This document shows positions 1 through 64,000 of a stretch of DNA of 64,000 nucleotides, piece after piece. Positions within the stretch are counted from its first letter, which is position 1, and each line of letters opens with the position of its first letter. Source of the DNA: Pantoea trifolii (GTDB taxonomy: Bacteria > Pseudomonadota > Gammaproteobacteria > Enterobacterales > Enterobacteriaceae); NCBI RefSeq assembly GCF_024506435.1, contig NZ_JANIET010000002.1, forward strand, positions 248,001 through 312,000, given 5' to 3'. The notes under the pieces were generated by a model that made no database searches, was not told the DNA's origin, and saw only the letters and a list, made by a program, of their open reading frames with translations. Both the position numbers and the translations under genes were made by a program.

Positions 1-307
1 TGATTCTGTTCTGCCGCATAATTTTCGCTACCCTGTTTTTACTGCATACCTCCCCGATTTCTCGCAGGTCACTGTGGACCCGCCGGTATCCATAAACGCC
101 GCCACTCAGGGTATAAGAGTCGCGGATAAGCGTCAGCAGTCGCTGATTATCCTGCTCTCCAGTTGATACCGGGCAGTGGAGCCAGACGTAAAAACCGGAA
201 CGGGCAACCTTCAGAACCCGACACATCAGTGTGATCGACCAGACCTGACGGTGATCGTTGATGAAGCGGTACTTTAGTCGGGCTCCCTTGCAAAGTACCG
301 CGCCGCC
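1..307 (-). CDS. IS3-family transposase OrfB, N-terminal part (truncated by window edge)
   Basis: Translation of the minus strand in the -1 frame relative to OrfA gives a continuous reading through KYRFINDHRQVWSI, VARSGFYVWL and GGVYGYRRVHSDLRE, the usual N-terminal part of IS3-family OrfB ahead of the DDE catalytic core. There is no independent start codon with a ribosome site. As in other IS3 elements it is probably made as an OrfAB fusion by -1 slippage at the A-run near 307-313 on the minus strand. The catalytic residues lie outside the window, so activity cannot be judged. Confidence 0.75.
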
Positions 308-558
308 TTTTTCAGGATATCCCGCTCCTCCTCAGTTCGCTTGAGTTGCGCTTTCAACCGGAGGATCTCCGTCCGGGCATCCAGCAGATCCTGCGCCTGG
401 TGCCCGCTGGCATCAGGTTTTATAGAGCGGATCCATTTATAAAGGCTGTGTTGCGAGACGCCCAGGCGTTCAGATACGTCGGCGACGGAATAGCCCCGCT
501 CGGTGATCTGGCGGACTGCTTCTTCTTTAAACTCAGGGGTAAATCGTGGTGTGCCCAT
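274..558 (-). CDS. IS3-family transposase OrfA (94 aa)
   Basis: The protein begins MGTPRFTPEFKEEAVRQI, typical of the IS3-family OrfA HTH_Tnp_1 domain. A helix-turn-helix lies at about residues 20-45 (YSVADVSERLGVSQHSLYKW). The C-terminal part (residues 60-88) is a heptad-type leucine zipper ending ERDILKKAARYF. In this family OrfA binds the terminal repeats and regulates transposition, while the OrfAB fusion is the transposase. The start is followed upstream by the tandem 40-bp terminal sequence and a purine-rich site (GGAGGAG) just before the ATG. The gene looks intact. Confidence 0.88.
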   Translation of the reverse strand: MGTPRFTPEFKEEAVRQITERGYSVADVSERLGVSQHSLYKWIRSIKPDASGHQAQDLLDARTEILRLKAQLKRTEEERDILKKAARYFAREPD

Positions 559-576
559 AGACTCCTCCTATGCTCA

Positions 577-656
577 AAATATAGGGCAGATTTGTCTATG
601 GGCTCGGGGTCACTCCAAATATAGGGCAGATTTGTCTATGGGCTCGGGGTCACTCC
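577..656. repeat. 40-bp tandem duplication of an IS end
   Basis: Two directly adjacent, identical 40-bp units cover the tip of the IS3-family element, each running from AAATATAGGGCAG to GGGTCACTCC. Such an end duplication can arise from replication slippage or an aberrant transposition event. It gives the element two alternative ends. Confidence 0.9.
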
Positions 657-683
657 AATAAGCGAAGACCCTACGTTCCTAGC

Positions 684-893
684 CTAAAGTGGATGTCTGC
701 GCTTCCACTCAGCAACCACTTCACCCAGATTTTTTGGTACGTCATTTCGTATCCAGGACTAAAACTCCCGATCAAAACGGAAATCTGAACCGCACTCATC
801 CATCATGAAACGGCGAACGTTTTGTGTATTTTTATAATTTTTATCCACGATTGTAGAACGTGTTAATGAAGAACTATGCCAGTCGATGTTCAC
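684..893 (-). pseudogene. DUF6434-like small protein gene with an in-frame amber stop
   Basis: Read on the minus strand from a GTG at 893 with a good AGGAG site 7 nt upstream, the frame gives about 69 residues including IDWHSSSLTR, YKNTQNVRRFM and SDFRFDREF, then a TAG at 761-759, then SWIRNDVPKNLGEVVAEWKR to a TAG at 684. The DWH..L.TDxYKNTQNVRRF pattern resembles what I recall of the DUF6434 domain. Both halves stay in one frame, so a single base change (or sequencing error) separates this from an intact gene. It was too short and broken to appear as one open frame. Confidence 0.6.
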
Positions 894-995
894 TTATGGG
901 CTCCTGTTTTAAACAAACGATAGCAGCGTTTAAATTTAACACACTGAATTTGAAATACCCGCAGCTACACAAAACTGCCCAATGCATGGACGAAA

Positions 996-1020
996 GGGCT
1001 GCTGTGAGCGATTAGCAGAC
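996..1020 (-). repeat. Copy of the 24-nt palindrome family (minus orientation)
   Basis: Read on the minus strand this is GTCTGCT, ten bases containing TCGCTCAC, then AGCAGCC. It fits the GTCNGCT-N10-AGCRGAC architecture repeated between the genes of the first 9.6 kb. It lies between the DUF6434-like pseudogene and the P-loop gene. Confidence 0.7.
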
Positions 1021-1132
1021 AGGTTTAATGATCTTCACTGTAAATTGAAGGTAGCTGGTTATGAAATTTTGCGAGTTACCGCTCTAATGAATGATAGGCT
1101 CTAGTCGGAAGCATGATAATATATTGAAAATG

Positions 1133-1675
1133 CTATGAAATATCCCAGCTTCGATAGCAGGCATTAATATCGCGAGGTAATGACAACATCAACTTTGGAA
1201 TGGTTGCCTGCTCGAAAATTTTCCTGTGGAGAAGGCGGTTTTTAGGCGCAATACGCACAATGTATTTAAGCATTTCCCATGTCACATTCTCCCTTCGGGT
1301 AGTGATACCACCGATCCTGGGCTTTGACGAATAACATCGCCGAATATAGCGTTGCAATGCAATTGCTACCGGCACATCAAGCAGTATCAACCCTGTAGCA
1401 CGTTCAAGCCGGGAAGAAATACACTTTGTGTAATTGCCCTCTATTATCCATCTTTCTCCACTAACAGCCTCTTCATGTAACCGATAAAAATCTTCTGGTA
1501 CACGGGGAACCCATTTTGTATCAGGTAAATGATGCAACTGGTCCAGATGAATTAAAGGGAATGACGTCTTAGAAGCAATTGCTTTTGCCAGTGTGGATTT
1601 ACCGCTATTTGATGGCCCCATGATGCATATGCGTGGGCCAAGATCATCTAATGATAAAGTATTCACCCATATCAC
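1133..1675 (-). CDS. P-loop nucleoside kinase-like ATPase (FlaR/adenylate-kinase-like)
   Basis: This 180-aa protein has a Walker A motif at residues 20-27 (GPSNSGKST) directly after a short beta-strand (RICIMG). It continues with LIHLDQLHHLPDTKW and ERWIIEGNY, the pattern of small adenylate-kinase-like or shikimate-kinase-like P-loop proteins often annotated as DNA topology modulation protein FlaR or AAA family ATPase. Basic residues at 110-125 (RYIRRCYSSKPR) resemble the lid region. The substrate is unknown; phosphorylation of a small molecule is the family inference. It stands alone between palindrome copies at 996 and 1794 in AT-rich DNA. Confidence 0.75.
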   Translation of the reverse strand: MIWVNTLSLDDLGPRICIMGPSNSGKSTLAKAIASKTSFPLIHLDQLHHLPDTKWVPRVPEDFYRLHEEAVSGERWIIEGNYTKCISSRLERATGLILLDVPVAIALQRYIRRCYSSKPRIGGITTRRENVTWEMLKYIVRIAPKNRLLHRKIFEQATIPKLMLSLPRDINACYRSWDIS

Positions 1676-2228
1676 CTAAAAGTTCAACTAATTCAGAAGA
1701 TAACAAAAATACATTAACATCTAATGTAACTACAATGCTTCCTGGCAAAACGGTGGTTCGCTACTGTGTAATTAATACTACGCGGAATTAGCAACGTCCG
1801 CTTGTGGCATACTGCGGACGTAATGTTTCATCATAATTCCGATTCAAAGCAATTAGGGCGGCCGAGCAGTGCGCTGCCGGCCTTCTTAATGACGCCCTAG
1901 CGTCATGGAGGCGCCAGATGACGCGATATATAACTCCGATGGTAAACAGCGCCGTACGCCCGGCGTAGCCGGTTGATGACCCATAAAGCCTGCCAGTCCA
2001 TCCCCCTCCCTTGTATCTAACATTATGTGGTGATTAGCTATCATCACACGAAGCGGAGTGAGCCGGGCCCCTCCCTGAGGACAGTCTGAATTACTGATCC
2101 TGCCTGACAGCTTGCGGCCCTGCGTTTCACCTCACACGCCAGCACATTTTGTTGAACGGTTACCGGGAGCATGACTCCGAATGTACAAGGCGAACAGGCG
2201 TGACGGTCAATGTGAGAGGAGAAGGAAA
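1676..2228. other. Gene-free structured stretch upstream of an IS110 remnant
   Basis: No credible gene was seen. The stretch holds one palindrome copy (1794-1821). It then turns GC-rich from about 1858, with successive short hairpins (GGCCGAGCAG/CTGCCGGCC near 1860, GACGC/GCGTC near 1889-1904). It ends in a GAGGAGAAGG ribosome-site-like sequence just before the IS110-like reading frame. In IS110-family elements the non-coding left end carries the bridge RNA gene, so part of this stretch may be a decayed IS110 left end. Confidence 0.4.
1794..1821. repeat. Copy of the 24-nt palindrome family
   Basis: Perfect 8-bp arms ACGTCCGC and GCGGACGT surround a 12-nt centre. The inner 24 nt (1796-1819) match the 7-10-7 architecture GTCCGCT-N10-TGCGGAC of the local repeat family. 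There is no T-tract, so it is not an obvious terminator. Confidence 0.75.
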
Positions 2229-2444
2229 ATGTTTCCTGTAGGTATACGACCTTTGCATCCTCTATGATGGCATAAAGGGTCGTATACGGACCAAAAAGAA
2301 AAAAATGACAGTAGTGCTGCAGCTAATATCATCCGCTGGCTTCGAATGCAGCACTGTGGCTTGGAGGACGTTCACCTTATTATGGAAGCAACCGGTGTTT
2401 ATCACGAACGGTTAGCTCTTTCGCTGCATGAAGCTGGCGCATAA
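2229..2444 (+). pseudogene. IS110-family transposase, degenerate N-terminal fragment
   Basis: The frame opens MFPVGI after a GAGGAG-type site. After a small deletion a second frame reads YDLCILYDGIKGRIRTKKK, and after an A-run the first frame resumes with NDSSAAANIIRWLRMQHCG and MEATGVYHERLALSLHEAGA before a stop at 2442. The MEATGVYHE..AL.LH.AG segment is the conserved N-terminal RuvC-like part of IS110/IS1111 transposases. At least one frameshift, an internal deletion and loss of the rest of the gene make it a relic. The lipoprotein gene starts only 43 bp downstream, so the junction is probably a recombination scar. Confidence 0.65.
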
Positions 2445-2487
2445 TTTAACAGTATCGCTCAACGGTATAAACCTAAAGGGTCGCGTT

Positions 2488-2865
2488 ATGCTGAGAACAA
2501 ACAATAAAAAGATATTAACCCTTATATTCCCCTTACTCTTCGCTCAATTACTGAGCGGGTGCTCACTGACTCGAGTTTCTGAAAAATCGCATGCCAGAGA
2601 AGTTGAGAGCCTAAATGTTATCGGAATGAGCTTGGTTGCGGCGAAAGAAAAGTTAAGTAAAAAAGGATTTGATTGCAGCGATTATCCTGAGACCAATAGG
2701 GTGCAAACCCAATCTGGCGCACGCACTTTAATACAGCTTGATTGTAGCAAACGAAGCTTAGAACTGATTTGTCCGCAGATACGCTATGCGGTACTCAATG
2801 CCGACCCCCAAAGCTTCAAAGTGGTATTAGTGGGAAAACGCATAACTCAACAAGCATGTTTTTGA
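2488..2865 (+). CDS. Small putative lipoprotein, function unknown (125 aa)
   Basis: The ATG at 2488 is preceded by AAAGGG at a workable distance and starts a clean lipoprotein signal: positively charged MLRTNNKK, a hydrophobic core ILTLIFPLLFAQ, and the lipobox LSGC. Starting further upstream would put 20 unlikely residues in front of this signal. The mature part has about four further cysteines and a basic C-terminus and matches no family I recognise. It follows directly on the IS110 relic. Envelope localisation is inferred from the lipobox only. Confidence 0.7.
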   Translation: MLRTNNKKILTLIFPLLFAQLLSGCSLTRVSEKSHAREVESLNVIGMSLVAAKEKLSKKGFDCSDYPETNRVQTQSGARTLIQLDCSKRSLELICPQIRYAVLNADPQSFKVVLVGKRITQQACF

Positions 2866-3036
2866 TGATTAATGTTCCTACGTTAAGCCTGTTTCTTAAA
2901 GAGACATGACAGGCAACTTTGAGCGCAATGCGGACATTGCCAGAAGCATTTTATGAGAATTATCAGGGAGCAGGTCGATCTTGGCATGTTATGTTAAGCA
3001 ACATATTAGTGAAAATCTAAACAGGATGTCATTCCA

Positions 3037-3243
3037 GTGAATGTAAACAGTTGCCAGACCTGCGGCCAACCGATGAGCAAAACACCAGAAACTATGAATT
3101 TTGACTGTGGCGGCGATTGTTTTTATTGCATGGCTCGCCATGGTGATCCAGACGCAATTGAGGCTATTGAGAGACTTACTGGCAAAAAAGTTAATGTCTG
3201 GGGAAGTTTATATAGTTCAAGTGAGACTAAGGGACGGTCATGA
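3037..3243 (+). CDS. Cys-rich mini-protein, zinc-ribbon-like (68 aa)
   Basis: The gene starts at GTG 3037 with AGGA about 10 nt upstream. The protein carries CQTCGQPM near the N-terminus and CGGDCFYC at residues 24-31. Two CxxC-type knuckles in so small a protein suggest zinc binding. The family is not one I can name. The stop overlaps the ATG of a 25-codon frame (3240-3317) by four bases (ATGA), which suggests the gene was once the first of a coupled pair. Confidence 0.6.
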   Translation: MNVNSCQTCGQPMSKTPETMNFDCGGDCFYCMARHGDPDAIEAIERLTGKKVNVWGSLYSSSETKGRS

Positions 3244-3317
3244 GCGAAAAGCGGAAGCCAATTCGATACTACGATCAAAGTTATCCTGCTGGACGTTTAA
3301 CGATTTTGTCCAGCTAA
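3240..3317 (+). CDS. Very short frame overlapping the Cys-rich gene; probably a truncated partner
   Basis: The ATGA overlap with the preceding stop gives a 25-residue frame starting MSEKRKPIRYYDQSYP and ending LTILSS. Stop-start coupling is a typical arrangement for partner genes, but the product is too short to be a known family. It ends close to the convergent DUF6678-type gene, so it may be a fragment left after a deletion. Low confidence that it is expressed as a functional protein. Confidence 0.3.
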   Translation: MSEKRKPIRYYDQSYPAGRLTILSS

Positions 3318-3628
3318 AGATAATTCACATTACTGAATGAATCTGCGTACCCAAAAATTCTATAACCGGTTGCAGTCTCCATTCCAGGTAGATGAATAGT
3401 CCGAAGAATAGCGCCAACTGAAGCGTGCTGATCAGCTGAATTTGTTATCACATCAAGATAGTAGATGTCTAAATAGCCGCCCTCGCTGAAATGATAAAAC
3501 CACTCGCCATCAACTGCAGTTTCATAGCCATTGATATAAGTGATTTTCCATATAGGAGGCGATTTCATAGTGACCATTGCCAGCCTGATCTCATCCCATT
3601 TTGTGTTATTCATGCAGCTATAGCGCAT
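3314..3628 (-). CDS. DUF6678-family protein (104 aa)
   Basis: The protein contains KWDEIRLAM, a central DGEWFYHFSEGGYLDIYYLDV and a C-terminal ILRTIHLPG with YRIFGY. This layout is that of small DUF6678 proteins often found among immunity-like single genes of enterobacteria. The start at 3628 has AGGAGG nine bases upstream, which favours it over the internal ATG at 3613. Function unknown. It converges with the tiny frame at 3240-3317, and the next feature on its upstream side is the palindrome that received the IS30-family element. Confidence 0.65.
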   Translation of the reverse strand: MRYSCMNNTKWDEIRLAMVTMKSPPIWKITYINGYETAVDGEWFYHFSEGGYLDIYYLDVITNSADQHASVGAILRTIHLPGMETATGYRIFGYADSFSNVNYL

Positions 3629-3699
3629 TCAATTAAACCTCCTAAGAGCAGCTTCGTACAAGTTAGCACACCTTGCTTTTAACAACGTCCGCTATTGGC

Positions 3700-4921
3700 T
3701 GTGAGTTCAACTGATGGACGCAACACATTGGTTAAAACGCTCTGCGGGTGATTCATAGTCTAGCGTTTTTCTCGGTCTTTCGTTGAGCTGTCTGGCAACG
3801 CTGTTTAGTCTTTCTTGGCTGTGAACCGATAGGTCAGTTCCTTTTGGAAAATACTGCCTAAGCAATCTGTTTGTATTTTCATTGGAGCCGCGTTGCCAGG
3901 GGGAGTGGGGATCGCAGAAGTAAACCTGGATATCTGTGGCTACAGTAAACCGGGTGTGGTTAGTCATTTCAGCACCCTGGTCCCATGTTAATGTTTTATA
4001 AAGCTCAGCAGGTAATTCCCGGGCTTGTTTGATGAGTGCAGATATAACCGTTATGGTCTTGTTGTCCCTGATCCTGGCCAGCATAACAAAACGGGAATGA
4101 CGTTCTACGAGGGTGACGATATAGGAGTTTTTAGAGCCCTGGATCAGGTCACCTTCCCAGTGACCTGGTATGGCTCTGTCGGCGGCTTCAGGTGGCCTTT
4201 CGCTGATAAAGATCGTATTCGGGATTGACCCTAATCCTTTCCCTTTAAGCGATGATGTTCTGGATCTACGCACGACTCTTCCGCTTCTGAGGCATTGCTG
4301 CAGTTCTTTTTTTAATGCCCCCCGGGTTTGTATAAAAAGCGTTTTATATATCGTTTCGTGTGACACATGCATTTCCTGATTATCCGGATAACAGCGTTTC
4401 AGCCAACCGGTGATTTGTTCCGGCGACCAGTCCTGATACATCTTCTCTGCGATGATTTTACACAGTGTGGGTCTTTCAATTAGCTTGCAAGGTTTTAGTC
4501 TCAGAGCATTTTCCCACGCAGCAGTATCCGCTTTTGATGCACGGTATTGTTTTGCACCACCGTGCCTCTTGATCTCCCGGCTAATCGTTGAGGGGGCTCT
4601 CGAGAGTTTGTTTGCGATCGCCCTGATGCTGATTTTTGCTACCAGCGCTCTGGATATTTCCTCTCTTTCATAAAGTGAAAGCGCTAACGGATGACGCTTT
4701 CGGACAGGGGGGCGGTATCCACCAGTCTGGTGGATAGTGGGCATAATAGAAGAATGATATCTGTCGAACATTCTGGCGATATCATGCAAGGAATCCCCTT
4801 GCTTATATCTGTCCCAGATAATCGCTTTCTGTTCCGGCGTGTAGTTAATACGCGTTCTTCGTTTCATGGCAACGTCCCCCTTCGATTAAGGATAGCGTTG
4901 CATCGACCCATTGAACTCACA
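3700..4921 (-). mobile_element. Complete IS30-family insertion sequence (1,222 bp)
   Basis: The inverted ends read TGTGAGTTCAACTGATGGAC (plus strand at 3700) and TGTGAGTTCAATGGGTCGAT (minus strand at 4921). A 2-bp target duplication GC flanks it at 3698-3699 and 4922-4923, as expected for IS30. One intact transposase gene fills the element on the minus strand. A diverged end of the same family lies at 9529-9571. Confidence 0.9.
3707..4867 (-). CDS. IS30-family transposase (386 aa)
   Basis: The protein is full length for IS30-family transposases. It has N-terminal DNA-binding helices (INYTPEQKAIIWDRYKQGDS and ISIRAIANKLSRAPSTISREI) and a DDE integrase core. The catalytic acids are visible in GHWEGDLI, in LTWDQGAEM and in SPWQRGSNENTNRLLRQYFPKGTD. 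The C-terminal region ends ERFNQCVASIS. IS30 transposases are known to prefer palindromic targets and to act on joined ends. Here the element sits inside an inverted repeat. No frameshift or stop was seen, so it is probably functional. Confidence 0.93.
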   Translation of the reverse strand: MKRRTRINYTPEQKAIIWDRYKQGDSLHDIARMFDRYHSSIMPTIHQTGGYRPPVRKRHPLALSLYEREEISRALVAKISIRAIANKLSRAPSTISREIKRHGGAKQYRASKADTAAWENALRLKPCKLIERPTLCKIIAEKMYQDWSPEQITGWLKRCYPDNQEMHVSHETIYKTLFIQTRGALKKELQQCLRSGRVVRRSRTSSLKGKGLGSIPNTIFISERPPEAADRAIPGHWEGDLIQGSKNSYIVTLVERHSRFVMLARIRDNKTITVISALIKQARELPAELYKTLTWDQGAEMTNHTRFTVATDIQVYFCDPHSPWQRGSNENTNRLLRQYFPKGTDLSVHSQERLNSVARQLNERPRKTLDYESPAERFNQCVASIS

Positions 4922-4947
4922 GCTCATAGCGGAACTCACTATGCAGA

Positions 4948-4977
4948 CATGTCCGCTCGGTGCTAAAGACGGACATG
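4948..4977. repeat. Copy of the 24-nt palindrome family
   Basis: Perfect 8-bp arms CATGTCCG and CGGACATG lie 14 bases apart. The inner part fits GTCCGCT-N10-GACGGAC. It follows the IS30 element by 26 bp, so two palindrome copies were originally close together here. Confidence 0.7.
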
Positions 4978-5059
4978 ACATGCAGAAGTCTGAGCAAATC
5001 CGAACAGAATGAACGTGAAATTCGATCAGGGTGATAGATAGCTTTACTCGAAGATATAG

Positions 5060-5371
5060 CTAGAGCTGTGAAGTAGTTTCTACCTCATGCTGGAAAACGT
5101 AAGGGTCGGAAAGTAGTTCAAACTTCGCGTCATCATGGTATTTGACCGCAATATGATAATTTTCTCCCGCGAAGGCCTTTACCGCCTCAAGATCCTGCCA
5201 GTAGGTGGCAAGGAAATAATGCTCCCAACCGTCCTGTGTTTCCCTTTTCACGAATGCGCCTCTGTTTCCCTCTACACTTCTTGAATGCCTCACACCGGTT
5301 TTCTCAAGATGCTTTGCAAAACCCTCAGCGTGTTTAAGCGGAACACAGCCATGCCACGTTCTGACGATCAT
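5060..5371 (-). CDS. Antibiotic biosynthesis monooxygenase (ABM) domain protein (103 aa)
   Basis: The short ferredoxin-like ABM fold is suggested by the opening MIVRTWHGCVPLKHAEGFAKHLEKTGV, the central strand HYFLATYWQDLEAVKAFAGENYHIAV and the ending HDDAKFELLSDPYVFQHEV. Members act as small cofactor-free monooxygenases or heme/quinol-binding proteins, and the substrate cannot be inferred. The gene is monocistronic in the accessory strip. Confidence 0.8.
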   Translation of the reverse strand: MIVRTWHGCVPLKHAEGFAKHLEKTGVRHSRSVEGNRGAFVKRETQDGWEHYFLATYWQDLEAVKAFAGENYHIAVKYHDDAKFELLSDPYVFQHEVETTSQL

Positions 5372-5517
5372 TTCTCTTACCTCACTTTTGTTTTATGAAA
5401 ATAAAACATAGCAAATCTCTAGTGAGGCAGTAAGCATCCTGAGAATCTTCAGCGGTTCACTGAAGCACTTTTATGTTAGAAGAGAGCATCCGGTAGGATC
5501 ACTTGAGGATAAGCAGA

Positions 5518-5874
5518 ATGCTTCTGGAAAAGCTCAGGTTGCTGGAATGCAGCCTTCACGATGACAGGCGAAACGATCGGGAGTGGCTTGAGCGGCTTCT
5601 CCACCCTGAACTCCTGGAAATCACAAGGTCAGGCGTGATGGTTGATCGTGCAGAGACGATCACGTCGCTATTAAACGAGAAAACTGCATCACCTATTATC
5701 AGCAGTAATTTCCGACTCACCGAAATGGGGGTAGGCTGCGCCATGCTTCACTACCGGACGTCTTATGATGACGGCAGTCGTCCTGCATTGCGTTCTTCCT
5801 GCTGGCTGTATTCGGATAAAGGACACTGGACTCTGGTTTTTCACCAGGGAACGCCAGCTGAAGACACTGCTTAG
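5518..5874 (+). CDS. NTF2-like / DUF4440-type protein (118 aa)
   Basis: The ATG at 5518 is preceded by GAGG about ten bases upstream and is preferred over a TTG five codons earlier that overlaps this site. The protein has the layout of small SnoaL/NTF2-like proteins: an N-terminal helix pair with LLHPELLEITRSGVMVDRAETI, then strands including MLHYRTSYDDG and a C-terminal strand HWTLVFHQGTPAED. Such proteins bind or turn over small ligands and the specific role is unknown. It ends just before the terminator shared with the convergent DUF1471 gene. Confidence 0.75.
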   Translation: MLLEKLRLLECSLHDDRRNDREWLERLLHPELLEITRSGVMVDRAETITSLLNEKTASPIISSNFRLTEMGVGCAMLHYRTSYDDGSRPALRSSCWLYSDKGHWTLVFHQGTPAEDTA

Positions 5875-5924
5875 GTTCGCTGCTGAGATGTTCTGTTCAA
5901 TGTGCCTGTATAAGGGTTCAGATA

Positions 5925-5953
5925 CAAAAAAGGCCGCCCGTGGGCGACCTTTC
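5925..5953. terminator. Rho-independent terminator (bidirectional)
   Basis: The stem AGGCCGCCC/GGGCGACCT around a short loop is flanked by an A-run on the plus strand and a T-run on the minus strand. It lies between the convergent NTF2-like and DUF1471 genes and can serve both, most clearly the minus-strand gene. Confidence 0.75.
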
Positions 5954-5979
5954 CTGGCACTTCCTTTTGCGACCATCCG

Positions 5980-6195
5980 TTATTTGTATAGCTCAGCGGT
6001 CATGTGAACGACGTTGCCGTTGCTGGCCTCAATGATTTTGTACTGCGCGCCCTGCTGCTGGGCCTGCGCGGCGATTTTGGCCTCGGCACCGTCCATAGTC
6101 AGGGACGTTGCGGTAACGCTCTGCGCGAAGCTGGCTGCTGACATCAGTGAAAGAGCTGCAACGGCGGCGATAGACATAGCTTTGATAGTTTTCAT
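5980..6195 (-). CDS. DUF1471 (YdgH/BhsA/McbA-like) periplasmic protein (71 aa)
   Basis: A signal peptide (MKTIKAMSIAAVAALSLMSAASFAQ) precedes a single small domain with SVTATSLTMDGAEAKIAAQAQQQGAQYKII and a C-terminal strand HMTAELY. This is the BhsA/McbA/YdgH fold of about 50 mature residues. Relatives are stress- or biofilm-induced periplasmic proteins. A purine-rich AAGGATAAAGAC precedes the ATG. A terminator lies just downstream. Confidence 0.88.
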   Translation of the reverse strand: MKTIKAMSIAAVAALSLMSAASFAQSVTATSLTMDGAEAKIAAQAQQQGAQYKIIEASNGNVVHMTAELYK

Positions 6196-6399
6196 GGTCT
6201 TTATCCTTGGTTTTTATGGTTGAAAGCGTGTTTGCTTTCGATGAGATAATGATAACCAAGGTTACTATTAGCACATTAACAATAAGTGCTGATATTGTGA
6301 TCGTGCTAACTATCAAGGCAATAGGTGTACTCGATGAATGGTTCGGCGCTGGGTTATTATGTTTAATGCGGAGAACATCCCTGTAGCTATCATTTTGAC

Positions 6400-6462
6400 G
6401 TCTGCTATTCGCTCACAGTGGACCTTCAGGTCTGTCAGATAACCGCTTCGTGCCAGAAGCGG
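6400..6462. repeat. Two copies of the palindrome family
   Basis: The first copy (6400-6423) is GTCTGCT, a centre with TTCGCTCAC, then AGTGGAC. The second (6443-6462) has perfect 7-bp arms CCGCTTC and GAAGCGG around GTGCCA. Both lie between the DUF1471 gene and the 3' part of the cupin gene. Confidence 0.65.
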
Positions 6463-6728
6463 ACTGGCAAATACTCGCGAGCTGTCAGTAGGGTGAAGGA
6501 AGGTCAGAACGATCCCCTCGTGTTGTCGGATGCGAAATTACAATAAACTCTACGGGAGACCCAGTGTCATTTCTGGCTTGATGCTTTGAACCCGGTGGGA
6601 TTTCCAGGCCCTGCAGAGCCTTAATATTATGAATTTCTCCTTCCAACTCCATGGAATGTAGTGGTTTACTGAATTTGGCCACCTGAACAGAGGTGATATG
6701 CTCACCTCAGAACAACACAGGTGTCCGA

Positions 6729-7897
<1,169 letters not shown>

Positions 7898-8084
7898 CCA
7901 CTACAGAAAGAATGCCAGTAATAACAAAGAAAAACTGCCTTGAAACGGAGTGAAAGTGTCGTTTTTCAAAAGTGCCTGGCGGCATTTGTTCATGAATAAC
8001 CAGCATGTCCGGGCGGTTTAACAGATACCAACCGTCGCAATCGTCGCCCCAGACATAATGCTCTGCATTATCCTTTGAAATCAT

Positions 8085-8427
8085 TATCCTTCTCCTCTAT
8101 ACCTGTGTGCGTCTCTCTATACCTTAAGAAGGTTATACCGAGAGATTCTTTAGATTCACAATAGGTTATGCTTTTTGTTAATTCCTTTAAGTCCCGAACT
8201 GCATCATTCAACCTATCTGGCCGTCATGAATGAAATGTTATAGCAGTGTCCAGGCAGGACCGTAACGTCCGTTCTTCGCTCATTGCAGACCGTGCAGCGC
8301 ACAGGTCAGCTTCGCGTCAATAGCGGACATTTTGTAAGCTCTCCTGGATAAATTGAGAATATGATCATGTGTAAACTTGAGCTGAATTTTAACGCTCAAG
8401 AAAAAAACTTCAGCGGAGAACATCTAA
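8085..8427. other. Gene-free stretch with palindrome copies
   Basis: The stretch separates the divergent cupin and VOC genes. It contains two 24-nt palindrome copies (8267-8290 and 8305-8328) about 14 bp apart. No open frame with a ribosome site was seen. Confidence 0.6.
8267..8328. repeat. Pair of 24-nt palindrome copies
   Basis: Copy one is GTCCGTT, centre CTTCGCTCAT, then TGCAGAC. Copy two is GTCAGCT, centre TCGCGTCAAT, then AGCGGAC. Both are exactly 24 nt with imperfect arms. Confidence 0.7.
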
Positions 8428-8814
8428 TTGTTTACTCATATGCGTATTGCCAAACCCGTCTCCAATCTTGAACGATCTTTTCTGATGTATAGTCAGGGAC
8501 TGGATTTACACAAATTAGCTGAATTCAATGATCATGACGGTTTCAATGGACTGATGTTAGGACGGAAGGGCTTAGACTGGCACATTGAATTCACCTTTTG
8601 CCTTAGTCATCCCATTCAACCTTTGCAAACTCAGGAGGATTTACTCGTTCTTTATTATTCAGATGAAAATGCGTGGATAGATGCCTGTGCAAGGATGATA
8701 GAAGCCGGATTCAACATGACGAACTCATTTAACCCTTACTGGGATATCAACGGAAGGACATTTGTTGACCCAGATGGATACAGAGTGGTTATCCAAAATA
8801 AGGCATGGGTATAA
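8428..8814 (+). CDS. VOC (glyoxalase/dioxygenase superfamily) protein (128 aa)
   Basis: The sequence shows one VOC module: MRIAKPVSNLERSFLMYSQGLDLHKLAEF at the start, DWHIEFTFC with the first metal-ligand-type histidine, and GRTFVDPDGYRVVIQNKAW at the end, the typical D-P-D-G-Y-R-V/L strand. It belongs to the YycE-like branch of small enzymes or resistance proteins. The TTG at 8428 lies ten bases after GGAG, while the ATG four codons later is 22 bases away, so TTG is the better start. Substrate unknown. Flanked on both sides by palindrome copies. Confidence 0.8.
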   Translation: MFTHMRIAKPVSNLERSFLMYSQGLDLHKLAEFNDHDGFNGLMLGRKGLDWHIEFTFCLSHPIQPLQTQEDLLVLYYSDENAWIDACARMIEAGFNMTNSFNPYWDINGRTFVDPDGYRVVIQNKAWV

Positions 8815-8863
8815 TTTCAATTATTATTGCCAGTCCACTGGCCGTCTAGTTGCAAACCTGACG

Positions 8864-8887
8864 GTCTGCTCCTCGCTCACAGCGGAC
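8864..8887. repeat. 24-nt palindrome copy
   Basis: GTCTGCT, centre CCTCGCTCAC, then AGCGGAC. A weaker half copy (TTCGCT...AGCGGAC) follows at about 8904-8926. It separates the VOC and GNAT genes. Confidence 0.7.
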
Positions 8888-8947
8888 GGTGTTCAAATTA
8901 GTTGTTCGCTTAGGGCCATGAGCGGACATCGATGAAAATTCTGTGAA

Positions 8948-9388
8948 TTAAACGTCACGAGATTTCTCTAATTTGATGTCAGTGCCATTGAGATCTGTTT
9001 CATTACCCCAACCGAGCTGCATATAAAATTTCGCCGCGCGACTATTCTTATCGGTTTCCAACCAGGCAATATCATGATGTTGGAATAACTCCTGCTCGGC
9101 GAGCATAACAAGCCTGCGACCTATTCCTTTGCCTTCATATTCAGGCAGAACAAAGGCCGCAAACAGACATCCTTCATCCGGAAATATCATGGAGAAGCCA
9201 ATGATTTTATTATTTTCAGTCGCAACCCATGCGCAAAGACTTTTTTCAACCATATCGCCTACCACGCTTTCGGTAATACCCATCTGCCGCATCTCTTCAC
9301 GGCTCAGGTGATTCTCGATTACCGATGTTCTGACGTCGAACGTTCCCTCGATATCAGAAAGTCGAGCTGTTCTTATGTGGAAACTCAT
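8948..9388 (-). CDS. GNAT family N-acetyltransferase (146 aa)
   Basis: The N-terminus MSFHIRTARLSDIEGTFDVRTSV is the usual first strand and helix of GNAT proteins. The acetyl-CoA binding motif A is seen as GCLFAAFVLPEYEGKGIGRRLV, with the Q/R-x-x-G-x-G/A core at EGKGIG. Motif B follows as WLETDKNSRAAKFYMQLGW. The protein transfers an acetyl group from acetyl-CoA to an unknown amine or amino acid. It is a single gene between palindrome copies at 8864 and 9474. Confidence 0.88.
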   Translation of the reverse strand: MSFHIRTARLSDIEGTFDVRTSVIENHLSREEMRQMGITESVVGDMVEKSLCAWVATENNKIIGFSMIFPDEGCLFAAFVLPEYEGKGIGRRLVMLAEQELFQHHDIAWLETDKNSRAAKFYMQLGWGNETDLNGTDIKLEKSRDV

Positions 9389-9473
9389 TAGTCTTACTCC
9401 ATGTATGACGAAATAATTTTGATAATAATGTCAAAAAAAACAACGGAATATACACTTTAAGGCGGCAAATTAT

Positions 9474-9497
9474 GTCAGCTTTTCGCTCACAGCAGAC
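9474..9497. repeat. 24-nt palindrome copy
   Basis: GTCAGCT, centre TTTCGCTCAC, then AGCAGAC. It is the last copy found on the right side of the accessory strip and lies just before an IS30-end relic. Confidence 0.7.
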
Positions 9498-9528
9498 GTC
9501 GTTTTCCTCGGGCTTGGCCGCTTTGTGA

Positions 9529-9571
9529 TGTGAATTCAACCGATGGATGCAACACACTTATTGAACCGCTC
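9529..9571 (-). mobile_element. IS30-family end relic
   Basis: The sequence TGTGAATTCAACCGATGGAT matches the IS30-family terminal repeat at 3700 with few changes. Read on the minus strand it encodes the transposase tail ERFNKCVASIG followed by a stop, against ERFNQCVASIS in the intact copy. Everything upstream of the tail is gone. This is an older, diverged copy rather than a duplicate of the complete element. Confidence 0.75.
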
Positions 9572-9630
9572 AGTTTTTAATGTAGAGAACGGCCTCCTAA
9601 AGTTAACCCTGCATATGATAAAAATAACAT

Positions 9631-10653
9631 TCACTCATTTACAGTATTAGCGCCTCTCTCTGATCGCTGACGCATAGCGCCCGGCGGATAGCCATTGATG
9701 CGCTTGAACGCTCTGCTAAACGCTGCCTGCGAGGCATAGCCAAGACGTAGAGCAACGGTGTCAATTGAGATCTTATCGTGAGTAATCCAGTGACCCGCGA
9801 TGCGCATTCGCACTTCTCTTGCATAGCGCTGGGGAGGTATGCCGATGATTGATTTGAAGCGTTCAGCAAAAACAGAACGCGACACATGCGACTGGGCAGC
9901 AAGCTCGGCAACAGACCACTCCCGGCTTGTATCACGATGAATGGCCAGAATGGCGCGGGCAAGTCGTGGATCACGTAACGCAGCGATCAGGCCTGCGGCG
10001 TTCTCGCTACCGTTTTCGATCCATCCACGCACAATCATGGCCGCCGCCACTTCTGCGAGGCGTGCCAGAATGCCCGCAAAGCCCGCGCGTCCGGAACAGA
10101 TTTCCGATTTCATCGCGCCCAGAACGGGAACCAGCCCCGGATAAATTTGTTCGTTTGCCTCAACCACGATGGCTTGCGGCATCAGTTTACCCAGGCCCTG
10201 CATTCCACCAAGATCGAACTCCATACAGCCATAAAACAGAACCGTGCTGGGTGTCGGATGCGAACTCGGGCAGGTGTTAATTCCGCTGACGGCCTCGCCT
10301 AATGGCGCAGAGCCGAACGTGTCGATATGTTGAAATGAACAGCTGGCATCCGATAAAAGCTGATGCTCCTCACCCTGCGGCATGAACACCATGCTGCCGG
10401 CGTGCAGTTCGTGCAACGTACCCTCACTTGTGCGAAGCAGCGCAGTACCCACGGCGATGTAATGAAAATAGGCGTGTCCCGGCCTGTTGCTAAAACCGAC
10501 GCCAAACTCAGAACCCGTCTGCAAGCGACGATACTGCACACCACGCAGCCGCATTTCCAGCAGCAATTCACTGATGAGCTCGGATGACAGGGCAAAATAT
10601 TTATTCACATGCATATTCGGAGTTTCGGGTAAAAAATCAGGGTGAGGCATCAT
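9631..10653 (-). CDS. AraC-family transcriptional regulator with cupin-type sensor (340 aa)
   Basis: Residues 30-200 form a cupin-like ligand domain (SEFGVGFSNRPGHAYFHYIAVGTALL and HELHAGSMVFMPQGEEHQLLSD). Residues 230-330 hold the two AraC helix-turn-helix units (WSVAELAAQSHVSRSVFAERFKSIIGIPPQRY and ISIDTVALRLGYASQAAFSRAFKRINGYPPGAMR). It is divergent from the MFS exporter with only 64 bp between the starts, so it probably controls that gene. GGA sits about eight bases before the chosen ATG-ATG start. Confidence 0.9.
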   Translation of the reverse strand: MMPHPDFLPETPNMHVNKYFALSSELISELLLEMRLRGVQYRRLQTGSEFGVGFSNRPGHAYFHYIAVGTALLRTSEGTLHELHAGSMVFMPQGEEHQLLSDASCSFQHIDTFGSAPLGEAVSGINTCPSSHPTPSTVLFYGCMEFDLGGMQGLGKLMPQAIVVEANEQIYPGLVPVLGAMKSEICSGRAGFAGILARLAEVAAAMIVRGWIENGSENAAGLIAALRDPRLARAILAIHRDTSREWSVAELAAQSHVSRSVFAERFKSIIGIPPQRYAREVRMRIAGHWITHDKISIDTVALRLGYASQAAFSRAFKRINGYPPGAMRQRSERGANTVNE

Positions 10654-10717
10654 AGATCGTCCAGTTGCTCGACTCTAGACTTGGAGCTGTGATTTTTTAC
10701 TCCAGAAAGAGTGTGTT

Positions 10718-11920
10718 ATGAGAAATGAAGCAACTGAAGCTGTATCCGCAAGTTTAACCTGTTCTGAACCCAAAGAATCCGCATGGATGGCCGTGATTTC
10801 ACTGACTATGGGGGTGTTTGGCTTACTGACAGCAGAATATCTTCCTGCCAGCCTGCTGACACCCATGGCCGCCGATCTCGGTGTGACCGAAGCGCTCGCT
10901 GGTCAGGCTGTGACAGTAACGGCTGTGGTGGCCCTGTTTGCGGGTCTGATGGTTCCCCGCCTGACGCGTAATTATGATCGCCGTACTGTTTTGCTGGGTT
11001 TTACCGTGCTGATGATTGCCTCTAACCTGCTTGTCGCACTTTCATCCAGTCTGGCTGTTTTGTTAATCATGCGCATCTTGCTGGGCATCGCGCTGGGAGG
11101 CTTCTGGAGCATGGCAGCTGCTGTAGCTATGCGGCTGGTTCCTGCTCAAAGCGTCCCGCGTGCTCTCTCCGTTATTTTTAGCGGTATCGCTGTCGGAACC
11201 GTAGTTTCGATCCCGCTGGGAAGCTATTTAGGTGGGCTTTATGGCTGGCGTAGCGCTTTTATCGCTGCAACCGCAGTAGGCGTACTGACTCTGCTCTTTC
11301 AGCTGTTTACCCTTCCCGCAATGGCTCCGCGTCGAATGATGGTAACGGCATCTGTCATGGATTTACTCCGCCGCCCAGGCATTGCGGTGGGAATGACGGG
11401 GTGTGTAATTGCCCATACGGGTCAGTATGCGCTGTTTACCTATATTCGGCCGGCTCTTGAAAATATTATTCAACTTGATGTGGATCGTTTGTCTTTGATA
11501 TTGCTTGGATTTGGCGTCGCTAATTTTATCGGAACGCTGCTTGCCGGGTGGCTGATGGAGAAAAGCCTGCGTCTTACCCTGATACTGATGCCAGCACTTG
11601 TTGGTGTGGCGGCATTAAGCATGATTTTGCTGCCACTCAAGGAAACAGGATTGATGTTGTTCGTTGCGTTGTGGGGAATGGCATTTGGTGGCGTTCCCGT
11701 TGCGTGGTCAAACTGGGTAGCGCGTTCCGTTCCCGATCAGGCTGAAACCGCTGGCGGCATGGTAGTCGCAGCCGTTCAGTCCTCAATTGCTGCGGGTGCT
11801 GCGTTGGGAGGATTACTTTTTGGTCTCAGCGGCGTAACCGGTGTTTTCATCGCCGCTGGTTGCATAATGTTTTTTGCCGCGCTGGTTATTGGACTAAAGG
11901 TGAGGGATACGCTGACCTGA
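10718..11920 (+). CDS. MFS transporter, DHA1 NepI/arabinose-efflux type (400 aa)
   Basis: Twelve hydrophobic segments are visible, with an MFS signature after helix 2 (LTRNYDRRTVLLG) and LIMRILLGIALGGFWSMAAAVAMRLVP in helices 4-5, the pattern of the NepI/YdhP/SotB drug and sugar exporters. It is divergent from an AraC regulator and followed 44 bp later by a convergent secreted hydrolase. It resembles the second MFS gene at 17024 closely in helices 1-5, so the two are paralogues. Export substrate unknown. Confidence 0.9.
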   Translation: MRNEATEAVSASLTCSEPKESAWMAVISLTMGVFGLLTAEYLPASLLTPMAADLGVTEALAGQAVTVTAVVALFAGLMVPRLTRNYDRRTVLLGFTVLMIASNLLVALSSSLAVLLIMRILLGIALGGFWSMAAAVAMRLVPAQSVPRALSVIFSGIAVGTVVSIPLGSYLGGLYGWRSAFIAATAVGVLTLLFQLFTLPAMAPRRMMVTASVMDLLRRPGIAVGMTGCVIAHTGQYALFTYIRPALENIIQLDVDRLSLILLGFGVANFIGTLLAGWLMEKSLRLTLILMPALVGVAALSMILLPLKETGLMLFVALWGMAFGGVPVAWSNWVARSVPDQAETAGGMVVAAVQSSIAAGAALGGLLFGLSGVTGVFIAAGCIMFFAALVIGLKVRDTLT

Positions 11921-11964
11921 CCATTTCCTACAACAACGATTTAAATGAAGGCCAGCTACATCCT

Positions 11965-12870
11965 TTATTGGTTTAAGAATGACGTTACCGCTTGGGAAAA
12001 CCGTTTTGGCTGATCAAGCATGACAAAGTGAAAGCTGTTATCGATGCGCGTGAAATGGACATCGGATGCAGATGCATAGGCTTGACGATACATGGCATCC
12101 ACGCTGGCTGCAGGAACGCCGAATAAAGCGTCATACGCGTACACGATCTCCATCGGCGCTTTGATGCGGGCGAGTTCGGGGCGCAGATCGGTAATCATCA
12201 ATTCATACACGGCATCCGCAACTGTTTTACGATCAGAATTGAGTCCCGCAGTCACCAAAGCTGGTCTCATCGCCTCAGTCTTCACTAAACGGATGAGGGA
12301 TGTTTTCTGAAACTCTTTGAATTGCTCCGGCGACTGTCCCAGTAGCCAATCCCGCGTCGCTGTTGCATGCCGTTCAGAAGTCTCTGTGGTCGCCGCGGGA
12401 TCAATCATCAACGTATAGAATGGCAAGGCGTCGACGATCATCAAACGACTGACCTGGTCAGGATGACGGGCCCCGATCATCAGGGCAATCTCCCCCCCAA
12501 GCGAATGGCCAATGATCGCCGGTGCTTCAATGTGCTGGATTTGAATGTAATCAGCGATGGCGTCAACTGCCGGAGCGATGACCTTGCCATCTGGATTGGA
12601 GAGGGCAGGTGTGCTTGCAAAACCGGCAAGTTCAACAAGATGAACTCGGTGGCTTTTACGCAAAGTTGCTGCTAAATCAGTCCAAACTTCGCGAGACGAC
12701 GCCAGCCCCGGAATCAATATGACATCCGGTCCTGCGCCTTGCGTCTCTACAGAGATGCGTTGCGAGTTCGAATGCACTGCAGGTATCGGCTGAGTTTCTG
12801 ACGCTGAAACTAAGACGGACATCAATAGAAGCGCCCCTCCGAACGTGGCACGTATATTTGCGCCAGGCAT
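11965..12870 (-). CDS. Secreted alpha/beta hydrolase (301 aa)
   Basis: A signal peptide (about residues 1-24, MPGANIRATFGGALLLMSVLVSA) precedes an alpha/beta-hydrolase fold. The oxyanion strand is VILIPGLASSREVW, the nucleophile elbow is GHSLGG, and the catalytic histidine is in NSFHFVMLDQP near the C-terminus. An acid is likely in AYDALFGVP. The fold suggests an ester or lactone substrate in the periplasm. AGGA lies eight bases before the ATG. It is convergent with the MFS gene rather than in its operon. Confidence 0.88.
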   Translation of the reverse strand: MPGANIRATFGGALLLMSVLVSASETQPIPAVHSNSQRISVETQGAGPDVILIPGLASSREVWTDLAATLRKSHRVHLVELAGFASTPALSNPDGKVIAPAVDAIADYIQIQHIEAPAIIGHSLGGEIALMIGARHPDQVSRLMIVDALPFYTLMIDPAATTETSERHATATRDWLLGQSPEQFKEFQKTSLIRLVKTEAMRPALVTAGLNSDRKTVADAVYELMITDLRPELARIKAPMEIVYAYDALFGVPAASVDAMYRQAYASASDVHFTRIDNSFHFVMLDQPKRFSQAVTSFLNQ

Positions 12871-13079
12871 GAATGTAGTCCTTTATATTTTATCCCTGAT
12901 AAACCGGGTTTGGCTGACATAAGAGTGTGTCATAAAAGGTAAAATTATTAAGGGATGGATACAAAGGATTTTAATGTTCCGCTTACAGTTTCGTGTCAAA
13001 AATGTGGGTTACTGGCAGTATTCTGAGTTGAATAAAAGGGAACAATTCACCCGCCATCAGCAATATGGACTGCACACGA

Positions 13080-14255
13080 TCAAATGAACGTTTCATTTTT
13101 GTCAGTCTCAAAACCCATATATATCGCATTGAGTCGCTTTCTGAACAACACGGGATCGTGTTCCAGGCAAATGCGCGCGAGTGAATTTTTAGCGCGCTCT
13201 GATACGATTTTTCTGTCGCTGATGATTTGCAATATGTAGGTTTTCAACTGAGATACGATGGCATTTCTCAAAACGGTTTTGTCCTTCAATGAGACTACCG
13301 TTAGCTCTAACATCGGATTCAGGGGGCAGCGGATCAGCCAGCCGGCATTTTCTGGGTTGATTTCTGGCAGAGCCCTGACATTCGTCGTTATAACCGGGCA
13401 GCCGCATGCCTGCATCTCCAGAACGGAAAAGCCGTACGTCTCCTGCCAGGTTGGTAGTAGCCCGACATCAGAGGTCTTAATTAACGCCAGCACCGCGTCG
13501 TTGGTCAGCGACGTATGGTGACGGAATATCGGGCAATCACGCAGCTTATCTTCCACACATTTTCTAAAAACGTCGTCATCCTGGAACGCCTGGTGAGCCA
13601 CATTATGCGTTTTGCCAGGATCACCAACCAGATTTACGCGCACGTCGTTCACACTTATCAGGTTTTCCCTTAAAAGCTGGGTAAAGGCCAGCACTACTTC
13701 TGCACCTCCCTTGCGATAGAACTCATTACCCACGAAGGTGAATGTCACCGGTCCTTCCTGAACAACCACGCTTTTTTTATGCAGTATCGGCTGCGGAGGA
13801 TGGAGTACGTGCAGTTTGGGCCCAATGATGGCCTGCTCTTCAGGAAAATGTTCCAGCAGCCGCAGCTGAATCTGCCGTGTGGCTTCTGAGATAGCGATGA
13901 TGCCCTTACAGCGCGGAGAGCAGACGTACCTGAGTTCCCGCGCCAGCTCGGGGTTGGCAAATTTCTGTATTCCGCCAACGGGCAGAACACGAGGCAGTTC
14001 GGTTTCAAAGGTCGCCACCCAGTCGCCCGGCCCCGAAGAGACTTCATTGAAAAGGTGGATAATGTCCGCATCAACGGAAGACATCAGGGGCAGTGGGCGG
14101 AAAATAAAGAGCTTGTTTTTATGCAATAAGCGCTGCCTTATAACGTTGATCCAGGTCCAGATGTTTCTGGGACGGTAATCCAGGTAGCGATGTGAAGGGT
14201 CTGTAATGATATTTCTCTTTTCCGGGTAGCCATTACCCCCCACGATAATCTTCAT
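13080..14255 (-). CDS. Glycosyltransferase, GT4 (GT-B) type (391 aa)
   Basis: The start at 14255 (MKIIVGGNGYPEKRN) has AGGGGG five bases upstream and is preferred over an ATG eight codons earlier. The C-terminal GT4 nucleotide-sugar site is visible as VTFTFVGNEFYRKGGAEVVLAF, VRVNLVGDPGK and TWQETYGFSVLEMQACGCPVITTNVRALPEI, with the E-x7-E-type element. The N-terminal half is less conserved. It would move a sugar from an activated donor to a glycan or lipid acceptor. It stands alone with no other polysaccharide gene nearby, in DNA that is AT-rich on its upstream side. Confidence 0.85.
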   Translation of the reverse strand: MKIIVGGNGYPEKRNIITDPSHRYLDYRPRNIWTWINVIRQRLLHKNKLFIFRPLPLMSSVDADIIHLFNEVSSGPGDWVATFETELPRVLPVGGIQKFANPELARELRYVCSPRCKGIIAISEATRQIQLRLLEHFPEEQAIIGPKLHVLHPPQPILHKKSVVVQEGPVTFTFVGNEFYRKGGAEVVLAFTQLLRENLISVNDVRVNLVGDPGKTHNVAHQAFQDDDVFRKCVEDKLRDCPIFRHHTSLTNDAVLALIKTSDVGLLPTWQETYGFSVLEMQACGCPVITTNVRALPEINPENAGWLIRCPLNPMLELTVVSLKDKTVLRNAIVSQLKTYILQIISDRKIVSERAKNSLARICLEHDPVLFRKRLNAIYMGFETDKNETFI

Positions 14256-14745
14256 TTTTCCCCCTGCTGGCGAGTGCAAAAAATTAACAGGATTAATTGA
14301 AATATGCTTGCAATTAAAAATGGTAAATAGGTATTTGCGATCTATATGTAGTTATGATGTTTAAGAAAAAGTCTGAATGCGTCATGATTGCACAGGTTGT
14401 TGATACCAAATAAAAATCCGCCCTATGCTGCTGCTTTCAGACACGCTTAATTATGCACGGGTATGCAGACAAAAGACGTGTATTTGCATCTTTTTACTGG
14501 CTTTCCAGAATACTTCGGTAGAGAGAGTACCAATGCTAATTAAAAAGTTATGTGGCTGATAACCGATGAAACAGGATATCTGCCTTGCATTAAGCAAGAA
14601 TCCAATCTGTTTTATCAGGTAATAGAAAAATATTATGTGAAAAGTGCAATAAGCCTGAAATCTGGGAAAGCCTCTAATTAAATATTGTCCGATCCTTTTG
14701 ATCTACACAAAAAAAGAGTCTGCGGATGCTTAGGGCTCTTATCCC
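14256..14745. other. AT-rich gene-free stretch
   Basis: About 490 bp between the divergently located start of the glycosyltransferase gene and the 3' end of the LysR gene. It is distinctly AT-rich and holds no open frame with a ribosome site. A promoter for the glycosyltransferase must lie at its left end. Nothing else could be identified. Confidence 0.5.
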
Positions 14746-15630
14746 CTAAATTCTCAGCGTATCAATCACCGCGCGCAAAGCGGGCGACACATTGCGATGT
14801 GGATAATAGAGAAATGAACCTTCCAGACGTTGGCTGTAACGTTGCAGTACTCTGATCAGTTTCCCTTGTTCCAGATCCTCAGATACCAACTCTTTCGGGA
14901 CATAAGCCAGTCCCAGACCCAGAGCGGCGGCTTTTGCTTCCATATAACTGTCAGCAAAAACCCATTGGCCTTGCGGCCGATGGGTGATTTTTTTTCCATC
15001 CTGATTGAGTTCCCATGCGTACAGGCTGCCATCACCAAACTGGTAAGCGATGCAGGGATGAACGGCTAAATCTGCCGGAACTTGCGGAAAGCCGTAGCGA
15101 CGAAAGTGTTCGGGCGTACCGACAACGACCATCTCCATGTCGGGCGAAATGCGCACAGCAATCATACCCTTGCCCACTTCTGGCCCCAGACGTATACCCG
15201 CATCGAATCTTTTCGCAATAATATCGACAAACCGACTTTCGCTGATGAGTTCCAGTCTGATATCCGGGTAGTGTTGCTTGAACACCGCAAGCTTCGGCAG
15301 CAGCACTTTATCAATCGCGTGCTGGCTGGCATTGATGCGTACCGTACCGGATGGCGTCTGGCGATAGTGGGCCAGCGTAGCGAGTCCCGTATCTAAAGCA
15401 TCGAATCCTGACTCAACGGTTTGATAGAGCTGCTCACCGGCATGGGTGAGCGATAATCTGCGCGTGGTACGAACAATGAGTTGAACGCCCAGTCTTTCTT
15501 CAAGCTCACGTACTGAACGACTGATTCCTGATTGCGCCAGGCCAAGGCGTTGCGCTGCGGCGGTAAAACTTCCCTCGCGCACCACCAGCATGAACAAATA
15601 GAGATCGTTGTAGTTTTCCCGTTTTGCCAT
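14746..15630 (-). CDS. LysR-family transcriptional regulator (294 aa)
   Basis: The start at 15630 (MAKRENYNDLYLF) has GAGG eight bases upstream and fits the LysR N-terminus, while the longer frame adds 19 unlikely residues. The winged helix-turn-helix spans residues 5-62 (GSFTAAAQRLGLAQSGISRSVRELEERLGVQL). The remainder is a periplasmic-binding-like effector domain. It is divergent from the secreted hydrolase/MFS pair at 15803-18238 and most likely regulates it. Confidence 0.92.
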   Translation of the reverse strand: MAKRENYNDLYLFMLVVREGSFTAAAQRLGLAQSGISRSVRELEERLGVQLIVRTTRRLSLTHAGEQLYQTVESGFDALDTGLATLAHYRQTPSGTVRINASQHAIDKVLLPKLAVFKQHYPDIRLELISESRFVDIIAKRFDAGIRLGPEVGKGMIAVRISPDMEMVVVGTPEHFRRYGFPQVPADLAVHPCIAYQFGDGSLYAWELNQDGKKITHRPQGQWVFADSYMEAKAAALGLGLAYVPKELVSEDLEQGKLIRVLQRYSQRLEGSFLYYPHRNVSPALRAVIDTLRI

Positions 15631-15802
15631 TATCCCGTCCTCGTATCCGCATCGCCATTTAGAACAATTTGATATCAATCTTAGCAAATATTGCCCTCTA
15701 ATCAGAACGCATACTGCTGACTAAAATGTGCGTATTGCAATAAAGCACAGCAGCGTTGTCAGTATGAAACCTGCCTCTTTTAGGTTTTTCAGGAGGATTT
15801 TG

Positions 15803-16939
15803 ATGAATGTTTTCACCAAAAAACTGACAGCTGCGATACCTGCATTGCTGCTATGCGCATCATTTAGTGGAGTTACAACCATGAGTTATGCTGATACAAA
15901 CAACCCGAACGCACCCGTTTCGCTGGTCAAAAAGTGGGACAAAACCTTTCCTGAAAGTACCAACGTTGATCATCGTAAAGTGACCTTTCAGAACCGCTAC
16001 GGCATCACTTTAGTCGGGGATCTCTATCTTCCGAAGGATCGCGGTGAGCGAAAGCTGGCAGCCGTGGCCGTCAGCGGGCCTTTCGGTGCGGTCAAAGAAC
16101 AGTCCAGCGGCCTGTACGCGCAGACGCTGGCTGAACAGGGATTTGTTACCCTCGCGTTTGATCCTTCATACACGGGCGAAAGTGGCGGCTACCCGCGTAA
16201 TGTGGCGTCTCCAGATATCAATACCGAGGATTTCAGTGCAGCGGTTGATCTCTTGGGTCTGCAAAAAGAGGTGGATCGCAACCGAATCGGGCTGCTCGGT
16301 ATTTGTGGCCTGGGCGGCATGGCGTTAAACGACGCCGCTATGGATACCCGCGTTAAAGCCGTGGCAACCAGCGTGATGTATGACATGAGCCGCGCGATGG
16401 GTCATGGTGTGGGCGATGGCAAAGACCGCTACACCACCGCCGATCGTCGTGCTGTGTTGCAGTATCTGAACGCGCAGCGCTGGAAGGATGCGGAGAGCGG
16501 CACTTTCACGGCTGGCAGTCACAACATCTATGTCGACGAAAACGGTAAAGCCAGCGCCTCTGAGCGTATTCTGCCGGAAACGTTACCCGCTAATCCAAAT
16601 CCAGTTTTGAAGGAGTTTTTTGATTATTACCGAATGCCGCGTGGTTTCCATGCGCGCTCGGTTAACTCAACCGGCGCATGGAATGCAACCATGCCGCTGT
16701 CGTTTATGAATATGCCGCTGCTGAGCTATGCAAATGAAATCACTATCCCCGTGCTTGTTGTGACCGGTGAAAAAGCCCATTCACGTTATTTTGCTGAAGA
16801 TGCCTTTAAAGCGATCGGGAGCAAAGAGAAAGAGCTGGTAATTATTCCAGGGGCAAACCATGTGGACTTATATGACAACGTTGCTGGAAAGATCCCGTTT
16901 GCTAAATTTGAACAATTTTTTAAATCAAATTTAAACTAA
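15803..16939 (+). CDS. Secreted alpha/beta hydrolase with Cys nucleophile motif (378 aa)
   Basis: The ATG at 15803 has a strong AGGAGG seven bases upstream and opens a signal peptide (MNVFTKKLTAAIPALLLCASFSGVTTMSYA). The fold is that of the YcjY / dienelactone-hydrolase-like group: GITLVGDLYLPKD, FVTLAFDPSYTGESGG, and a nucleophile elbow GICGLGG, in which cysteine replaces the usual serine. The histidine is probably in PGANHVDLYD. It is followed 84 bp later by an MFS gene with a small stem-loop (GCCACC/GGTGGC at 16967-16989) between them. Confidence 0.88.
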   Translation: MNVFTKKLTAAIPALLLCASFSGVTTMSYADTNNPNAPVSLVKKWDKTFPESTNVDHRKVTFQNRYGITLVGDLYLPKDRGERKLAAVAVSGPFGAVKEQSSGLYAQTLAEQGFVTLAFDPSYTGESGGYPRNVASPDINTEDFSAAVDLLGLQKEVDRNRIGLLGICGLGGMALNDAAMDTRVKAVATSVMYDMSRAMGHGVGDGKDRYTTADRRAVLQYLNAQRWKDAESGTFTAGSHNIYVDENGKASASERILPETLPANPNPVLKEFFDYYRMPRGFHARSVNSTGAWNATMPLSFMNMPLLSYANEITIPVLVVTGEKAHSRYFAEDAFKAIGSKEKELVIIPGANHVDLYDNVAGKIPFAKFEQFFKSNLN

Positions 16940-17023
16940 CTTACTGAAATAATGCATTTTTACCATGCCACCTGTAATCCTCGGGTGGCGTTAACCTGTC
17001 TGATGTAACGCAGGGAATTGATA

Positions 17024-18238
17024 ATGTCTACCGAAAGTCTTCAACCTCCACACAATAAAATCCATGCGTATTGGGGCGGCGTATTTGCCATGACGCTCTG
17101 CGTTTTTGTGCTGATCGCTTCTGAGTTTATGCCTGTAAGTCTACTGACGCCTATTGCCAGCGATTTGCTCGTCACGGAGGGGCTGGCAGGACAGGGCATC
17201 GCCATTTCAGGCGCACTGGCGGTGCTGACCAGCCTGACAATTTCCCGCATTGCCGGGGATCTGAATCGTAAATATCTTCTGCTGGGGCTGACAATTCTGA
17301 TGGCGGTATCAGGAATGATTGTCGCGCTGGCGGCCAGCTATCCGATTTATATGTTGGGGCGGGCGCTGATTGGTATCGTGATTGGTGGATTCTGGTCAAT
17401 GTCGGCGGCGACGGCCATTCGGCTGGTGCCGCAGCATCAGGTTCCCCGCGCGCTGGCGATTTTTAACGGCGGGAACGCATTGGCCACGGTTGTCGCGGTA
17501 CCGTTGGGTAGCTATCTCGGGGCGACCGTTGGATGGCGGGGTGCCTTTTTATCTCTCGTACCGCTGGCGATAGCGGCGTTCATCTGGCAATGCATCAGCC
17601 TGCCTTCAATGGAAAGCGATAATCAACGCAAACCACAGGGATCGGTACTTCGTCTATTTAGAGTCTCAACCGTAGCAACAGGGCTGCTGGCCTGCGGACT
17701 GTTCTTCATGGGGCAGTTTGCCTTGTTTACCTACGTGCGGCCGTTTTTGGAAAACGTGACCAGAGTGAGTGCTTCTGGCTTGTCGTTGATTTTGCTTGCT
17801 ATAGGTGCAGCAGGTTTTATCGGCACCATGATTGTTTCGACCTTCCTGAACGCAAGGTTTTATCCGACATTAATCATGATACCTCTGGTTATGGCAGCGA
17901 TTGAGGGAACGTTACTCTTGTTCGGTCACAGCATGTGGGTTGTTGCCGTTTTGCTAAGCCTGTGGGGAATGCTTGCGACCGCCGCGCCAACCGGATGGTG
18001 GACATGGATCGCAAGGACGCTACCCGAAGATGCAGAGGCGGGTGGTGGCTTAATGGTTGCTGTCATCCAACTCTCCATTGCGCTGGGTTCAACAGCAGGA
18101 GGTCTGATATTCGACAGACTGGGATGGCAAAGTGCTTTCGGCTTGAGTGGTTTATTACTGCTTGGTGCGGTCGCAATGACGTTTGTGATATTTCGTCAAG
18201 ATTATACGTCACTGAAGAAAGTCACCGTACGCGACTGA
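17024..18238 (+). CDS. MFS transporter, DHA1 NepI/arabinose-efflux type (404 aa)
   Basis: AGGGA lies seven bases before the ATG at 17024, and a TTG two codons earlier is less likely. Twelve membrane segments are visible, with ISRIAGDLNRKYLLLG after helix 2 and LIGIVIGGFWSMSAATAIRLVP in helices 4-5. Helices 1-5 align closely with the MFS protein at 10718. It probably exports a compound made or detoxified by the preceding hydrolase, under LysR control. Confidence 0.9.
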   Translation: MSTESLQPPHNKIHAYWGGVFAMTLCVFVLIASEFMPVSLLTPIASDLLVTEGLAGQGIAISGALAVLTSLTISRIAGDLNRKYLLLGLTILMAVSGMIVALAASYPIYMLGRALIGIVIGGFWSMSAATAIRLVPQHQVPRALAIFNGGNALATVVAVPLGSYLGATVGWRGAFLSLVPLAIAAFIWQCISLPSMESDNQRKPQGSVLRLFRVSTVATGLLACGLFFMGQFALFTYVRPFLENVTRVSASGLSLILLAIGAAGFIGTMIVSTFLNARFYPTLIMIPLVMAAIEGTLLLFGHSMWVVAVLLSLWGMLATAAPTGWWTWIARTLPEDAEAGGGLMVAVIQLSIALGSTAGGLIFDRLGWQSAFGLSGLLLLGAVAMTFVIFRQDYTSLKKVTVRD

Positions 18239-18280
18239 GAGAACAGCAGCGAGTCAGGCACTATTGCACAACGCTTATTA

Positions 18281-18315
18281 CCGGATTAGCGGCTCAGGAT
18301 CTATTGCTAATCCGG
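18281..18315. terminator. Inverted repeat between convergent genes, probable terminator
   Basis: Perfect 10-bp arms CCGGATTAGC and GCTAATCCGG are separated by 15 nt and lie between the convergent MFS and dioxygenase genes. There is no clear T-tract, so efficiency is uncertain. Confidence 0.55.
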
Positions 18316-18396
18316 TTCATCAAATCAGATATAAACTCATCGATATGGCGTAACACTAACGTCAGGGCATTACGCCACATCATTTGCAAAACACGC

Positions 18397-19539
18397 CTAG
18401 GCTTTTCTCTTACTCTCGTGGTTGTCTAATTGCTGGCTGAACTCTTCCGCTGAACAGCGTTGCTGTAAAGCTTCCAGTAACAACTGCTGTTGTGTTTTGG
18501 GGACCAGTCCTCCCAGTGGTGGATCGGTATCCAGATTGGTCGGGAAGGAGTAGCCTTCACCGCTCGCCGCCACAATTGCCTGTAATTCTTCATCGCTCAG
18601 ATCTTTACTCAGCAGGGTTGGATAAATCGCTTCCATCACTTTAACGTGATTCACCTTCTCCATGGTTTTGCCAAATGCGGAAGAGACCTGCAGCAAATTG
18701 GCCGTACGCACGTGATCCTGCGTGACATTATTGCCAGCGGCATGAAACAGGGCCGGATTGAAGAACAGCCCATCACCTTTTTGCAGCGGCAACTGAATGG
18801 CATGCTGCTGGAAGAACTCAATAAAACGCGGATCGCGCCATGCCAGATATCCCTCGGCATACTGCTGCGACCAGGGCAAAAGTTGCGTTGGACCAGATTC
18901 AATCGGCATATCACTGTGAGCCACCGCGCCCTGAAGCGTCAGATATTGCGACAGAATCTGCAACGGCAGAGGGAAGCGAGCAACCACGTCATTTACCTGG
19001 AAACCGAGATGGTAATCCCGATGCGGCTGTTGCGCTTTACCGCCCGGACGCACCTGATTAACCTGCGCCGTAATTTCATATCCCGGCCCGACCCAAGCTT
19101 CACAAATCAGCGCCAGCAAAGGATTGCTGTAGTAATCGATGAAGGCATCAGCATCCCGCTCCGCCACTTTTTGCAGTGCATTCCAGATACGCCCGTTACT
19201 GCCCGCTTTGGCAAAGTGATCGCCGCCGCCGCCGTTTGCCGCTTCACTGGCGAGGATATCCTCAAAGACGTTACTGCTGCGATCAACGGCTGAGACATCG
19301 CCATATAACCCCTGAACCACCAGAACACCGGGGCCGCTGGACAATGCACGATGCAGTTCAGCCAGCATGTTTTGACGGTCTGCTGTTGCAGCCGCCAGCA
19401 GGTCGTCACGATGATAGATCAGCACATTTTTATCAGCCGAACGTGCCAGCGGGAAATCGTCTTTACGCAGGGTTTGCGCGCAAATCGTGGCGAAATCGTC
19501 GAGCGAAATATGACTGTCGTTAATGTAGATATTCTTCAT
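18397..19539 (-). CDS. Phytanoyl-CoA dioxygenase (PhyH)-family protein (380 aa)
   Basis: The double-stranded beta-helix iron site is visible as QPHRDYHLGF (the H-x-D pair) and, about 100 residues later, as FFNPALFHAAGNN with the distal histidine. An arginine for 2-oxoglutarate is plausible in DHVRTANLLQ. Members are Fe(II)/2-oxoglutarate hydroxylases of small molecules. GAGG is seven bases before the ATG. The gene starts nine bases after the stop of the SDR gene, so the two form an operon, divergent from a LacI-type regulator. Confidence 0.85.
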   Translation of the reverse strand: MKNIYINDSHISLDDFATICAQTLRKDDFPLARSADKNVLIYHRDDLLAAATADRQNMLAELHRALSSGPGVLVVQGLYGDVSAVDRSSNVFEDILASEAANGGGGDHFAKAGSNGRIWNALQKVAERDADAFIDYYSNPLLALICEAWVGPGYEITAQVNQVRPGGKAQQPHRDYHLGFQVNDVVARFPLPLQILSQYLTLQGAVAHSDMPIESGPTQLLPWSQQYAEGYLAWRDPRFIEFFQQHAIQLPLQKGDGLFFNPALFHAAGNNVTQDHVRTANLLQVSSAFGKTMEKVNHVKVMEAIYPTLLSKDLSDEELQAIVAASGEGYSFPTNLDTDPPLGGLVPKTQQQLLLEALQQRCSAEEFSQQLDNHESKRKA

Positions 19540-19548
19540 TTTTTTGCC

Positions 19549-20379
19549 TCACAGAGTCAGAGCTTGTGATGGCTGGAAGCCACCGTTATCACCACAACCA
19601 ACCACACTTTGATCGAAATCGATCACCGCACCCGTCATCATTCCTGACTCCTCAGAAAGGAGAAATGCGACGCCACGCGCGACTTCGGCTGGCTTGAGCA
19701 GACGACCAAAAGGCTGCGCCTGCTCAGCGTTGCGAAGCCAGTTTTCATCAGCGTCATGATATTGCCGCTGGATGTCGTGCTCGTGTGGCGTATCCATCCA
19801 GCCAATATTCAGACCGTTTACCCGGATGCGATTGCGCATGGCGCTGAAGGCCACGTTTTTAGTCAGTGTGACCAGCGCACCTTTGGATGCGGCGTATGCC
19901 GTTAAGAAGCTCTGACCGCCATGAGAAGTCATGGTGATGATATTGACGATGCTGCCTTCAATGCCTTTGGCAATCATCAGTTTGATCGCTGCCTGCATCA
20001 GGAAAAAAGGCGCGCGAACGTTGACGGCCATAATCGCATCAAATAATTCCGGGGAAGTGTTGAGGATGGTGCCGCGATCGGACATGCCTGCGCAATTCAC
20101 CAGCCCGTGCAGGGTTCCAAACGCCTTTTCTGCGGTCGCCACTACTTTTTCGCAGGCTTCTGGCGAGCTGATATCTGCTTCAACAAATATCACTTCACAA
20201 CCGGTTTGACTGAGAATATCCACCTGTTCGTGTCCGGCTTTAACATTACGACCGCAAATCACAATGCCCCGGGCTCCGCGAATTGCCAGAAGACTGGCAA
20301 CGGCTGCGCCTAATCCCTGTGTTCCGCCGGTCACGACGAACACTTTGTTTTTAAATCTGCTGCTGTCACTCAGGCTCAT
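19549..20379 (-). CDS. Short-chain dehydrogenase/reductase (276 aa)
   Basis: The start at 20379 (MSLSDSSRFKNKVF) has GGA six bases upstream and is preferred over an ATG 14 codons earlier. The Rossmann nucleotide site is FVVTGGTQGLGAAVA (TGxxxGxG). NCAG is NCAGMSD and the catalytic pair is YAASKGALV, with serine in ITMTSHG. It is a classical SDR acting on an alcohol or ketone. In an operon with a PhyH-type hydroxylase, it may oxidise the hydroxylated product. Confidence 0.9.
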   Translation of the reverse strand: MSLSDSSRFKNKVFVVTGGTQGLGAAVASLLAIRGARGIVICGRNVKAGHEQVDILSQTGCEVIFVEADISSPEACEKVVATAEKAFGTLHGLVNCAGMSDRGTILNTSPELFDAIMAVNVRAPFFLMQAAIKLMIAKGIEGSIVNIITMTSHGGQSFLTAYAASKGALVTLTKNVAFSAMRNRIRVNGLNIGWMDTPHEHDIQRQYHDADENWLRNAEQAQPFGRLLKPAEVARGVAFLLSEESGMMTGAVIDFDQSVVGCGDNGGFQPSQALTL

Positions 20380-20493
20380 TTCATGTCCTTTGTTATTTTG
20401 GGTGAGGTAAGGTCTGTCCACTTGCTCACAGTGACCTTAGCAATTACATTCGATTAACAATACGGCGACATAACCTCAAAAAGACCTCAACTT

Positions 20494-21507
20494 ATGGCAA
20501 GGTCATTCTCCATTAAGCAAATCGCGGCACAGTCTGGCGTCAGCAAAGCCACGGTCGACAGAGCATTGCATCAACGCGGCAGTGTCAGTCCACGCACTGC
20601 CCGACGCATTGCTCAGGCGATCCGCGACCTGGAATTACAGCAGCGCGCCAGCCTGGCAAGCGGTCGCACGCTACCGATCGATCTGGTGATGCACGCGCCA
20701 GAGCGATTCAGTTCGTTAGTGCTAGCGGCGCTGCTTAGTCAAATCAACAGCTTCGCGCCTTTCCGACTAACGTTGCGTTGCCACATTTTTGAAGAGATCT
20801 CGCCTGAAGATCTGCAGCGTGAGCTGCGCCGCTGTGGCAATGACAGTTATGGCGTGTTGCTCAAAGCAAGCGATCACCCTTTGCTCAAGAATACGATTGC
20901 GGAGCTGGCGGCCCTCAACGTGCCGGTGGTAACGCTCGTTACTGATTTACCGTCAAGCGAGCGCATCAGCTATGTCGGCATGGATAATGATGGTGCCGGT
21001 CGAACGGCGGCCTGGCTGATGTCGCGGTGGCTGCCTGCTGCCGTGCAAACGGTCGCCGTTGTGATCAGCAGCACGGGCTTTCGCGGGGAAGAGCAGCGCA
21101 TGGAGGGCTTCATTCAGGCGTTGAGTCAGCGAGCGCCGTATTTGAAGATTAAAGCTGTCAGTGAAGGTTACGGTATCGATTCACTCACTTTTACCCAGAT
21201 GTGCACAGCGCTGGAACAGGATCCCTCGATCCAATCTATTTATAGCGTGGGGGGCGGAAATGGTGCCATTTTGCAGGCTTTTTCAGCGATGCACCGCGAG
21301 GTAAACGTTTTCATTGGCCATGATCTGGATGAAGAAAATCGCCGGCTACTCGCTGCTGAAGAGATGGATGCGGTGATTGACCATGATCTTCATGAAGATG
21401 CGCGATCGGCGTTTAAAGCAATCCTGCGTTTTCACGGCTTTTTGCCCGAAGCCGAAGATGAAACGGCATCATCACGCGTTATTGTCGTCACGCCGTTCAA
21501 TATTTGA
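20494..21507 (+). CDS. LacI-family transcriptional regulator (337 aa)
   Basis: The N-terminal helix-turn-helix reads FSIKQIAAQSGVSKATVDRALHQRGSVSPRTARRIAQAI, with the hinge after it. The effector domain has the periplasmic-sugar-binding fold (SYVGMDNDGAGRTAAWLMSRW and SIYSVGGGNGAILQAF). No clear Shine-Dalgarno sequence precedes the ATG. It is divergent from the SDR/PhyH operon with about 114 bp between starts and is the obvious candidate regulator, probably responding to a sugar-like or polyol substrate. Confidence 0.9.
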   Translation: MARSFSIKQIAAQSGVSKATVDRALHQRGSVSPRTARRIAQAIRDLELQQRASLASGRTLPIDLVMHAPERFSSLVLAALLSQINSFAPFRLTLRCHIFEEISPEDLQRELRRCGNDSYGVLLKASDHPLLKNTIAELAALNVPVVTLVTDLPSSERISYVGMDNDGAGRTAAWLMSRWLPAAVQTVAVVISSTGFRGEEQRMEGFIQALSQRAPYLKIKAVSEGYGIDSLTFTQMCTALEQDPSIQSIYSVGGGNGAILQAFSAMHREVNVFIGHDLDEENRRLLAAEEMDAVIDHDLHEDARSAFKAILRFHGFLPEAEDETASSRVIVVTPFNI

Positions 21508-21570
21508 GGCACTAGCGATGGCTAAGTGGCAATATCGACGCCAAACCGCTATTGCTCTGAGGATTTTGAT

Positions 21571-22053
21571 ATGACCACCTTTCACCAACTCAATGCCATC
21601 AGCCTGCGTGGCCAGCCTATCTCAATGGCCGATTTCACCGGCAAGCTGGTTCTGGTGGTTAACACCGCCAGCCATTGTGGATTCACGCCACAATATGCCG
21701 GTCTCGAAGCACTTTACAAAAAGCACGCCGCTCAGGGGCTGGTGATCCTGGGGTTCCCCTGTAACCAGTTCGGTAAGCAGGAACCCGGCAGCGCCGATGA
21801 TATCGCGCAGACCTGCCAAATTAACTACGGTGTGAGCTTTCCGATGTTTGAGAAAGTTGAGGTCAACGGCGCCGCAACGCATCCGGTTTTTCGCTATCTA
21901 AAAGACGAATTGCCCGGCGTGCTGGGAGGGCGCATCAAGTGGAACTTCACTAAGTTTCTCATCGGACGTGATGGCAAACCGCTCAAGCGTTTTGCGCCAA
22001 TCACCACTCCGGAGAAAATGGAAGCCGCAATCCTTGCTGCACTAGAAAGCTAA
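21571..22053 (+). CDS. Glutathione peroxidase, BtuE-like (160 aa)
   Basis: TGAGGA precedes the ATG at 21571 by about seven bases. The peroxidatic cysteine is C36 in NTASHCGFTPQY, followed by the conserved LGFPCNQFGKQEP glutamine motif and by IKWNFTKFLI with the catalytic tryptophan and asparagine. The length is normal for bacterial GPx proteins, which reduce peroxides with glutathione or thioredoxin. The histidine before Cys36 is unusual compared with the common lysine. Monocistronic or weakly linked to the LacI gene upstream. Confidence 0.92.
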   Translation: MTTFHQLNAISLRGQPISMADFTGKLVLVVNTASHCGFTPQYAGLEALYKKHAAQGLVILGFPCNQFGKQEPGSADDIAQTCQINYGVSFPMFEKVEVNGAATHPVFRYLKDELPGVLGGRIKWNFTKFLIGRDGKPLKRFAPITTPEKMEAAILAALES

Positions 22054-22152
22054 TAGTGATTCCGTCTCTCGACGTCCGAAATGTGCGAGCTATCACAATT
22101 AACAACATTTCTTTTTAAGCAATTAGCCTGTTTCTACCTTAAACATCCCCTG

Positions 22153-22173
22153 CATGTCACGGTTTGTGACATG
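22153..22173. promoter_or_regulatory. Probable RpiR-type operator upstream of its own gene
   Basis: A perfect inverted repeat CATGTCAC-N5-GTGACATG ends 26 bp before the first regulator ATG. The same ATGTCAC-N5-GTGACAT site recurs at 22944-22962 before the PTS gene. Matching sites bracketing the regulator suggest autoregulation plus control of the downstream operon. Confidence 0.75.
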
Positions 22174-22199
22174 ATAAACGTCATAAATGACCTGCCAGG

Positions 22200-22970
22200 A
22201 TGTTTAAATATATGTTTGACGCAAGAAAGTTATCCACTTTAAACGCCCTCGAAAGCTGCGTGCACAATTATATTATCAAAAACATTAATGCCGTTATTTA
22301 TATGACGATAAGGGAGCTTGCCGATAATTCGGGTGTGTCTACCGCAACGATTCTGCGATTCTGTAAAAAAATGGATTTCAATGGTTACTCAGAACTCAAA
22401 GCCAGTATGAAGTTACACCTGAACAGAAATAGCACATTACTTATTCCTCATGGCGCTGAGGAAATATTAACCTTTTTTAAAAGCATCAGAAACGATGAGT
22501 TTGATGAGATGATTAAGCAGGCAGCAGAGTATATTCGTGATGCAGAACGGGTGTTCTTTGCCGGCGCTGGCAGCTCTGGCACGCTTGGCAGGTATGGCGC
22601 CCGTTTCTTCTCTAACATGGGCAAGTTCAGCAATCACATTGACGATCCCTATTATCCGGTGAGCTCGGACATGGTGCAGAGTTCAGTGGCTATCGTGCTT
22701 TCTGTCTCTGGCGAAACCCCCGAAATAGTGAAACTCGCCAGACAATTTGTTATTCACCATTGCAAAGTGATTGCGATAACCTGTAATCCTGATTCAACCC
22801 TGGCAAAACTCGCTGACTTTATTGTTCCCTATCATGTGTCCCGCATTTTAATTGATAACGAATACGATATTACCACGCAGGTTCCGGTTATTTTTATTCT
22901 TGAATCAATAGGCAGAAAACTGGTGGTGAATAATGTCAGTGAGATGTCACGTGGTGTGACATTTTTGTAA
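22200..22970 (+). CDS. MurR/RpiR-family transcriptional regulator (256 aa)
   Basis: The N-terminal HTH_6 domain (residues 30-75) contains IRELADNSGVSTATILRFCKKMDFNGYSELK, the RpiR hallmark. The C-terminal SIS phosphosugar-binding domain (residues 105-240) contains FFAGAGSSGTLGRYGARFF and VLSVSGETPEIVKLA. An alternative start is the ATG four codons in (22212), which has AGGA at a slightly long distance. The gene sits directly before an EIIBC and a phospho-beta-glucosidase gene, so the effector is probably a phosphorylated beta-glucoside or its product. Confidence 0.9.
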   Translation: MFKYMFDARKLSTLNALESCVHNYIIKNINAVIYMTIRELADNSGVSTATILRFCKKMDFNGYSELKASMKLHLNRNSTLLIPHGAEEILTFFKSIRNDEFDEMIKQAAEYIRDAERVFFAGAGSSGTLGRYGARFFSNMGKFSNHIDDPYYPVSSDMVQSSVAIVLSVSGETPEIVKLARQFVIHHCKVIAITCNPDSTLAKLADFIVPYHVSRILIDNEYDITTQVPVIFILESIGRKLVVNNVSEMSRGVTFL

Positions 22971-23008
22971 TTGTCGACCGGTTATAACATATTGTGACTT
23001 CGTGACAT
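22944..23008. promoter_or_regulatory. Operator region upstream of the EIIBC gene
   Basis: A second ATGTCAC-N5-GTGACAT palindrome (22944-22962) overlaps the 3' end of the regulator gene, about 125 bp before the EIIBC start. A further GTGACAT half site lies at 23002-23008. The identity with the site at 22153 supports regulation by the RpiR-type protein. Confidence 0.75.
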
Positions 23009-23087
23009 TGCCAAAGCGATTTTCTAACATTGCCGCGATGAGTTCGCCTCTGACGGACTGAATTCCCTCTGGCAATGGAAGAAAACC

Positions 23088-26046
<2,959 letters not shown>

Positions 26047-26053
26047 CAAAATT

Positions 26054-26077
26054 AGGTGCGACAAGGATGTCGCACCT
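26054..26077. terminator. Terminator hairpin after the PTS/GH1 operon
   Basis: Ten-bp arms AGGTGCGACA and TGTCGCACCT around AGGA are followed by AAAATTTTTAAGG. It ends the plus-strand operon and may also serve the convergent minus-strand membrane gene. Confidence 0.75.
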
Positions 26078-26086
26078 ACAAAATTT

Positions 26087-26890
26087 TTAAGGCTTCTCTT
26101 TCTCTTCTTCAGCCGGAATCAGCGGTTCATCAATGGCGATGGATGAATTAGATTTCAGCAGCTGAATATCCAGAATCACGTAGGTCATAGTGGTAATGAA
26201 TAACGAAATCACGCTGCCAATCACGCCGCTGGTGGTGAAGGTGAAATAGTTATACATCACCACCCAGGTCACACAAATAAACAGCGCCAGCGCAACGTTA
26301 ATTGCCGACTGCGAATAATCGGTGGTGCGTGATCCCATTTCATTAATTTGCCGACTGAAATTCGCGCCGCTGTATTTCTCCAGCACAAAAATTCCCTGTT
26401 CCCAATTACGCAAACGACGTGCGCCGCTGCGGGTGAGAAATACGTAGAGCAGCGAGACAAATAAACCGGAGAAGGCGATCAGTACCGGCACCGCTTCCAG
26501 CGCATAAGCGAGGCTTTTATGGCTGGATGCCTGCGGCGTGAGATCCAAAGTTAATGACGCACCCAGCGCGGCATATAAAAACACAAACAGCAGCAGAAAC
26601 AGCGCGTTGCGCCGCCAGTCGAGATCGGCTTCGTGATTCTTCTGCTGGCGCGCGCTGTGCAGCGCCTGCTGTAATAACGTGGCATTGGTGGATGCGGTGT
26701 CAATACTTTCAATCTCTTCAGCCAATAAGCGGTGAATAAACGGCTGATCGGCCGGTTCAATGGTGATGCGCATAGATTTCTCGGTAACGTAACGATCAAA
26801 GGCGTCAGTGTAACGTAAATCGCCTGGCTCGCGCAGAATCTGCGAGTAAGCGCGCAATTTTCCATCTATGTTTCGGTTCGCATCGCACAT
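26087..26890 (-). CDS. Membrane protein of unknown function with four TM segments (267 aa)
   Basis: Four hydrophobic segments are visible: ALFLLLFVFLYAALGASLTL, AVPVLIAFSGLFVSLLYVFL, INVALALFICVTWVVMYNYF and GVIGSVISLFITTMTYVILDI. They follow a charged N-terminal part and precede an acidic tail (PLIPAEEEKEKP). The start at 26890 (MCDANRNID) is chosen because the longer frame would run through the divergent ybaA start. No clear Shine-Dalgarno sequence supports it, and M at 26773 is an alternative. I do not recognise a family. Confidence 0.65.
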   Translation of the reverse strand: MCDANRNIDGKLRAYSQILREPGDLRYTDAFDRYVTEKSMRITIEPADQPFIHRLLAEEIESIDTASTNATLLQQALHSARQQKNHEADLDWRRNALFLLLFVFLYAALGASLTLDLTPQASSHKSLAYALEAVPVLIAFSGLFVSLLYVFLTRSGARRLRNWEQGIFVLEKYSGANFSRQINEMGSRTTDYSQSAINVALALFICVTWVVMYNYFTFTTSGVIGSVISLFITTMTYVILDIQLLKSNSSIAIDEPLIPAEEEKEKP

Positions 26891-26951
26891 TATTTGTACA
26901 ATTGATGGGCGGTTATTACTGACCGCGCAAATCACGACGGAGTAATGAGCT

Positions 26952-27305
26952 ATGTCGTATGTTGATGGTTTTGTCGTAGCGGTGCCGGAAGCCAATAAGG
27001 AGGATTATCGTGCCATGGCGGCCAAAGCCGCGCCGCTGTTCAAAGAGTTTGGCGCCACGCGTATCGTCGAGTGCTGGGCAGACGATGTGCCTGAAGGCAC
27101 GCAGACCGATTTCTATCGCGCTGTAAAAGCCGAAGAGGGCGAAACGGTGGTTTTCAGCTGGATCGAATATCCCTCGCGAGAAGCGCGTGACGCCGCCAAT
27201 GCCAAAATGATGTCCGATCCGCGCATGAAAGAGATGGGCGAGAATATGCCGTTCGACGGTAAACGCATGATTTATGGCGGATTCGCGATTTTGCTGGAGG
27301 AGTAG
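26952..27305 (+). CDS. ybaA: DUF1428 family protein YbaA (117 aa)
   Basis: The sequence MSYVDGFVVAVPEANKEDYRAMAAKAAPLFKEFGA, then RIVECWADDVPEGTQTDF and a C-terminal MPFDGKRMIYGGFAILLE, is that of E. coli YbaA/DUF1428, a small ferredoxin-like-fold protein of unknown role. GGAG is nine bases before the ATG. It is divergent from the four-TM membrane gene and followed by a REP palindrome. Confidence 0.9.
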   Translation: MSYVDGFVVAVPEANKEDYRAMAAKAAPLFKEFGATRIVECWADDVPEGTQTDFYRAVKAEEGETVVFSWIEYPSREARDAANAKMMSDPRMKEMGENMPFDGKRMIYGGFAILLEE

Positions 27306-27327
27306 TTGAGCGCTAAGGCGTTGAGAT

Positions 27328-27347
27328 GGTCGCCATGAATGGCGACC
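27328..27347. repeat. 20-bp REP palindrome (GGTCGCC type)
   Basis: GGTCGCCATGAATGGCGACC followed by CTAC. The same palindrome with changes in the two centre bases occurs at 30101, 34467, 54506 and 57918, in each case between genes. Confidence 0.85.
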
Positions 27348-27510
27348 CTACGACTTGGCGCTCTATCTCCGTCCGATATCATTTATGATCTTCAAAATCT
27401 GAACTGACCTCTAAGCGATTGGCGCTCGCAGATTATTCGGGTAACGTGGAATGCTTAACTTTGTTACCTACAAATAATTACCGCACGCTAAGTTGCAGGA
27501 GAGTCAGTCC

Positions 27511-28374
27511 ATGGCCGTAAATTCAAACATCGTCGGCATTGTCAGCGATGAGTTCACCAATCCCAATACCGTAAAACTGCTCAATGAAGTTACGCGCCAG
27601 CTGAATGCACGCGGCTTGATTACGCTGCTGCTCAATGCCAATTCCCGTGAAAGTTATCAAAGCGCGCTTCATAACGCCGCGCAACTTCCTGTCAGCGCTT
27701 TAGTGTTTCTGACCTCGCTGTTCAGCGATGAGTTGAGTGTGGCAGCCGATATCCTGCCGCAGGCCAAAACCGTCCATCTAAGCCACAGCGCCAGCGCGGA
27801 TGCCAACGTCGTGATTGCCGATGGTTATGACGCAGGTGCAGAGATGGGATTGTTGCTGCTGTCGCAAGGTCATCAACGGTTCGGCTTTATGCACAGCCAG
27901 CAAAACAGCGCGACTGCGCGCCAGCTGGATGGTTTTGTCGCCAGCCTGCAAGCAGAACAGAAAGAACTGAAAATCGAGCTCTCTGCCGGTGGCAACGATC
28001 GCGAGCTGGCTTATCAGGCGATGATGGCGTATTTGAAGAAAACGCGTGCTGCCGAGCGCATCAATGCGCTGTTCTGCGAAAGCGATGTGTTGGCGTTTGG
28101 TGCGTTACAAGCGGTGCGTGACTTCGCACAAGGTGCTCATGTTGCGGTGGTGGGTTTTGATGATGTCGATGAAGCGCGCGCGTCAACCTGGCATCTCACC
28201 AGTTGGGCGCAGCGTCGTGATTTGCTGGTGGCTGAAGCGTTGAATCGTTTATTGGAGAACCTCGCTGATACCAGTAACGCCTGGCAGCAGGGCGAGTTAC
28301 AGGTGCGCCATTCGCATCACGGCAAGCATGTGCCGGGCGAAATGTCGCAGTGCGGCTGTGCGATTCGGCATTGA
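27511..28374 (+). CDS. LacI-type effector-binding protein without DNA-binding domain (287 aa)
   Basis: The whole protein is a periplasmic-binding-protein-like sensor fold as in LacI regulators: IVGIVSDEFTNPNTVKLLNEVTRQL at the start, FGFMHSQQNSATARQLDGF in the middle, and AVVGFDDVDEARASTWHLTS near the end. The usual 60-residue helix-turn-helix is absent. The ATG at 27511 has AGGAGAG eight bases upstream, and no helix-turn-helix is encoded upstream in any frame I examined. There is no signal peptide, so it acts in the cytoplasm. The C-terminal CGCAIRH is unusual. Role unknown. Confidence 0.8.
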   Translation: MAVNSNIVGIVSDEFTNPNTVKLLNEVTRQLNARGLITLLLNANSRESYQSALHNAAQLPVSALVFLTSLFSDELSVAADILPQAKTVHLSHSASADANVVIADGYDAGAEMGLLLLSQGHQRFGFMHSQQNSATARQLDGFVASLQAEQKELKIELSAGGNDRELAYQAMMAYLKKTRAAERINALFCESDVLAFGALQAVRDFAQGAHVAVVGFDDVDEARASTWHLTSWAQRRDLLVAEALNRLLENLADTSNAWQQGELQVRHSHHGKHVPGEMSQCGCAIRH

Positions 28375-28388
28375 TAGCAAGAACCAGC

Positions 28389-28408
28389 GGTGCGCATTGC
28401 TGCGCACC
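28389..28408. terminator. Palindrome between convergent genes, terminator-like
   Basis: GGTGCGCA-TTGC-TGCGCACC, an 8-bp perfect stem between the HTH-less LacI-type gene and the cysteine hydrolase gene. It resembles the GGTGCGCAT...ATGCGCACC variant of the local REP family (compare 30148-30167). Confidence 0.6.
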
Positions 28409-28418
28409 AAATCTCTAT

Positions 28419-28958
28419 TTACACCGCAAATGAATATTCGACACACGCTGATAGCTGCACAAAGGGCCCAGCCAAGGTTTGATTATGGTGCGCAATAATC
28501 TGCTCAGCGCTCAGCACGCCGTTATCCACCGAAGTATGTCCATCCTCAATCAGCACAACGCGAAAACCTAAATCTGCGGCAGCACGACAAGTGGTATCCA
28601 CGCAGTATTCGCTCTTCATTCCAACAATCACTAACTCTTGAATATCGGCACTTTTCAGGGCTGACAGTAATTCAGTTTCGCGGAAACAGTTGGGATAGCG
28701 CTTCACAAATACCCGATCGTGCGATGCATCCATCTGCAGTTCAGGAATCAATTGAGTCAGCGGACCGCTTTCGGCGAAGGGCGATCCATCCGGTCCGGAG
28801 TGGCGAGCGAAGAAAACCGGCGCATGCGCTAGATGGGCTAACGCGATCAGCTGATTGATATTGGCTAAAACAGATTCCGCCGCATAGGGCGCTGGCGTAG
28901 CGTGAAATAACCCATTCTGCATATCAATGACTAACAAGGCTTTATGTTGTGGCTGCAT
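28419..28958 (-). CDS. Isochorismatase-family cysteine hydrolase (179 aa)
   Basis: The catalytic triad of the family is visible: D12 in LLVIDMQNGLF, K86 in VFVKRYPNCF and C119 in MKSEYCVDTTCRAA. Such enzymes hydrolyse amides or vinyl ethers (nicotinamide, ureide and isochorismate-type substrates), and this one cannot be assigned to a substrate. GGAGACAC precedes the ATG. No linked pathway gene is adjacent. Confidence 0.9.
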   Translation of the reverse strand: MQPQHKALLVIDMQNGLFHATPAPYAAESVLANINQLIALAHLAHAPVFFARHSGPDGSPFAESGPLTQLIPELQMDASHDRVFVKRYPNCFRETELLSALKSADIQELVIVGMKSEYCVDTTCRAAADLGFRVVLIEDGHTSVDNGVLSAEQIIAHHNQTLAGPFVQLSACVEYSFAV

Positions 28959-29009
28959 GGTGTGTCTCCTTTCTGCATGCTATGAACGGAGACCATTCCC
29001 CGTCCAGTG

Positions 29010-29100
29010 ATTGACGGGGCTGAGGATGCTGGAGCTTATCTCTTCGCTACAGATGCACACACGCCGCCGCCATATGCGGTGGTGGTGGTGGTTTCTGTGA
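29010..29100 (+). promoter_or_regulatory. Possible promoter with a Trp-rich leader-like mini-ORF
   Basis: A frame at 29053-29100 encodes MHTRRRHMRWWWWFL, with four consecutive Trp codons (TGG x4). Upstream, TTGACG (29010) and GCTTAT 17 bases later could form a sigma70 promoter. The coding stretch itself can form a CCGCC/GGTGG-type stem. No ribosome site is at a normal distance and no biosynthetic gene follows on the plus strand, so the assignment is tentative. Confidence 0.3.
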
Positions 29101-29212
29101 TTAACGCGTTGAAGATAGACATAAAAGCTCGCCAGAATGTGGTGTGAGTGTTGAATCTAACAGAGTGCCAGAAGAAAACAAGGGTGAAGTGTTAACAGCT
29201 ATGAAACCAAAA

Positions 29213-29240
29213 GGCGAACGCGGATTAACCGGCGTTCGCC
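29213..29240 (-). terminator. Terminator of the YmgB-like gene
   Basis: The arms GGCGAACG and CGTTCGCC, followed on the minus strand by CTTTTGG, lie just after the stop of the first YmgB-like gene. Confidence 0.75.
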
Positions 29241-29246
29241 CAATGT

Positions 29247-29537
29247 TTAATGCTTGGTGCCATTACCTGAACCGTCACGATTGCGGAAAATATGCGTCAC
29301 GTTGTCGGTATTCTTGATCGCCACTCCGTTCGACTGCGGTGTTTCAATATGATTCATCACTTCCGACATCGCGCGACTTAGTGCTTGCTGGCGCGGTGGA
29401 TCGCGCTCAATCGACGCCATCCCACGCAATTTATCCAGCAACGCGCGAGGTGAAAGCGGGCCGGATTTTTTCAGCAACTGTAAAATTGCATCGCCCATGA
29501 TGATGTCGGTGAGCCGTTCTTCATCACTTCTGTACAT
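29247..29537 (-). CDS. YmgB/AriR-like small regulator (96 aa)
   Basis: The start at 29537 (MYRSDEERLTDII) follows AGAGAG and is preferred over an ATG 12 codons earlier. The helical core RLTDIIMGDAILQLLKKSGPLSPRALLDKLRGM, then RQQALSRAMSEVMNHIE, parallels the YmgB/YcgZ/AriR family layout (two helices, short loop, C-terminal helix) and its neighbour at 29655. In E. coli these small proteins act on biofilm and Rcs signalling under BluR control. Membership is inferred from pattern and pairing. Confidence 0.6.
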   Translation of the reverse strand: MYRSDEERLTDIIMGDAILQLLKKSGPLSPRALLDKLRGMASIERDPPRQQALSRAMSEVMNHIETPQSNGVAIKNTDNVTHIFRNRDGSGNGTKH

Positions 29538-29654
29538 AGATTCTCTCTGGTTACCGCGGCAGACCTGCGGCAAATAACAAAGTGGATTCAGTCTTAACCG
29601 GGCGCGAATGAGGCGGAAACCACTTGGTTAATTCTCAGGACAGCAGCGCCTGGT

Positions 29655-29906
29655 TTAGGATTCTCGTTCTACAGAAAACATCAGTCCAATTAACTGCTGA
29701 TAGTGAATTTCTGCTTCAGTACCGCGCGCTTGTTCCATACGGCACAGCAACTTAGTACACAGCGTTTTACGGCTTAGCGTCCGTCCTGAACGTAAGATCT
29801 CAACCACAATTAGTCCCAGCGTTTCCTGCTGCGAAGGCAAAGAGGCTTCTTTGAAGTAGCGCGCAATAGCTTCCGACGCTGTTGAAAGATTGCGATCCTG
29901 ACGCAT
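29655..29906 (-). CDS. YmgB/AriR/YcgZ-family biofilm-related protein (83 aa)
   Basis: The sequence SEAIARYFKEASLPSQQETLGLIVVEILRSGRTLSRKTLCTKLL, then EIHYQQLIGLMF, matches the YmgB/AriR pattern (conserved S..A...YF, ETLG.....IL.SG, and a final helix). E. coli relatives repress biofilm and acid-resistance traits. It is upstream of, and in the same direction as, the second YmgB-like gene, with about 117 bp between them. Confidence 0.78.
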   Translation of the reverse strand: MRQDRNLSTASEAIARYFKEASLPSQQETLGLIVVEILRSGRTLSRKTLCTKLLCRMEQARGTEAEIHYQQLIGLMFSVERES

Positions 29907-30100
29907 GGTTCCATCCTTAAGTTAACGTATGACTTTCGCCATCAAACTTATACAAGTTTAATTAATATGTACAGGAATATGGCGAATCAACTACGCAGCG
30001 ATTTGGCCAAAAGTGCTAATTTATTATTAACAATAACTTAAGGAAAGGGTAGGCAATGCTGAGTGTATTCCGCGCAATACTCGTCACTTAAGCGTCTTTA

Positions 30101-30168
30101 GGTCGCCATGAATGGCGACCCTACAAAGGCTTGGCGCGTTTTTTGTAGGGGGCACATTCATGCGCACC
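30101..30168. repeat. Compound REP element
   Basis: GGTCGCCATGAATGGCGACC (30101-30120) is followed by a CTACAAA/TTTGTAG inverted pair around GGCTTGGCGCG and then the variant GGGGCACATTCATGCGCACC (about 30149-30168). Two different palindromes are thus combined in one intergenic block, as in BIME elements. Confidence 0.75.
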
Positions 30169-30191
30169 TGCATACCAACGTTTTGATTCCA

Positions 30192-31025
30192 TCAGCCATC
30201 CGTCGATCGCGTCAGCGTTTCCCAGCAATCTATCTCTGCGCTTAATGATTCATTCTTCTGCCGTACCAACCCCAAAGCATCACTGCCCAGCAACATATGC
30301 GCCGGGGGATTGCTGCTTTCGATCACCTCCAGCATCGCGCTGGCGGCTTTGAGCGGATCGCCCAACTGCTTGCCGCTCTTCTCCTCTCGTGCCTGGCGAA
30401 TCGGGTCAAACAGCGCATCGTAATCGGCGATGCTGCGTTCACTGCGCACCATGGAACGACCGGCCCAATCGGTGCGAAACGATCCCGGAGCAACGGCGGT
30501 CACGTGGATGTTGAAGGGCGCCAGCTCTTTGCTCAGAGTGTCCGAAATCCCTTCCAGCGCAAACTTGCTGCCGCAGTAATAGCTGATGCCGGGCATGGTG
30601 ATAAAACCGCCCATTGAGGTGATGTTGATGATGTGGCCGTGACGGCGCTGGCGCATAAAGGGCAGCAAGGCTTTAATCATCGCCACCGCGCCAAACACGT
30701 TGACATCAAACTGGCGGCGCATTTCTTCAAGTGATGACTCTTCCATCACCCCTTCATGACCGTACCCGGCGTTGTTCACCAACACATCAATCGGGCCAAC
30801 GTGGGATTCAACATTGGCAATCACCGCATCAATGGCGGCGAAATGGGTGACATCCAGCTCATAGGCGAAAGCATTTTCCGCATGCAAACTTTCAAACTCA
30901 GCCTTTGCGGCAGCATTGCGCACCGTACCGACCACGCAATAGCCACGACTTAGTGCAACTTGTGCCAATGCGCGACCAAATCCGCTGCTGACGCCGGTAA
31001 TGAATAATGTTTTAGTCCTGGACAT
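30192..31025 (-). CDS. Short-chain dehydrogenase/reductase (277 aa)
   Basis: The start at 31025 (MSRTKTLFITGVSSGFGRALA) follows GAGGAG at nine bases. The nucleotide site is TGVSSGFG, NNAGYG is present, and the catalytic residues are in ITSMGGFITMPGISYYCGSKFALEG (Ser, Tyr, Lys). It belongs to the classical SDRs close to the YbbO-like/retinol-dehydrogenase-like group. It is divergent from an AraC regulator 111 bp away, which probably controls it. Confidence 0.9.
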   Translation of the reverse strand: MSRTKTLFITGVSSGFGRALAQVALSRGYCVVGTVRNAAAKAEFESLHAENAFAYELDVTHFAAIDAVIANVESHVGPIDVLVNNAGYGHEGVMEESSLEEMRRQFDVNVFGAVAMIKALLPFMRQRRHGHIINITSMGGFITMPGISYYCGSKFALEGISDTLSKELAPFNIHVTAVAPGSFRTDWAGRSMVRSERSIADYDALFDPIRQAREEKSGKQLGDPLKAASAMLEVIESSNPPAHMLLGSDALGLVRQKNESLSAEIDCWETLTRSTDG

Positions 31026-31136
31026 TTGCGGTTTCTCCTCAAAAAGTAGAGGATGCATAATAATCTGACGATTAAACGGCAATAAGACCTTATTTTGTAT
31101 ATTCCTTGCCTAATCTTATGAAGGTGATGTTTCTCG

Positions 31137-32072
31137 ATGAAAGAAACGCTCCAGCTGAAAACGGTAGAACTGCTTAAAACGCTAGCGTCGCAGGAAGGTT
31201 ACAACCTGACTGCGCTGCCGGACGTGCGCATCCTGCGTTCCGATCGGCCGCTGGCGCGCACGCCGGTGCTGTACGATCCGGGCATCGTGATTGTGTGTCA
31301 GGGATCGAAGCGCGGTTTCTTTGGCGATCAAGTCTATCTGTACGATGAGCAACATTATTTGGCGGTTTCGGTGCCAGTGCCTTTTACCATGGAAACGGCG
31401 GCGTCAGCGGAATATCCGCTGCTGGCGATTTATCTGCATCTCGACTTCACTGTGGCGACTGAATTGCTGTTGCAGCTGGAGCAGCAGGACGTGACGTTTG
31501 AGAGCCAGGCAGCGCAGAGCATGATGTCGAGTCCGATGGATCAGACGCTGCGCGAAACGGTGTTGCGCTTCCTCACCACGCTAAATCATCCGCTGGACGC
31601 AAAGATGCTTGGCCCCGCGCTGGTACGTGAACTCTATTATCGCGTGCTGACCGGTGCGCAGGGCAGCGCGATGCGAGCGGCGCTCACCTTACAAGGGCAA
31701 TTTGGCAAAGTGGGCAAAGCGCTGAGCCACATTCACGCGCACTATGCGCAGCCGCTAACGCTCGGACAACTGGCGGCGCTGGCGGGCATGAGCGTGCCCA
31801 CGTTTCACACCCATTTCAAAAGCATCACCCATCAGCCGCCGATGCAGTATGTGAAATCGGTACGATTGCATCAGGCGCGCATGTTGATGGTGCGTAGGGA
31901 GATGACGGCGTCATCGGCCAGCCACGCGGTGGGCTATGAAAGTGCTTCGCAATTTAATCGCGAGTTCAAACGTCTGTTTGGGTTACCGCCCGCTGAAGAG
32001 ATCAAACGCATGCAGCGTCACTTTGCCGTGACGCCGGCGCACGAGCCATCGCGATTCGTTTCCTCACATTAA
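31137..32072 (+). CDS. AraC-family regulator, YqhC-like type (311 aa)
   Basis: The N-terminal AraC_N-type sensor has TPVLYDPGIVIVCQGSKRGFFGDQVYLYDEQHYLAVSVPVPF, typical of YqhC-like aldehyde/electrophile regulators. The C-terminal double helix-turn-helix is PLTLGQLAALAGMSVPTFHTHFKSITHQPPMQYVKSVRLHQARM and SSASHAVGYESASQFNREFKRLFGLPP. It is divergent from the SDR gene and, by analogy with yqhC-yqhD, probably activates it. Confidence 0.9.
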   Translation: MKETLQLKTVELLKTLASQEGYNLTALPDVRILRSDRPLARTPVLYDPGIVIVCQGSKRGFFGDQVYLYDEQHYLAVSVPVPFTMETAASAEYPLLAIYLHLDFTVATELLLQLEQQDVTFESQAAQSMMSSPMDQTLRETVLRFLTTLNHPLDAKMLGPALVRELYYRVLTGAQGSAMRAALTLQGQFGKVGKALSHIHAHYAQPLTLGQLAALAGMSVPTFHTHFKSITHQPPMQYVKSVRLHQARMLMVRREMTASSASHAVGYESASQFNREFKRLFGLPPAEEIKRMQRHFAVTPAHEPSRFVSSH

Positions 32073-32088
32073 TGCCAGCCTGTGCTAT

Positions 32089-32109
32089 AAATGATAACCA
32101 TTATCATTT
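32089..32109. promoter_or_regulatory. Fur box
   Basis: Perfect 9-bp arms AAATGATAA and TTATCATTT surround CCA, matching the Fur consensus GATAATGATAATCATTATC closely. It lies 18-38 bp before the chosen start of the flavin monooxygenase gene, so iron repression of that gene is likely. Confidence 0.85.
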
Positions 32110-32126
32110 TTGGCGTGAGGCACAGG

Positions 32127-33329
32127 ATGCAGGCAGCTGAGGTAAACGCGCTAAGCGCGGATTGTTGTATCGTTGGCGGCGGTCCGGCGGGATTGATGCT
32201 GGGCTATTTACTGGCGCGCTCGGGTTTACGCGCCGTGGTAATCGAGAAGCATCCCGACTTCCTGCGCGATTTTCGCGGCGACACCATTCATCCTTCAACG
32301 CTGGAGATCATGCGCCAGCTTGGCTTGCTGGATGAGCTGCTGACCTTACCGCATCAACGCGCGGAGAAGCTGCAAGCGGAAGTGGCTGGTGAAGAGATCA
32401 CTATGGCCGATTTCTCACGTTTGCCGGTTCAGTGCCGCTTTATCGCCTTTATGCCGCAGTGGGATTTTCTCAACTTTCTTGCGAAAAAAGCTTTTGAATT
32501 TCCGGGGTTTACTCTGCTGCAATCCACCGCATTTGATGACTTTATTTATGAGGATGGCGCAATCAGTGGCGTTAAAACGTTACAGGGTAACGAGCGTCAC
32601 ATTATTCGTACTTCATTAGTGATAGGCGCAGATGGCCGCAATTCGCAGGTCAAAGCTAAAGCCGGATTAACCGGTCAAAGCTTTGGTGCGCCACGCGATG
32701 TATTGTGGTTTAGGCTGGAGAAACATCCTGACGATCCGCAGCTGGGTATGGGACATAAAGGGCCGAAGCAGAACTTCATTGTCATCGATCGCGGTGATTA
32801 CTGGCAGTGCGGTTACACCATCCAGAAAAATCAGTTCGACGAGTTAAAACTGGCGGGTTTGGACGCGCTGAAAAGCACCATGGCGCAGGTGGCACCGTTC
32901 AGTGCAGAGCGCATGGCGGAAGTCGATGAGTGGGACAAACTCAAGCTATTGTCAATTCGCATCGACCGCCTTGATCACTGGATGAAACCCGGCGTGCTCT
33001 GTATCGGCGATGCTGCTCATGCGATGTCGCCGATTGGCGGGGTTGGGGTTAACCTGGCGATTCAGGATGCGGTGGCCGCAGCCAATATGCTGACCAAACC
33101 GCTGCAGCAGGGGAATGTTGCCTTACAGGATCTGCAAAAAGTGCAGCGGCGCCGCCAGTTTCCAACGGTCGCCACCCAGTTCCTGCAAATCAAAATGAGC
33201 AGCAACAAACGCAAACGCACCACACCGAGCAAAGTGCCACAGATGATCAGCCGCTTTCCGTTCCTGCGCCACCTCTTTGGTCGCTTAATTGGCCTCGGAT
33301 TCCGTACTGAAAAGCCGCGTTATATATAA
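32127..33329 (+). CDS. FAD-dependent aromatic-hydroxylase-type monooxygenase (400 aa)
   Basis: The start at 32127 (MQAAEVNALSADCC) is preferred because the longer frame begins inside the Fur box, and GAGG lies ten bases upstream. The FAD fold is seen as CIVGGGPAGLMLGYLLARSGLRAVVIEKH (GxGxxG), the DG motif as VIGADGRNSQVKAKAG, and the second FAD motif as VLCIGDAAHAMSPIGGVGVNLAIQDA. It is a PHBH/UbiH-type hydroxylase. With a Fur box it may act on an aromatic or siderophore-related compound. This is inference only. Confidence 0.85.
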   Translation: MQAAEVNALSADCCIVGGGPAGLMLGYLLARSGLRAVVIEKHPDFLRDFRGDTIHPSTLEIMRQLGLLDELLTLPHQRAEKLQAEVAGEEITMADFSRLPVQCRFIAFMPQWDFLNFLAKKAFEFPGFTLLQSTAFDDFIYEDGAISGVKTLQGNERHIIRTSLVIGADGRNSQVKAKAGLTGQSFGAPRDVLWFRLEKHPDDPQLGMGHKGPKQNFIVIDRGDYWQCGYTIQKNQFDELKLAGLDALKSTMAQVAPFSAERMAEVDEWDKLKLLSIRIDRLDHWMKPGVLCIGDAAHAMSPIGGVGVNLAIQDAVAAANMLTKPLQQGNVALQDLQKVQRRRQFPTVATQFLQIKMSSNKRKRTTPSKVPQMISRFPFLRHLFGRLIGLGFRTEKPRYI

Positions 33330-33334
33330 CCGGC

Positions 33335-33360
33335 AAAAAAAAAGCCCGCTAAGCGCGGGC
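33335..33360 (-). terminator. Terminator of yddG
   Basis: The stem GCCCGC/GCGGGC (33344-33360) is followed on the minus strand by a run of nine T residues, the normal layout for a terminator of the minus-strand yddG-like gene. It may also limit the convergent FAD gene. Confidence 0.8.
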
Positions 33361-33488
33361 CAGGTAAACGTTACCAATCTGAAATTCTCGTAGCAACGCA
33401 TTGCTGTGTGTTGCGTCGCTATAATAGCAACATAACGCAGGTTGTGCAGGAAATGATCAGCGAGAAAATTTTGTGCTAAGGATAAGCA

Positions 33489-34373
33489 TTACGCTTGCTG
33501 CACGCGCGTTGACCACCAGCACATTAGCGATCCGACGCTAACCATCGCGGTGCCTTGCCAGAAAGCGATGGTCAGATGCGAGCGCAATATAAAGACGGCG
33601 AGAAGCGATGAGATGATCGGAATGAAGTAGGACGCGGCGGCCAAAATGGTGACGTTGCCATGCAGAATGCCAACATTCCATGCAGCATAGCCAAAGCCCA
33701 TCGCCATCGCAGCCAGCGCCAGACTGATGCAAACCCCAACGGATAACACAAACGGCGGTTGTGGCGAGAGCAAAAACTTCAGCCACAGCGTCAGCGCTGT
33801 CAGGATAAAGAACAGGGTTATGCCATTGCTGCCGTTAGCAATTTTTTTTGTTACCACACAATATACCGCCCAGATCACCGCGCCGCTTAATGCCAGGCCA
33901 TAACTCAACGGATTATCCATCACATTATTGGCGATCTCGCTGAATGAAAAACCCTGATCGCCGCCCAAAACGCGACAAATGCCTGCAACCGCCAGCAACA
34001 TGCCCGGAATAATCAGCGGATGCGTTTTTTGCCGATTCACTATCACCGCTAAAAGGATGGTCAAACTTGGCCACAGATAATTGACCATGCCAACTTCAAT
34101 CGCCTGGCGTCCGCTGTGGGTAAAGCCTAGTGAAAGCGACAGGCAGAGTTCATAACAGACGAACAGTACGCTGCCGATAATCAAATAGCGGCGCGGAAAA
34201 GCACGCAGTTTTGGCAAGCCTACAGTGAAAATCAGCAAAACCGCGCTGGCACTGTAGATCAGCGCCGCACCGCCCACCGGGCCAAATCCTTCGCTGACAG
34301 TTTTAATCAGTCCTACAATCGCGCTCCACAGCAGAATGGCCATTAAACCAATCAGCGTCGCCTTCTTTTGGGG
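33489..34373 (-). CDS. yddG: Aromatic amino acid exporter YddG (EamA/DMT family, 294 aa)
   Basis: The sequence MPQKKATLIGLMAILLWSAIVGLIKTVSEGFGPVGGAALIYS, RQAIEVGMVNYLWPSLTILLAV and FGYAAWNVGILHGNVTILAAASYF is recognisable as YddG, with ten EamA-type membrane helices. YddG exports aromatic amino acids and some drugs such as paraquat in E. coli. The ATG at 34373 is preferred over a TTG 12 codons upstream. A REP palindrome (34467) precedes it. Confidence 0.9.
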   Translation of the reverse strand, partial: PQKKATLIGLMAILLWSAIVGLIKTVSEGFGPVGGAALIYSASAVLLIFTVGLPKLRAFPRRYLIIGSVLFVCYELCLSLSLGFTHSGRQAIEVGMVNYLWPSLTILLAVIVNRQKTHPLIIPGMLLAVAGICRVLGGDQGFSFSEIANNVMDNPLSYGLALSGAVIWAVYCVVTKKIANGSNGITLFFILTALTLWLKFLLSPQPPFVLSVGVCISLALAAMAMGFGYAAWNVGILHGNVTILAAASYFIPIISSLLAVFILRSHLTIAFWQGTAMVSVGSLMCWWSTRVQQA

Positions 34374-34466
34374 CATGACCCGCAACCTTATTTCGCAAAT
34401 TCGGGCCAAAATCCTATCAAATCAAATGCGCTTTGTATTTGCTGGATTACCTGCGGTCTTTCGAGA

Positions 34467-34486
34467 GGTCGCCATTCATGGCGACC
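34467..34486. repeat. 20-bp REP palindrome
   Basis: GGTCGCCATTCATGGCGACC, the same palindrome as at 27328 with TC for GA in the centre. It lies between the yddG start and the 3' end of the MBL-fold gene. Confidence 0.85.
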
Positions 34487-34505
34487 TCACTCACGGAAAC
34501 ATCCA

Positions 34506-35360
34506 TTACCACTTCATCTCGCCGGTATTCACTTTGGCGCTCAGATCCAACGAACTCTCCTCCGGCAGATGCGGATAAGCCGCTTTCATGGTCTCGATCA
34601 CCTGCGCTGAACCTTTATGCTGCTGTAACGCTTTCTCAAAGGTTTGCAGATAGTTCAAGGTAAAGGTAATTGCCGCATCACCCGCCGGGCGCTCGCCGAG
34701 ATAATGGCCCGGAATCACCTGTTTAGGCTGTAGTTTTTGCATCTCGCTTAGCACATTACGCCACTGCTGACGAACAGCTGGCGTTTGCGTATCGGCGGTC
34801 CAGACGTGAATGCCGGAAGCCACACCGGTGCCGCCGAGAATCGCTTTGTTGGCAGGGATCCACACGTAAGCGGCGTAATCATTGGCGTGACGCAGTTCCA
34901 GCGTTTCACCGTCGACTTTAAAGCTGGTGGCATGCGTAACCTGCGGAACATACAGCTGTTTTGGTGCGCCGTCCTTCATCTGCGGGCCCCAATACGCCAG
35001 CTTGGCGGCTTTGGTCGCTTCGATGTGTTTCACCACGTCCGACGTCGCCACAATCTTCACCTGCGGGAACGCTTTTACAATCGGTTCCAGACCAAAATAG
35101 AAGTCAGGATCGCCGGAGGTGATAACAATCTGCGTCAGCTTTTTACCGCTGGCTTTAATCATCTGCACCAGTTTTTCACCGTCTTTGGTGCTGAATTGCG
35201 CATCAAACAGTATCGCTTCATGCGGACCGGAAACCAGCGTGGAAGAGACCGGGAAAATGCCATTCTCCTGCGGGTTATACACTTCTAGATTGAGTGGTGC
35301 AGCGAAGGCAGGCAGGGTGGCAAAGGCCAATGCCAGTGTCAGCGTTTTCATTTTCATCGA
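34506..35360 (-). CDS. Secreted MBL-fold protein lacking the HxHxDH metal motif (284 aa)
   Basis: The start at 35360 has AAGGA upstream and opens a signal peptide (MKMKTLTLALAFATLPAFA). The longer frame would run through the divergent LysR start. The fold is metallo-beta-lactamase-like (ISSTLVSGPHEAILFDAQF-type opening, KQVIPGHYLGERPAGDAA near the C-terminus). At residues 79-89 the usual THxHxDH is replaced by ITSGDPDFYFG, so the first two ligand histidines are lost. It is either a non-hydrolytic binding protein or a member of a branch with other ligands. Confidence 0.75.
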   Translation of the reverse strand, partial: SMKMKTLTLALAFATLPAFAAPLNLEVYNPQENGIFPVSSTLVSGPHEAILFDAQFSTKDGEKLVQMIKASGKKLTQIVITSGDPDFYFGLEPIVKAFPQVKIVATSDVVKHIEATKAAKLAYWGPQMKDGAPKQLYVPQVTHATSFKVDGETLELRHANDYAAYVWIPANKAILGGTGVASGIHVWTADTQTPAVRQQWRNVLSEMQKLQPKQVIPGHYLGERPAGDAAITFTLNYLQTFEKALQQHKGSAQVIETMKAAYPHLPEESSLDLSAKVNTGEMKW

Positions 35361-35478
35361 ATTTTCCTTTATCCGGCACTTCGCCGTATTTGTGGCTCTA
35401 TTGTAGGGAAATCGCTGGCTGGTAGAATTCCCGAAACTGGATATGATCAGTTTCATAAAACGATCAGATGGAGCCAAC

Positions 35479-36357
35479 ATGGACAGAGTCACTGCGGCAA
35501 CAGTGTTTAACCGCATTTGCGAACTGGGCAGCTTAAGTGCTGCGGCGCGTGCACTGGATATTTCGCGGCCGATGGTCAGCCGCTACCTGGATGAAATGGA
35601 GAAGTGGGCTGGCGCGCGTTTACTGCACCGATCATCGCGCAAGCTAACCATCACACCCGCTGGCGAGAAGATCCTCGAAAAATCGCGCGCGCTAGCCAGA
35701 TTGGCTGAAGAGATTGCCGATCAGGGCGCGGATAGCGAGCCGCACGGCACGTTGCGCGTCGCATGTGCGCACTCCACCGCCACGCATATTCTGGGGCCGA
35801 TGATCCCGGCATTCCTGGCGCGTTTCCCGGCGGTGCGCATCGAGCTGGAGATCAACAATCAGCCGGTGAGTTTGATCGGTGAGCGCATTGATGTGGCGGT
35901 GCGCATTACCGACGATCCCGAACCTGGCGCCATTGCCCGACGTTTAGGCGAGTGTGTTTCGGTGATTTGCGCGTCACCGGGCTATCTGCAGGCGCATGGT
36001 TCGCCGCACACGCCAGCCGATCTCGCGCAGCATAACTGCCTGCATTACAGCCGTTTCGCTGGGCAGAGCTGGCAATTTTTAGATGCGCACGGCGAAACAA
36101 TCTCCGCAGCGGTGCACGGTAATTTCAGCGCCGGCATCTCGTCGGTGTTGTGTGATGCGGCGATTGCCGGTTGTGGACTCGCGATGGTGCCGGAAATGGA
36201 AGCGCGTCATGCCATCGACAATGGACAGCTGCAAACCGTATTGCCGGCTTATCAGCCAAAAACGCTGGCGATCTTTGGCCTTTACATGTCGCGTGAACGG
36301 CAGCCGGCAGCGCTGCGGGCGTTTTTAGATGCGGTGCAGCAGCAGTTAAACGCCTGA
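35479..36357 (+). CDS. LysR-family transcriptional regulator (292 aa)
   Basis: GGAG precedes the ATG at 35479 closely. The helix-turn-helix is FNRICELGSLSAAARALDISRPMVSRYLDEMEKWAGARLLHRSSR. The effector domain ends normally (LRAFLDAVQQQL). It is divergent from the MBL-fold gene with 118 bp between starts, which suggests it controls that gene. Confidence 0.92.
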   Translation: MDRVTAATVFNRICELGSLSAAARALDISRPMVSRYLDEMEKWAGARLLHRSSRKLTITPAGEKILEKSRALARLAEEIADQGADSEPHGTLRVACAHSTATHILGPMIPAFLARFPAVRIELEINNQPVSLIGERIDVAVRITDDPEPGAIARRLGECVSVICASPGYLQAHGSPHTPADLAQHNCLHYSRFAGQSWQFLDAHGETISAAVHGNFSAGISSVLCDAAIAGCGLAMVPEMEARHAIDNGQLQTVLPAYQPKTLAIFGLYMSRERQPAALRAFLDAVQQQLNA

Positions 36358-36478
36358 AAGTTCGACATGCATTTGGGCTTGAAGGAATGACAAAATAATC
36401 AGTGTGTTAGGCAAATAATTCTGGCTACGAAAAGCCGGTTTTCAGCCTGAAATCGCCAAAGTTGTGGCGAAAATTCGT

Positions 36479-37243
36479 TCAATTGTGGTCGATATAAAAT
36501 GATGGCACCTGACCGGTGACGCGACGAAACATAGTGGAGAAAGCGGAGCTGCTGTCATAGCCGAGCGAGAGCGCCACCTCGTTTACCGATTTGCCCGCCA
36601 CCAGCCACGCCAGCGCCGTCACCACGCAGGCACGCTGTCGCCAGGCCGAGAAAGACAAGCCGGTTTGCTGCAGGAAATGGCGGCGGAAGGTGCTGGGGCT
36701 CATAAACATCGCGCTGGCCCAGTCATCGGCCGCATCATGAATGGTTGGCGCCAGTAAGAAGTTCTGACATTGCGCCAACAGTGCCGGATGCTGTGGCAGC
36801 GGAATATCGAATTCACGTGCAGGCATCGCCGCTAGCTCCAGCAGCAGCAACTGCACCAGCGATCGATCGCGATCGGATGTATATAATAGTGGTAAATCAA
36901 CCGCTTCAATCAACAACTGCCGCAGTAGCGGCGAGACGCTGATGACGCTACAGCGATCGCGCAATGCTGCCGCGCAAATCGGCTCGATATACAGGCTGCG
37001 CGTCGAGACGCCGACAAACTTCACGCTGTGCACAGTGTTCGGCGGAATCCACACCGCATGCTGTGGCGGTACCACCCATTCGCCCGCCTGCGTTGCGACG
37101 TGCATTAAACCCGTCGCACCATACAGCAGCTGCGCGCGGCGATGGCGATGCTCTGGCAGTACAAATCCCTGCGCGTAGTCATTGCCCAGCGCCACCACGT
37201 CACGATCAATATAGTCGTATTCATCAATGTGACTATTTCGCAT
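36479..37243 (-). CDS. AraC-family regulator, NimR-like (254 aa)
   Basis: The N-terminal cupin sensor (FVLPEHRHRRAQLLYGATGLMHV and PPQHAVWIPPNTVHSV) and the C-terminal HTH pair (DDWASAMFMSPSTFRRHFLQQTGLSFSAWRQR and SVNEVALSLGYDSSSAFSTMFRRVTGQVPS) match the NimR/YeaM branch. Three start codons lie within six codons (37261 TTG, 37252, 37243). The last has GGTGG at a suitable distance. It is divergent from a TSUP permease. Confidence 0.88.
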   Translation of the reverse strand: MRNSHIDEYDYIDRDVVALGNDYAQGFVLPEHRHRRAQLLYGATGLMHVATQAGEWVVPPQHAVWIPPNTVHSVKFVGVSTRSLYIEPICAAALRDRCSVISVSPLLRQLLIEAVDLPLLYTSDRDRSLVQLLLLELAAMPAREFDIPLPQHPALLAQCQNFLLAPTIHDAADDWASAMFMSPSTFRRHFLQQTGLSFSAWRQRACVVTALAWLVAGKSVNEVALSLGYDSSSAFSTMFRRVTGQVPSFYIDHN

Positions 37244-37360
37244 CCCCGACATCCACCGCAAATTGACTGATTTGCAAGGGTAAATGAGCGCTGCGCAAAT
37301 GGGAAGCGGGCTGCTTGCTGCGTAAGCTGCATCACTCTTTTCATGATGCAGAGAAAGGCG

Positions 37361-38149
37361 ATGAACGAGCTGTTAATTATTGGGTTGGCGGGATTTGCGA
37401 CCGGCATCACCACGGTGTTGTTTGGTTTTGGCGGCGGTTTTGTGGTGGTGCCGTTTGTCTATCAATTGCTGTTGCAGCAGCTGCTACTGGCGTCGCAGGC
37501 GATGCATATCGCGGTGGCAACCTCGACCGCCGTGATGATTTTCAACGCCGGTTGGGCCAGCTATCAAAACTGGCGAGCGGGCAAATTGCATGATGTCCCT
37601 TTGTTGCCGCTAATCTGGTTTATCGCGCTCGGTGCGGTGATCGGATCGTGGCTGGCGGGTGTGATGAGCGATATGTGGGTGCGCAGGCTGTTTATGCTTT
37701 ACATGGTGGTGACTATCGCTGATTGCCTGCTACGGAAAGGCTTCTTTAGCCGCACTGCACCGCGAATGTTGACGCGGCTGACCGTCAGCGCGGGCGGCAC
37801 AATGATTGGCGTGATCGCTGCCATGCTCGGCGTTGGTGGCAGCGTAATGACCGTGCCGCTGCTGCGTCGTCATGGTTATGCCATGCGCGATTGCGTCAGC
37901 GCGGCTAATCCGCTTTCGCTGCCGGTCGCCATTTTTGGCGCGATAACTTACGCCATCAGCGGCTGGCAGCAGATTCCTGCCAGCGGTTATCTCGGCTTTA
38001 TCAGCTTGAAAATTTTACTGCTGCTGGTGGTCGCCGGTTTTATCGGGATGGTGTTTGCCCGCCGCTGTATTCCGGCGGTGCCCGATGTCTGGCATGCGCG
38101 TACCTATGTTCTGCTGCTATGCATAGTGTTAGTGGCTATCGCCGTGTAA
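37361..38149 (+). CDS. TauE/SafE (TSUP) family permease (262 aa)
   Basis: About eight hydrophobic segments are visible, with the TSUP signature GFATGITTVLFGFGGGFVVVPFV near the start and GVIAAMLGVGGSVMTVPLLRR in the second half. The family exports or imports sulfur-containing anions such as sulfite, sulfoacetate and taurine-derived acids. An ATG six codons upstream (37343) is possible, but GAGAAAGG lies just before the chosen one. It is divergent from the NimR-like regulator, which probably controls it. Confidence 0.85.
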   Translation: MNELLIIGLAGFATGITTVLFGFGGGFVVVPFVYQLLLQQLLLASQAMHIAVATSTAVMIFNAGWASYQNWRAGKLHDVPLLPLIWFIALGAVIGSWLAGVMSDMWVRRLFMLYMVVTIADCLLRKGFFSRTAPRMLTRLTVSAGGTMIGVIAAMLGVGGSVMTVPLLRRHGYAMRDCVSAANPLSLPVAIFGAITYAISGWQQIPASGYLGFISLKILLLLVVAGFIGMVFARRCIPAVPDVWHARTYVLLLCIVLVAIAV

Positions 38150-38314
38150 ACCGGTTAATCGTTAAGCCAATTCTAAGCTTCGCCACGTACAGTGCCCTCA
38201 TTGTTACAACCATCAGTAAACGAAGTCAGAATTAGAGGGCGATCGCCGAACTCCTGCAGATTGCCCGCGTCTACAGAGCGTACTGAGCTTTGAGTTAAGC
38301 GCTGGAGTGTTCAT

Positions 38315-39643
38315 TTGTTGCGATTACTGTTTCTGCTGATGGGTGGGCCGGCACTCAGATCCGGCTGGCCGTATCTCGCCGCATTAGGTGTGATTTGTCT
38401 GGGGGCCGGTGCCGGGATCGTGATGGATCTGCTGCAACATGGAACGGTCTCCTTTCCCTTGCAGCTCTTAGGCATGTTTTTGGCATTAGAGGGCGGAGCG
38501 GAAGCGTTAAATGCGTTTTACGCACCTGCCGGTATCGCCTGGCCGTCATTGATGAAATCGACGGTATTGCTGATCTTTGGCGCGCTGGTGTTTCTCGCTC
38601 CTCACGACAGCGGCGTGTGCCTTTCACTGGCATTCGCTACGGTGTTTTTACTCGATGGCGGTTTTCGCGTCATCTCATGTTGTCTGATGCGCTGTCGGCG
38701 CTGGACGCGCAAGTTAACGCTCGGCTGTAGCGAGTTGGTGTTCAGCGTGCTGATTGCCACCCACTGGCCGCTATCACCGCATGTGATTGTGCCGCTCTGT
38801 TTTGCGCTGTTGCTGTTGGGTTGGGGCATCAATCTGCTGGTGATGACGGCACAAATCCACGCCTTGCCCGTCAACACGAGTGTCACTGCATTGCCAATGT
38901 TTACGCGTGCCGGTCTGCGTGCGCCGCACGGATTAGGTTATGTGCATCCACCTATGGGGCAGCATGCGCCGAGTACGCCTCTTAACGTCTACATCTGGAC
39001 GCCGGTGGGTTCCGGCGATGTGGCGGGGCGTCGTCCATGGTTTGATCGCTGGGTGGCGGCGATTGACCATCGCGGCGAAGTCTCTACCGGCCATACCTCG
39101 CTGGAGATGGGCGAAGAGATTTACATCAGCCTCTATCCTGCGGATGACGTTTCCCGCGATTTTCGTGGCTTTCTGAAAACGCTGCGGGCGAAAGAGGAGT
39201 TTGATGTGGAAGGGTGTTTCCTGCCTTCACTGGAGAAAGAGATCAAGGCGTGGTGCCGGCCCGACAAACGCCTGACGTTGCCACACTACAATCAGCAGGC
39301 GCTGCGAAATTTCTGGCTCAGCAACGCCAGCGACACGCGCTATAATCTGACCTCGCGTAACTGCTCCACCAGCGTGATTCAGGCGCTGGATGTCGCCACC
39401 GAAGGTTTGCTTGGCGAGCGCGGTTTACAGGGTCTATGGGTGCTGTTCAATCCTGACTTCTGGCTGTTGAGCCTGGTGCGCAGCCGCGCCGAAGGCATGA
39501 CCTGGACGCCGGGATTGGTGATGGATTATTGCCTGCTGTTGCGCCAGGTTTTGGCACCGGCACAGCGCTTGAGTCGCTATAAAAGAGCGGCGAGTTGGCT
39601 ACAGCAGCAGCTTGGTTATAAGCGTTCGGCTACCGATCCGTAA
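38315..39643 (+). CDS. HdeD-like membrane domain fused to a papain-like (permuted NlpC/P60-type) domain (442 aa)
   Basis: Residues 1-180 hold about six hydrophobic segments in the manner of HdeD/DUF308 proteins. Residues 220-400 form a soluble domain with VYIWTPVGSGDV, the histidine H260 in EVSTGHTSLEMGEEIYISLYP, and the cysteine C350 in YNLTSRNCSTSVIQAL. A His before the Cys with this spacing is the layout of permuted papain-fold enzymes (PPPDE/LRAT/NlpC-like). It may be a membrane-anchored peptidase or amidase. The TTG start has GGAG eight to nine bases upstream. No linked partner gene. Confidence 0.75.
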   Translation: MLRLLFLLMGGPALRSGWPYLAALGVICLGAGAGIVMDLLQHGTVSFPLQLLGMFLALEGGAEALNAFYAPAGIAWPSLMKSTVLLIFGALVFLAPHDSGVCLSLAFATVFLLDGGFRVISCCLMRCRRWTRKLTLGCSELVFSVLIATHWPLSPHVIVPLCFALLLLGWGINLLVMTAQIHALPVNTSVTALPMFTRAGLRAPHGLGYVHPPMGQHAPSTPLNVYIWTPVGSGDVAGRRPWFDRWVAAIDHRGEVSTGHTSLEMGEEIYISLYPADDVSRDFRGFLKTLRAKEEFDVEGCFLPSLEKEIKAWCRPDKRLTLPHYNQQALRNFWLSNASDTRYNLTSRNCSTSVIQALDVATEGLLGERGLQGLWVLFNPDFWLLSLVRSRAEGMTWTPGLVMDYCLLLRQVLAPAQRLSRYKRAASWLQQQLGYKRSATDP

Positions 39644-40054
39644 ACGCCATAAAACCGTGCTGCTGCAGAAGCTTTTGCGCCGCAGCGGATGAGAGAAATG
39701 CCGCGAAAGCCTGCGCGGCGTTGAGGTCGCTAAGCGCAAATCATCCCGGCACAGCAACGATAGCCAATCATCCGCTTGCGTGACAATGTCACGCTTTATG
39801 GTTAGGCAAAGCGTATTAGCGGCAAACAATCCTGCTTCTGCTGCGCGTCCCGACTGCAATAGCGCTTCAGGATGCTGTCGATTGGCGGAAGCAAACAAGT
39901 CGCACGGTTCACCGGCCTCAATGCGCTGGCGCAGCAGGCCCGCTGGAGCGAAATCGGTGTTGACTTTGAGGCCGGAAAGCACGCTAAATGCCGCCACCAA
40001 ATCCGGCCACACCGCGCGTAAACTACCGGCGGCCAGAATCTTCAGCATGGTCAT
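39630..40054 (-). pseudogene. ModA-like molybdate/tungstate-binding protein gene, internally deleted and frameshifted
   Basis: From the ATG at 40054 the frame encodes MTMLKILAAGSLRAVWPDL, then FAPAGLLRQRIEAGEPCDLFASA and a further 70 residues of a ModA-type binding protein without signal peptide. After about 110 residues the reading shifts to a frame ending ALNAAQAFAAFLS..QKLLQQHGFMAF-like sequence, the expected C-terminus, before a stop at 39630. About 100 residues are missing. The 5' end overlaps the 3' end of the upstream ABC binding-protein gene, so the two were coupled. The 3' end overlaps the convergent HdeD-papain gene by 14 bp. Confidence 0.75.
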
Positions 40055-41093
40055 GATAGTGCGTCCGGTAGAAGCGCTGATACCAGCGGTCGGCTTGTTG
40101 TTGCATATCGATGTCGCGGAATTTTTCCGGGTAGAGCTTTTTCGCCATCCACAGTTCGCCGAGGCCAATCGCTTCTGGCATCGGATAGCCCCAGGCTTTG
40201 GCGTATTCCGGCATCAGCCACACCCGATGATTTTTCACCGCGTCAATGGTTTGCCAGCGCGCATCCTGCTGGATCGCCTGCACCACGTTGGGATAGCGAT
40301 CCTGCACGAATATCACCTGCGGATTCCACGCCACAACCTGTTCCATGCTGACCTGTTTGAAACCTTGCACCGTCGCAGCCGCCACATTGAATGCGCCCGC
40401 ATGCGCCATCATCAAGCCGGTGTACTTTCCAGAGCCGTAAGTGGTGAGGTCGGGATTCGCCATATAAGCGCGCACGCGTTGCTGTTCTGGCAGATTCTTC
40501 AAACGATCGCTGACGATTTTGCGTCCGGCAAAGGCGGCATCAATCAATTCCTGCGCCTGTGTTGGCTTGTTAACCACATTGCCAATCAGCGTGATGCCTT
40601 CCTTAATGCCGAGATCGTAAGCCTGATCTTCATTCTGCATGCTGGGATTAATTTTGCCTTGCTGACCGGCGTCATCGTGACGCAGTGAAATCGCCAGCAC
40701 CGGAATGCCTAAGGCAGAAATCTGGTCGATCATCTCTTTCGGCGCATAGTTGGTGACAAACACCACCTGCGGATGCAGCGCCACCAGCTTTTCCAAATCG
40801 ACATGCGTCAAATCGCCGAGCATCGCTTTGTGCGTCAGTTCTGGCACCAATTGCGCATAACCTTCACCTAATTGTTGTTTCCAGTTCGCCAAAATCCCGA
40901 CGATTTTATCGGTGGCGTTGAGCTGCACCAGCAGGTTCAGGGTCTGATGCTGCAGCACCACAACGCGATCAATCTTGTCTGGAATCTCCACCTGACGGCC
41001 AATTTGATCGGTGACGACGCGGCTGGCATAGCTGTGCAGGGAGGTAAACGTGAGAAACCCCGCGAGAATAATCCGCTTAAATGAGATGGGCAT
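40023..41093 (-). CDS. ABC transporter substrate-binding protein, BtuF/FepB/MolA type (356 aa)
   Basis: A signal peptide (about residues 1-22, ending LHSYAS) is followed by a PF01497-type two-lobed domain: RVVTDQIGRQVEIPDKIDRVVVLQHQTLNLLVQL, LEKLVALHPQVVFVTNY and VVAWNPQVIFVQDRYPN. Class III binding proteins of this type bind iron chelates, cobalamin or (H. influenzae MolA) molybdate. The next gene is a wrecked modA-like gene, which favours an oxyanion. No permease or ATPase gene is present here, so it is an orphan or a leftover. Confidence 0.85.
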   Translation of the reverse strand: MPISFKRIILAGFLTFTSLHSYASRVVTDQIGRQVEIPDKIDRVVVLQHQTLNLLVQLNATDKIVGILANWKQQLGEGYAQLVPELTHKAMLGDLTHVDLEKLVALHPQVVFVTNYAPKEMIDQISALGIPVLAISLRHDDAGQQGKINPSMQNEDQAYDLGIKEGITLIGNVVNKPTQAQELIDAAFAGRKIVSDRLKNLPEQQRVRAYMANPDLTTYGSGKYTGLMMAHAGAFNVAAATVQGFKQVSMEQVVAWNPQVIFVQDRYPNVVQAIQQDARWQTIDAVKNHRVWLMPEYAKAWGYPMPEAIGLGELWMAKKLYPEKFRDIDMQQQADRWYQRFYRTHYHDHAEDSGRR

Positions 41094-41193
41094 AAAGGCT
41101 CCTGAATTCGATATGCACCGGAGTATATAGCGATTGTGTGGAACGGGATATGATTGTTTAATGTGGCACCAACATCAGATAAAGGATGCTGAA

Positions 41194-41529
41194 ATGAATA
41201 ATGTTTACCTGATTCTCGCTATTTCAATCGTGGCGGAAACACTTGCAACAACCATGATGAAAGCCTCGCAGGGATTTACGCGGTGGGTTCCGAGCGTCGT
41301 GGTGGTGGTGGGCTATGCAATCTCATTTTATGGCCTTTCGCAGGTGGTTAAGCAGATGAATGTCGGCATCGCTTATTCTATCTGGGCCGGAATGGGCATC
41401 TTCCTTGTCTCCGTAATGTCGTACTTCTTCTATGGCCAGAAGCTGGATTGGCCAGCGATTATCGGGCTGATGTTAATCGGTCTTGGCATTGTGGTGATTC
41501 AGTTTTTCTCCAAAACCATTCTGCATTAA
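41194..41529 (+). CDS. SMR-family multidrug exporter (EmrE/QacE type, 111 aa)
   Basis: AAAGGA precedes the ATG at 41194. Four membrane helices are clear. The essential glutamate is in ISIVAETLATTMMKAS (E14 region of EmrE). Later motifs are GYAISFYGLSQVVKQMNVGIAYSIWAGMG and YGQKLDWPAIIGLMLIGLGIVVIQ. The protein exchanges cationic compounds for protons as a dimer. A stem-loop (CAGGGAAG/CTTCCCTG) follows the stop. Confidence 0.92.
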   Translation: MNNVYLILAISIVAETLATTMMKASQGFTRWVPSVVVVVGYAISFYGLSQVVKQMNVGIAYSIWAGMGIFLVSVMSYFFYGQKLDWPAIIGLMLIGLGIVVIQFFSKTILH

Positions 41530-41540
41530 TCGAGTAACAA

Positions 41541-41562
41541 CAGGGAAGCGCAGGCTTCCCTG
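41541..41562. terminator. Hairpin between convergent SMR and PRISE-like genes
   Basis: Arms CAGGGAAG and CTTCCCTG lie six bases apart, directly after the SMR stop and just before the 3' end of the convergent reductase gene. Confidence 0.65.
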
Positions 41563-41568
41563 CTGGCG

Positions 41569-42624
41569 TCAAGGGATAATCCGAGCTGCGCGTAATTGCG
41601 TAAACAGCGTAAAGAACATCTCATCCGTTGCCTGATAACCGCTAAAACCCGCGCGCCGTAATTTGCTGCCGTCTCCAAACATGTCGTAATCCCAGCCAAA
41701 GACAAAATCGGCAAATTGCCCATCATTCAGCTGCAAGATATCCGGCTCGATCAGCTGATTTTGTTCAGCGATGTTTTGCCATCGGTCGCGGTAATCCTGG
41801 AAAAGCTGATGAAACGACAGATTTACCGCTGGCGCGCATTCCAGTTCAAACCAGCGGGCAATCGCCGGCCACAGTTCGCTCCAGCGCCACAAGTCGCCAT
41901 TGTTAACGTTGAATGCCTGATTGTGGACGCCAGGCGCATTGGCCGCCCACAGCGTGGCCTGCGCGAGCAATCCGCTATCGGTGTGATCGACCATACTGTG
42001 CCAGGCGAGTGAAGAGCCGGGAAAACGCAGCGGCAAACCCTGAGATTTACACAGCGAGGCATAGATCGCGATGCTCAGCGCCAGGTTCATGGCATTGCCG
42101 GGCAGCGCGCTGCCGACCACGCCGGGACGCAAGGCATGCCAGTGCCAGCTTTTACCGCGCTGAAAGTCACTGAGCCAGCGCAGCTGTTCCGCATTGAATT
42201 CGGCTCCTGCCACGCCAGCATCGCTCTCACGCGCGGGCGTTTTGAAAGGCCCCAAATGTGCCCCATACACTTTGTATCCCTGCATTAAACTGACGCTGCG
42301 CAGCGGCGCGACCTTATCGATGTTAACCACCAGATTGCGCAGCATCGTCACGTTAGGCTCGACCATCTCGCGCCAGCTTTCGGCATTCTGCCACGCGCTG
42401 TAGAAGATATGCGTCACCTGATTGAGCGGGGCCAGTGCCTGTGCGCTCTGTTGCGCATCCAGCAGATCAACATGGATGAAAGGGATATCGTGCGTTGAGG
42501 CTCCGGGCTGGCGCGTCAGGCCGATCACCTGCCAATCCTGCTGACGCAGTACGGTGACCAGCTGACTGCCCACAATCCCAGTTGCGCCTGCCACCAATGC
42601 AACGTTATGTGTTTGCGACATCAT
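41569..42624 (-). CDS. PRISE-like NAD(P)-dependent reductase (extended SDR, 351 aa)
   Basis: The nucleotide site is VALVAGATGIVGSQLVTVLR. The MQGYKVYGAHLGPFKTPARES stretch near residue 115 resembles the progesterone-5-beta-reductase/iridoid-synthase-like (PRISE) family, where the tyrosine and lysine of this region are catalytic. Members reduce activated double bonds of enones. It is divergent from a LysR regulator with 94 bp between starts. Confidence 0.8.
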   Translation of the reverse strand: MMSQTHNVALVAGATGIVGSQLVTVLRQQDWQVIGLTRQPGASTHDIPFIHVDLLDAQQSAQALAPLNQVTHIFYSAWQNAESWREMVEPNVTMLRNLVVNIDKVAPLRSVSLMQGYKVYGAHLGPFKTPARESDAGVAGAEFNAEQLRWLSDFQRGKSWHWHALRPGVVGSALPGNAMNLALSIAIYASLCKSQGLPLRFPGSSLAWHSMVDHTDSGLLAQATLWAANAPGVHNQAFNVNNGDLWRWSELWPAIARWFELECAPAVNLSFHQLFQDYRDRWQNIAEQNQLIEPDILQLNDGQFADFVFGWDYDMFGDGSKLRRAGFSGYQATDEMFFTLFTQLRAARIIP

Positions 42625-42718
42625 GATTCTCCTGTGAACAATACAGCGGTAGTGTTATCTATTATTTTTATTGCTGATATCCCATAATTCAGATGTCACT
42701 TATCAGAAAAATCATTAA

Positions 42719-43618
42719 ATGAATAACAAACTCAATGCTATCAACACCTTCATGCGCGTGGCGGAAGCCGGATCCTTTTCGGCGGCGGCACGCCTGTGCG
42801 GCATGAAACAATCCGCCGTGAGCCAGCAAATCGCCGCGCTGGAGGAGGAACTCGGCATCGTGTTGCTGCACCGCACCACGCGCGCCATGAAATTAACCGA
42901 GCAGGGCGAGCGTTATTTACAGCAGATGCAGCCGCTGGTTGCCGCGATGCAGGAAGTAGAGAGCCAGTTGCGTCCGGCGCAGCAAGCGCTGCAAGGTAGG
43001 GTGCATATCCAGTTACCCAGCGGATTAGGCCAGCGGTTTCTGCCGCATTTGCTGGCGCTGCAACGCGCGAACCCTGAACTGCATCTGACCATCGCGCTCG
43101 ACGATCGTGTGGCTGAACTGGTGAGTGAAGGCGTGGATATCGCGTTGCGCCTGAGTGAAACGCCGCCTGAGATGTTTCCGGCGCGCTTACTGGCGCGTAT
43201 TGAAACACCGCTGTTTGCTGCGCCTGAGCGGGTACGCGCAACACCGATCACCACGCTGGCAGAGTTGGCGGAGCATCCGCATGTCCGCTTCAGCGGCATC
43301 GATAAAGAGGCGCCGCTGCGCCTGATATCCCATCAGGACAGCGTGGCGCTGGCGGTGAATACCGTGTTTCGTGCCAACAGCAGCGAAGGGTTATTGCAGG
43401 CGCTGCAGGCGAATATCGGCGTCGGCGGCATGCAATTACCGCTGGTGCACGAAGCGTTGCAATCAGGATCGCTGGTGCGCATCTTGCCGCAATATCGCCT
43501 GCCAGACCGTTTTCTCTACGCGGTGTTTCCCGATGCGCGCTTCATCCCGCTGCGCGTCAGACGCGTGGTTGAGGTGCTCGAACAGGTTCTGGTGGATTTA
43601 ATCCCTGCGGCTGATTAA
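42719..43618 (+). CDS. LysR-family transcriptional regulator (299 aa)
   Basis: The helix-turn-helix is FMRVAEAGSFSAAARLCGMKQSAVSQQIAALEEELGIVLLHRTTR, and the effector domain is of the usual length. No Shine-Dalgarno sequence is visible before the ATG. It is divergent from the PRISE-like reductase, its likely target. Confidence 0.92.
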   Translation: MNNKLNAINTFMRVAEAGSFSAAARLCGMKQSAVSQQIAALEEELGIVLLHRTTRAMKLTEQGERYLQQMQPLVAAMQEVESQLRPAQQALQGRVHIQLPSGLGQRFLPHLLALQRANPELHLTIALDDRVAELVSEGVDIALRLSETPPEMFPARLLARIETPLFAAPERVRATPITTLAELAEHPHVRFSGIDKEAPLRLISHQDSVALAVNTVFRANSSEGLLQALQANIGVGGMQLPLVHEALQSGSLVRILPQYRLPDRFLYAVFPDARFIPLRVRRVVEVLEQVLVDLIPAAD

Positions 43619-43632
43619 GCCGTTCTCCATCG

Positions 43633-43654
43633 TGGCGCATGGCTGCGCCATTTT
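43633..43654 (+). terminator. Rho-independent terminator of the LysR gene
   Basis: The arms TGGCGCA and TGCGCCA lie four bases apart and are followed by TTTT. The hairpin lies 15 bp after the stop. Confidence 0.8.
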
Positions 43655-43817
43655 CGTGCTTCTAGTATCCACATCTGTATTGTAAAGAAACATAAGTATT
43701 CGATCTTGTATCCAAGAGCGTATCCCATCTGGCCTGGCGGCCTGCACCCTCATTTCTGGTGTTTTTTGGCACGCAAACTGCAACGTTCCCGATAAGTCAT
43801 AAATCGGGAGTATTCGC

Positions 43818-45266
43818 ATGTTTGATGCACTGTTGGATGAGGATGCCACCACGCTGGCGGCGTTAATCCGGAGCGGCGACGTCTCGGCGCAGGAAGTGAC
43901 GCAAGCCGCAATCGATCGTATGGAGCAGCGTGACCCGCAGATTCAGGCGTTTTGTACCGCCACACCGCAGTTGGCACTGCAACAGGCGGCTGCCGTGGAT
44001 GCAAAGCGCGCGCTCGGCGAATCGCTGGGTGCGCTGGCGGGCGTGCCGCTGGCGGTGAAAGACCTGATATGCACCGCCGGCGTGAAAACCACCTCGGGAT
44101 CGTATGCCTACGCCGATTTCGTTCCGGATGAGGATGACATCACCGTTGAACGCCTGCTGGCCGCTGATGCGGTGCTGCTGGGGAAAACCACCGCGCCGGA
44201 ATTTGGTTACAGCGGTGTCGGGCATAATCCGCTGTTTCCATCACCGCGCAATCCGTGGGATCTCAGCAAAACGCCGGGCGGATCCAGCGCCGGTTCCGGT
44301 GCGGCACTGGCAGCGCGCCTGTGTCCGATTGCCTTAGGCAGCGACGGCGGCGGTTCGGTGCGCATTCCTGCTGCGCACTGCGGCGTGTTTGGCCTGAAAG
44401 CGTCAATGGGGCGCGTACCTTTGTGGCCGGGTTGTCGCGACGAGCGGTATCCCGGCGTTTCCAGCTGGGAATCGCTGGAACATATCGGCCCAATGACGCG
44501 TTCGGTGCGCGACAGCGCATTGATGATGTCGGTGATGGCGGGGCCCGATATGCGCGATCGCCACTCGATTCCCTGCAATGACGTCGATTGGCTAGCCGCG
44601 CTGAATAAGCCACTCGGTGGTATGCGCATCGCCTTCAGCGCGGATTTCGGCTACATCGCCGTCGACCCTGAAGTGCGTGACATTGTCACTCATGCTGCGC
44701 GTCGTTTTGCCCGTGAACTTGGCGCCGAATTGGATGAAGTCGATCCCGGCATCGCCGATGAAGGTGCCACTTTTGCCGCGCTGGTGGCCTTTGAGAGCGA
44801 TCTTTCCGGCATGCGTAACATGCAAGCTGAACTCGGTTCACGTATGTCACCGCATCTCAGCGCCATGCTGCAACACGACTGGCGGGCTGAAACCTTTACC
44901 GACGCCAACACCACGCGTAAAAAGCTGTGCAATCAGATGTGGCGCTTTATGCAGCATTACGATCTGCTGCTGTCGCCGACGCTGGCGGTGCCGCCATTCC
45001 CGCTCAACATGCAGGGACCGGAGATTATCAATGGCCGCATGGTGCGTAGCGATCACTGGCTCTCATTCTGCTTCCCGTTCAATTTTACCGGCCAACCGGC
45101 GGCATCTGTTCCCGCGGGCTTTACCGCCAGCGGATTGCCGATTGGCATGCAAATCGTGGGTCGTCATCTGGACGATGGCCTGGTGCTGGCGGCAAGTGCC
45201 GCATTCGAGCGCATACAACCCTGGAATCACATCACACCTGTTTCAATCGGAGTTGCCCATGACTAA
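43818..45266 (+). CDS. Amidase-signature enzyme (482 aa)
   Basis: The catalytic triad of the amidase-signature family is present: K81 (LAVKDLICTAGV), cis-serine S156 and nucleophile S180 (TPGGSSAGSGAAL and IALGSDGGGSVRIPAA). GGGAG precedes the ATG. Its last eight bases overlap the NCS1 permease gene, and a biuret-hydrolase-like gene follows that one. The three form a translationally coupled operon, so a substrate such as a carboxybiuret, allophanate or other ureide amide is a reasonable inference. Confidence 0.9.
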   Translation: MFDALLDEDATTLAALIRSGDVSAQEVTQAAIDRMEQRDPQIQAFCTATPQLALQQAAAVDAKRALGESLGALAGVPLAVKDLICTAGVKTTSGSYAYADFVPDEDDITVERLLAADAVLLGKTTAPEFGYSGVGHNPLFPSPRNPWDLSKTPGGSSAGSGAALAARLCPIALGSDGGGSVRIPAAHCGVFGLKASMGRVPLWPGCRDERYPGVSSWESLEHIGPMTRSVRDSALMMSVMAGPDMRDRHSIPCNDVDWLAALNKPLGGMRIAFSADFGYIAVDPEVRDIVTHAARRFARELGAELDEVDPGIADEGATFAALVAFESDLSGMRNMQAELGSRMSPHLSAMLQHDWRAETFTDANTTRKKLCNQMWRFMQHYDLLLSPTLAVPPFPLNMQGPEIINGRMVRSDHWLSFCFPFNFTGQPAASVPAGFTASGLPIGMQIVGRHLDDGLVLAASAAFERIQPWNHITPVSIGVAHD

Positions 45267-46569
45267 CAAAAATTCACCGGCGTTAGAGCAGGAGTTCGAG
45301 CACGAACCGGTTCCGCTCAGCCATCGCCACTCGACCGGTTCGGTGTCGGCGGTGTGGTTTGGTTTCCCGATGATCCTCACCAATGCGCTGTTTGGCGGCA
45401 TCATTACCTGGCATCTTGGCTTCTGGCCGGCGCTGATTGCCATTCTGCTGGGTAATCTGGTGCTGTTTGCCTATGTTGGCGCGCTCAGTTGGTTCGCGGG
45501 TAACACCGGCATGAACTTTGCGCTGCAGGCGAAACGCACCTTCGGCACCAAAGGCTACATTTTTGTTTCGGGCTTTCTCTCAATCGTGGTGATCGGCTGG
45601 TACGCCTTCCAGACCGGCTTAACCGGGACGGTGATCAACCAGACCTTTGGCTGGAACGCGCTGGCGGTGACGGCGTTTGCCATGGTGCTGTATACCGCCA
45701 TCACCTTCCTCGGCGTGCGCGCCTTGTCAGTGCTCGGCATGATCGCGGCACCGCTGTTCGTGGTGTTGGGATTGGTGGCGCTGTGGCTGATTGGGAAGGA
45801 TCATGATTTCAGCACCATCACGCAGTTTACCGGCAGCAGCAGCGCGGTGGGCGCGATGAGCATGGGCACCGCCGTAACCATGGTGGTGGCCGGTTTTGCC
45901 GATTCCGGCACCATGACGGCAGATTTCACCCGCTGGTCAAAAGACGGTAAATCGGCGGTGATTGCCGCGTTCTCTGCGTTCCCGGTGGCGAACGTCATCT
46001 CTTATCTGTTTGGCGTGGTGATTGTGGCGGTAGGCGCGGCAGTCGATCCCGCGAGCAACGGCGGCAACTTCCTGCCAATGCTAATGGGTCACGGCATGCT
46101 GCTCTCGGTGATTGCCTTCCTGTTTGTGTTTATCAACCTCGGTTCAGTGTGTACGCACTGCTTGTATAACGGCGCGGTTGGTTTTAGCCATCTTTTTAGC
46201 AGCAAAATGCGCTTATGGACGGTGATCCTCGGCGTGATCGGCGGCGCGCTGGCGCTGGCTGGCGTGTGGTCCTATTTCCTTGAATGGCTGAGTTTGCTCG
46301 GTATCGTGGTGCCGCCGTTTGGCGCGGTGATGATTGTCGATTTGATCTTCATGGCCAAAATCAGCGAACAGCGCAAATTGCGCCGTCTGCGCGGCAGCGC
46401 CTTTGCCGCCTGGGCGATCGGCAGCTTGTGTGCGGTGATTGCGCATATCGCTTTCCCACAGTTTGGTGAAGCAGTGATTGGTCTGGTCACTGCCGCCGCT
46501 AGCTACACGCTGATTGTGAAACTGAAACGTGAAAGTACGGTAAATGTGATGGAGGAAAAAAATGCCTGA
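45259..46569 (+). CDS. NCS1-type (cytosine permease-like) transporter (436 aa)
   Basis: The start is at 45259 in GGAG...ATG, overlapping the amidase stop by eight bases. A longer open frame upstream is antiparallel to nothing and lies inside the amidase gene. Twelve hydrophobic segments are visible, with [18 protein letters not shown] and [19 protein letters not shown] typical of CodB-type permeases of nucleobases and ureides. Its last eight bases overlap the next gene. Probable uptake step of the operon. Confidence 0.88.
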
Positions 46570-47269
46570 TTACGCCATTGATTCAACCCCTTACTCGTGG
46601 CCGTATGACGGCCGCTGCAGCCAACAGGATACCGCGCTGATCGTCATCGATATGCAAACCGATTTCTGCGGCAAGGGCGGTTACGTTGATAGCATGGGCT
46701 ACGACATTGCTTTAACGCGCGCGCCGATTAAGCCGCTGCAGCAGGTGCTGGCAACGATGCGCAAGTTGGGCTTCCCGATCATCCATACACGCGAAGGGCA
46801 TCGGCCCGACTTAAGTGATTTGCCTGCGAACAAGCGCTGGCGTTCGAAGCGCATGCAGGCAGAAATCGGCGCGCCCGGTCCGTGCGGGCGCATTCTGGTG
46901 CGCGGTGAACCGGGTTGGGAGATTATCCCGGAACTGGCGCCGCTGCCGGGTGAAGTCATCATCGATAAACCGGGTAAAGGCTCGTTTTATGCCACCGATC
47001 TCGAACTGATCCTGCGCAGCCGGGGCATTCGCAATGTGATCATCAGCGGCATCACCACCGATGTCTGCGTGCATACCACGCTGCGCGAAGCCAACGATCG
47101 CGGCTTCGAGTGTTTAGTCTTATCTGATTGCTGTGCGGCGACCGAGCTGAAACACCACGAAGCGGCGCTCAGCATGATCCATATGCAGGGCGGGATTTTT
47201 GGTGCGGTGGCCAGTTCGCAGACTTTGCTGGCGGGATTGGCTAGCAAACAAATGTCTGAAGTCGGTTAA
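46562..47269 (+). CDS. Biuret-amidohydrolase-like cysteine hydrolase (235 aa)
   Basis: The isochorismatase-fold triad is D30 ([16 protein letters not shown]), a lysine in [10 protein letters not shown] (136 or 139) and C169 ([22 protein letters not shown]). The whole sequence, including [19 protein letters not shown] and [13 protein letters not shown], is close to rhizobial BiuH as I recall it. BiuH hydrolyses biuret to allophanate and ammonia. The gene overlaps the permease by eight bases and is the last in the amidase-permease-hydrolase operon. Its 3' end overlaps the convergent esterase by four bases. Confidence 0.85.
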
Positions 47270-48168
47270 CGCTCTAGCCACCTTTGATAGTGCTCAGGCC
47301 ACGCCATTGTCGGCGTGCCGGGCCTGCCCATACCAAATCCATGTCCGCCGTTGCTGTAGCGATGCATCTCCACGGGCACGTGCTGGCGCTTGCAGGCGTC
47401 AGCCATAATCAGCGTGTTATTTGGATCGGAAATCGGATCGTCCTCCGCCTGCACCAGAAAGAAAGGCGGCGATTGCGGATTAACAAACTCCTGCACCGAC
47501 CATGCGGCGTCTTCACTGGCAGGCGCGTTTTTGCCCACCAGAATTTTGTGGGTTGAGGTGTGCGTGTAAGGCGGCTCCAGCGTGATGATGGGATAGATCA
47601 GCGCGGCGCGATCGGCGGTGGCGGGCAGGTTATCCAGTGCATCGGTGGCCCTATACGAGCGGAAATCCGCGCGCGTGACCGCCATTCCAAGCAGGTGCCC
47701 ACCGGCGGAAAATCCCAGCACGCTGACATGCTTTTCACGCTGCCGCACCAGGCGCAGCGCGCGTTGTGCGTCCTGCAGTGAAACCATCGCGCCATCGTTC
47801 CAGTCTTCATGCGGCAAACGATAGCTCAGCACATAAGCGGTATATCCGCGTGCCGTCAACCAGGCTGCGGCTGGCCAGGCTTCTTTGCCCATTTCAATGC
47901 GCGTATAGCCGCCACCTGCGGCGATCAATACTGCGCGGCCGTTGGGCGAGGGCGGCGTTAATACGGTGAGTGTGGGCTGCACGATATTACGCTGCGCACC
48001 TTTGGCTGAAATAACCAAATCGCCAGCAGGACCGCCGCCGCCCGGCGGTAAATCAGGCCACAGCGGTAAAACTTGGGTTGTTACGTTCGCTGAAGCAGCA
48101 AAGGTTAGCCCGCTACGTACGGCCAGCGTGGAAAGTGTCAGATACGATAAAAAGTGGCGGCGGTTCAT
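47266..48168 (-). CDS. Secreted alpha/beta hydrolase, acetyl-esterase-like (300 aa)
   Basis: The N-terminus [26 protein letters not shown] looks like a twin-arginine or Sec signal (RRHF motif, then a hydrophobic stretch). The nucleophile elbow is GFSAGGH, the acid is likely in AEDDPISD and the histidine is in [10 protein letters not shown]. The oxyanion region is [11 protein letters not shown]. Members deacetylate xylan or other acetylated sugars. It is convergent with the biuret operon and not linked to other carbohydrate genes. Confidence 0.87.
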
Positions 48169-48394
48169 GGCGAATCCTCATGAAATTAGAGGCTTATTGA
48201 AGCAGATAAATCAGCAGAGAAGATGAAGAGGGCGTTGCTTTGTATTACCAAATGCGACGGGGGCGAGAATTAAGGGTTGTAGTTACAACATACTTTTAAT
48301 TGATTATTAATAGTAACATGTAACCATTGTGCGGTGTTCAATTTGTCCAATGATTAAGACGCGAGTTGCAGCTTGAATTTGCGACAAAAGAAAA

Positions 48395-48412
48395 GGGCGA
48401 CTAACGTCGCCC
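48395..48412 (-). terminator. Terminator of the betIBA operon
   Basis: The arms GGGCGAC and GTCGCCC lie four bases apart and are followed on the minus strand by TTTTCTTTT. It is located 12 bp beyond the betA stop. Confidence 0.85.
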
Positions 48413-48423
48413 TTAAATCAATC

Positions 48424-50103
48424 TCATCCACGCATCGGTTCAGCGCGCACCGGTTTATCACCGGCAACAAAGTAATCCGCTTCGCTGCGCGGCAGCGGCT
48501 GGCGGCCACGAATGTTATCCGCGATTTTCTCGCCGATCATGATGGTAGTGGCATTCAGGTTACCGGTGATGATTAACGGCATGATTGACGCATCCACCAC
48601 GCGCAGCGCTTCGACGCCATGCACGCGGCCTTCGCCATCAACGACCGACATCTCGTCAGTACCCATTTTACAGGTGCCGCACGGGTGATAAGCCGTTTCG
48701 CCATGATTACGCACAAACTCATCCAGCTGCTCATCGGTCTGGCAATCCAGGCCTGGGCTGATCTCTTTACCGCGATATTTATCCAGCGCCGGCTGGTTGA
48801 TGATCTGGCGCGTGATACGAATCGCATCGCGGAACTCCTGCCAATCCTGTTCATGTGACATGTAGTTGAACAGAATCGCCGGATGACGGCGTGGATCGCG
48901 TGATTTCAGGCGCACATGGCCGCGGCTCGGTGAGCGCATCGAACCAACGTGACACTGGAAACCGTGCGCTTCCACTGCGTTCGAGCCGTTGTAGTTAATT
49001 GCTACCGGCAGGAAGTGATACTGAATATTCGGCCAGCTGAACTCTTCGCGGCTGCGAATAAAGCCGCCGCCTTCAAAGTGGTTGCTGGCGCCGACGCCGG
49101 TGCCGTTAAACAGCCACTCCGCACCGATTTTCGGCTGGTTCCACCACTTCAGTGCCGGATAGAGTGATACCGGCTCTTTGCACTCATATTGCAGGTACAT
49201 TTCGAGGTGATCCTGCAAGTTCTCGCCCACGCCCGGCAAATCATGCACCAGCGGGATATCAAACTGTTTCAGCAGTTCAGCGGAACCGACACCGGAACGC
49301 TGCAGAATCTGCGGCGAGGCGATGGCACCGGCGCACAGCAATACTTCACGACGCGCGTGCGCCTGATGCGAGGTATTGCTGGAGCCTAGCAGATACTGCA
49401 CGCCAACCGCGCGTTTACCTTCAAACAGAATGCGGTCAGTGGTCGCATGGGTGACGATTTTCAGGTTCGGACGCGTCTTAGCGGTATCGAGATAACCGCG
49501 CGCGGTGCTGGAGCGGCGACCTTTCGGCGTCACAAAGCGATCCATTGGCCCAAAACCTTCCTGCTGATAGCCGTTCAGATCGTCCGTGCGCGGATAACCC
49601 GCCTGCACGCCGGCTTCAATCATTGCCGCGAACAGCGGATTGTTACCTGGTTTACAGGTGGTGATACTCACCGGACCTTCGCCGCCGTGATAATCATTGG
49701 CACCGATATCGCGCGTTTCAGATTTGCGATAGTAGGGCAGGCAGTTCAGGTAGCTCCAGTTTTCCAGACCTGGCTCATTGGCCCAGTTATCGAGATCCAT
49801 CGCGTTACCACGGATGTAGCACATGCCGTTGATCAGCGACGATCCGCCCAAACCTTTACCGCGTCCGCACTCCATGCGGCGGTTATTCATGTACGGTTCA
49901 GGTTCGGTTTCGTACGCCCAGTTGTAGCGTTTTCCCTGCAGCGGGAAAGCCAGCGCCGCAGGCATCTGCGTGCGGAAGTCGAAGCGGTAATCTGGGCCGC
50001 CCGCTTCTAAAAGCAGCACATTGACGCTGCTATCTTCGGTCAGTCTTGTTGCCAAAACGTTCCCTGCGGATCCGGCTCCGATAATGATGTAATCAAATTC
50101 CAT
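48424..50103 (-). CDS. betA: Choline dehydrogenase (559 aa)
   Basis: This GMC oxidoreductase has the FAD fold at the N-terminus ([21 protein letters not shown]), the GMC signature [16 protein letters not shown], and the C-terminal [13 protein letters not shown] catalytic histidine region. Length and sequence match BetA, which oxidises choline to betaine aldehyde (and on to glycine betaine) at the membrane for osmoprotection. GAGG lies eight bases before the ATG. It is the last gene of betI-betB-betA, 28 bp after betB. Confidence 0.95.
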
Positions 50104-50131
50104 TAGTCGTTCCTCAGGTTAAAAGCCAAAA

Positions 50132-51604
50132 TTAAAATACGGACTGAAAACGGGTCATTTCGAGCTGCACCGATTTCACCTGCGTGTAGTTTTGCAGCGT
50201 CATCAAGCCATTTTCGCGGCCAACACCCGAATGCTTGTAACCGCCGACAGGCATCGCGGCGTCAGATTCGCCCCAGGTATTGATCCAGCATATACCCGCT
50301 TCAATCTGGTGAATCACGCGGTGCGCGCGGTTAAGATCCTGAGTTACCACACCCGCCGCTAGGCCAAATTCGGTGGCGTTGGCGCGGCGAACCACTTCTT
50401 CTTCGCTTTCGTAGGTCAGAATCGACATTACCGGCCCGAAGATCTCTTCGCGCACAATGGTCATCTCATCGCGGCAGTCGGTGAACACGGTAGGTTCAAC
50501 CCACGCGCCGTTATCGAAGTCCGCGCCGCTCAGGCGTTTACCGCCGCACAGCAGACGCGCACCTTCGCTGATACCGGATTCGATAAAGCGCATCACGTTG
50601 TCGCGATGTGCGAAGCTCACCAGCGGACCGAAGTTGGTATCGGGATGGTTAAGATCGCCCGCCTTGATGCGCGCCACGCGCTCGGCGATTTTCGCTTCAA
50701 ACGCCGCTTGCAACGTAGCCGGGATAAACACGCGCGTGCCGTTGGTGCAAACCTGGCCCGAGCTGTAGAAGTTCGCCATCATGGCGATATCAGCGGCGAG
50801 GTCGAGATCGGCGTCATCGAAGATGATCAGCGGGGATTTACCGCCCAACTCCATGGTGACGTCTTTCAGCGTTGAGCCTGCCGCATTCGCCATCACTTTC
50901 TTACCGCTAGCGACGCCGCCGGTGAAGGAGACTTTATCGATGCCCGGATGATCGGTGAGCAGCTGGCCGGTGACCGCACCGCGACCGTTCAACACGTTGA
51001 ACACGCCGTTTGGTACGCCCGCTTCGGTGTAAATTTCTGCCAGCTTCAGCGCGGTGAGCGGCGTAACTTCGCTCGGTTTGAAGATCATCGCGTTACCGGC
51101 GGCCAGCGCAGGCGCGGATTTCCACAAAGCGATCTGAATCGGATAGTTCCACGCGCCGATACCGGCCACCACGCCCAGCGGTTCGCGGCGGGTATACACG
51201 AAAGAGGTGTCGCGCAGCGGGATTTGCTGGCCTTCCAGAGAAGGAATCAAGCCCGCGTAGTACTCCAGCACGTCGGCACCGGTCACAATATCCACGTATT
51301 GGGTTTCGCTCAGCGGTTTGCCGGTATCGAGGGTTTCCAGCGCGGCCAGCTCGTCGTTGCGTTCACGCAGGATATCGACCGCACGACGCAGAATGCGCGA
51401 ACGTTCCATGGCGGTCATCGCCGCCCAAACTTTCTGGCCTTTTTTCGCTGCGGCAACGGCGCGATCAACGTCTGCGCGATCGGCTTCATGCACGTCGGCC
51501 AGCACTTCGCCGTTTGCCGGGTTGATGGTCTGGAATGTGTTGCCTGCCGCAGCGGGAACCCCTGCGCCATCAATATAAAGGTGTTGCTCGGTGAATCGGG
51601 ACAT
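50132..51604 (-). CDS. betB: Betaine aldehyde dehydrogenase (490 aa)
   Basis: The start at 51604 ([13 protein letters not shown]) has GGAGAA upstream and matches the BetB N-terminus, while the longer frame overlaps betI. The catalytic cysteine is in [11 protein letters not shown] and the glutamate in [13 protein letters not shown]-binding elements such as [12 protein letters not shown] and FTGGVASGK are present. It converts betaine aldehyde to glycine betaine. It lies 13 bp after betI. Confidence 0.95.
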
Positions 51605-51617
51605 GATTTCTCCTTCC

Positions 51618-52211
51618 TCAGTGATTCTGGTCAGCCAATTGCTGACGAATGAATTGGGTGGTGAGCTGTCTGGCGATAGCCAAATCGAACGGTTTGCCAC
51701 TGAGCGCCGCGCGCAGCCACAGGCCATCAATCAGCGAGGCAAGGCCATGTGCCGCCAGGCGCGCCTTTTCGCGCGGAATAACGCGACGAAATTCGGCTGC
51801 CAGCGTGGAAAACAGACGACGGCTGCTTACGCGTTCTAAGCGCCCCAACTGTGGCTGATGCATGCTGCTGGCCCAGAAATCCAGCCAGGCTTTCATCGCG
51901 GCGCTGTGCACCTGCGAATCATCAAAGTTGCCTTCCACAATCGCCAGCAGGCGCGCTTCGGTGCTGGCGCCGGCCAGCGGTTTTAACCTTGCAGCTACCG
52001 CATCACGCAGTTGACGGGTTACGTCACGCATCGTGGCTTCCAGTAGACCGTTCTTGTCTTTGAAGTAGTGGCTGATGATGCCTGTCGATACGCCAGCACG
52101 TCGCGCAATCTGCGCAATGGTGGCGTCGTTGATCCCGACTTCGTTAATGGTGCTCAGGGTCGCATCAATCAGTTGCCGACGACGTATCGGCTGCATTCCC
52201 ACCTTTGGCAT
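51618..52211 (-). CDS. betI: TetR-family choline-responsive repressor BetI (197 aa)
   Basis: The start at 52211 ([19 protein letters not shown]) has GGAG just upstream and is the BetI N-terminus. The 75-codon extension would run through the betT-betI control region. The helix-turn-helix is [28 protein letters not shown]. BetI represses betIBA and the divergent betT, with relief by choline. A near-palindrome ATTG-CACGTT-CAAT (52261-52274) in the intergenic region is a likely operator. Confidence 0.94.
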
Positions 52212-52260
52212 AACACTCCAGCTCCACTTCAATCTTAGAACACTATTAAAACTTTTTTTG

Positions 52261-52274
52261 ATTGCACGTTCAAT
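52261..52274. promoter_or_regulatory. Probable BetI operator
   Basis: ATTGCACGTTCAAT, a near-perfect inverted repeat (one mismatched pair) 50 bp upstream of betI in the divergent control region. The position fits the BetI-regulated betT-betIBA arrangement. The assignment is from position and symmetry only. Confidence 0.6.
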
Positions 52275-52466
52275 ATAAAAAAGAAATTTGTTAGGATGCT
52301 GTGCTTGGATTGTTACAAAAACGAAGCGGTGGGTTGAAGGGATCTCATCAGGTGTGTACTCACGCGCACCCCACGAAAACCGCACTTCCCTCGTCGGCTC
52401 GTCATTTATGGCGGCCGAATCAGGGTTCATTGGCACGTACTACAGGAAATTAACCAGAGGTAATCG

Positions 52467-54497
52467 ATGATTAATCCACCTGCCAGTGAAAAAGACAGAA
52501 TCAATCCTGTGGTGTTTTACACCTCAGCCGGACTGATTCTGACATTTTCACTTGTCACGATTTTTTACAGCGAACTCGCTGCCAGCTGGCTTCTGACCGC
52601 CGTCAATTGGGTCACGTCCACGTTTGGCTGGTACTACATGCTCGCTGCCACGCTGTACATCGTGTTCGTCATCTATATGGCGTGTTCGCGCTATGGCGCT
52701 ATCAAGCTTGGGCCGGAGCAATCTAAACCCGAGTTCAGTTTACTGAGCTGGTCGGCGATGCTGTTTGCCGCCGGTATCGGTATTGACCTGATGTTCTTCT
52801 CGGTTGCCGAACCGGTAACGCAATATATGCAGCCGCCAGAAGGTGCAGGGCAGACCATGGAAGCCGCGCGTCAGGCGATGGTGTGGACGCTGTTCCACTA
52901 TGGCGTCACCGGCTGGTCGATGTACGCCTTGATGGGCATCGCGCTCGGCTATTTCAGCTATCGCTACAACCTGCCGCTCACTATCCGTTCAGCGCTTTAT
53001 CCAATTTTTGGCAAACGCATTAATGGCCCGATTGGTCACACGGTGGATATCGCTGCGGTGATCGGCACCATTTTTGGTATCGCCACTACCCTGGGAATTG
53101 GGGTGGTGCAGCTGAACTACGGCCTCAACGTGCTGTTTGATGTGCCGGAAGGTTTCACGGCACAGGCCGCGCTGATCGTGCTGTCGGTGATCATCGCCAC
53201 CATCTCAGTGACCTCCGGCGTAGATAAAGGCATCCGTATTCTCTCTGAATTGAATGTCGCGCTGGCGCTGGGCTTGATTCTGTTCGTGCTGTTTATGGGC
53301 AAAACCGATTTCCTGCTCAACGCGCTGGTGTTGAACGTCGGTGACTACGTCAATCGCTTTATGGGTATGACGCTGAATACCTTTGCCTTTGATCAGCCAC
53401 GCGAGTGGATGAATAGCTGGACGCTGTTCTTCTGGGCGTGGTGGGTTGCCTGGTCGCCATTCGTTGGCTTGTTCCTTGCCCGTATCTCGCGCGGTCGTAC
53501 TATTCGTGAGTTCGTGCTGGGTACGCTGATTATCCCGTTCACCTTTACGCTGCTGTGGTTGTCGGTGTTTGGTAACGCGGCGCTGTATGAAATTATTCAT
53601 GGCGACGCCGGCTTTGCCCAGGAAGTGATGGCGCATGCTGAACGCGGCTTCTACAGCTTGCTGGCGCAGTATCCGGCGTTCAAGTTCAGTGCTTCGGTGG
53701 CCACCATCACCGGTATGCTGTTCTACGTGACGTCGGCGGATTCCGGTTCGCTGGTGTTGGGTAACTTCACCTCGAAGCTGAAAGACATCAACAGCGATGC
53801 ACCGAACTGGCTGCGTATCTTCTGGTCGATTGCGATTGGTGTGCTGACGATGGGTATGCTGATGACCAACGGGATTTCTGCCCTGCAGAACGCCACGGTG
53901 ATCATGGGCTTACCGTTTAGCTTTGTGATCTTCTTTGTGATGGCCGGGCTGTATAAATCGCTGAAGGTCGAGGATCATCGCCGCGCCAGCGCCAGCCGCG
54001 ACACCGCGCCGTACATTCCGGCCAGTAACGATCGCCTGAGCTGGAAGAAACGCCTGTCGCGCCTGATGAACTATCCGGGCACGCGCTATACGCAGAAGAT
54101 GATGGAAGAGGTGCTGTTCCCGGCGATGCAGGATGTGGCGAAAGAGCTGGAGCTGCGCGGTGGACGTATCTCGCTGGAGCGTGCCGAGCCAGAAGAGGGG
54201 CAGCCGCTGGGCCACCTCGATCTGCGCGTGTTGCTGGGTGATGAGCAGGATTTCGTTTATCAAATCTGGCCGCAGCAGTATTCGGTTCCGGGCTTTACCT
54301 ATCGCGCACGCAGCGGTAAGTCGACCTATTACCGTCTGGAAACCTTCCTGCTGGAAGGCAGCCAGGGCAACGATTTGATGGACTACAACAAAGAGCAGGT
54401 GATTATCGATATTCTCGATCAGTACGAGCGTCACCTGAACTTTATCCATCTGCATCGTGAAGCGCCGGGCAGCAATATGACGTTCCCGGACGTGTGA
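52467..54497 (+). CDS. betT: High-affinity choline transporter BetT (676 aa)
   Basis: This is a BCCT-family transporter of twelve helices with the signature around helix 8 (SWTLFFWAWWVAWSPFVGLFLARISRGRTIREF). It has a long cytosolic C-terminal tail (about residues 500-676) and a total length equal to E. coli BetT. It imports choline driven by the proton gradient, and the tail senses osmolarity. It is divergent from betIBA, with 255 bp between starts. Confidence 0.95.
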   Translation: MINPPASEKDRINPVVFYTSAGLILTFSLVTIFYSELAASWLLTAVNWVTSTFGWYYMLAATLYIVFVIYMACSRYGAIKLGPEQSKPEFSLLSWSAMLFAAGIGIDLMFFSVAEPVTQYMQPPEGAGQTMEAARQAMVWTLFHYGVTGWSMYALMGIALGYFSYRYNLPLTIRSALYPIFGKRINGPIGHTVDIAAVIGTIFGIATTLGIGVVQLNYGLNVLFDVPEGFTAQAALIVLSVIIATISVTSGVDKGIRILSELNVALALGLILFVLFMGKTDFLLNALVLNVGDYVNRFMGMTLNTFAFDQPREWMNSWTLFFWAWWVAWSPFVGLFLARISRGRTIREFVLGTLIIPFTFTLLWLSVFGNAALYEIIHGDAGFAQEVMAHAERGFYSLLAQYPAFKFSASVATITGMLFYVTSADSGSLVLGNFTSKLKDINSDAPNWLRIFWSIAIGVLTMGMLMTNGISALQNATVIMGLPFSFVIFFVMAGLYKSLKVEDHRRASASRDTAPYIPASNDRLSWKKRLSRLMNYPGTRYTQKMMEEVLFPAMQDVAKELELRGGRISLERAEPEEGQPLGHLDLRVLLGDEQDFVYQIWPQQYSVPGFTYRARSGKSTYYRLETFLLEGSQGNDLMDYNKEQVIIDILDQYERHLNFIHLHREAPGSNMTFPDV

Positions 54498-54505
54498 TTT
54501 GTTGC

Positions 54506-54525
54506 GGTCGCCATAAATGGCGACC
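54506..54525. repeat. 20-bp REP palindrome
   Basis: GGTCGCCATAAATGGCGACC, nine bases after the betT stop. It belongs to the family listed at 27328. Confidence 0.85.
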
Positions 54526-54624
54526 CTTCAAAACCCTGCACGGTTGATCGCCCTTTATGACGACCAACCGTGCACATTCCCAAATAACAGCTAAGCTTTC
54601 AGGCTGATTAAACGGGGGGATGAA

Positions 54625-55599
54625 ATGAAATTAGGCTTTGCTTGTAAGTATCTGGATCAAAAGGCTAAACAGCCGTATCCCTTCAAAAGCACCACGCGCA
54701 CGCGTTTTCTCAGCCTTGACGATGATTCACGCATCACGCTGCTGAACCAGCTGGCGCAAAACAATCTGCACAATCTCCTTCTCACGCTCGAACAGCTTGC
54801 TACTCAGCCGGATGCGCTGCGCATGATGCGCATCGGCAGCGATCTGTTGCCGCTGTATACCGTGCCGGAAGCCACGCAGTTATATGGCGAATTATTGCCC
54901 GATCTCACAACGTTATTACGCCGCTGCGGCGAGCTGGCGCGTGCCAATAATATCCGGCTCTCGTTCCATCCCGGTCAATATACGGTGCTGGCTTCCGATA
55001 ACGATGGCGTGGTCGATCGTGCAATTGAAGACGTGGAGTATCACACCACCTGCGCAGTATTAATGGGTTATGGCCGCCAGTTTCAGGATTTCAAAATCAA
55101 CATCCATATGAACGGTAAAAAGGGCTATGAGGGATTTCGCGCCGCGTTTCTGCGGCTGAGTCCTGAAGCGCGCAATATGCTAACGGTGGAAAATGATGAA
55201 ATATCCTGTTCGCTGGACGATGTGTTGCAGGCGCGTGAGTTGTGTCCGGTAGTGCTGGATATTCACCATCATTGGGTGAAAGAGAACCACTATATTCAGG
55301 CAGACGATGCGCGCATCGCGCTGATTAAAGAGTCGTGGCGTGGTGTGCGGCCCGTTTTGCACTATTCAATTGCGCAGGAAGGTCTGATTCCCGATCACGG
55401 TTTCCCGGATCAGCAGGATTTGGCGGTGTCGAAAAGCAAACTTCGCGCCCATGCCGATTATTACTTCAATCAAAGCTTAAATGATTGGGCGCTGTCGTTT
55501 AACGCCTTCGATATTATGTGCGAAGTAAAGATGAAGAATTTAGCGCGCGACCGCCTTTATGATTATGCGATTGCGCGCCAGATAATTACGGCGCCGTAA
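54625..55599 (+). CDS. uvsE: UV damage endonuclease UvsE (324 aa)
   Basis: The opening MKLGFACKYLDQKAKQPYPFKSTTRTRFL is that of UVDE/UvsE. The TIM-barrel metal site is seen in RLSFHPGQYTVLASDN, INIHMNGKKGYEG, LTVENDEISCSLDDV, VLDIHHHW and HADYYF. UvsE incises DNA 5' to UV photoproducts independently of UvrABC. A GGGGGGATGAA sequence precedes the ATG. It is a single gene, and its 3' end overlaps convergent yfiB by 14 bp. Confidence 0.93.
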   Translation: MKLGFACKYLDQKAKQPYPFKSTTRTRFLSLDDDSRITLLNQLAQNNLHNLLLTLEQLATQPDALRMMRIGSDLLPLYTVPEATQLYGELLPDLTTLLRRCGELARANNIRLSFHPGQYTVLASDNDGVVDRAIEDVEYHTTCAVLMGYGRQFQDFKINIHMNGKKGYEGFRAAFLRLSPEARNMLTVENDEISCSLDDVLQARELCPVVLDIHHHWVKENHYIQADDARIALIKESWRGVRPVLHYSIAQEGLIPDHGFPDQQDLAVSKSKLRAHADYYFNQSLNDWALSFNAFDIMCEVKMKNLARDRLYDYAIARQIITAP

Positions 55600-56059
55600 T
55601 TACAATCGCCACGCGGCGATTTTGCGCGCGGTCCTGCGCATTGTTGTTGCTGGCAATCGGTGCGCTCATGCCTAATCCGCGCGTAATAATATTTTCGCGC
55701 GGAATCGCGGCGCCTGTTGCCCATTGTGTTGCGACGGCGTTGGCTCTTTTCAATGACAGCTGCTGGTTGTAATCCGCTTTGCCGTAATTATCGGTATGAC
55801 CGTCGATACGCACATGGTGAATACCGGTCGCCGCCAGATTTTTCGCCATCGACTGAATATTCTCTTTACTGGCGGGAGTAAGTTGCGCTTCATTGACGCC
55901 AAACAGGATTTTGTCCGACAAGCCTAATCCCCAGCCTTCGCTATTTTGGCTGAATCCGGCATTACGCATCGCCGCAATCTGCTCGTCACTGAAACGTCCC
56001 TTTGTCTGGCAACCGACCAGCGCTAACACACACACCATCAGGAAAATTTTCATCTTCAT
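55586..56059 (-). CDS. yfiB: OmpA-like lipoprotein YfiB (157 aa)
   Basis: The lipobox is VLALVGC at residues 12-18, giving a 17-residue signal. The OmpA peptidoglycan-binding domain follows with RIDGHTDNYGKADYNQQLSLKRANAVATQW and NRRVAIVI. YfiB sequesters YfiR at the outer membrane and so activates the diguanylate cyclase YfiN/DgcN. The ATG overlaps the dgcN stop by four bases (ATGA), so the two are translationally coupled. Confidence 0.93.
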   Translation of the reverse strand: MKMKIFLMVCVLALVGCQTKGRFSDEQIAAMRNAGFSQNSEGWGLGLSDKILFGVNEAQLTPASKENIQSMAKNLAATGIHHVRIDGHTDNYGKADYNQQLSLKRANAVATQWATGAAIPRENIITRGLGMSAPIASNNNAQDRAQNRRVAIVITAP

Positions 56060-57270
56060 ATCCGCACCTTACTCATTCCCTTGTTTTTGTACATGTTCAT
56101 ATCTGCGCGTTCCAGAATCGACTCAACGGTATCACCGTGCTGCGACCAGGCGTAACCAATGGTCACCGAGGTAGAAATCGATGTGCCTTCCGCAATAATG
56201 ATTTTCTGGCTGATCGACTCGCTAATATCCTGCATCAGCAACTGCAGTTGCGCGTCGCTGGCGCGGCTGCTTACCAACATGGCAAACTCATCGCCACCTA
56301 GACGGGCGACCAAATCCTGCTTATAAGCCAATGTTGAAAGGCGTGAACCAATGGCTTTCAGCACCTCATCACCGGCCGCATGGCCCCAATTATCGTTGAT
56401 GCTTTTAAAGCGATCGCCATCAAGAAACAGCAAAACGAAGCGCTCTTTCGCCAATTGCTGATCGAGCAACTGTGTTAAGCGCGCCACAAAGGCGGCGCGG
56501 TTGGCGAGGCCGGTCAACGGATCTTCCAGCGCTTTAGCCGCCAGCGTGCGGTTATCGCGCATCAGAGAAGCCTGCAGCGTCTGCATCTCTGTCAGCAACG
56601 AGTTGAGGTCATTCGAAAACAGCTGAAACTCGCGCGTCGGACTTTCTGGAATACGTAAGGAAAAATCACCGGAATGGATGACATAATGAATCGAGCTGGT
56701 GATGTTGCGCAACGAGGCGAGAATGCCGCGATGGAGGAATTCACTCAGCATGAAGGAGATGATTAATACGCACAGCATGCCGCTGGTCAGAATCATCAGC
56801 GAATAACGAATAAAATCCGCCGCGCCGGTCACCGTACCTTCCAACGTCAGCGTACCGACATTGGTTTCAGAGTGGATAATATTGACGCTAAACGGTTTGA
56901 GATAAATCCACTCACGTAATAAACGCGGATACCAGCCGGTTTGTTCCTGTTGATCATGCCAGTCCACTAAAACGGTTTGATCGTCAGTCACTAATTTCGC
57001 CGAATCGAACATGCCTTCATTGCCGAGTCGCGCGATTTTATTATGCGCGTCGTAACTGTCTTCAAAAACCGTGGCGGCGGTAAGCGTGGTGCTGAGCGTG
57101 GCGGCAATTAATTCGAGGTTTCTTTTCTCGTAGCTTTTAATAAACAGCAGGGAAGTCGAGGAGAGCAACAGCCAGCACAGCAGTAAAATTACCGCCGAGT
57201 TAATGGTGCTGATCTTACGCAACTTGTTGCGAATCGATGATTTATCATTAATTGAATTTTCTAATTTCAT
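56056..57270 (-). CDS. dgcN: Diguanylate cyclase DgcN/YfiN (404 aa)
   Basis: The protein has TM1 at about 20-40 (INSAVILLLCWLLLSSTSLLFI), a periplasmic PAS-like segment, TM2 at about 155-175, a HAMP-like region and a GGDEF domain with an intact RLGGDEFAML active site. The RxxD inhibitory site, normally five residues before the motif, reads YKQD, so product inhibition is probably absent. The ATG at 57270 (MKLENSIND) is chosen four bases after the yfiR stop. An ATG 15 bp earlier lies inside yfiR. It makes c-di-GMP under control of YfiR and YfiB. Confidence 0.93.
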   Translation of the reverse strand: MKLENSINDKSSIRNKLRKISTINSAVILLLCWLLLSSTSLLFIKSYEKRNLELIAATLSTTLTAATVFEDSYDAHNKIARLGNEGMFDSAKLVTDDQTVLVDWHDQQEQTGWYPRLLREWIYLKPFSVNIIHSETNVGTLTLEGTVTGAADFIRYSLMILTSGMLCVLIISFMLSEFLHRGILASLRNITSSIHYVIHSGDFSLRIPESPTREFQLFSNDLNSLLTEMQTLQASLMRDNRTLAAKALEDPLTGLANRAAFVARLTQLLDQQLAKERFVLLFLDGDRFKSINDNWGHAAGDEVLKAIGSRLSTLAYKQDLVARLGGDEFAMLVSSRASDAQLQLLMQDISESISQKIIIAEGTSISTSVTIGYAWSQHGDTVESILERADMNMYKNKGMSKVRI

Positions 57271-57271
57271 C

Positions 57272-57832
57272 TTATTTGCTTCCATTGCGGGACAGCAACA
57301 ACACGTCCGGACTTACCTTGACGCCGCTCCTGGCAAGCGAATCAAGGTTGACTGAGAACAGCGTGTGATCTGATTTAAAGATCAGGCAGAAGGCGGCGCC
57401 GATGGTACATTCCGCATTGTTCTCAGCCAGGGTCAATACCGCTTTACCCTTGAAACGTTCAAACAGTTCAACCTGTTGTTGCGGAGTCTGATCGCCAAAA
57501 TAGACCGCATCGCAATGCTGCGTCGCCAGTTCGCTCTCGCTGGAGAGATAAACCACGCTAAACGGTACAGATGAAGGCACTTTGTTTTGTGGCAGCGAAA
57601 GATGCTGTGCAGAAGAAAATATGCAAAGCTGCGGCGCACCGGTTAATCCCGGCCAATGGGTAAAACTAATAATGCCGCTGACAATGCGATTGGCTTTATC
57701 GTCTTTTATTTCAGCAATAGCTGAGCGAGAAATAAACAGCAGCAGAAAAAGGGCAGTAATGACGATTTTGCAGATGTGGAGCAGGGAAAGCAGCACGTCG
57801 GCTTCCCGAAGAATGTGATGTTTACGTAACAT
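57272..57832 (-). CDS. yfiR: Periplasmic DgcN inhibitor YfiR (186 aa)
   Basis: The start at 57832 (MLRKHHILREADVLLSL) is chosen because the longer frame runs through the REP palindrome at 57918. A hydrophobic signal (ICKIVITALFLLLFISRSAIA) precedes a DUF4154 domain with FTHWPGLTGAPQLCIFSS, HCDAVYFGDQTPQQQ and NNAECTIGAAFCLIF. Four cysteines fit the disulfide pattern that controls YfiR activity. It is the first gene of yfiR-dgcN-yfiB. Confidence 0.92.
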   Translation of the reverse strand: MLRKHHILREADVLLSLLHICKIVITALFLLLFISRSAIAEIKDDKANRIVSGIISFTHWPGLTGAPQLCIFSSAQHLSLPQNKVPSSVPFSVVYLSSESELATQHCDAVYFGDQTPQQQVELFERFKGKAVLTLAENNAECTIGAAFCLIFKSDHTLFSVNLDSLARSGVKVSPDVLLLSRNGSK

Positions 57833-58304
57833 ACTGCGTTCCCGAAAGTTCTTCGCATTGTTCAGCGCGCAAATATTACCATCGCTGCGGTTAAAAAAGT
57901 ACACATCTCCCCGGTAGGGTCGCCATTCATGGCGACCTTGCATGCATAAATGCACACCCTGAGAAAATCCCCGCGATATTTGTACCTGTCTCTGCGCGAA
58001 ATTATTTTATGGATAAGAAGCCAAAAAGGGCGTATTTGGCCAAAGTGTGATCCAACACACATTTATTGTCCTGATAACTGATGTGCGTTAAAGCGGCTCA
58101 AAACGCTGATGATGAGTAAATTAGCGACAAAACCGCATCTTTCCCTTGTGATTCCATTAGCAGAGCTTACACATTCCCATCGCAGGCAAATCGCGCCATG
58201 AACATGATTTTCGATTGCGAAACAATTCGACATATTTATCGAGGTGAGGCTTTTTCACATTCTGGCAGGATACGCAACATTCAGTACATCCTGGTCACCG
58301 TGTC
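57833..58304. other. Intergenic stretch between yfiR and the FUSC gene
   Basis: About 470 bp between divergent genes. It holds a REP palindrome at 57918-57937 preceded by GTAGG. No gene was seen. Promoters for both flanking genes must lie here, but no strong consensus sites were identified. Confidence 0.5.
57918..57937. repeat. 20-bp REP palindrome
   Basis: GGTCGCCATTCATGGCGACC, identical to the copy at 34467. Confidence 0.85.
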
Positions 58305-60353
58305 ATGCAGTGGTTGTCAAAAAACGCCGTTTTTTTTGCTGTAAAAACCTGTCTGGCCGCCTTTCTGGCACTCTATTTCGCACTCGAATTGAACCTGGAT
58401 AAACCGGCCTGGGCGGTGACCACGGTTTTGCTTGCGTCGCAGCTCTATTCCGCCTCAACCATTTCAAAATCGGTGTTCCGCCTGCTCGGCACCTTATTAG
58501 GTGGCGTGTTCGTTTTCTTTATTTTTCCGCCAACCGTGCAGCATCCGCTGCTGTTCTGTTTCTGCATTTCGCTGTGGGTCAGCGTTTGCCTTTATCTGTC
58601 GCTGCACGACCGCACGCCGAAAAGTTACGTGTTTATGCTGGCCGGTTATAGCGCGGCGATCATGGGTTTTCCGGAAGTCACCACGCCGCTGTCAATCACC
58701 AGCACGGTGATTTCACGTATCGAAGAGATCACACTCGGCATCGTCTGTAGCAGTCTGGTGCATGCGCTGCTGTTTCCGGTATCAATGCGCAGCCTGCTGG
58801 AGCAGAGCGTCAGCCACTGGTATCTCAACGCGCGTAAACTGTGCAGCGATTTGCTTTCGGGTATTCCCAGCGACAGCTCGCCCGAGCGTGACGACATTCT
58901 GATTCGCATGGCGACCCATCCGCAGCAGGTGGAAGTGCTGATCACCCATTGCGTCTATGAAGGTGATGCCGCGCGGCGACTGATTCGGCTGGTAAGCGTG
59001 CAGTATCAACATCTCTCCTATCTGATCCCGACGTTAACGGCCATTGAGATGCGCCTGCAGCGGCTTTCAACACTGCAAGTCGCCTTCCCGGAAAACGTGG
59101 CGCAGACCTTTCAGCTGTTTCTGCTGTGGCTCAACGACGGTGAAGCGGTGGGGGAGACCGGCGGCATTCAACAGACGTTGAGCGCGTGTCAGGCTGAACT
59201 CAACCTCGCCTGGCAAAACGGCGAATTACCCACCGAAAACTGGCTGCTGTTTACCGGGTTAATGGAACGTCTGGCGGATTTTGTGCGTATTGCGGGTGCT
59301 TATCAAAGCGTCGGCGGATTGGTGAGCGATCTGTCGGGCGACACCACATTGGCGCGCGGTAAACGCACGCACCGCTTTTTCGATAAAGGGTTAATCCGGC
59401 TGTCAGCGTTAACCGCTTTTTGTGCCACCTTCGGTTCCTGCTTACTGTGGATGGGAACGGGCTGGCGTGATGGCGCATCGGCACCGGTGATGGCAGCGAT
59501 TCTCTGCTCACTGCTCGCCAGTCAGGATACGCCGCTGACCTCGATGAAGCTGTTTGTGCGTGGCGTGATCGTGGCAATCATTATCAGCGTGATTTACGTG
59601 GCGCTTTTGATCCCGCAAGCGACCTCATTCGAAGCCCTGATGATTTGCCTCGCGCCCGGCCTGCTGCTGCTGGCACTGATGATCGCGCGTCCCACCACCA
59701 ACATGATTGGACTGAGCGTGGCGATTCAGATTCCGGGATTTATTGGCCTCGGCCACCATTTAAAACCCGATCTGGTGCTGCTGATCAACAACGCGATTGC
59801 CACTATGGCGGGCGTAATGTTTGCAGTGATCATCACCGCCATCATGCGCAACAAACGTCCCTCATGGACTGCGCGCCGCGCCGTGCGACAAGGTCTGCGC
59901 GAGCTGTTGCGCTTTATTAAAGAGACCGAGCGCAATGGTTCGTCACTGCTGGGACGTCAACGTTTTATCAGCCTGATGCTGGATAAAGTGAACGTGGTGC
60001 TGCCGCGTTTACGCCTCGATCCGCATCCCGATATGCGTTCGGCTGGCATGTTGCTCAAGGAAGTGTGGCTAGGCGTCAACAGCTTTGACTATTACGCGCG
60101 CCACAAAGAGTTGCTGCAGCAATATCAGCTGGATAGCGGACAGATGTTTCATGAGCTGGCGCTGTTTCTTAAGCGCCGCCTGAAATCGCTGCAAACGCCG
60201 CCGCATGCGGATTTGCAGGAGGAGCTGGATTTACTGCTATTGAAGCTGGAACAACTGGCGAAACACGATGAAAAGGTGCTGACGCCGCTGTTCCATCTGT
60301 TCAGTATTCGGCTCTATCTGTTCCCGCAACAAGCATGGCCGATCATTAAGTAG
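58305..60353 (+). CDS. FUSC-family (AaeB/YccS-like) membrane transporter (682 aa)
   Basis: Two hydrophobic blocks (residues 10-155 and 350-520), each of several helices, are separated by a soluble domain of about 190 residues, with a soluble C-terminus. This is the AaeB/YdhK aromatic-acid efflux layout. Motifs include LNLDKPAWAVTTVLLASQLYSASTISKSVFRLLGTLLGG and the repeat-like AWRDGASAPVMAAILCSLLAS. AaeB-type pumps normally work with a membrane-fusion protein and a small AaeX protein. Neither is next to it here. The ribosome site is weak. Confidence 0.88.
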   Translation: MQWLSKNAVFFAVKTCLAAFLALYFALELNLDKPAWAVTTVLLASQLYSASTISKSVFRLLGTLLGGVFVFFIFPPTVQHPLLFCFCISLWVSVCLYLSLHDRTPKSYVFMLAGYSAAIMGFPEVTTPLSITSTVISRIEEITLGIVCSSLVHALLFPVSMRSLLEQSVSHWYLNARKLCSDLLSGIPSDSSPERDDILIRMATHPQQVEVLITHCVYEGDAARRLIRLVSVQYQHLSYLIPTLTAIEMRLQRLSTLQVAFPENVAQTFQLFLLWLNDGEAVGETGGIQQTLSACQAELNLAWQNGELPTENWLLFTGLMERLADFVRIAGAYQSVGGLVSDLSGDTTLARGKRTHRFFDKGLIRLSALTAFCATFGSCLLWMGTGWRDGASAPVMAAILCSLLASQDTPLTSMKLFVRGVIVAIIISVIYVALLIPQATSFEALMICLAPGLLLLALMIARPTTNMIGLSVAIQIPGFIGLGHHLKPDLVLLINNAIATMAGVMFAVIITAIMRNKRPSWTARRAVRQGLRELLRFIKETERNGSSLLGRQRFISLMLDKVNVVLPRLRLDPHPDMRSAGMLLKEVWLGVNSFDYYARHKELLQQYQLDSGQMFHELALFLKRRLKSLQTPPHADLQEELDLLLLKLEQLAKHDEKVLTPLFHLFSIRLYLFPQQAWPIIK

Positions 60354-60893
60354 GGTCACCATTCATGGCATGAGTGCGCAGGCCGGGGGCACTTTTGGTC
60401 CGGCGGTCCTCGCGCCGCTTACGCGGTCCCTTCACTTCGCTCGTCTGCCTGACGGACCGGCGGAGACGGGACTTCCTTGTCCCGGCTCCGCCTTTCGCCC
60501 GCGTCCTGCGGGCTCTCCTGGCTTCCTCGCTTCGTTCAGCGCTGCGGATTGCCTGCCCAAACGTGTCCCCGGCCTGCTCATAAGCTTCAGTGCGCGTTAT
60601 TGAAAAGGGCACATTTGCCAGAGGCGCTGGCGCGTCTGCTGCGGCAAAAGGGCCAATCGCAGCGCTGAGGCCTTTACGTCGGGCCAGGAGCCTCATGCAT
60701 GGATGCATGAGGCAGTTCGGGGTCGGCCAGGACGGCCGATCCGCGAACGGTCCGTTGGCACGACATGGAAGCCGAAGGCACCGCGCTAGCGGCGCGAGGA
60801 CGGCCCGTGACGCAGCAGATGTGTCAGAGCCCGCTACCTATTCAAAGCAAAATGCGTTCTTAACTGAAAAGCATTACGCCATTCATGGCGACC
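60354..60893. repeat. Hairpin-rich GC block inserted at a REP palindrome
   Basis: The left boundary is a damaged REP half (GGTCACCATTCATGGC, 60354-60369) and the right boundary the other half (CGCCATTCATGGCGACC, 60877-60893). Between them lie about 500 bp with large inverted repeats: GCAGGCCGGGG (60378-60388) against CCCCGGCCTGC (60567-60577), GACGGGAC/GTCCCG near 60465-60485, and an 11-bp perfect stem GCCTCATGCAT with a 2-nt loop (60690-60713). Several open frames cross it, but none has a ribosome site or recognisable domain. Confidence 0.65.
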
Positions 60894-60899
60894 ATCTAT

Positions 60900-63799
<2,900 letters not shown>

Positions 63800-63863
63800 G
63801 GATTTTTGATCTCTGATTATTTGGTAGAGGTACAGCGGTTTTCTGGGTGATTTTTAATCATAA

Positions 63864-63875
63864 GAAACCGGTTTC
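63864..63875. promoter_or_regulatory. LacI/GalR-type operator (AscG-like) upstream of ascF
   Basis: GAAACCGGTTTC, a perfect 12-bp palindrome flanked by A/T-rich bases, is the usual AscG/GalR-family core. It lies 65-76 bp upstream of the ascF start. No AscG gene is within the window. Confidence 0.75.
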
Positions 63876-64000
63876 ACAAAATCATGAAGATGTGATGCAA
63901 ACCAGGCAAGAAATTTAAAATTCAATGATTGAAAGTGTGAAGTTGATCGCTGTCAGTGAAAGGGCGCTGATAAGGGGATGGCAGAAAAATTGCCGTACAT
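63876..64000. other. Gene-free edge sequence
   Basis: The last 125 bp hold the remainder of the ascF control region and no open frame. A TGTGA half site near 63936 could be part of a CRP site but is too weak to assign. Confidence 0.4.

Follow-up and report, generated by a model that had tools for sequence, protein, structure and literature searches.

The 24-bp palindromes found at 0.99–9.5 kb of the window (the whole 64-kb stretch of DNA analyzed here) probably mark where crossing-over takes place in a gene-cassette system run by site-specific recombination, a reading to which we assign a probability of roughly 0.78. They have the look of recombination sites at the borders of exchangeable cassettes of one gene, and a small integrase, a tyrosine recombinase of ~200 aa, probably moves the cassettes. 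This reading draws on features visible in the sequences: paired palindromes (doublets), a rule by which a unit has one end of each of two core types, homology breaks inside the cores and many cassettes at one site, together with an array differing by an extra cassette and integrase module and a fixed place for the integrase in enterobacteria. Among proteobacteria, the proposed gene-swapping system is seen in prophages, in plasmids and in chromosomes.

Palindromes in the window

Each site has inverted arms, GTCYGCT and AGCRGAC, around an asymmetric core of 6–7 nt, which is of either type C (TCGCTCA) or type G (TGGCAC, or GTGCCA on the opposite strand). An oriented doublet consists of a palindrome (P), a spacer of 14–18 nt and an inverted palindrome, with 38–42 nt from start to start in the window (Table 1). 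All copies claimed in a preliminary description of this DNA were present, their positions shifted by 0–3 nt. We scored the window with a position weight matrix made from palindrome copies of other genomes; its training set consisted of pattern matches, so that core and arm frequencies are biased. At a score of ≥19, 11 matches were obtained in the window versus 2 in a set of 100 simulated 64-kb windows from a first-order Markov model, and all 13 matches scoring ≥10 lay at 0.99–9.5 kb, in agreement with the claim that the remaining 54 kb holds no copies. Because the Markov control gave ~1.65 matches per window at ≥10 (165 in 100), the two weakest matches, at 3687 (split by an insertion sequence) and 3233, are less certain. 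Searching the whole window with a loose pattern allowing 3 mismatches returned 32 matches versus a shuffle mean of 27.8, which is not above chance. Further partner palindromes, absent from the earlier list, lie at 6441, 8904, 2912 and 3233, and the copy at 3687/4933 is one palindrome with an IS30-family element in between. The cluster goes on to the immediate left of the window (C2:247130-247195). Of the 14 sites with ≤1 mismatch in the whole genome, 8 fell within a single 10.4-kb stretch of 5.06 Mb and the other six at five places; the even spread that had been named as evidence against a special role was not seen.

The idea that the palindromes are a landing site for insertions stood in a narrow sense, in that 4 of 4 IS30-family copies examined sat at a palindrome centre, the three outside the window having been chosen from hits whose match passed the IS ends. 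A probable left half of a further palindrome in the window, at 9516..9528, is cut by an IS30-family relic beginning at 9529, and IS3-type ORFs lie inside the window's own interrupted unit. IS30 inserts into nearly palindromic hot spots, as described in a published account (PMC9333248). The palindromes resemble IS30-family targets in this respect, but the IS is a visitor and the cassettes are independent of it.

Table 1. Palindromes, cassette genes and insertion sequences of the window (P, palindrome; positions are those of the window).
Feature	Position	Strand	Remarks
P, C core	997..1020	-	partner degenerate; matrix
Cassette gene, P-loop/AAA_18-like ATPase	1133..1675	-	under Pfam cut-off for AAA_18
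P, G core	1796..1819	+	no recognisable partner; matrix
Weaker P, C core	2912..2935	-	matrix score 19.6
Weak P, C core	3233..3256	-	matrix score 13.1
Left half of IS30-split palindrome, G-type half	3687..3699	+
IS30-family element	3700..4921	-	transposase gene 3707-4867; at palindrome centre, GC repeated on both sides
Right half of IS30-split palindrome, C-type half	4922..4934	+
P, G-like core	4951..4974	-	doublet's second half
Cassette unit, three genes	5060..6195	.
ABM-like gene of unit 5060..6195	5060-5371	-
DUF4440 gene of unit 5060..6195	5503-5874	+
YdgH/BhsA-like gene of unit 5060..6195	5980-6195	-
P, C core	6400..6423	+	matrix
Doublet spacer, 17 nt	6424..6440	+
P, G core, inverted	6441..6464	-	matrix
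P, C core	8267..8290	+	matrix
P, G-like core, inverted	8305..8328	-	14-nt spacer 8291-8304
Cassette gene, glyoxalase/YycE-like	8428..8814	+
P, C core	8864..8887	+	matrix
P, G core, inverted	8904..8927	-	16-nt spacer 8888-8903
Cassette gene, GNAT acetyltransferase	8948..9388	-
P, C core	9474..9497	+	matrix
Probable left half of G palindrome	9516..9528	-	spacer 9498-9515; read from sequence, below matrix threshold

Cassette units and their junctions

Among palindrome pairs 34–48 nt apart, 112 of 128 (overlapping loci being entered more than once) were arranged P(+)P(-), and the start-to-start distance peaked at 42 nt. The pattern of a unit is P- gene P+, so the gene is bordered by short sites of opposite orientation, each with a short core, and a cassette is usually a single gene that has a G-core site on one side and a C-core site on the other. 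Of 197 fully typed units, 196 had one C and one G end, with 36 units and 22 doublets that have an untyped end standing outside this count, and adjacent doublets were in like orientation in 19 of 19 cases. The linker between neighbouring cassettes, from C core to G core, is either the 14–18 nt spacer or a module encoding the ~200-aa tyrosine recombinase.

The preliminary description had pictured cassettes assembled around the repeat and, as one option, a recombination substrate. Both proposals gained support, the former from close homologues of a window gene that are repeat-bordered while their neighbours differ, the latter from junctions between unit and context that lie inside the palindrome core. 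Homologues of the GNAT cassette in five other genomes (66–92% identity) had the same repeats at their borders, as did a homologue of the ATPase gene in locus L128; for the GNAT cassette, a DNA identity of 90.6% stopped at the palindromes, and the neighbours were unrelated. An E. coli unit, U1 (≥99.2% over about 1190 nt), was found in seven E. coli or prophage contexts, leaving aside L308, an IS-truncated copy whose ends are not recognisable; identical contexts were entered once where stated. Its outer arms varied from context to context while the core and inner arms were constant, and all mapped junctions (7 left and 7 right) fell within the 6–7 nt core, never between an arm's variable positions. 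Besides acetyltransferases and glyoxalases, the cargo includes resistance and anti-phage genes.

At one lambdoid prophage site, site A, the 47 sequences counted had 23 first units unrelated to one another (a recount from which L429, L302 and the interrupted L354 were dropped). The left target arm was GTCCGCTTT in 50 and GTCCACTTT in 3 of 54 sequences, a set that omits L304, L158 and L427 and keeps both L326/L429, which overlap, and L302/L396, which are nearly identical; the right target arm was AAGCGGAC in 35 of 40. By contrast, the cassette-side arms took 17 and 20 forms, and the target-arm junctions were likewise confined to the core. Judged by sequence, near-constant target arms facing variable cassette-side arms are a mark of site-specific recombination. 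In one pair, L326/L429 versus L346, the site and the final unit were the same (98.3% over 3992 nt) and the extra ~2.55 kb corresponded to a unit plus integrase, with GTGCCAGGAGCGGACGT at both ends.

An explanation by homologous recombination only, in which the palindromes are short conserved boundaries and general or phage recombination swaps the genes, is unlikely. Short conserved linkers have been proposed for lambdoid phage mosaicism, many palindrome copies sit in viral contigs, and prophages resemble one another in the flanks of site A too, so that whole segments may be exchanged there; ordinary phage recombination across the flanks could be the source of part of the variety at this site. 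Against this explanation, all mapped U1 junctions and the target-arm junctions at site A are confined to the core, and neither the one-C-one-G rule nor a dedicated recombinase in the linker position would be predicted by it.

Transposition, which we judge quite improbable, would make the unit a transposon-like element with half-palindrome ends (TGWGCSANNAGCRGAC) that inserts into the middle of a palindromic target. The unit ends are indeed inverted repeats, the outer half-palindromes would be those of the target, and IS30-family copies do enter palindrome centres. However, the 25 Pfam families most frequent in 139 representative unit proteins (of 260 ORF clusters) included no transposase, no consistent target duplication was visible by eye in the seven U1 contexts, and two different end types would be needed. 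No empty target site was found.

That the palindromes are REP/BIME-like repeats, RNA hairpins, terminators or protein-binding sites without a role in recombination is very hard to sustain: they are repeated, intergenic and palindromic, and their pairs are like BIMEs in outline, but the copies form clusters and are not spread evenly, the window doublets separate divergent, convergent and co-directional genes alike, and the break in gene homology at the sites and the junction data already contradict this idea. Covariation of the arms, which the preliminary description had suggested testing, was not found (Fisher p=1.0 for 237 usable C-type and 0.29 for 311 usable G-type copies), which argues against a hairpin, and we rejected these readings on clustering and lack of covariation. 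Equally remote are integron cassettes with unusual attC sites (CALINs), despite the likeness in how the arrays are built, in their cargo and in the occurrence of orphan arrays, because the R-box pair (RYYYAAC on the left, GTTRRRY on the right) was present in 0 of 112 doublets, as the earlier judgement that the copies are not attC-like had it, the breaks lie in palindrome cores and not at an R box, and the units have two different end sites.

A candidate recombinase

The ~200-aa protein matched PF00589 (E=2e-17; 63.9 bits versus a curated cut-off of 27.1), and the catalytic residues R51, K79, R151, H174 and Y183 were present in 46 of 46 aligned integrases and H148 in 45 of 46, the alignment being of copies free of stops. 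An AlphaFold model (mean pLDDT 47) was too poor for use. In enterobacteria, the integrase gene occupies the position of the doublet's spacer: of 24 contexts, 21 had P on both sides at fixed offsets and all had it on at least one side, versus 264 of 230,000 random placements. This set leaves aside the full-length, short-flank copies L428 and L489 and 35 partial hits of ≥80% identity; many integrase copies are thus broken, and in two of the partial hits, L437 and L444, P is missing on one or both sides. When linkers of >50 nt between a C and a G core were collected, loci fetched by the integrase being deliberately left out, 5 of 13 contained an integrase and 8 of 13 contained none. The recombinase is tied to the palindromes by position, and its activity is inferred.

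At E≤1e-20 the family comprises at least 7988 homologous proteins, named just 'integrase' or 'recombinase' in the available portions of the sources, and 71 of the 398 genomes sampled across the phylum have a member. By contrast, few genomes outside the family of the source genome have the enterobacterial site pattern: a site with ≤1 mismatch occurred in 92 of 198 sampled genomes of this family, whereas an exact match was limited to 11 of the 398 genomes of the phylum, 10 of these 11 inside the family. Among family genomes of ≥3 Mb, co-presence of integrase and site was not significantly associated (19/21 versus 73/103, p=0.098). The enterobacterial matrix, applied to distant integrases, gave no recognisable site at both ends in most of them. 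The motif CCANNAGCRG lay downstream of the integrase in 17 of 50 flanks (0.21 expected) and, for integrases of <70% identity, in 10 of 33 (0.16 expected); a significant flanking inverted repeat accompanied only 7 of 33 contexts under 70% identity and 7 of 49 overall. The preliminary statement that there is no integrase was correct for the window and its genome (E≤1e-20), but a likely integrase occurs in relatives. Since its genome lacks the enzyme, the array of the window is an orphan. A neighbour of mcr-10 named 'XerC' was set aside as a possible case by its length: at 996 bp (about 331 aa) the gene is too long to encode this protein.

We propose that the ~200-aa recombinase would bind the arms and exchange strands in the core, C pairing with C and G with G. 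With such like-core pairing, cassettes would be exchanged or inserted as circles of cassette plus linker, and a site would therefore hardly ever be left empty.

Significance and relation to known systems

No published account of these sites or of the cassette system was found in the titles and abstract beginnings of open-licence papers, and the arm letters, among the matches listed in paper text, led to unrelated subjects. We lean towards a further class of gene cassettes beside integrons and Xer-driven modules, with natural recombinase-mediated exchange, two non-cross-reacting cores and sites kept filled, in which a very numerous family of ~200-aa tyrosine recombinases moves genes for anti-phage defence, resistance and metabolism between the prophages, plasmids and chromosomes of Pseudomonadota. 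If true, this would supply a rule for boundaries as well as a candidate enzyme to many accessory genes of unexplained movement, including prophage defence genes and 'integrase-only' islands; how some E. coli defence islands move is not clear, according to one survey (PMC10121019). Cassettes would be findable by sequence because of the frequency of sites in the family (92/198), and new defence and resistance genes would be findable as cargo.

Variable anti-phage genes at fixed sites are also characteristic of P2/P4 prophage and satellite hotspots and of E. coli defence islands, but palindrome sites are not described in the available parts of those reports (PMC9122126, PMC10121019), and the boundaries here are resolved to the core. 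The system is integron-like, yet it is not an integron; its doublets lack the R-box pair of attC. It shares with integrons and CALINs (IntI, attI, attC) a tyrosine recombinase, arrays of mostly single-gene cassettes in which neighbouring sites point the same way, a mixed accessory cargo and integrase-less arrays. However, two 24-bp lox/dif-like sites with unlike cores take the place of the attC hairpin with its R boxes, the integrase is a module within the array, and the recombinase has ~200 aa.

The pdif modules of Acinetobacter plasmids, which use host XerC/XerD and 28 bp sites, likewise have genes flanked by short sites of opposite orientation, each with two arms and a short central region. 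Here, in contrast, the arms and core are different (the arms presumably unlike those of dif), the site is 24 and not 28 bp, a dedicated recombinase is proposed, and the two core types pair according to the end of the unit. Shufflons are similar in their inverted sites and in the sfx core of the Rci recombinase, GTGCCAA, which is close to the G core GTGCCA; but Rci is larger and inverts segments of one gene, whereas here unrelated genes change place. The two unlike end cores would, if the reading is right, be a natural form of laboratory cassette exchange, which uses lox variants.

Palindromes in the window and beyond

The preliminary description had reported nine palindromes at 1-9.5 kb of the window and none in the remaining 54 kb. 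The nine exist, and a 30-nt weight matrix, trained on 126 distinct copies from exact-pattern matches in other genomes, gave 13 matches at a score of at least 10, all of them within the first 9.53 kb, which bears out the absence as well. At a score of at least 19, 11 matches were found in the window versus 2 in total over 100 Markov windows; the loose pattern first proposed, with three mismatches allowed, did not exceed chance over the whole window. Each palindrome (P) has 24 bp, with arms GTCYGCT and AGCRGAC around an asymmetric core of 6-7 nt, which is TCGCTCA (C) or TGGCAC (G; GTGCCA on the other strand), and is written P(+) or P(-) according to orientation.

The window comes from a 5.06-Mb genome, on a contig of 776 kb; at the DNA level, the first 12 kb of the window matched Pantoea and Erwinia plasmids best. 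The sites are not evenly spread over this genome: of the 14 that deviate from the pattern by no more than one mismatch, 8 fall within a single 10.4-kb stretch starting just left of the window (at most two mismatches: 30 matches versus 17 for the reversed control pattern). Elsewhere, the exact pattern occurred in at least 120 stretches of the genome collection and at least 120 of viral contigs, the titled genome records listed including Enterobacterales (Pantoea, Erwinia, Enterobacter, Klebsiella, Serratia, Proteus), many Hyphomicrobiales, Pseudomonas, Idiomarina and Nitrosospira. Even sampling across the phylum showed it in 11 of 398 genomes, of which 10 belong to the window's family (control, 0); with one mismatch allowed, 92 of 198 genomes of that family had a site, versus 1 of 198 for the control. 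Because Hyphomicrobiales records (L043, L054, L058, L060, L072, L106) pair a G-type site with another core (TTTTGGGGGTAA or similar), the second core seems, from these sequences, to differ between bacterial groups.

Insertion sequences interrupt several sites. In all four examined copies of an IS30-family element (Pantoea, Klebsiella), one in the window and three elsewhere (L510, L511, L512), the element sits at the exact palindrome centre with GC on both sides; the three outside the window were selected from matches that extended beyond the element. Visual inspection showed C/G hybrids in three of the four interrupted palindromes, a pattern that recombination between IS copies at two sites could give. 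We take the split gene in the table to encode a cupin and the element within it to be IS3, from reading alone.

Features of the window associated with insertion sequences and repeats
Feature	Position (nt)
40-nt direct repeat, 98% identical, beside a transposase-like ORF (274-558)	573-652
Palindrome split at its centre by an IS30-family element	3687-4934
Unit from the 6441 doublet to the 8267 doublet, with a gene interrupted by an IS3-type element	6485-8084
Ends of the IS3-type element	6657-6683 and 7879-7905
Second IS30-family end, apparently interrupting the last doublet within its G palindrome	9529-9575

Units between doublets and the point of crossover

Among 128 pairs of palindromes 34-48 nt apart, a count that overlapping loci enter more than once, the second palindrome was the inverted copy of the first in 112, with start-to-start distances of 42 nt in 50 and 38-41 nt in 54. 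We call such a pair, with its spacer of 14-18 nt, a doublet, and the stretch between doublets a unit or cassette. Counted once per context, 86 doublets were C/G, 2 were C/C and 22 had an untyped end. The units have a median length of 1.4 kb, and in 137 of 232 there is just one ORF of 70 aa or longer. Of the 197 units typed at both ends, 196 combine a C end with a G end and the other has two G ends; a further 36 units, outside the 197, had an untyped end. Adjacent doublets had identical orientation in 19 of 19 cases, and genes ran from G to C more often than in the opposite direction (83 versus 54, p=0.016).

Judged by sequence comparison, the units are mobile. Five further genomes of the sample had homologues of the window's GNAT gene (66-92% protein identity), each of them close to a P; seven remoter homologues (at most 56% identity) had no P within the 1.5 kb examined on each side. 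The window and the nearest relative have 598 nt in common (90.6%), bounded by the two palindromes, and no match outside at E<=1e-3. Interior ends of DNA homology fell within 40 nt of a doublet centre in 41 of 2836 cases versus 6.4 expected, a descriptive count from loci selected for carrying P; the excess peaked twice, once at the edge of each palindrome.

One E. coli unit, U1, whose gene is annotated as hypothetical or as a GIY-YIG nuclease, has seven contexts, in which about 1190 nt are at least 99.2% identical; one more copy, L308 (92.8%), is truncated by an IS, and its ends could not be recognised. In a collection of E. coli genomes (ecoli_genomes), 300 of 5426 matched some part of the query, most of U1 being covered in 38 of the 40 matches listed. 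The left end is constant from GTGCCA inward, with six forms of the nine letters before the core, and the right end is constant through CGCTC, with varying letters beyond. Since constancy starts and ends at the core, the outer arm is that of the place, the inner arm is that of the unit, and the crossover lies within the 6-7 nt core.

A site in a lambdoid prophage (site A) provides the converse view, in 54 sequences with a common left flank. The target arm on the left is GTCCGCTTT in 50 and GTCCACTTT in 3 (1 interrupted), followed by the core GTGCCA in 52 of 54; on the unit side, 17 forms of the arm could be read, including that of the interrupted copy. Of 40 complete right ends, 38 have TCGCTCA and 35 the target arm AAGCGGAC, with one or two changes in the remaining five; the unit-side arm takes 20 forms. 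After removal of duplicates and the interrupted copy, 47 sequences (at least 700 nt) held 23 unrelated first units. A second site behaved likewise in 15 sequences, with a palindrome after each, and a later count gave 9 distinct starts among 17 loci. No empty site was seen at either. In one pair, L346 has the site followed by unit Y, and L326/L429, overlapping parts of one contig, have unit X and an integrase module in between; unit Y and the right flank are 98.3% identical over 3992 nt, and the additional 2.55 kb has GTGCCAGGAGCGGACGT at each end.

The arms speak against a conserved hairpin, in which they should covary: positions 4 and 21 did not covary in C-type (p=1.0; 237 usable of 260 copies) or G-type palindromes (p=0.29; 311 of 353). 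This is expected if the arms stem from different partners.

A candidate integrase

The preliminary description had seen no integrase, and the window's own genome indeed has none of the ~200-aa type at E<=1e-20. In E. coli AR437 and strain STEC435, a 200-aa tyrosine recombinase gene, with an internal stop in STEC435, replaces the 18-nt spacer between P(+) and P(-), which are 684 nt apart in both. In 24 distinct contexts of homologues (at least 80% identity, matched full length), P lay at fixed offsets upstream in 22, downstream in 23, on both sides in 21 and on neither in 0; random placement of a gene of the same length gave P at both ends in 264 of 230,000 trials. Among loci retrieved independently of the integrase, it was present in 5 of the 13 linkers that exceed 50 nt and have one C and one G end, each time with the 684-nt distance, versus 1 of 203 cassette-type units. 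The letters left of the core differ by place and those to its right are nearly constant, so that module and cassettes share their type of border.

The protein matches PF00589, and R51, K79, R151, H174 and Y183 are present in 46 of 46 aligned sequences (H148 in 45); its sequence matches to XerD in the PDB were only weak (E=0.004). At least 7988 homologous proteins were found, and the integrase occurs in 71 of 398 sampled phylum genomes, 434 plasmid records (Sinorhizobium and Pantoea to Vibrio) and 55 viral loci, fragments included; broken copies are common (35 partial matches). In the window's family, 21 of 198 genomes have it. All 74 family genomes under 3 Mb, read by eye, lack sites, and in the other 124, also counted by eye, sites were not significantly associated with the integrase (19 of 21 versus 73 of 103, p=0.098).

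Sites outside enterobacteria differ from the enterobacterial pattern. Below 70% identity, 7 of 33 contexts had a significant flanking inverted repeat (all seven positives among 49 tested), several being near-perfect and built on GTCCGCT..AGCGGAC, and CCANNAGCRG occurred downstream in 10 of the 33 versus 0.16 expected. A related repeat (GTCCGCTNNTGGCCGG... / ...CCGGCCANNAGCGGAC) lies in inverted copies on both sides of the non-enterobacterial integrases L404, L407, L410, L412 and L413, and likewise of L416, L418, L439, L440 and L443; this repeat is a group-specific version of the site. The integrase is likely the enzyme acting at P sites, a tie that is positional.

Cargo, proposed exchange and related systems

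Cargo was surveyed in 139 representative proteins from 260 ORF clusters. Among the 25 commonest Pfam families, GNAT (5) and glyoxalase (3) led, with single members of ArsB, APH(6)-type kinase, AbiH, AbiTii and TerC. Strong PADLOC matches among the 25 commonest families were PD-T7-1, PD-T7-3, UG17 reverse transcriptase, CBASS 4TM and cyclase, and DarG, as well as candidate single-gene systems. In a prophage of E. coli NADC1036 (L297), two doublets flank an AbiH gene, and a SIR2-family gene adjoins the second doublet; therefore, P sites may help to locate defence genes. PMC12724215 reports an integrase gene downstream of the Salmonella prophage defence gene GiPD474 in almost all clades; GiPD474 may be a unit adjoining an integrase module.

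We propose that the integrase would bind the arms and exchange strands in the core, with pairing between like cores (C to C, G to G). A cassette could not then be lost through its own two ends, because they are inverted and unlike; a different cassette could take its place, or cassette and linker could enter or leave as a circle at like cores. Such exchange would account for the lack of empty sites at the two places above and for the single orientation that arrays keep. Arrays without an integrase, including that of the window, would be relics or substrates in trans.

The cassette system is integron-like by logic. Its identity with integrons is ruled out by the attC test, negative in all 112 doublets (0/112), in agreement with the earlier remark that the copies are not attC-like. 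On a bolder reading of the sequences, it may be a further class of cassette system; in anatomy, pdif modules and laboratory cassette exchange are both closer to it than integrons.
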